Below are positions 1 to 20,621 of a stretch of 20,621 nt of DNA, one piece after another. The notes below the pieces were generated by a model. That model worked only from the letters and a program-made list of their open reading frames with translations. It was not told the DNA's origin and made no database searches. A program made the translations under genes and the position numbers. Every line of letters begins with the position of its first letter. Position 1 is the stretch's first letter. The stretch is from a virus, in IMG/VR virus record IMGVR_UViG_3300007541_000306, positions 1 to 20,621 of that record; one strand, given 5' to 3'.

Positions 1-1248
1 AGCGGGCTGAACGCCATCGGCTTCACCGACAGAACCATTCGTTTTGCTCAGAAAGTTGGCGTGGGGCTGCGAACTTCTGACCTCGCAGCCCGCGTGGCGA
101 AAGCCAACACGTCGTCAATCAATGGCGTGCGGGCAAAGCAGCCCAGTGGCACGTTTTTGGCCCGCGACTTCTACGGCGTCGAGGCGTTCACTGCACTTCG
201 GTACCTGTCCAAGCACGACGGCTACAGCCCTCGCGGCGACCGCTACGGCAACCTCTGCTACTTCCCGCAGTCAAACATCGAGCGGGAGTTCTTTGTGGCC
301 GAGAACAGAGTTCTGGGCGGTGAAATCGACGACAGCACCGACAGTGCCCCTAACAGGGTCGTCGTTCGCGGCCGAGCGCGGGCAAACAACCACAGCAACG
401 TCGTGCAGGTCGACGACTTCGGTCGTCAGGGGGCCGGTGTTCTGGAAGTGCCGGGTGGCATTCATGCACCCACAGCGATGACGCGCTCCAGTGCGAAGGC
501 TATCGGACAGCGCATGCTCAAGATGGCAAACAGCGCGACTGGCTCCAAGGTCCTGACCGAGGTTGTGGGTGCGACGCATATGCACCCCGGCGACATGGTG
601 TCGTACCAAACGCGCACGGACAACGAGCGATACGTCGTGCTTGGAAGCGACATTGACCTCGATGCGCGCACCAGTAATCTGCACGTGAACTCAGTCAGCG
701 TGTCCCTTGAGGACGTTCTGCAGCGGTTTCAGGAGATTGACGTCAGCGGCAACATCGAAGCCAACGAAGAGCGGAACAGGCAGTTCGCTGTCGAGGAGTT
801 CTCTACGTCGTTCGGCTTCAAGTTCCGCGTGTCGTGGCAGATTGCCGAGCGCGTAGACATGAACCGTGGCGTAGGGCTGACGGTCGGGACACACGACCGG
901 AGCGGCATCAATGGTTCACTCCGGCTTCAAAGCACAGGCGTCCTCATGAACAACGGTGGTGGTTATGCGTCGGGCACAACGACGTTCACCACGGACGGTG
1001 TGGCTGCCGACACCGTGTTCACGTCCGACAACCAAGAGGTGTTCAAGCGCAACGGGAACAAACTTGGCCACATCGACGTGGCATCCGTGACGCCTACCTC
1101 AGTCGTCATCAAGTCCAGCAGCGTTCACGCCATGGACGACGACGAAGAGTTGTTCGTCTTGTCCGAAGCGCCACTGCCAGAGGCTGGGAACAACCACCTG
1201 CGCATCGGTGCCGTGCACAGTCGCTACATGAACAGCCGGAGGGGATGA
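1..1248 (+). CDS. Tail/baseplate-hub-like structural protein, 5' end missing
   Basis: The frame is open from the first base of the window, so the true start lies outside; 415 residues are visible. I do not recognise it firmly. The middle part (about residues 118-235: a strand-rich NRVVVRGRARANN segment, a helix with AKAIGQRMLKMAN, then VVGATHMHPGDMVSYQTR) has the layout seen in phage tail-hub proteins of the gpD/gp27 type, where a 'v.G...l.PGD.v' strand follows an alanine-rich helix. The C-terminal third is Gly/Thr/Val-rich beta sequence, as in virion proteins. It precedes another small tail protein and a tail fibre on the same strand, with one base between its stop and the next ATG, which supports a role in the distal tail. 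The hub identity is inference; 'structural protein' is the safer reading. Confidence 0.6.
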   Translation, partial: SGLNAIGFTDRTIRFAQKVGVGLRTSDLAARVAKANTSSINGVRAKQPSGTFLARDFYGVEAFTALRYLSKHDGYSPRGDRYGNLCYFPQSNIEREFFVAENRVLGGEIDDSTDSAPNRVVVRGRARANNHSNVVQVDDFGRQGAGVLEVPGGIHAPTAMTRSSAKAIGQRMLKMANSATGSKVLTEVVGATHMHPGDMVSYQTRTDNERYVVLGSDIDLDARTSNLHVNSVSVSLEDVLQRFQEIDVSGNIEANEERNRQFAVEEFSTSFGFKFRVSWQIAERVDMNRGVGLTVGTHDRSGINGSLRLQSTGVLMNNGGGYASGTTTFTTDGVAADTVFTSDNQEVFKRNGNKLGHIDVASVTPTSVVIKSSSVHAMDDDEELFVLSEAPLPEAGNNHLRIGAVHSRYMNSRRG

Positions 1249-1249
1249 T

Positions 1250-1606
1250 ATGCCGCTACTGAACGAAGGGACGAGATTTCTGATTGAGACGCTGCGCGAC
1301 CGCATCAACGAGGTGGTCTTCGGCTTTGACGGCACCGTCGCCACCCAGCAGGATGGGGGTATCGGCAACCCAGCGGTGGTCGTGACCCCGAACGTCAGGG
1401 TCGTTGACGACAACACGTTGATAGTCGAAGCCCGCCTGCCTCTCAGTACGACATTCACACGCCCGCTCAGAGAAGTGGTCATTCGCTATAAGAATCCCGC
1501 CGACTCAACCGACACGACTGACTTCATGCGCTACACGTACAACGCTGTGGAAAAGACAAGCAACAACGAAGTGAAGTTCTCGGCTATCATTGAGGTGAGC
1601 ATTTGA
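1250..1606 (+). CDS. Small tail-associated protein (118 aa)
   Basis: ATG at 1250 lies one base after the upstream stop, and the 3' end overlaps the next start by four bases (TTGA). The N-terminus is helical (FLIETLRDRINEVVFG). The rest is beta-rich, ending in a pattern (LREVVIRYKN, then MRYTYNAVEKTSNNEVKF and a final strand) that resembles the 'v.EvGl...l..r..f..i.K....ev.f...i.v' layout of phage tail-collar and fibre-attachment domains. That resemblance is weak and judged by eye. Position between a hub-like protein and the fibre suggests it connects or seats the fibre on the baseplate. No catalytic motif is visible. Confidence 0.6.
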   Translation: MPLLNEGTRFLIETLRDRINEVVFGFDGTVATQQDGGIGNPAVVVTPNVRVVDDNTLIVEARLPLSTTFTRPLREVVIRYKNPADSTDTTDFMRYTYNAVEKTSNNEVKFSAIIEVSI

Positions 1607-4419
1607 CCAATCCGACCGCAGGGCACACCAGCGCCACTGGCATGGGGAGCGATGCGCAAGGCCTGCGCGATGGCGACGGGCTAACCAGCCCCAGCCTCAC
1701 CAACCTCTACGAAGGGTTGCACGGAAACGGCATCATGCGTCTGGGTGACGGTGCGCGAGGCGATTCGCTGAGAAACAGCGTGGTGGCCAACACCCCCGGC
1801 TACCTGCAAATCGGCGCTGCCCAAGGAGAAGTCAAAGTCTACGGTGGCTACTGCGTTCTCGACGGCGTCCTCTACCAGTTCGCCAACGGTCCGGGCTCCT
1901 ACGAGACGTTCATCGTGGGGACCACTGGGGCAGGGGCTAATCATAGCGGTGACCTTCCCAGCGTGCCGGGCTCCAACAGCGACGTCTACGTGGTCGTCTA
2001 CCTCGTCGGGCGCAACACCCCAGAGGCTCACGTGATGTACGAGATGGGCACCCCTGCAGCACCCTCCAGCGGTACGCCTCTCATTCCGAACCGATTCCTG
2101 TCGACACCGAGCATTTCTGGCAACACCGACCTCAACCATCAGACAACTGTGCTGGGCGTGATTCGCTACTCTATGGCAGGCGGCTCGGCCAACGTGACCG
2201 CGAGCCTCAGCGGACCAGTCATTCACGACCGGCGCACGTTCCTCAGGAACAGCCCTCTCTACCTGACGCCCATGACCAAAGGCGGCATTGGCGACGTCGC
2301 TGCCTCCAACGCACTGACCAACCCAGACGCCTTCTTCTCGTCTCCCGAAGACGGTGACTTGACGGGCAGCACCTTTGGTGCCATCTGGCAAACGCACCGC
2401 GAAGACACCGCCGGAGGAAAGCACGGCGTCATTCTGGCAGCCATCCCCGGCAATCTGGACACTACGCCTGTGACTGGGGTGCACGTGCTTGGGCCTGACC
2501 GGCTGGAAAACATCACGACGTCGGCGGACATCACGTTCACTTTCGACGAAGCAAACATCTGGGTTATCACTACCGACGCGAACCGCACGATTGCGGCGAA
2601 CGGGGTTTTCCCCGCCGGGCATGTCGTAGACATCTACCACAAGGCAGGGGCGCACACGCTGACGTTTGACCCAACAGTGGGCGGTCACGGTGCGACCCCC
2701 ATCAACGTCAGCATCGCGGTCGGCGAATCTGCCCGATTTGTCTACGACGGAACCGACTGGCACCAAGTGATTGCGGCATCATCATCGTTCCCATCTTCCA
2801 GTGGTGCCTCTGGCCTCGTACAGTTGTCGGACGGTGCAGGTGGCTTTACCAGCGATGCAGACCTGTCGTGGGACAGTGCAGCCGGTGAATTGACGGTGAA
2901 CGGCAAGTTGACCGTCACCGGCCTCATCGACCCCACTGGGCTCGAATTGGACCCGCAGGCCGCCAACCCCGGCGGTGTGGCTGCGAACACCTTGTGGCTC
3001 GACAGCGGTGCGAGCAACCGACCCAAAATTGGAGCAAATGCCGTGCTGCGCGCCTCTGACAACATCAGTGAACTCACAAACGACTCGGCTTTCGTTGACG
3101 CTGCGGGTGCAGCCGCTGCTGCTCCAGTGGCATCGGTGAACACTCAAACTGGAGCAGTGAGCCTCGACGCTGACGACCTTGCGGACGGCACGACCAAGGT
3201 GATGATGACCGCTGCAGAGCGCACGAAGTTGACCGGGGTTGAAACCGGCGCAACTGCTGACCAGACGGATGCTGAGATTCGCGCTGCAGTGGAGGCGGCT
3301 ACGGACTCCAACGTGTTCACAGACGCTGACCACACAAAATTGGACGGGATTGCTGCGGGCGCTACTGCTAACGACACGGACGCCAACCTTCGCGACAGGG
3401 CCACGCACACCGGCACTCAAGCGGCGAGCACCATCGGTAGCGGTACGTTTGCCGATGCGCGCATCGCACAGAGCAACGTGACGCAGCACCAAGCGGCTCT
3501 CTCGATTACGGAGTCGCAGATTTCAGACCTTCAGGGCTACCTTCTTTCGGAAACGAACGACCTGACTGCGTCGGTAACGTGGGCGAATGTGCCAGATGCC
3601 AACATCACCCAGTCGTCCGTCACGCAGCATCAGGCTGCGCTGACTGTCGACGATAGCCAAGTGACCGCTGCGGCGAGTGCAACGAACTACACGCCCTCAG
3701 CAGCCACCGTCGAAGGCCACTTGAGCGGCATCGACACGGCGCTCGCAAGTGCAGGCTCCTACACCGACGCTCAGGCTATTGCAGCCGTGGAGGGTGAGGC
3801 CGGGTTGGACTTCTCAACCTCAACGGGTGACGCCATCATTGAGAACACCGTATTGAATAAAGATATCATCCTCCGAGTCAACGACGGTGGAAGCAGCCTC
3901 GACCGACTCATCATCTACGGCGACAACGACCCTTCCTTCCCGAACACGGAAGTCAAGGTCGCCGGGTCCCTGCTCGCTACTGAGGAAGTGCAAACGAACT
4001 CACTCGTTTTGGGTTATGGGAGTTCGCCTACGGCGTCTATTGCTGAAATCAAAGCCTATTCATCGAGTGAACCAATGGTCTTCAAAACCGGAACAGGAAG
4101 CCCTGAGAGGATGCGAATTGCGACTGATGGGAAGGTTGGCATTGGGACCACTCCTTCTCAGACGTTGCACGTCAACGGAACCATCAGGCAGACGGTGACG
4201 AGCGCGGTACTCGTTGCCGACGCCAACGGTGACTTGACGGCTGCAAGCAACCTGACGGACGCATCCTATGTTGCGGTGGGTAGCGCGGGTGCTGATTCGT
4301 TCAACATCGTCCCTCCCGGCTCGCCCACTGATTGGACAGGGCCTCCTCCCACGTCTATCGAAGAGGCCATCAACCGTATAGCGAGTTTCGTCGCTGCTAC
4401 TCACGGGCCAATCCCGTGA
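1603..4419 (+). CDS. Tail fibre / receptor-binding protein (938 aa)
   Basis: Start is TTG at 1603, preceded by GAGGTGA (1592-1598) four bases upstream and overlapping the previous stop. The sequence is low in Cys and rich in Gly, Ala, Thr, Ser and Asp, typical of trimeric phage fibres. The N-terminal ~230 residues probably attach to the tail. The shaft contains two kinds of repeat: an 'RTKLTGVETGATADQTD' unit near residue 539 with a degenerate copy near 576 (HTKLDGIAAGATANDTD), and 'SVTQHQAAL'-type units near 623 and 670. Near residues 840-862, 'RMRIATDGKVGIGTT..QTLHVNG' matches the segment that usually precedes an intramolecular S74 chaperone, but no S74 domain follows; the protein ends in a short helix and HGPIP. 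The likely role is host recognition on the archaeal surface. Confidence 0.85.
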   Translation: MTNPTAGHTSATGMGSDAQGLRDGDGLTSPSLTNLYEGLHGNGIMRLGDGARGDSLRNSVVANTPGYLQIGAAQGEVKVYGGYCVLDGVLYQFANGPGSYETFIVGTTGAGANHSGDLPSVPGSNSDVYVVVYLVGRNTPEAHVMYEMGTPAAPSSGTPLIPNRFLSTPSISGNTDLNHQTTVLGVIRYSMAGGSANVTASLSGPVIHDRRTFLRNSPLYLTPMTKGGIGDVAASNALTNPDAFFSSPEDGDLTGSTFGAIWQTHREDTAGGKHGVILAAIPGNLDTTPVTGVHVLGPDRLENITTSADITFTFDEANIWVITTDANRTIAANGVFPAGHVVDIYHKAGAHTLTFDPTVGGHGATPINVSIAVGESARFVYDGTDWHQVIAASSSFPSSSGASGLVQLSDGAGGFTSDADLSWDSAAGELTVNGKLTVTGLIDPTGLELDPQAANPGGVAANTLWLDSGASNRPKIGANAVLRASDNISELTNDSAFVDAAGAAAAAPVASVNTQTGAVSLDADDLADGTTKVMMTAAERTKLTGVETGATADQTDAEIRAAVEAATDSNVFTDADHTKLDGIAAGATANDTDANLRDRATHTGTQAASTIGSGTFADARIAQSNVTQHQAALSITESQISDLQGYLLSETNDLTASVTWANVPDANITQSSVTQHQAALTVDDSQVTAAASATNYTPSAATVEGHLSGIDTALASAGSYTDAQAIAAVEGEAGLDFSTSTGDAIIENTVLNKDIILRVNDGGSSLDRLIIYGDNDPSFPNTEVKVAGSLLATEEVQTNSLVLGYGSSPTASIAEIKAYSSSEPMVFKTGTGSPERMRIATDGKVGIGTTPSQTLHVNGTIRQTVTSAVLVADANGDLTAASNLTDASYVAVGSAGADSFNIVPPGSPTDWTGPPPTSIEEAINRIASFVAATHGPIP

Positions 4420-4425
4420 GGTGAT
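4418..4425 (+). promoter_or_regulatory. Shine-Dalgarno for the 84-aa zinc-ribbon gene
   Basis: GAGGTGAT begins inside the stop codon of the fibre gene and sits five bases before ATG 4431. This selects 4431 over the out-of-frame ATG at 4427. The same GAGGTGA form recurs before other starts in the window. Confidence 0.6.
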
Positions 4426-4430
4426 TATGA

Positions 4431-4685
4431 ATGGGACGATTCGTCGACTTGCTCAAACAGGAGTGCGAGAACTGCAGGCGTATCGCTCTGCCTCGTAGCA
4501 TCTCTGGTCGCTACGTCAGCGGTGAATTGGCCGTGCTGCACGAGTGCCCTTTCTGCTCTTACGTGAGGTTTCACGGACAACTGGGCTTCAAAGGCGAGCG
4601 TAAGCGCCGCGCAGAGCCGGTGTCGAAACGAGCAGGCGGTCGCCTCTCCACCTTTCTCAGGAATAGGGCTGAGAAAATGCGGTGA
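4431..4685 (+). CDS. Zinc-ribbon protein with basic C-terminus (84 aa)
   Basis: Two Cys pairs, C12-x2-C15 (CENC) and C39-x2-C42 (CPFC), are spaced 23 residues apart, as in a single zinc ribbon. The remaining ~35 residues are strongly basic (KGERKRRAEP, SKRAGG, RNRAEK), which would suit nucleic-acid binding. ATG at 4431 follows a good Shine-Dalgarno. It is the last plus-strand gene, 11 bases after the tail fibre, and converges on the minus-strand block. A regulatory or DNA-binding role is inference; I do not recognise the family. Confidence 0.65.
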   Translation: MGRFVDLLKQECENCRRIALPRSISGRYVSGELAVLHECPFCSYVRFHGQLGFKGERKRRAEPVSKRAGGRLSTFLRNRAEKMR

Positions 4686-4701
4686 TTATGCGACTTCGCG
4701 T

Positions 4702-4752
4702 TCACTCTTCCTCTTCAGCAAGCATTTCTACAGCCCTACAGATGTGGCACAT
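4702..4752 (-). CDS. 16-aa CxxC micropeptide ORF after the thermosome
   Basis: The ORF reads MCHICRAVEMLAEEEE. Its ATG lies one base after the thermosome stop, and a GAGGTGA (4758-4764), overlapping the last codons of the thermosome gene, stands exactly five bases upstream. CHIC is a possible half zinc site, so it might work as a dimer or with a partner. It is the last reading frame of the minus-strand block. The ribosome-binding site is as good as that of certain genes here, but so short a frame may be chance. No family is recognisable. Confidence 0.35.
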   Translation of the reverse strand: MCHICRAVEMLAEEEE

Positions 4753-4753
4753 C

Positions 4754-6247
4754 TCATTCACCTCGCTTTCCGATGATGTCGTCGATTCGGAGGATGCTGA
4801 TGGTCACTTCGCTGGCTGACTGCACAGCCTGTCGCACCAGTTCAAGGGGCTCAAACACTCCAGCCTCAATCATGGAACAAGCGCCGCCATTCTCGATGTC
4901 TGGCCCAGCATCGCTGTTGCCCTGCATGTGCTCGTTGCGTAGCGTCAGGATGGTGTCCAGCGGGTCGTGGCCAGCGTTCTCAGCGATGGTGGCAGGGATG
5001 CCCTCCAGAGCGTCTGCAAAGGCGTCAATGGCCATCTGCTCACGCCCTCCGGCTTCGGCCGCACGGGCGCGCAGGTGGAGGGCAGCGCTGAGGTAAGCAG
5101 AGCCGCCGCCAGCCACGGTCTTCCCGCTGTTGTGAGCCAAACAAACGACACCCAGAGCATCCTCAAAGCCGCGCTCTGTCTCGTCGAGCGTCTGACGGGT
5201 CGCTCCTCGCAGAACGAGAGTGGTCACCTCGCCTTCGCCTTCAACGACGACGTAGCGCATGTCGCCTATGGTCTCGCACTTGATGTGCGCGTCAGAAGCC
5301 ACCTTCCCACCGTCCTCAACGCTGTGGTACACGGTGGTGCCCAGAAGCCGGGCCAGCGCCGTCATGTCGCTCTCTGGCACGCGGTGGACCACAGCGATGT
5401 TGGCGTTGGCCAGAGCCGCTGCAACGACCTCGTTGACGGTGTCCCTGCAGAACACGGCGCCTCCGTCAGGCATGGTGTTGATGATGTCCGTAGCCTTCTG
5501 AATCCACTCGTCTCGACTGGATTGCTTCCGGTACTGCTGATATTCCTGCGCAGAGGACAGGCTGATTTGCACGTTGTCGTCCTTCTTCCCGTCGCCAAGG
5601 CCCGTGTTGATGAGCAGCACCTTGGGCGCAGGCTCGTCAGGCATGGCCGGGAGCATGAACTCCTTGTGCAGCACCACGCCGTGGAAGCAGTACGAGTCGT
5701 CCAGCGAGCCACCCGGCTGCGAAAGCACCCGAATGCGGGAGTAGTCGCCGTTGGCGTTCTTGGCCGCAGTCACGCACAGTTCGCTGACGTGGTCCATGCT
5801 GGACTCAAGCGCCTTTCCTGTGATGGAAGTCTGTGCAATCTTACTCAGAGGGGCTTCGACGGTCAATGAGTTTAGGTGCTCGACGGCCCAAGCGGCTGCT
5901 TTGCGATAGCCACGGCAAATGATGTTCGCGTGGAGGCCCTTGCCGAACAGCAGTTCGCTGTTGCCCAGCAATTCACCGGCAAGCACAACGGTACTGGTTG
6001 TGCCGTCGTAGCAGACGTCTTCCTGCGTGTTGGCAGCCTCGACGACCATCTTGGCCGCAGGGTGAGTGATGTCCAACTGCTGCAGAATGGTCGCACCGTC
6101 GTTGGTGACGATGACGTTCCCGCCTGCGTCGACCATCATCTTGTCCATTCCCATCGGCCCCAGTGTCGTTTTCACCGTCGACACGGCCCGCTTGGCCGCT
6201 CGGATGTTGTGCACTACAGCGCTCGTGTTCCCCTCAGTCTCGTTCAT
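4754..6247 (-). CDS. Group II chaperonin (thermosome subunit)
   Basis: ATP-driven folding chaperonin of the archaeal thermosome/CCT family (497 aa; cellular thermosomes run about 540-550). Family signatures are in order: TLGPMGMDKMM (28-38), NDGATIL (49-55), DGTTS (81-85), TLVLRG (343-348), DETERGFEDAL (355-365), VAGGGS (378-383), NAGHDPLDT (424-432) and a C-terminal SILRIDDII. All three domains seem present. Two usual ATP-site residues differ: the Gly of GDGTT is Tyr80, and the Glu of GGGAxE is Tyr385. The Gly/Met-rich tail common in cellular thermosomes is missing. I chose ATG 6247 over GTG 6256 because GGTGAT (6252-6257) stands four bases before it and the upstream gene ends at 6253. It probably assists folding of viral proteins, possibly by mixing with host subunits. 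Confidence 0.95.
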   Translation of the reverse strand: MNETEGNTSAVVHNIRAAKRAVSTVKTTLGPMGMDKMMVDAGGNVIVTNDGATILQQLDITHPAAKMVVEAANTQEDVCYDGTTSTVVLAGELLGNSELLFGKGLHANIICRGYRKAAAWAVEHLNSLTVEAPLSKIAQTSITGKALESSMDHVSELCVTAAKNANGDYSRIRVLSQPGGSLDDSYCFHGVVLHKEFMLPAMPDEPAPKVLLINTGLGDGKKDDNVQISLSSAQEYQQYRKQSSRDEWIQKATDIINTMPDGGAVFCRDTVNEVVAAALANANIAVVHRVPESDMTALARLLGTTVYHSVEDGGKVASDAHIKCETIGDMRYVVVEGEGEVTTLVLRGATRQTLDETERGFEDALGVVCLAHNSGKTVAGGGSAYLSAALHLRARAAEAGGREQMAIDAFADALEGIPATIAENAGHDPLDTILTLRNEHMQGNSDAGPDIENGGACSMIEAGVFEPLELVRQAVQSASEVTISILRIDDIIGKRGE

Positions 6248-6252
6248 GTGTA

Positions 6253-6864
6253 TCACCAGTCTACCTCAAACTCCTTCACTTCGCCAGTGTGGCGACAGCG
6301 GGCTTTCACGAAGCCTTCCGTCACACCATGCTGCCAAAGTTCGTAGGTGAGTTCTGCATCCTTCAAGCAGTATTCGGCGACCTTGCCAAAGTTGCCCTTG
6401 CGCCATTCGATGGGCGCGTCGTGACTCGTCATCAGTTTGCCCTTCTGGAGGGTGTGCTCGCAAGCGTCCGACAGGGGCACAGCGTGCCCCGTGATGGCGC
6501 GCAGAAGCGCTGAGGTGTCAAACACCTGCTCGTCGGACTTGGTGAGGATGTCGCCCGCCGCCCAGCAGTCGAGAGCATCGCGGATGATAGGAAGGTCGAA
6601 CTTCTTGAGATTGTGACCCAGTATGAGGCCGCCTTGGTTGACGTGATTGGCAAGGTCTTCGCCAATGATTTGCGGGTGCAACTCCTTGACGACCGTTCCT
6701 TCAGGAAGTGACTTGGTGACGGGCTCGTTGCAGTAGACCACGCCGTTTTCGCCGTCCCATGTCGCCACGACGGTGGGCTCAAACAAATGCGTCTGCCCCC
6801 AACCGCCAATCTCGTGCGAGTAGTTTGCAGTTTCAATGTCAAGAGCCAGCATTTTTACGACCAT
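6253..6864 (-). CDS. DEDDy-type 3'-5' exonuclease (DnaQ/RNase H-like fold)
   Basis: 203-aa protein with the full set of DEDDy motifs: D9-I-E11 (LALDIET), N85 and D90 in GHNLKKFD, and Y165-xxx-D169 (YCLKD). These residues bind the two metal ions in DnaQ-fold exonucleases. There is no polymerase or helicase domain, so it is a stand-alone exonuclease, additional to the proofreading domain of the viral PolB. It may trim DNA ends or degrade host DNA. The ATG at 6864 has GGAGG nine bases upstream; M5 (6852) is an alternative start that would still keep D9. It overlaps the upstream Cys-rich ORF by 26 bases and ends five bases before the thermosome ATG. Confidence 0.88.
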   Translation of the reverse strand: MVVKMLALDIETANYSHEIGGWGQTHLFEPTVVATWDGENGVVYCNEPVTKSLPEGTVVKELHPQIIGEDLANHVNQGGLILGHNLKKFDLPIIRDALDCWAAGDILTKSDEQVFDTSALLRAITGHAVPLSDACEHTLQKGKLMTSHDAPIEWRKGNFGKVAEYCLKDAELTYELWQHGVTEGFVKARCRHTGEVKEFEVDW

Positions 6865-7012
6865 TCACGCATTCCTCCACGCAGCCAAAGCACCAGTCGC
6901 ACATAACGACTTCCTGCCCATGATGTTTTCCAAAAGTCCAGCCTCCGATAAAGGCACCCACGAGAGTCGAGCACATAACGCATTCGGTGCACTTAAGTTC
7001 CACATCACGCAC
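6839..7012 (-). CDS. Cys-rich putative zinc protein (57 aa), GTG start
   Basis: This frame runs from GTG 7012 to TGA at 6839-6841 and carries two Cys clusters: C8, C11, C14 and C38, C41, C44, C48, in a CxxCxxC ... CxxCxxCxxxC arrangement that could bind two zinc ions. Such regular cysteine spacing is unlikely by chance in a non-coding frame. It overlaps the end of the putative helicase gene by 8 bases and the start of the exonuclease gene by 26, and fills what would otherwise be a 140-base hole in a gapless block. The start is uncertain: GTG 7012 has AGGAAGGG very close upstream, while GTG 7003 is a second choice. Function unknown; nucleic-acid binding would be typical. Confidence 0.6.
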   Translation of the reverse strand: MRDVELKCTECVMCSTLVGAFIGGWTFGKHHGQEVVMCDWCFGCVEECVNGRKNAGS

Positions 7013-8426
7013 CGCCCTTCCTGAACTCAGGTCGCAGTCTGATGTAGACTCGCACAGATTCTCGCGTATCAACGAACATTTCTGCCCCGTAATCGTTGAA
7101 CTTCGTGTTGATGGACCCGTGGCTGCTGTAGTTGGCCATTTTCCCGAAGGCTTCCATGACTTCGCTCTTCTTGGCCCAGCCCTGACCACGGGTGTCGTCG
7201 AAATCGAAGAGTTCGCACTGCTCAAACGACTTACGCCAGAAGTCCTGCATCTTCTTCTTCTCACTGGCACCTGCGCCAATGTTGACTTCAGACTCAAGCC
7301 ACTGAATGAGGTTCCCGTAGAGGTCGTAGAGGATTTCGCGCGCCATGTCGACGTGGTCACCGCGCACGACCCACACACCCTCAATCATGGCCATGTGGTG
7401 AGCGAGGATGTTGGTGTAGTTCTGGAGTCCCATGACGAAAGAAGAGCAGATACCTTGCTTGTCCGGTCCGAGCGGCTCAACGATGCTGTAATACTCATCA
7501 ATCGCCATGTAGAGGGCTGGCCTGTATGAGTCGTCGATGGTGAACGTCCGCTTCATCAGACCCATGACAACCTGCTCTTGGTCGTCTTCCGACATCTCAT
7601 CCCACTCCATTGGCGGGATGTCGGCGAGGTCGAGGATGCGCCGCTTAAGTCGCTTCTGCAAGTCAGTGAAGAACTGTACGACTTCGTCGAATGGCATCTC
7701 CGGCTCTGAGTCATCGTGTACTGCGTCGGCCAACTCGTAGTTGATTTGGCGCTTCATGTCCAACGTCCAGTGCCGCCAGTACGTGAGGACACGCTGAAAA
7801 ATACCCTTGTCGAGCACGTGTTCTTTGATGCCTTTTGGCGGGAAGGTGGTAATCCAAAGAGATACCTCAGATTTGACGCTGAACGTGTCGCGAGCCATGT
7901 GCTTCGTGAGTTCGTTGCGTCCAGTACCCGCTGAGTTTAGGGCGGACTGGAGAAAGAGTGTGGTGTTTTCATTGTGCTGCCCTGTCTTGAGGATGATGCT
8001 ACCTTCATCGAAGTTGAGCCCCTTGCGCCCGGCAAGAATGCCGGGGCGCACAATCATGTCTGGGTTTCGCTGGTCTTCCGAATCCGGGTCAGGGACCAGC
8101 GTGCCCACGAGAGCGGCGTCGTTGCCAGAGTTGTAGTCCATGCTGTTCAGCCCGGCCTCCAGCAGCACTCTCTCGATGACCTCGTAGGCTGCCGACTTGC
8201 CTGTCCGGGTGTCCTGAATCCAAAACATGCTGACACGAGGGTCGAGGTTGCTCCCACCTACAGGGATGCGGACATATGGGATGGCCGCTTGACCAAGGAT
8301 GAAGAAGAAGGACAGCAGGCCCGGAATCTCATTGTTTCTGCTGAACATGTTGAAGTGCTCAAGGTAGCCCCTCAGTGTAGGGTATTTCTTGGTGCATTCA
8401 TAGTTCGCTGCTCGATGTTCCATCAT
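7005..8426 (-). CDS. P-loop ATPase, putative replicative helicase (DUF3987/MCM-like)
   Basis: 473 aa. A Walker A-like motif, QDTRTGKS (71-78), lacks the first glycine; a Walker B, LNFDEG (137-142), follows at the usual distance, then a sensor-like strand LWITTF (190-195) and a possible arginine finger at R212. The C-terminal ~100 residues (GWAKKSEVMEAFGKM...) look like a winged helix. This layout fits the DUF3987/MCM-related ATPases often found beside primases in viruses and plasmids. The neighbours (primase, XPF nuclease, exonuclease) support a replicative helicase, and no other helicase is visible in the window. The exact family is uncertain. ATG 8426 is followed at once by a second ATG; AGGAGGG lies seven bases before the first. 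The start overlaps the XPF gene by 29 bases. Confidence 0.6.
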   Translation of the reverse strand: MMEHRAANYECTKKYPTLRGYLEHFNMFSRNNEIPGLLSFFFILGQAAIPYVRIPVGGSNLDPRVSMFWIQDTRTGKSAAYEVIERVLLEAGLNSMDYNSGNDAALVGTLVPDPDSEDQRNPDMIVRPGILAGRKGLNFDEGSIILKTGQHNENTTLFLQSALNSAGTGRNELTKHMARDTFSVKSEVSLWITTFPPKGIKEHVLDKGIFQRVLTYWRHWTLDMKRQINYELADAVHDDSEPEMPFDEVVQFFTDLQKRLKRRILDLADIPPMEWDEMSEDDQEQVVMGLMKRTFTIDDSYRPALYMAIDEYYSIVEPLGPDKQGICSSFVMGLQNYTNILAHHMAMIEGVWVVRGDHVDMAREILYDLYGNLIQWLESEVNIGAGASEKKKMQDFWRKSFEQCELFDFDDTRGQGWAKKSEVMEAFGKMANYSSHGSINTKFNDYGAEMFVDTRESVRVYIRLRPEFRKGGA

Positions 8427-9141
8427 GGCTGTACCCTCCTCTCCCGTAGGTCTTTGTCACGCGAACCGGCTCCTCAGAAGTCAACACTTCAAGGAGTCGC
8501 TGACGCAACTTCGGACCGAGGCCTCTCACCTGTTTGAGGCTTTCGGGATAGAGCATTTCTTCAATGGAGCCGCATCGCTCCAGTGTATTTTGAACCAGTT
8601 CCGGTCCAAATCCGGGGACTGCAAGCAACATGTCTGCGCGTACGTCATTGGTGCTGGTTCGTGTGACAGCCTTCGCGCCATGAGTGCTTGCCGGTTTCTG
8701 CATTTTGCTGTGCAGTTTAGCGATGAACATGGCCGCCTCGGAGTAGTCCTTGGCGCGGTAGATGTGACAGTCAAAGTCTGCCGTGATGCGGGCAAAAATG
8801 CCCAGAATCATGTCCTGTGTCTTAGCGTAGGTCACAGGTCGACCTTGCTTCTTGGACATAGCCACGTGCTTAGCGATGTCCCCGTGCACGACGAGGATGA
8901 CGCGCTCGCAGTTGGCGTCAAGGTTCTCGATTTGGCGCATGAGGTGACCGCTGAACGTCGACTGGATGAGGTCAGACAGACTCTTACACTCGATGTGCGC
9001 ATTACCTGCCTTATAGTCCCCCATGCCCTGCAGGTGGGTCTTTTCAACAGCGAAGCCCTCACGCTCAGCCGCACGAATGACGGCATCGTGGAGGGGGCCT
9101 CGCTCGTTTGAGTCGATGTAGAGAGGGACCTTTATCGCCAT
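8398..9141 (-). CDS. ERCC4/XPF-family structure-specific nuclease
   Basis: 247 aa. The nuclease domain shows D10...E13-R14 (YIDSNERG), GDY (41-43) and E51-x-K53-xxx-D57 (IECKSLSDL), the counterpart of the ERKxxxD core of XPF/Mus81/Hef, followed by an 'S.f.g.l..Q...L' helix (61-74). Two helix-hairpin-helix motifs close the protein: AVPGFGPELVQ (174-184) and VRGLGPKLRQ (205-214). It therefore has the nuclease plus (HhH)2 arrangement of archaeal short XPF proteins, without a helicase domain. The family cuts forks, flaps and branched DNA at ss/ds junctions; here it probably resolves replication or recombination intermediates. It overlaps the preceding small ORF by 10 bases and the next gene by 29. 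Confidence 0.92.
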   Translation of the reverse strand: MAIKVPLYIDSNERGPLHDAVIRAAEREGFAVEKTHLQGMGDYKAGNAHIECKSLSDLIQSTFSGHLMRQIENLDANCERVILVVHGDIAKHVAMSKKQGRPVTYAKTQDMILGIFARITADFDCHIYRAKDYSEAAMFIAKLHSKMQKPASTHGAKAVTRTSTNDVRADMLLAVPGFGPELVQNTLERCGSIEEMLYPESLKQVRGLGPKLRQRLLEVLTSEEPVRVTKTYGRGGYSHDGTSSSEL

Positions 9142-9368
9142 ACACCACGCCTCCTTTCGTAGCGTTCAGCAAAGTAGACGCAGCGTTTGCAGGCACGATT
9201 ATCGCCCTCTTCGTCTACTTCCCAATGTGAGTCGCCAACGATGACCATGCCACAGAAGGAAGCGTCGCCCTCCAGCACAGAACCATCGCTACGCCTGAGA
9301 ATCAGGTGGTGGGGCTTGGCGCCTTTTCGACGACCAACCCAGTGAATCTTAGCGTACTTCTCACTCAT
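9132..9368 (-). CDS. Hypothetical 78-aa protein with CxxC
   Basis: The frame from ATG 9368 (MSEKYAKIHWVGRRKG) to TAA at 9132-9134 overlaps the primase end by 8 bases and the XPF start by 10. GGAGGAGG at 9378-9385 lies nine bases before the ATG. The N-terminal half is basic with alternating hydrophobics (KPHHLILRRSDG), the middle holds FCGMVIVGDSHWEVDEEGD, and a C-terminal ACKRC is followed by YFAERYERRR. The three Cys (one single, one pair) with nearby His could make a metal site. It is probably a small nucleic-acid-binding protein, but no family is recognisable. Confidence 0.6.
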   Translation of the reverse strand: MSEKYAKIHWVGRRKGAKPHHLILRRSDGSVLEGDASFCGMVIVGDSHWEVDEEGDNRACKRCVYFAERYERRRGVWR

Positions 9369-10473
9369 CCACAACCGCCTCCTCCATCGCACCAGTCTTG
9401 TCCCAGTATCGACACTTTCCAAGGCACATACCTTTCTTGTGAAGCATCGAGCACGTTTGAGGGTATTCCGTACCCACGATGGTGCCGACTTGGTATCGGG
9501 TCGTGGCTTCATCAAAATCTGCCCAGTCGAGGCCGCTGATGAATTGCACGATTGTTTCGCCGTGTTCTGCCAACTTTGAGCGGTCGATTCGCTCAACCGG
9601 CATGAAGTTGCGTAGTCGTTTAGAGAGGTACTTGACCAACTGGACGCGAGCGTCGTGGCTTGGGTTGCTGCCGACTCGACAGGCGGCCGAGTTTAGGCAA
9701 GGGAGAATGATAATGCCGTCCATAGACGCTGTTGGCAGGTCGATGGGCTTTGAGTTGGGGTCAAATACGCGAGAGCGTTGCTTGGTGCGCACGACGTCCA
9801 GCGACACCCCCTTGGTCCCGTAAGCGAACATGCCAGACTTGGACTCCAGTGCCTCGACCATGATGTGGTCCAGCCCTGCTTCCAAGTCGGAGGTTTTCAG
9901 CGGTATGGACCAGAGTCCGCGTTTGGAGTTGTACGAGTTCGGGAGCCGAATCATACCGCTCGTGTCGAACGGCACTGCAGGGTCTGAGCAAAACAGGTTC
10001 ATCTCGTGAATCCACTTGCTGATAAGTGACATACCTGCTTCCTTGACATCAGACAGATGGTTGCCGTCAGCGGGCATGTAGGGTTTGTCCAGCATGACCC
10101 AGACGTGGAAGCCACCACCGCTGTACCAGACGGCGTGTGCGATGTCTTCCTTGAGCAGGTGCTTATGCAGCGTGAGGGTCTGACGCAGGGCCTTCTCAGG
10201 GTTGACGTCTGGCCTGTCCCGCTGCCTGAAGTCCTTGGGGTCAAAGTCCATCACGAAGTGACGGACGATGGGCGTGGTCAGGTCGACGCGCCTATTGTGT
10301 GGCTGCTGCAGGGCTCGGTAGCCGTAGACGGTCATGTAGGCGTTGGACACTCCGTCCTTGCCAGACCAGTAGCGCTCCAACTCCTCATCTGTACGAACCA
10401 GTTTTCGGAATCCCCTACCCTTCTCATTCCCAAGTTCCATTACTTCTCGTGGGAAATCGAAGACCAGACGCAC
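9361..10473 (-). CDS. Archaeo-eukaryotic primase with PriL-like Fe-S C-terminus
   Basis: 370 aa. The catalytic AEP core shows D76-x-D78 (FVMDFDPKD), SGGGFH (118-123), a third acidic residue D170 (PFD), and R176-LPNSYNSKRG, the conserved basic motif of PriS-type primases. The C-terminal ~110 residues have a Cys pattern, C259 (ILPCLN), C341 (PQTC), C350 and C354 (GMCLGKC), that fits the 4Fe-4S domain of the primase large subunit PriL. The protein therefore appears to join small-subunit catalysis and large-subunit product control in one chain, as in some archaeal plasmid primases. It makes primers for the viral PolB. The GTG start (10473) is one base after the previous stop; ATG at 10440 is a weaker alternative because it would remove the N-terminal strand. 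Confidence 0.9.
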   Translation of the reverse strand: MRLVFDFPREVMELGNEKGRGFRKLVRTDEELERYWSGKDGVSNAYMTVYGYRALQQPHNRRVDLTTPIVRHFVMDFDPKDFRQRDRPDVNPEKALRQTLTLHKHLLKEDIAHAVWYSGGGFHVWVMLDKPYMPADGNHLSDVKEAGMSLISKWIHEMNLFCSDPAVPFDTSGMIRLPNSYNSKRGLWSIPLKTSDLEAGLDHIMVEALESKSGMFAYGTKGVSLDVVRTKQRSRVFDPNSKPIDLPTASMDGIIILPCLNSAACRVGSNPSHDARVQLVKYLSKRLRNFMPVERIDRSKLAEHGETIVQFISGLDWADFDEATTRYQVGTIVGTEYPQTCSMLHKKGMCLGKCRYWDKTGAMEEAVVDE

Positions 10474-10474
10474 C

Positions 10475-10747
10475 TCACTCGCCTACCTTCATGATGCGCC
10501 CAAGGACGGCGACCAATTCTTCGTTGTCCGTGAGGAGGTTGACGTTGAGCGTCAGGTGCATCGGTCCAAGGGGACCTCTCTCTGACTCAGGGTCGAACTC
10601 CCAAAGGGATGTCTGAATTGCCACTGTGTAGTCCACCTCACCCAGATGCGAGAAATTCAACTCGACAGGGCGACCGACGGCTGCGGGAAGCAGCCGCTCG
10701 ATGACCATGGTGAGTGTTCGGATGTCGTGCTTCGTCGGGATGTGCAT
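10475..10747 (-). CDS. Hypothetical 90-aa protein between nuclease and primase
   Basis: ATG 10747 directly abuts the stop of the Cas4-like gene, with GGAGG (10756-10760) eight bases upstream inside that gene. The sequence begins MHIPTKHDIRTLTMVIERLLP, continues with strands (VELNFSHLG, YTVAIQTSLWEF, HLTLNVNL) and ends in a helix (ELVAVLGRIMKVGE): an alpha-beta-alpha single domain with no Cys and no catalytic motif. The tight placement between two DNA-processing genes suggests an accessory replication factor, but I do not recognise it. Confidence 0.7.
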   Translation of the reverse strand: MHIPTKHDIRTLTMVIERLLPAAVGRPVELNFSHLGEVDYTVAIQTSLWEFDPESERGPLGPMHLTLNVNLLTDNEELVAVLGRIMKVGE

Positions 10748-11776
10748 TCACTCTTCCTCCTGCATCTTGGCGATGTATTCCTTTGGGTCGTCGCTGCCCT
10801 CCCACGAAGGACAAATCGACTTAAAGTCGCACCAAGCGCATTTACCTTGGCTTGGCTTAGGGGGGAAATCGTCAGTCAGGTATGCCGTGATGAGAGCCTC
10901 CTTGAGCCGCTGGACTCTTCCTTCAGCGTAGCGCGACACGCTTTGCTTCTGTCCCTCTTTGTTCGCATTGATGGGTTCGTAGAAAATACGGTTGACGCTG
11001 CGTTGCTCTAATCCGTACTTGTTATAGGCATCGAGCCCTTCCACCTCACCGGATGGGTAGACCCAGCCCCAGTGCGTGACGTTCTGGTGCTCGTGGTCAG
11101 CCACCTTGAGCAAGTGCTTGTAGAACGCCATCTCGATGCGCATGCTGTCGACCTTGAACGACTGGTCTTCCCACGTCACGGTGCCAGTCGTGTCTGTCTT
11201 CGCTGTCTGCAACCACTTGCCGGTTTTCAGTTCCATCAAGGCCACGCCGTTTTCAGTAGCGAACGCACGGTCAATGCTCCCAGCCCAATGGATGGGGATG
11301 GTCAGCACCTCGCCGTTGAACTCAAACTCTTCCTCGGTGAAGGCGTGAACCTCGGCTTCGTTAATGATGGGTAGGTAGTCGTCTTTCCCACCTGCAAGCA
11401 ATCGCTCCAAATCCCACTTTAGACGGGTCTCGATGGACTTCTCCTCGCCCAACTCGTAGGTTTCTTCAGGCAGAATACTCAGTGCCAGTGCCAGCGCCTC
11501 GTCACGCTTATCCCGCTGCATGAGGGTGAGCAAGTCGTCGAGGTAAGGGTACACGTTGTTGAAGTAGTACTCGACGGCGTTGTGCACGTTCGTCCCTTTC
11601 CGCATGGCGTCGGTTTCAGGGGTCGGAAGGCCATGCACGCGCTTGTACTCGTACTGCTTGGGGCAGAAGTCGAAGTCGCTCGTCAGACTCGACTTGGTCA
11701 CGCGCAGGTGCTTTTGGTGACCCGGCTTCCAAGCGTATGTTGACCGTGAATATGCTGTCCAATCCCTGTCGCTCAT
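10748..11776 (-). CDS. Cas4/RecB-like PD-(D/E)XK nuclease with Fe-S cluster
   Basis: 342 aa. The N-terminal SSLTSDFDFCPKQYEY holds the first cluster Cys (C38). H65 in GTNVHNAVEYY, D169 in AGSIDRA and E182-x-K184 (LMELKTGKW) form the RecB-family nuclease core. C313-x2-C316-x5-C322 (KCAWCDFKSIC) supplies the other three cluster ligands, the Cas4/AddB pattern. These enzymes act as exonucleases or endonucleases on DNA ends. There is no CRISPR array or cas1/cas2 here, so this is a viral Cas4-like replication or recombination nuclease, not a CRISPR adaptation gene. Its start overlaps the 59-aa zinc protein by ATGA. The C-terminus is a Glu-rich tail (KMQEEE) that encodes the next gene's ribosome-binding site. 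Confidence 0.9.
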   Translation of the reverse strand: MSDRDWTAYSRSTYAWKPGHQKHLRVTKSSLTSDFDFCPKQYEYKRVHGLPTPETDAMRKGTNVHNAVEYYFNNVYPYLDDLLTLMQRDKRDEALALALSILPEETYELGEEKSIETRLKWDLERLLAGGKDDYLPIINEAEVHAFTEEEFEFNGEVLTIPIHWAGSIDRAFATENGVALMELKTGKWLQTAKTDTTGTVTWEDQSFKVDSMRIEMAFYKHLLKVADHEHQNVTHWGWVYPSGEVEGLDAYNKYGLEQRSVNRIFYEPINANKEGQKQSVSRYAEGRVQRLKEALITAYLTDDFPPKPSQGKCAWCDFKSICPSWEGSDDPKEYIAKMQEEE

Positions 11777-11952
11777 TCGTATTCCTCCAGTTTTGTTTGA
11801 CGTCCGCCGACGATGTCGACAAACTCGGAAAGTGTGGTCTGGCGCGACCCCTTTTCATCATAGCGACCGCAGGTCGGGCAGGCGTCGAATCGAGACAGTG
11901 GAGCCGCAGGCTCGGTGTCCATTACCCGCTTCCAGAAAGCCCATTTACTCAC
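11773..11952 (-). CDS. 59-aa zinc protein with tandem PIP-box-like motifs
   Basis: GTG at 11952 overlaps the previous stop (GTGA) and has AAGGAGG (11960-11966) seven bases upstream; the 3' end overlaps the next gene by ATGA, so the frame is well supported. The protein has a CPTC pair (C25, C28) and two consecutive copies of the PCNA-interacting consensus Q-x-x-hydrophobic-x-x-aromatic: Q38-TTL-SEF44 and Q52-TKL-EEY58. The first is close to archaeal PIP boxes. A clamp gene and the polymerase lie just upstream in the same block, so a clamp-binding adaptor is a reasonable guess. The zinc part could pair with another chain, since only two Cys are present. Function unproven. Confidence 0.7.
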   Translation of the reverse strand: MSKWAFWKRVMDTEPAAPLSRFDACPTCGRYDEKGSRQTTLSEFVDIVGGRQTKLEEYE

Positions 11953-12146
11953 GCTTTTTCCTCCTTTTCAAGGTCACGGATGAGTCTTTCAAGGTAGACA
12001 GCGAGGTCCATAGCCTCCTCTTGAGCATGGCGCAGCCATTCGATGTGGGTGAGGTCCTTGCGCTCCATCGTCTTGCCATATTTGTGCCATCCGAGGTCAG
12101 CACGCTGGCGAATCTTACGGACGACTTCTTCTTCGATTTTGCTCAT
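11949..12146 (-). CDS. MazG-like helical protein (65 aa)
   Basis: Nearly all helical. The segment RADLGWHKYGKTMERKDL, followed by IEWLRHAQEEAMDLAVYL, matches the short phage proteins usually linked to the all-alpha NTP pyrophosphohydrolase (MazG/dUTPase-like) superfamily: a 'G..KYG' loop and an EExxD metal motif (E43, E44, D47). At 65 aa it is about half the size of an active MazG domain, so it may work as a dimer or have lost activity. It overlaps PolB by ATGA, with GAGGTGA four bases before its ATG. It may tune nucleotide pools, but this is inference. Confidence 0.7.
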   Translation of the reverse strand: MSKIEEEVVRKIRQRADLGWHKYGKTMERKDLTHIEWLRHAQEEAMDLAVYLERLIRDLEKEEKA

Positions 12147-14482
12147 TCAATCACCTCAAAGTAGTTCTTGGGGCGGGCGGCGCCAGAAGCGGCTGCCAAG
12201 TCCCAGTCGAGTGCCGTGAAAATGGGCTTCAGTTTAGCCTTGAGCAACTTGTCCACCATCAAATCGACGTCCAGTTCGTAGCCGTCTAAATCAGATTCGT
12301 CGACGAAAGCCATGACGTCCGTGCGGTTGTCGCGAACGTAGACCCAGTCCACGCTCTGGTCCTTGAAGAACTTCGGCTCGACGGTTCTGTTATAGTAGAG
12401 GGCAGCCTTGATGCCTCCTCCAACCTTAGAATACTGTTCTGGGTGCTTCTGCAGTCGGGTGGTCGAAGCCACTTCCTTGAGGTCGAAATCGCTGCTCAGA
12501 ATGCGCTTGGCCAGTGGACGGACCATAGAGATGACTTGCTCTTCGCTCGCTCCTCGACAAATGGCGGTGAGAACGTCGTTCTCAAGCGTCATTGAGATAG
12601 GAGCGAGTGTGCTGATTTTACCCCAGCGTGCGCTCTTGACCTTACCTTCGTCTTCAGGTGGCCACGAACAGATGCCGTAGTAGAGGTTCTTCCCACCGAC
12701 AATCCAGTAGGGCATGTAGGCCTCAAACTCTACGATGAGGTCCTTGGCGTTGAGGCGCTGTTGCACGGTTGTCGTGAGGTGCTTTGCCAGTGCCCCTGCT
12801 TCGTCGTAGGGGACCTGTACGAATGCCGAATCGGTGTGCCCGTAGAGGGGTGCGTAGCCCTGCGCCTTTGACTCCTCAAGGAGGAAACGAATGGCTTGTC
12901 GACCGACCGAAGTAATGGCGCTGGCGATGTCGAAATCACACCAACCCCAGTGAGCGCTGGCCGTCATCCCGTAGAAAGAAGCCATCACACGCTTGACCGC
13001 CAACTGCATGGTGTTCCATCCGCTGCGCTCGCGCTCGCTTTCCGATTCGCGCATCTTACGCTTATACAGGTCACGTAGGTCGAACATCTCGGTGACGATG
13101 CGGGGAAGAAGTGCGTCGACGCCCTGCCTCCAGCAAGTGCCGTCCGGCAGTCGATGCACGTTGTCCTCATTCGCTTGGTCGGGGTGCACCTGCGTTTCCC
13201 AAGACAGGTTGTGGCTAAGGATGATGCTGGGGTACAGACCCTTGTAGTCAACGCAGGCCACGCCCTCGTATCGTCCGGGCCGAGGAGGGGGGATGAACGC
13301 GCCCTCGTACTCCTGTTTCTCCTGCTGAGAACGGGTGGGTGCCTTCCAATCGGTCCTGCGACTGAGTAGGCCGCGCGCAAACCGCGTGACGTTGTGGCAG
13401 GAAGGGAACGTGACGCCGCACAGTCGCTGCAGAGAGAAGAAGAAGTCGAGGACGTGGTTGTCTTCGTCGATGCGCTTCAACAGCACCGTGTCCTGCATAC
13501 AGTAGTCCACGTAGTCGTCGAAGCGCTCCGTCCACCCAGTGAACACGTCCATGTCGAACTTGCCGCCGAGGCCACAGGCTTCCGCCAGCGTGTCTAATTT
13601 GAGGTTCTTCAGTTGGGGTTTGCCGCTGTCTTTCCAGACGCGCTCAAATCCGCTGCCACTGTTGAGCGGGGAGGCCGTATCGAAGCACAGTCGCCCACGG
13701 ATTGGTTGGTCCGTGTAGTCGTAACCTTTCTTGGTGCCAAGCACCCGGCCAAGCGGGCTGAGGCGCCTGAACTGCTTTAGCCGCTCCGTCAAGTGCGGTA
13801 GGTCAGCCCACATCATGGAGTGGGCCACAAGCACGTCGGGGTTGCACTCCTCCAAATAAGCGAGGAAGGCCCTGTGCATGTCCGATTCTGAGCCGTACAG
13901 ATGGCGTTCGTAGGTGTAGTCGACTTTCTCACCGCGCACCTCGTAATCGACCTCACGGACCTCGATGTGGTGGTCCATGTCGTAGAGGCCGTTGGGGTTA
14001 TCTTTCTTCCAGCAGAAGGCAACTCGCCTTCGATTGAAACTGTCCACCACGGCCATGACCGTGGTCTCCTTGGTCTTCGGGTCCCACTCCAAGTCGAAGT
14101 GCCAGACGCGAGGCGTCCAGTCAGGCATCGTCTGGTAGGTGTCCATGAGGTAGCGGTCTGCGAGGCTGAGGTCAGCCTCCCACGTCTTCCAAAAGCGAGC
14201 AGCCATGCTCCTGATGTCGCTCTCACGGTAGGCGTAGACCTTGATGAGTGGCTCGTTGTCGCGCAGCCCTACGGCTGTGTCGTCGTAGTCGACCTCGGAG
14301 CCGTAAAAGGAGTCGAGCACGTTGTCGATGATGCGTTTTGGGGTGTTGGCTGAAATCCAGAAGTAGGGCCTGAAGTCGGTCACGGTGTCTTCGATGAGGT
14401 TTCCGTCCTTGTCGCGCCACCTCAGGTAAAGGTGGTCGGGACCCTCAGGGTCCGGTCGGAACGCATCGACAATCACCGTCAT
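12143..14482 (-). CDS. polB: Family B DNA polymerase
   Basis: Replicative polymerase, 779 aa. The proofreading domain has D130-x-E132 (HFDLEWDP), Exo II around H221-D227 (AHSMMWAD, with His where Asn is usual) and Y327-xxx-D331 (YCMQD). The polymerase domain has motif A D412-YKGLYPSI, motif B K497-RVMASFYG (Ala501 where Asn is usual) and motif C YGHTDS (547-552; catalytic D551 kept, first Asp replaced by His549), then the GGKNLYYG equivalent of the KxY motif (596-603). It acts with the clamp, clamp loader and primase encoded beside it. ATG 14482 overlaps the upstream stop (ATGA) but GGAGG lies only one base away; GTG 14476, seven bases from GGAGG, would shorten the protein by two residues. 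Confidence 0.97.
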   Translation of the reverse strand: MTVIVDAFRPDPEGPDHLYLRWRDKDGNLIEDTVTDFRPYFWISANTPKRIIDNVLDSFYGSEVDYDDTAVGLRDNEPLIKVYAYRESDIRSMAARFWKTWEADLSLADRYLMDTYQTMPDWTPRVWHFDLEWDPKTKETTVMAVVDSFNRRRVAFCWKKDNPNGLYDMDHHIEVREVDYEVRGEKVDYTYERHLYGSESDMHRAFLAYLEECNPDVLVAHSMMWADLPHLTERLKQFRRLSPLGRVLGTKKGYDYTDQPIRGRLCFDTASPLNSGSGFERVWKDSGKPQLKNLKLDTLAEACGLGGKFDMDVFTGWTERFDDYVDYCMQDTVLLKRIDEDNHVLDFFFSLQRLCGVTFPSCHNVTRFARGLLSRRTDWKAPTRSQQEKQEYEGAFIPPPRPGRYEGVACVDYKGLYPSIILSHNLSWETQVHPDQANEDNVHRLPDGTCWRQGVDALLPRIVTEMFDLRDLYKRKMRESESERERSGWNTMQLAVKRVMASFYGMTASAHWGWCDFDIASAITSVGRQAIRFLLEESKAQGYAPLYGHTDSAFVQVPYDEAGALAKHLTTTVQQRLNAKDLIVEFEAYMPYWIVGGKNLYYGICSWPPEDEGKVKSARWGKISTLAPISMTLENDVLTAICRGASEEQVISMVRPLAKRILSSDFDLKEVASTTRLQKHPEQYSKVGGGIKAALYYNRTVEPKFFKDQSVDWVYVRDNRTDVMAFVDESDLDGYELDVDLMVDKLLKAKLKPIFTALDWDLAAASGAARPKNYFEVIE

Positions 14483-14643
14483 TCCTCCTCTTCGATGAGC
14501 GTGTATTGGACCTCTGCCCCGCAGTCGCTGCAGGTCAACGTAGATACGATGCCTTTACCTTCCAACCCAAAGTCCTCAGGGTTCCAGTCGTTGCCCCAAA
14601 TGAGGCGACCACCGCAGTACCAGCAAACATCTCGTCGCGCCAT
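14479..14643 (-). CDS. Zinc-ribbon protein (54 aa)
   Basis: ATG 14643 has GGAGG seven bases upstream, overlapping the end of the clamp gene, and the stop overlaps the PolB start by ATGA. C7-x2-C10 (CWYCGG) and C38-x2-C41 (CSDCG) form a classical zinc ribbon around a short acidic loop (WNPEDFGLEGKG). Similar small ribbons with a 'CWYCGg.LiWgnDW' start are familiar from many marine phages, where their role is unknown. The C-terminus is four Glu codons that also encode the ribosome-binding site for PolB. It may be a polymerase or transcription accessory protein; this is inference from position. Confidence 0.8.
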   Translation of the reverse strand: MARRDVCWYCGGRLIWGNDWNPEDFGLEGKGIVSTLTCSDCGAEVQYTLIEEEE

Positions 14644-14645
14644 TT

Positions 14646-15407
14646 TCAATCCTCCTCGTCCACTTGGTCGATAACGACCATGAGGAAATGCGTGTGCTCT
14701 TGTTCAATGACCATCACCGTGTCGTCTCCAGTGTGGATGTCCACGTCACCCGAAGGTAGGCTGTTGAGCAGTTCAGGAAGCCACTTGTCGAAGGCCGAGG
14801 ATGCCGTGACGGCGGGGCCTTCGACGTTGGTGAGTGGGGCGTTGACGAACATCTTACCTGTCGAGTCCTTCCCGCCGCGAATCGTCAACTGCGAGCCGTC
14901 TGCGTCAAACTCAGTTCGGCACGAGTAATTGTCGCCGAGCACCTTCTTGAAGTGCGTAGCAGGCTTGAGCGCCTCCGACGCCACCCGTGCATGGTGAGTG
15001 AGTGGTGTGTTGAACCACGTCCGCCACATGCCCTCCTTGGATGTCTCAATGGCTCGCTCCATCATCCCCACGCGCTTCTGCGATTCGACGTAGGACGCCG
15101 TGGGTAACTTGAGGCTGACTTTCTCACCCGACAGGTGGAGGGTGCCATTCTTCCCTTCTTGGCTCACGTCGAGGCTGGACACCTTCGTGCTGCTGAGGAA
15201 CTTCTTGACCTTTGGTAAGTCTGTGATGCTGATGTGACCCGTCTTGGTCACCCCGCAGTCCATCTTCCGCGACACGTAGTGCGTGGTCTTCCCGACCGAA
15301 GCCGATATGTGGTCACTGCCCACTTTGATGGCGATGTCCTGAAGGTCTGCCCCGAACGAGTCAAGGAAGTTCGTCAGGTTATCGCGGCTGATGCTGAAGG
15401 ATGCCAT
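14646..15407 (-). CDS. PCNA-like sliding clamp (divergent)
   Basis: 253 aa, the usual length of an archaeal PCNA monomer (about 245-250). The sequence alternates strands and short helices in a two-domain pattern: an N-terminal helix (NLTNFLDSFG), a mid-chain run of strands (SSLDVSQEGKNGTLHLSG, KVSLKLPT), and a C-terminal block (FDKWLPELLNSLPSGDVDI, TVMVIEQEHTHFLMVVIDQ) that mirrors PCNA's last helix, strands and 'P' motif. Identity to PCNA is low by eye, so the call rests mainly on length, fold pattern and its position between clamp loader and polymerase. GAGGTG lies five bases before ATG 15407. Clamps hold PolB on DNA and recruit partners through PIP boxes, and a PIP-box candidate lies downstream in the block. 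Confidence 0.6.
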   Translation of the reverse strand: MASFSISRDNLTNFLDSFGADLQDIAIKVGSDHISASVGKTTHYVSRKMDCGVTKTGHISITDLPKVKKFLSSTKVSSLDVSQEGKNGTLHLSGEKVSLKLPTASYVESQKRVGMMERAIETSKEGMWRTWFNTPLTHHARVASEALKPATHFKKVLGDNYSCRTEFDADGSQLTIRGGKDSTGKMFVNAPLTNVEGPAVTASSAFDKWLPELLNSLPSGDVDIHTGDDTVMVIEQEHTHFLMVVIDQVDEED

Positions 15408-15416
15408 GTGTGCACC

Positions 15417-16466
15417 TCAGAGTGTACCCTCGCGGAGTTCCGGCAGGCCGAGCCATTGTGCGGGCTCACCGGCCTTCGTGACGAAGTATAGTCGCCTTTG
15501 GTTGAGAAGGTCGGAGTTGGTCTTCTGCTTGAAGAACTCAGCCTCGTAGCGAACCTCGCCGGTCTTGGCACCGTCCGCGTTGCGGACGACCGAGCGCCTG
15601 CACCAGATGACCTGAAACAGGTCCTGATTGGCTGACTTCTCCCACGCGAACTTCCAACCGTCAAAGCCGACCTTGCCGTCCTTGTCCTCCCTGAGGTGGG
15701 TTTCCCAGTAGACGTCGACGCCGAGCAGGTTGAGGCGCTGGCACTGTGCGGTCAGTTGCTTGAACCGCGTCGAGCGGATGGCCCAGTTCCAGCCAATCTC
15801 CTTATTCAACTTCGCAGCGCTGGCCTCGACGGCATCGGTGGCCTTCATGTCGAGGTCGTGAATCTTCATCACGTTCATGCACATGCCGTCGAACTGGTCC
15901 ACGCCCGTGACGATGAACGTCTTGAGCGGCAGACCGTCGAAGTCGGGCCTCTGCTGCTGCTCGGCGTACTCGACGGCGAACTTGCAGATGTCCATGGTGC
16001 GGTTGTAGGAGGCGAGGTAGTTGTAGGCCGTGCGGTTTTCTTGCTGCATCACCCAAGGGGAGAAAGTGCGGAAACGCTCGTCCTTCGGATAGTGAGCCGT
16101 CTTGCACGCCAGCCCACCGTTGTCGTGGTCAAGCACGAAGCACATGCCCTGTGGGTGCCGATGTACGTGAGCATCCATGGCCAACCCGGTCTTGCCCGTG
16201 CCTTCGTGCCCCACCATGCCACAGAAGATGGCACTCGGCGCCATCGCATCGGGTGCGGCCTGAGCCTGCATTTCCTGCATCAAATCAGGGAAACGCGTGA
16301 GGAAGTCGGACGAGGTGGTCGGCTCAGCGGGAGCCGCAACCGCCACGGGCGCCTCTGCCACAGGGGCAGGCTCAGGCGCTGGTGTCGCCTTCACCGGGGC
16401 CGGCGCAGGGGCCGGGGTGCTCGTCGTCGTCGTGCTGCTGTCTGCGAGTGCTTCCCATCCGTTCAT
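15417..16466 (-). CDS. RadA-core/Sak4-like ATPase with disordered N-terminus
   Basis: 349 aa. Residues 12-50 are an Ala/Pro/Thr-rich, probably unstructured linker. The ATPase core follows: Walker A GHEGTGKT (86-93), a strand FVLDHDNGG (110-118), and Walker B FIVTGVDQF (184-192). This is the RecA-like fold of phage Sak4 and short RadA paralogues, which lack the N-terminal HhH domain and assist strand annealing or recombination. Position after the OB-fold protein and before the clamp fits recombination-dependent replication. It overlaps the upstream gene by ATGA, with GGAGG nine bases before the ATG. It could alternatively be a DnaB-like or AAA_24 ATPase; I see no helicase extension. Confidence 0.7.
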   Translation of the reverse strand: MNGWEALADSSTTTTSTPAPAPAPVKATPAPEPAPVAEAPVAVAAPAEPTTSSDFLTRFPDLMQEMQAQAAPDAMAPSAIFCGMVGHEGTGKTGLAMDAHVHRHPQGMCFVLDHDNGGLACKTAHYPKDERFRTFSPWVMQQENRTAYNYLASYNRTMDICKFAVEYAEQQQRPDFDGLPLKTFIVTGVDQFDGMCMNVMKIHDLDMKATDAVEASAAKLNKEIGWNWAIRSTRFKQLTAQCQRLNLLGVDVYWETHLREDKDGKVGFDGWKFAWEKSANQDLFQVIWCRRSVVRNADGAKTGEVRYEAEFFKQKTNSDLLNQRRLYFVTKAGEPAQWLGLPELREGTL

Positions 16467-17719
16467 TCTTGGTTCCCTCCGAATTGGCTCAGGCTCGTGT
16501 CGCCACTGCCCCCAGCGGGACGGGCGGTACGAGGCGGAATGTAGATGCCGAGCGCCGTGAGGCTCGCCTGCATCTCGTTGTTGTACGGCTTCAGGCGCAG
16601 GCGACCGACGACGATGACCTGTGTCTTTTCGTCGTACTGTCGCATCTCACCGTTACGGTCACGGTACTCAAAGACACGGTCTTCATCGTGCATGCGACCA
16701 GAGACCCAGACGGTCACGGGGTCAACGCCCTGACGTGCGATGGACAGCCGATACGTTCGCCCTGTGGGGTCGTACTCACTGCTCATGTGGTCACGATTCA
16801 GGTAGGTGACGTAGCCGCTCGTGATGACGAGGGGGTTGACGGTGTAGCCGGACGCGGTTGTGACCGTGCGGTCACCGTGGACTTCCACGAGTTCGCCGAG
16901 TTCGGCGTATTCGTGGTGCATCTTCGCGTTCACGAGGAGGCGCTCGGCGCTGAATGCCTGACGCAGATGTTCAGGAAGCCAAGCGTCCGTGTACTCAACC
17001 GTCTCGTGGAAGTTGCGATTGGTGTAGAGCAGGTCTTGGTCGCTCCGCGTGGGGGCGATGACCTGAATCTTGCACGCTTCCCACTTGGTGTACGTCGCCT
17101 TCATGGCGTCGCCCTGCAAATTGATGCTCCACGCCTTGATGTCGCCACCCGATTCGGGGCTGCCAAGGAAGTATGCCTTGCGACTGAAACTCGTGGGCGC
17201 CATGGGCTTGCGCTCGCCGTCACGGTTGGCCATGAGGCAAAGGAGCATGTCGTCGTTCTCAAAGCCGTACCACGGCAGGTCACTTCCCTTGACGCGGTCC
17301 TCGGTGGGCTGACCGTTGATGTGCCACAGACCCTCCTTGGCCGTCAGGATGCCGATGAGGCCTTCGTCGATGGCTCGGTCGCGGTTGTTTCGGAACATGG
17401 TGAGGGCATTGTCGAAGACGCCCTTCCGCCCGTCACGCTCGCTGTCTTCGATGCCGATGAACATACCGACATAGGTCACCGTGTCGCGGCTGCTTCCGCC
17501 GCCGCCGACATTGTTTCGGTCTTCAATGACGAATTGCTCGGACCACTGGCTGAGGTAGAAGGGGTCCTCGCTGTGCGGGGCATCCACTTCAAACTCAGCC
17601 TTGAGCCACTTGGCGAAGCGGGCTCCAGCCTCTTCAAGGCTGATGCCATGCTTCCCCGCATAGCCTGTCAGGCGTTCGGTCACATCTTCGGGCCACGTTT
17701 TTTCTGGGGTATCGGTCAT
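16463..17719 (-). CDS. OB-fold ssDNA-binding protein (RPA-like), putative
   Basis: 418 aa, beta-rich with no enzyme motif. The C-terminal half (from about residue 270) has two strand-dense segments, DRTVTTASGYTVNPLVITSG and a run ending VIVVGRLRLKPYNNEM, as in OB folds with the typical 'v.v.G.l....' closing strands. An N-terminal helix pair is followed by another OB-like segment (YVGMFIGIEDSERDG). The tail is Gly/Ser-rich and flexible (PAGGSGDTSLSQFGGNQE), as in many ssDNA-binding proteins. Between clamp loader and RadA-like ATPase, an RPA/SSB role is the natural reading, but no zinc finger is present and the family assignment is by eye. ATG 17719 overlaps the RFC stop (ATGA), with GGAGG seven bases upstream. 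Confidence 0.55.
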   Translation of the reverse strand: MTDTPEKTWPEDVTERLTGYAGKHGISLEEAGARFAKWLKAEFEVDAPHSEDPFYLSQWSEQFVIEDRNNVGGGGSSRDTVTYVGMFIGIEDSERDGRKGVFDNALTMFRNNRDRAIDEGLIGILTAKEGLWHINGQPTEDRVKGSDLPWYGFENDDMLLCLMANRDGERKPMAPTSFSRKAYFLGSPESGGDIKAWSINLQGDAMKATYTKWEACKIQVIAPTRSDQDLLYTNRNFHETVEYTDAWLPEHLRQAFSAERLLVNAKMHHEYAELGELVEVHGDRTVTTASGYTVNPLVITSGYVTYLNRDHMSSEYDPTGRTYRLSIARQGVDPVTVWVSGRMHDEDRVFEYRDRNGEMRQYDEKTQVIVVGRLRLKPYNNEMQASLTALGIYIPPRTARPAGGSGDTSLSQFGGNQE

Positions 17720-18657
17720 GTCCTGTCCTCCATGTTTTTCTTCAGTTTCGCTATGAAGTACTCAACGTAGGCGATGTCGTCGTCCGGCCATGAGTGGGCC
17801 AGAAGGGCGAACTCGCCATACGTGAGCATGAACGCGTGCCAGTCATCCTCACTTTCCATGAGGGGCTTCACGCGGTAGCGGAGCCCTTGCAGGACTCCAA
17901 ACCTCGACTGACCAGACTCCAAGGCCTGAGTCAATCGCGCGGTGACTGTGGGGAAATCGCTGCCCATGATACTCAGGGCAGCGCGGTTAAGGTTGTTCGT
18001 GTCCCTGCGAAGGAACTCCATCATGGCGCCTACCTCCTTGGGCAGGCTTTCGAGGGTGTCGATGGCCTTCCGCATGCTTCCTGCGGAGGTCCGCACAAGG
18101 GCTGGCAGGTGCTCTATCCATTCGGAAGGCATGCCTTCCGCTACGATGATGCGGCCCAGTCGGTTAAGGACGCTCGCGTCTGAATCGGACAGGGGCTTGA
18201 AGTGATACGTGACGCATCGGTCACGGATGGCGCTGTGAATCGGACCGATGTCGTTCGCAGTGAGAATGAAGATGGTGCTCTGATGGTTCTCTTCCAAAAT
18301 CTGTCGAAGGGCCTTCTGTGCAGGAGCAGTGAAGGACTCAAACTCGTCGAGGACTTCTCCTCGACGACTGACGCCCATGCCCTTCTGTCGGGCGATGCTC
18401 TTCAAGTCACGCACATAGTCGATGCCTCGGTCGTCTGAGGCGTTGGTGACGCTGTAGTTCATGGGGTCGAAGAACTCACCCTGTAGATTACGGAGGAGTG
18501 CCAAAGCGGCACTGGTCTTGCCCACGCCGGGTGGACCCACGAGGAGAATGTTTGCGGGACAGGTGTCGATGTCCCAACCCTTTGCCGCAGCGAGGAACTC
18601 CTCGCAACCGGCCAAGTCGTCCAAGGAGGACGGTCTGTATTTCTCTCGGAGGTTCAT
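17716..18657 (-). CDS. RFC-type clamp loader subunit (small subunit-like)
   Basis: 313 aa AAA+ ATPase. Motifs in order: EKYRPSSLDDLAG (5-17, the RFC 'YRP' box), Walker A GPPGVGKT (41-48), NASDDRGIDYVR (72-83), Walker B VLDEFES (102-108), sensor 1 ILTAND (131-136), RDRC (145-148, the SRC arginine-finger position with Asp for Ser) and sensor 2 GSMRKAID (193-200). Walker B reads DEFE rather than the usual DEAD. It opens and loads the sliding clamp encoded three genes downstream. No large-subunit partner lies in the window, so the loader may be homomeric or use host or distant viral subunits. AGGTGG is seven bases before the ATG, and a TATA-like box lies 30 bases upstream. Confidence 0.95.
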   Translation of the reverse strand: MNLREKYRPSSLDDLAGCEEFLAAAKGWDIDTCPANILLVGPPGVGKTSAALALLRNLQGEFFDPMNYSVTNASDDRGIDYVRDLKSIARQKGMGVSRRGEVLDEFESFTAPAQKALRQILEENHQSTIFILTANDIGPIHSAIRDRCVTYHFKPLSDSDASVLNRLGRIIVAEGMPSEWIEHLPALVRTSAGSMRKAIDTLESLPKEVGAMMEFLRRDTNNLNRAALSIMGSDFPTVTARLTQALESGQSRFGVLQGLRYRVKPLMESEDDWHAFMLTYGEFALLAHSWPDDDIAYVEYFIAKLKKNMEDRT

Positions 18658-18687
18658 GTCGATTCCACCTGCCTACCTTTGATGGGA

Positions 18688-18695
18688 CTTTATAA
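18688..18695 (-). promoter_or_regulatory. TATA-like box upstream of the clamp-loader gene
   Basis: On the minus strand the sequence reads TTATAAAG, an archaeal TATA-box match, in the only gap longer than 12 bases (48 bases) within the minus-strand block. Its centre is about 34 bases before the RFC ATG. With the usual 25-base spacing to the transcription start, the leader would be under 10 bases, so mRNA from here might be nearly leaderless. No clear purine-rich BRE is visible just upstream. It is a candidate only. Confidence 0.45.
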
Positions 18696-18705
18696 CCGGA
18701 AACAT

Positions 18706-20160
18706 TCAGTTGGCCATTTCGATGAGGTCAGTCAACTGGGAGACGTCAGAATACCCAAGGTTGTCGTCTGCGTACAGAATGTCCGCATCAGTCATCTTGA
18801 GTTCGGTTAAGGAGAAGCCCTTCATCTCCAGCACGACGACGACGCCGTACTCGTCGACTGGGAGCCAACCCTGTCCTACCAGCAAACCCTGCTGAGCAAG
18901 GCGCTGACGAACGTGCTGGGCCACGGAGGCACTTAACTTGGCCTGCCCGACCTCGTAGACCTCATACCCATCGAGGGATGAGAGGCGCACGAATGTCTCG
19001 TAATCAGTGTCCCGCATGATTGAGGACACGAGGAGTTGGATGTGGAAAGCGTCCTTGAGGATGGTCCAGCCGCCCTCACCGCCAAGGAGGATGCCTCCCG
19101 GCTTGACGAGGCGCATCTTCTCACCGGCCTCAAGGGCTTCAACGTAGTTCGTGTAGTCGGTGCCTGAAGGCACGAACTTCCCCTCCTTGACCGGCACAAT
19201 CGGACTGAGGCCGGCGAGGGCATTTAAGCGGTCACGGTAGTCCTCCTTGTAGAGGTCCCAGTTGTCGTCCACGGACAGCAAGTCGGTGACGTGCGTCACT
19301 TCGATGCCATCAACCTCGACCTCGACAATGGCTTCGTGGCCGGTGAACGGCAAGGTGAGAGGTTTGCCCATCACCTGCTTGTGCCGGTTATACAGGACGC
19401 CTCGGAAGGTGCCTGTCGGGAACTCGGTGATGTGGAGGTAGCGTCGCGGATTCGCCATGACGTCGACGTAGACATCAGAAGGAGTAGTCATCCTGTCCCA
19501 CGCCTTGAACACAGGGCCAAGGAACGGCTGGCCGGGCTGCATGGTGCGAACCTCCATGTCTGGTTTGTCGCCCAGCATCCGCTGCAGAATCTCAGCAGGA
19601 CGCATGGTTTCCAGCATCGCGCTGATGGATTGCAGGCTCTGTGCACCACGAAGCGTGGTGTAGGAAACCATCTGTAGGAATCGTTTCACAGGAAGGGGTG
19701 GGCGTTCTCCGGTGGCCCGCGCCCAGAAGAGGAGGGCCTCTCGCTCGTTGAGGCGTGTGGCAATCTTCAGGAAGCCGTCGTCGCGAATCCGACCCATGAG
19801 GTTCAGGGCCTGCTTGACGGTCATGCCCTCACCGCCAAACTCAGGCGACTCCAGTGCCAACAGTGGCACCATAGGCTTGCCTGCCAGCGCCTCGTCCCAG
19901 ACGAGGGGTGAGATGGACAATTTCTTGCAGACGTCGTCCCTCAGTTCCCTGAACGAAACGAACTGCCTTGGGAAGCGCGAGTGCTCAGGGTAGAGCACGT
20001 CAATGAGTTGCTCAAGGTCTTCCTCGGCGTTGCGTACAGCGCCCTCGACCGTGTCGAGGCAGAACCGGAAGTGCGTGGAGCGATTCTCAGCGTCGCGCAG
20101 GTAGTCCCTGTAGTAGGAGCGCAGGGCCTCCGACACCTTGGCTGCATCAGCCAGTAGCAT
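18706..20160 (-). CDS. ATP-dependent DNA-ligase-like protein, catalytic Lys not evident
   Basis: 484 aa. The N-terminal ~200 residues are helical, like the DNA-binding domain of archaeal ATP ligases (FWARATGERPPLPVKRFLQM). The next part follows ligase order: ITEFPTGTFRGVL (244-256) where motif I (E-K-x-D-G-x-R) should lie, HVTDLLSVDDNWDLYKEDYR (290-309) like motif III with its RR helix, KPGG (353-356) near motif IV, and GGWTILKD (363-370) like motif V. A C-terminal OB-like part follows. The nucleotide-binding Lys is missing (Phe246), so it may be inactive or the assignment may be wrong. ATG 20160 is preferred over GTG 20178 because GGAGG (20167-20171) lies six bases before it. It is probably a replication protein in any case. 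Confidence 0.45.
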   Translation of the reverse strand: MLLADAAKVSEALRSYYRDYLRDAENRSTHFRFCLDTVEGAVRNAEEDLEQLIDVLYPEHSRFPRQFVSFRELRDDVCKKLSISPLVWDEALAGKPMVPLLALESPEFGGEGMTVKQALNLMGRIRDDGFLKIATRLNEREALLFWARATGERPPLPVKRFLQMVSYTTLRGAQSLQSISAMLETMRPAEILQRMLGDKPDMEVRTMQPGQPFLGPVFKAWDRMTTPSDVYVDVMANPRRYLHITEFPTGTFRGVLYNRHKQVMGKPLTLPFTGHEAIVEVEVDGIEVTHVTDLLSVDDNWDLYKEDYRDRLNALAGLSPIVPVKEGKFVPSGTDYTNYVEALEAGEKMRLVKPGGILLGGEGGWTILKDAFHIQLLVSSIMRDTDYETFVRLSSLDGYEVYEVGQAKLSASVAQHVRQRLAQQGLLVGQGWLPVDEYGVVVVLEMKGFSLTELKMTDADILYADDNLGYSDVSQLTDLIEMAN

Positions 20161-20413
20161 CAGACCCCTCCAGTTCACGGAGGGTATGCTGCAGAGCCTT
20201 CACGAGCGAAGCCACGTCCTCAAGGTCAAGCCTCACGCCCTCCCGCGTGAAGCCTTCTCCTTTGGGATGCTCGGCGGTCCTTTGGACACGGATGTCGATT
20301 TTGGGCGGGTCGCGTCGACCGGGGACGGTCACGACCTTCATCACCACCTCGGCCTTGCCGCGCCACTTGGACGCAGATGCAGGGACGCGCCAGACGATTC
20401 GCTCGCTGAACAT
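20147..20413 (-). CDS. Small PC4-like protein (88 aa), putative ssDNA binder
   Basis: ATG 20413 is chosen because GGAGG (20421-20425) lies seven bases upstream; the longer frame from TTG 20437 has no such site. The C-terminal half, PKIDIRVQRT then GEGFTREGVRLDLEDVASL and a long helix, resembles the PC4/Sub1 ssDNA-binding fold ('vdiR.y....g...tkkGi.L..eqw..L'). The N-terminus is basic with strands (RIVWRVP, KWRGKAEVVMKVV). The call is by eye and weak; T5-type phages are known to carry such proteins. It overlaps the ligase-like gene by 14 bases. Confidence 0.55.
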   Translation of the reverse strand: MFSERIVWRVPASASKWRGKAEVVMKVVTVPGRRDPPKIDIRVQRTAEHPKGEGFTREGVRLDLEDVASLVKALQHTLRELEGSDATG

Positions 20414-20415
20414 GC

Positions 20416-20526
20416 TCATGCCTCCGTGAACTCCCAATAGATGTACTCGTCTGTTTCAATGACCGCCTTCATGTGCGGGTGGTTGCACGAACACCACACG
20501 TTCTCACACTTGGGTCCGTGCGTCAT
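20416..20526 (-). CDS. 36-aa Cys/His-rich ORF
   Basis: ATG 20526 overlaps the upstream stop (ATGA), with GAGGTGA four bases before it. The peptide has C7, C12 and C14 followed by H16 and H18 (CENVWCSCNHPH), a compact set that could bind zinc, then an acidic/aromatic tail (DEYIYWEF). Its stop lies two bases before the next ATG, and its GAG GCA codons supply that gene's Shine-Dalgarno. Too short for the usual gene finders, but the context argues for translation. Function unknown. Confidence 0.55.
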   Translation of the reverse strand: MTHGPKCENVWCSCNHPHMKAVIETDEYIYWEFTEA

Positions 20527-20621
20527 GCGCTCACCTCAATATGCCATTCCGACACACCGTGGTCGAACCACGCTGCTGTAATGCGGAACTTGCCCGTGTA
20601 GTTCTTGCAGAACGAACGGTG
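20523..20621 (-). CDS. C-terminal end of an unknown protein, start outside window
   Basis: The minus-strand frame is open from the window edge to TGA at 20523-20525, giving 32 residues that end in FDHGVSEWHIEVSA. The stop overlaps the next ATG in the ATGA manner seen across this block. The two other frames read less plausibly (rich in Arg/Thr or with stops). Nothing can be said of its function from this fragment. Confidence 0.5.
   Translation of the reverse strand, partial: HRSFCKNYTGKFRITAAWFDHGVSEWHIEVSA

What the first reader, a model, noticed from the sequence alone, without database searches (positions are those of the whole stretch)
18706..20160. Ligase-like protein without the motif I lysine
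Motif order resembles ATP-dependent DNA ligases (helical N-domain, motif III-like and V-like segments, C-terminal part), but the position of the catalytic Lys is Phe246 in ITEFPTG. It may be a pseudo-ligase with a structural or nick-binding role, or a new family.
Basis: inference. Interest (0 to 1): 0.5.

Follow-up and report, generated by a model that had tools for sequence, protein, structure and literature searches.

The report
Lysine-less DNA ligase in ocean archaeal viruses
This virus gene, thought to belong to viruses of abundant ocean archaea, encodes a protein predicted to fold like a DNA-joining enzyme but without the amino acid that does the joining, and its conservation beside the virus's DNA-copying genes suggests that it was kept for another job.

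Summary
The window is a magrovirus-like replication module. The gene at 20160-18706 (minus strand, 484 aa) is real: phmmer finds it at 51 further loci, mostly directly upstream of the clamp-loader gene, under purifying selection (median dN/dS 0.05). Pfam, PHROGs, NCBIfam and PDB sequence searches do not recognise it. The AlphaFold model's best matches are ATP-dependent DNA ligases (Foldseek E 1e-9; VIA-align Z 14-16), with helical, nucleotidyltransferase and OB parts in ligase order.
Motif VI basic residues are lost too (0 of 40). Several pocket acids and arginines persist.
Two side results: the only Pfam-detectable ATP-dependent ligase domain in 47 related records lies in a ~1900-aa protein, beside capsid genes in the two cases examined, with Met at the lysine position (30 of 30). 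Poseidoniales, the reported hosts, lack ATP-dependent ligase (0 of 96) but have NAD+-dependent LigA (95 of 96).
Best reading: a dead ligase kept as a DNA-binding or scaffold part of the viral replisome. That role is inferred.

The parts
18706..20160 (-). pseudo-ligase gene, 484 aa plus stop
   Evidence: open frame; 51 further loci; AF2 model and fold search
19561..20160 (-). helical N-terminal part, residues 1-200, where ligases have their DNA-binding domain
   Evidence: 13 helices at residues 3-196 and no strand of 3 or more; 44 of the 50 VIA rows, all DNA ligases or NHEJ ligation complexes, are aligned from residue 1
19045..19554 (-). nucleotidyltransferase-like domain, residues 203-372
   Evidence: matches DNA ligase III domain 10ye_L, 160 residues at 2.7 A, Z 15.6
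19456..19458 (-). codon 235, the motif I lysine position: Met here, Ile/Met/Val/Leu in relatives
   Evidence: 40-sequence column count; strand boundaries
   Evidence: 40 of 40 Phe
19315..19323 (-). residues 280-282 (E-V-E), proposed counterpart of motif III DGE
   Evidence: E280 and E282 40 of 40; placement by strand order
18709..19038 (-). OB-like C-terminal part, residues 375-484
   Evidence: strands between 377 and 465, one helix among them, then a last helix; few fold rows cover it
18760..18771 (-). residues 464-467 (A-D-D-N), proposed counterpart of motif VI R-x-D-K without its basic residues
   Evidence: no R or K at 464 or 467 in 40; best of the ungapped placements on the archaeal ligase, but 516 of 2000 shuffles score as high
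20147..20437 (-). 96-aa gene that overlaps the start of the pseudo-ligase gene by 14 bases
   Evidence: relatives found for 32 of 35 alignment rows (window included), overlapping the ligase-like gene by 8 or 14 bases in 19 of the 32 and lying 231-2489 bases away in 13
17716..18657 (-). replication factor C small subunit, next gene downstream
   Evidence: AAA and RFC models; distance from the last sense codon -4 to 52 bases in 39 of 51 loci
14646..15407 (-). probable sliding clamp (PCNA-like) of the same module
   Evidence: only a weak PHROG processivity-factor match, E 0.019, and its position
12143..14482 (-). family B DNA polymerase of the same module
   Evidence: Pfam DNA_pol_B 1.6e-32

Best explanation
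It is a descendant of an archaeal or LIG1-type ATP-dependent DNA ligase that can no longer make the lysine-AMP intermediate, kept by magroviruses as a non-catalytic subunit of their replisome. Shown here: the gene, its conservation and its place beside the clamp loader. Shown by prediction: the ligase fold, and on that fold the lost lysine and the lost motif VI basic residues. Inferred: it binds nicked or primer-junction duplex with its three-part clamp, holds or marks that DNA for the viral clamp and polymerase, and leaves sealing to the host's NAD+-dependent LigA.
For: Fold: of 12 Foldseek PDB hits at E 0.001 or better, six are DNA ligases (LIG1 first, 1.1e-9; S. solfataricus ligase 1.6e-8) and six capping enzymes; 49 of 50 VIA rows are DNA ligases or NHEJ ligation complexes, Z 12.9-16.2, and the transferase domain alone fits LIG3 at 2.7 A over 160 residues; in the viral library ranks 1, 2 and 4 are named DNA ligase. 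Lysine loss: position 235 is hydrophobic in 40 of 40, while KxDGxR is found in 30 of 31 archaeal ligase frames, the 31st being a wrong-strand frame (the pattern itself asks for K). Motif VI: no R or K in 40. Retained: acid 233 in 40 of 40, R240 37, R259 36, E280, E282 and D293 40, R311 40. Not decaying: median dN/dS 0.053, highest 0.22. No substitute ligase found: PF01653 in 0 of 20 records, PF09414 in 0 of 19, PF01068 only in the giant frame. Host order: PF01068 0 of 96, PF01653 95 of 96.
Against: Model confidence is moderate (mean pLDDT 77.5, pTM 0.58), Foldseek TM-scores to the best ligases are only 0.23-0.38 with rmsd 11-18 A (ranks 1-5), and VIA rows aligned from residue 1 have rmsd 8.8-15 A: domain placement differs. 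Profile-profile comparison with archaeal ligases is not significant (probability 1.2%; 4.5% or less by domain). Divergence correlates with PCNA 0.958, RFC 0.956 and PolB 0.944, but also with the thermosome, a non-replication gene, at 0.894, so it shows steady common inheritance rather than a specific replisome bond. DNA binding was not tested; no part has a strong net positive charge and the OB part averages -10.5. One 82.7-kb record, G037, has no match, so the gene may not be universal.
Confidence: 0.56

Rival explanations
1. It is still a nucleotidyltransferase, with another residue (invariant K266 or H243) taking the place of the motif I lysine.
For: K266 and H243 are 40 of 40 and lie in or beside the most conserved hairpin; E280, E282 and D293 are kept.
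Against: Motif VI basic residues, needed for the first step in ligases (recalled), are absent in 40 of 40, the residue before D293 is T, N or S, and the motif IV lysine seems lost. K266 lies outside the motif I strand pair.
Confidence: 0.08
2. It works only on ends that are already adenylated, sealing or clearing AMP-DNA left by the host ligase; lysine mutants of ligases can do this (recalled).
For: The third step does not need the motif I lysine (recalled); acids and arginines of the site are kept.
Against: Lysine is present in only 2 of 40 at the likely motif IV position and in 26 of 40 at the motif V position.
Confidence: 0.07
3. It is a regulator or decoy aimed at the host: it binds nicks or LigA to block repair or hide viral DNA from defence.
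For: In the sampled host order only LigA was found; no LigA was found in 20 virus records. Co-inheritance does not single out the replisome.
Against: It sits in the replication operon, next to the clamp loader in 39 of 51 loci, and dN/dS is low, which fits a core part better than an arms-race factor.
Confidence: 0.17
4. It is not ligase-derived: a transferase-OB fold reached from a capping enzyme, or an error of modelling.
For: Six of the 12 best Foldseek hits are capping enzymes (1p16 at 1.1e-6), TM-scores are low, and sequence profiles do not prove ligase ancestry.
Against: The helical N-terminal part also aligns in order with ligases in 44 of 50 VIA rows; capping enzymes lack such a part (recalled).
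Confidence: 0.07

Closest known systems
ATP-dependent DNA ligases, archaeal and eukaryotic LIG1/LIG3/LIG4 type (Pfam PF04675-PF01068-PF04679, accession trio recalled except PF01068)
   Same: Predicted three-part order and folds; acidic residue before the lysine position, motif I arginine, LYxR strand, acidic motif III, IIIa aspartate.
   Different: No motif I lysine, no motif VI R/K, IIIa aromatic lost, no Pfam match; about 30 residues shorter between the lysine position and the IIIa Asp (58 against about 90 in L161, from the sequences).
Ligase-like domain of the magrovirus ~1900-aa protein (L200-L209, alignment A3), apparently the protein annotated in papers as ATP-dependent DNA ligase
   Same: Ligase-type transferase and OB fold, profile match to archaeal ligases at 88.8%, and Met at the lysine position, 30 of 30; same virus group.
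   Different: No helical DNA-binding part in the 286 residues modelled; next to the prohead protease and capsid genes in the two records examined; keeps G-x-R of motif I and a weak PF01068 match.
Inactivated archaeal B-family polymerases (PMC2527604, abstract seen)
   Same: Conserved, apparently inactivated derivative of a replication enzyme, proposed there to play a structural role.
   Different: A polymerase of cellular archaea, proposed to pair with an active paralog; here no active viral ligase was found.
Snurportin-1 cap-binding domain (chain 3gjx_B)
   Same: Transferase-like fold match at Z 12.3, 163 residues, 3.6 A; a non-catalytic user of this fold (recalled).
   Different: Binds an RNA cap in nuclear import (recalled).
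DNA ligase of Halogranum tailed virus 1 (AGM11520.1)
   Same: Archaeal tailed virus, similar length (475 aa), second best viral structure match.
   Different: Keeps the lysine (QRKVDGYR).

Membership tests
ATP-dependent DNA ligase | DNA-binding, nucleotidyltransferase and OB domains in that order | tested here: met
   by predicted structure only; OB part covered by few rows
ATP-dependent DNA ligase | motif I catalytic lysine (KxDGxR) | tested here: not met
   position 235 is I 26, M 7, V 5, L 2 of 40, 39 of them distinct; placement rests on strand order and range anchors, not on coordinates
ATP-dependent DNA ligase | motif III DGE acidic residue | tested here: met
   E280 and E282 in 40 of 40, placed by strand order
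ATP-dependent DNA ligase | motif IIIa aromatic plus Asp | tested here: not met
   D293 40 of 40, but the residue before it is T 34, N 4, S 2
ATP-dependent DNA ligase | motif IV Glu and Lys | tested here: inconclusive
   E347 34 of 40; Lys at 352 in 2 of 40; register uncertain, R350 invariant
ATP-dependent DNA ligase | motif V lysines | tested here: inconclusive
   W365 38 of 40, K369 26 of 40
ATP-dependent DNA ligase | motif VI R-x-D-K | tested here: not met
   D465 40, D466 38, but no R at 464 and no K at 467 in 40
ATP-dependent DNA ligase | match to the Pfam ligase models | tested here: not met
   no ligase family listed for any of 35 members up to E 10, though HMMER's filters drop most matches above 0.1
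ATP-dependent DNA ligase | nick sealing with ATP | not testable with these tools
   needs purified protein
NAD+-dependent DNA ligase (LigA) | adenylation domain PF01653 | tested here: not met
   no Pfam match; no PF01653 in 20 related virus records
mRNA capping guanylyltransferase | motif I lysine, and no helical DNA-binding part (recalled) | tested here: not met
   helical N-terminal part predicted and lysine absent; capping enzymes are nonetheless among the Foldseek hits

The most novel reading that the evidence does not exclude
Magroviruses have no working ligase of their own and have domesticated two dead ones: one as a core replisome clamp on nicks or primer junctions, the other fused into a giant capsid-module protein that handles DNA ends during packaging. 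Sealing of viral Okazaki fragments is handed to a bacterial-type host enzyme, LigA, across an otherwise archaeal-type replisome. The published statement that these viruses encode an ATP-dependent DNA ligase would then be wrong in function.
Probability: 0.33. Interest if true: 0.75.

Novelty: new variant of a known kind. Interest (0 to 1): 0.52.

Why it matters
Apparently dead derivatives of polymerases are known in archaeal replication (PMC2527604, abstract). A conserved dead DNA ligase in a replisome did not appear in the listings of my literature searches, which cover open PubMed Central papers only. It would show the ligase clamp used for shape alone, and it would correct an annotation repeated for a widespread virus group. 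It also makes a clear question testable: who seals nicks when an archaeal-type viral replisome meets a host in which only NAD+-dependent ligase was found.

Tried and rejected
Sequence-only proof of ligase ancestry failed: hhalign of the family against 31 archaeal ligase frames (one, L197, from the wrong strand) gave probability 1.2%, P 0.043, over the IIIa-to-V stretch only; runs by domain and in global mode gave 4.5% or less, and HGTV-1 ligase 0.2%. Ungapped profile placement put the C-terminus on motif VI as first choice, but 516 of 2000 shuffles scored as high; for residues 228-246, 248-262, 274-312 and 340-372 the first choice was not the expected register, with 29 to 442 of 500 shuffles as good. 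So ancestry rests on the predicted structure.

Phe247 as the lysine position was rejected: it lies after strand 2, while motif I joins strands 1 and 2.

Co-inheritance as proof of a replisome bond was weakened by my own control: the thermosome gene gives r 0.894 against 0.944-0.958 for PolB, RFC and PCNA. After it I lowered the best explanation from 0.6 to 0.56 and the novel case from 0.35 to 0.33, and raised the decoy rival from 0.15 to 0.17 and the not-ligase rival from 0.06 to 0.07 (the latter for the low TM-scores).

A possible relative in L074 (406 aa) was aligned at 17%, had no further copy, and its record gave no match to the profile; left out of all counts. An intact lysine motif by DNA pattern gave one hit in 19 records, in a 53-codon frame: chance. 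Annotated phages gave nothing better than E 2 for the window protein, nothing for a distant member and nothing for the giant-protein domain. A profile scan of GTDB genomes confirmed none of 47 candidate stretches. The founding magrovirus paper was not held, so what it says on the ligase is not known to me; ON649702 is not in the collections. PADLOC was not searched.

Rows dropped: A2 uses 35 of the 53 matching ORFs, most of the others near-duplicates; the 40-row counts add L132-L135 and L145 (39 distinct; 22 below 90% identity). A3 uses 30 of 38 loci. Motif counts were not made on all 55 loci. The PF01068 scan covered 47 records of the 78 PolB loci; the PF01653 and PF09414 scans 20 and 19 records. 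In one search three of 14 loci printed no motif. The dN/dS pairs share sequences and are not independent.

Full report
What is there. The window is a 20.6-kb IMG/VR virus record. Its minus strand carries a replication module: PolB, a clamp-loader small subunit, PD-(D/E)XK and ERCC4 nucleases and a thermosome-like chaperonin by clear matches, and by weak matches a sliding clamp, a Sak4-like ATPase and a primase. PolB finds 78 loci in viral contigs, from 41% to 100% identity. This gene set is that described for magroviruses, viruses of the marine archaeal order Poseidoniales (PMC10768690 and PMC12999244, passages seen; PMC10160649, one passage). That the window is a magrovirus is an inference from gene content; the reference genome that I asked for was not held.

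The gene. The frame 20160-18706 encodes 484 aa. phmmer over six-frame ORFs of the fetched loci finds 53 matches, 51 besides the window and its own copy, all at E 1e-57 or better; two of the 51 loci are one contig. The distance to the clamp-loader frame is -4 to 52 bases in 39 of 51 loci and 637 to 1444 bases in the other 12; seven further loci have the clamp loader but no match, four of them with the contig ending inside or just before that gene (contig ends). A profile search of viral contigs gives 55 loci; the same in GTDB genomes confirms none. Of 22 records examined, 20 match (one, G035, only by 25 residues at a contig end); an 82.7-kb record and L074's record do not.

Selection and company. 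Median dN/dS is 0.053 over 35 pairs with dS 0.05-1.5, highest 0.22; the pairs are not independent. Over 27 representatives its pairwise identity (mean 0.58) follows PCNA (r 0.958), RFC (0.956) and PolB (0.944; 0 of 999 permutations). The thermosome gene, a non-replication control, gives 0.894 in 24 of these, and other module genes 0.842-0.939. So the gene is stably inherited with its neighbours and not decaying; the figures do not prove a bond to the replisome.

Fold. None of 35 members is listed with a ligase family in Pfam; PHROGs, NCBIfam and PDB sequences give nothing significant for the window protein. AlphaFold2 on 35 relatives gives mean pLDDT 77.5, pTM 0.58: helices to residue 196, a strand-rich domain at about 203-372, an OB-like part to 465 and a last helix. 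Foldseek in PDB: 12 matches at E 0.001 or better, six DNA ligases and six capping enzymes, LIG1 first at 1.1e-9, but TM-scores of ranks 1-5 are 0.23-0.38. VIA-align: 49 of 50 rows are DNA ligases or NHEJ ligation complexes, Z 12.9-16.2, and 44 of 50 are aligned from model residue 1; their rmsd of 8.8-15 A means that domain placement differs, while the transferase domain alone fits LIG3 at 2.7 A over 160 residues. The fold is predicted, not solved.

The lysine. Motif I (E-x-K-x-D-G-x-R) bridges strands 1 and 2. Here strand 1 is 230-235 and strand 2 is 239-246, giving D/E233-V234-[I/M/V/L]235-x-x-P238-R239-R240 (V234 in 38, P238 in 27 of 40). Position 235 is I 26, M 7, V 5, L 2 in 40 sequences. 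KxDGxR is found in 30 of 31 archaeal ligase frames, the 31st being a wrong-strand frame; the pattern asks for K. Two things support the placement. LIG3 chain 10ye_L (residues 387-594, 208 long) aligns from 387 to model 203, and its DGER motif starts at index 37, so its lysine, two before (recalled KYDGER), is residue 421 and corresponds without gaps to about 237. The giant-protein domain, modelled separately, has the same five-residue spacing from Met52 to Arg57 across the same two strands. Phe247 belongs to TEFPxG, which makes the hairpin between strands 2 and 3 about four residues longer than in L161. Block 241-252 is the most conserved 12-residue block of the protein (0.86 mean identity against 0.58 overall); as a 28-residue window, 239-266 is equalled or beaten by 12 of 457 windows, itself included. 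This is unexpected for a lost active site and suggests that the old active-site face has a new task.

Other motifs, placed by strand order. Kept: acid 233 (40 of 40), R240 (37), R259 of LYNR (36), E280, E282 and D293 (40), R311 (40), E347 (34), W365 (38). Lost: IIIa aromatic, motif VI basic residues (0 of 40), motif V lysine in 14 of 40, and probably motif IV lysine. The only lysine in the transferase domain kept in 80% or more is K266, 40 of 40. Which of these face the pocket could not be seen.

Is there another ligase. PF01068 is found in 14 of 47 related records (5 over its cut-off), always inside a frame of 1803-2013 codons, and in all 14 records of 69 kb or more. In the two cases examined this frame is followed by a prohead protease and a major capsid protein. 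[quoted passage not shown] The domain matches archaeal ligases by profile (88.8%) and folds as a ligase transferase-OB pair (mean pLDDT 66.6), but the lysine position is Met in 30 of 30 aligned sequences, and Phe (L088, L092) or Leu (L091) in three other copies. PF01653 is absent from 20 records and PF09414 from 19. Records may be fragments, so absence is provisional.

The host. In 96 genomes of the order of a Poseidoniales MAG, none has PF01068 and 95 have PF01653. In a sample of the phylum of a Methanolobus MAG 47 of 50 have PF01068, so the search works. The absence is not special to this order: of 11 archaeal MAGs reached by their thermosomes, mostly Thermoplasmata, 7 lack PF01068. The reported hosts therefore appear to seal DNA with bacterial-type LigA.

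Mechanism. Most likely the protein lost adenylation and kept the clamp shape. I propose that it binds nicks, flaps or primer junctions for the viral clamp and polymerase, with host LigA sealing afterwards. The dead-enzyme part I hold at about 0.83; the DNA-binding scaffold part at about 0.5. Net charge neither supports nor excludes DNA binding: the family's parts average -2.8, -3.8 and -10.5, within the span of the archaeal ligases compared.

Literature. Listings for inactive or pseudo DNA ligases and for magrovirus or Poseidoniales ligases showed nothing that describes such a protein. The nearest idea in print that I saw is the inactivated archaeal polymerase family (PMC2527604, abstract). 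Ligase motif names, catalytic roles and the behaviour of lysine mutants are recalled.

Noticed in passing
L081-L094, L200-L209, L214-L251: A ~1900-aa magrovirus protein, beside the prohead protease in the two records examined, carries a second ligase-like domain with Met at the catalytic lysine position (30 of 30 aligned); it appears to be the published 'ATP-dependent DNA ligase' of these viruses.
   Followed up: partly
genomes G048, G059-G153: The order of a Poseidoniales MAG lacks ATP-dependent DNA ligase (PF01068, 0 of 96) and carries NAD+-dependent LigA (PF01653, 95 of 96); some other Thermoplasmata MAGs lack PF01068 too.
   Followed up: partly
window 20147-20437: 96-aa gene overlapping the start of the pseudo-ligase gene; by eye it resembles PC4-type single-strand DNA-binding proteins, but it has no Pfam match.
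   Followed up: partly
window 18718-18741: C-terminal SQLTDLIE is nearly invariant across the family (Q, L, T, D, I and E 40 of 40) in a low-confidence tail; it may be a docking peptide or only the last ligase helix.
   Followed up: partly
L074 2732-3949: 406-aa orphan a short way upstream of the clamp loader in a distant relative; may be a still more reduced ligase-like protein, unproven.
   Followed up: partly
window 9361-10473: Primase-like protein with weak matches to both PriL and PriS/AEP-type models in one frame, perhaps a fused primase.
   Followed up: no
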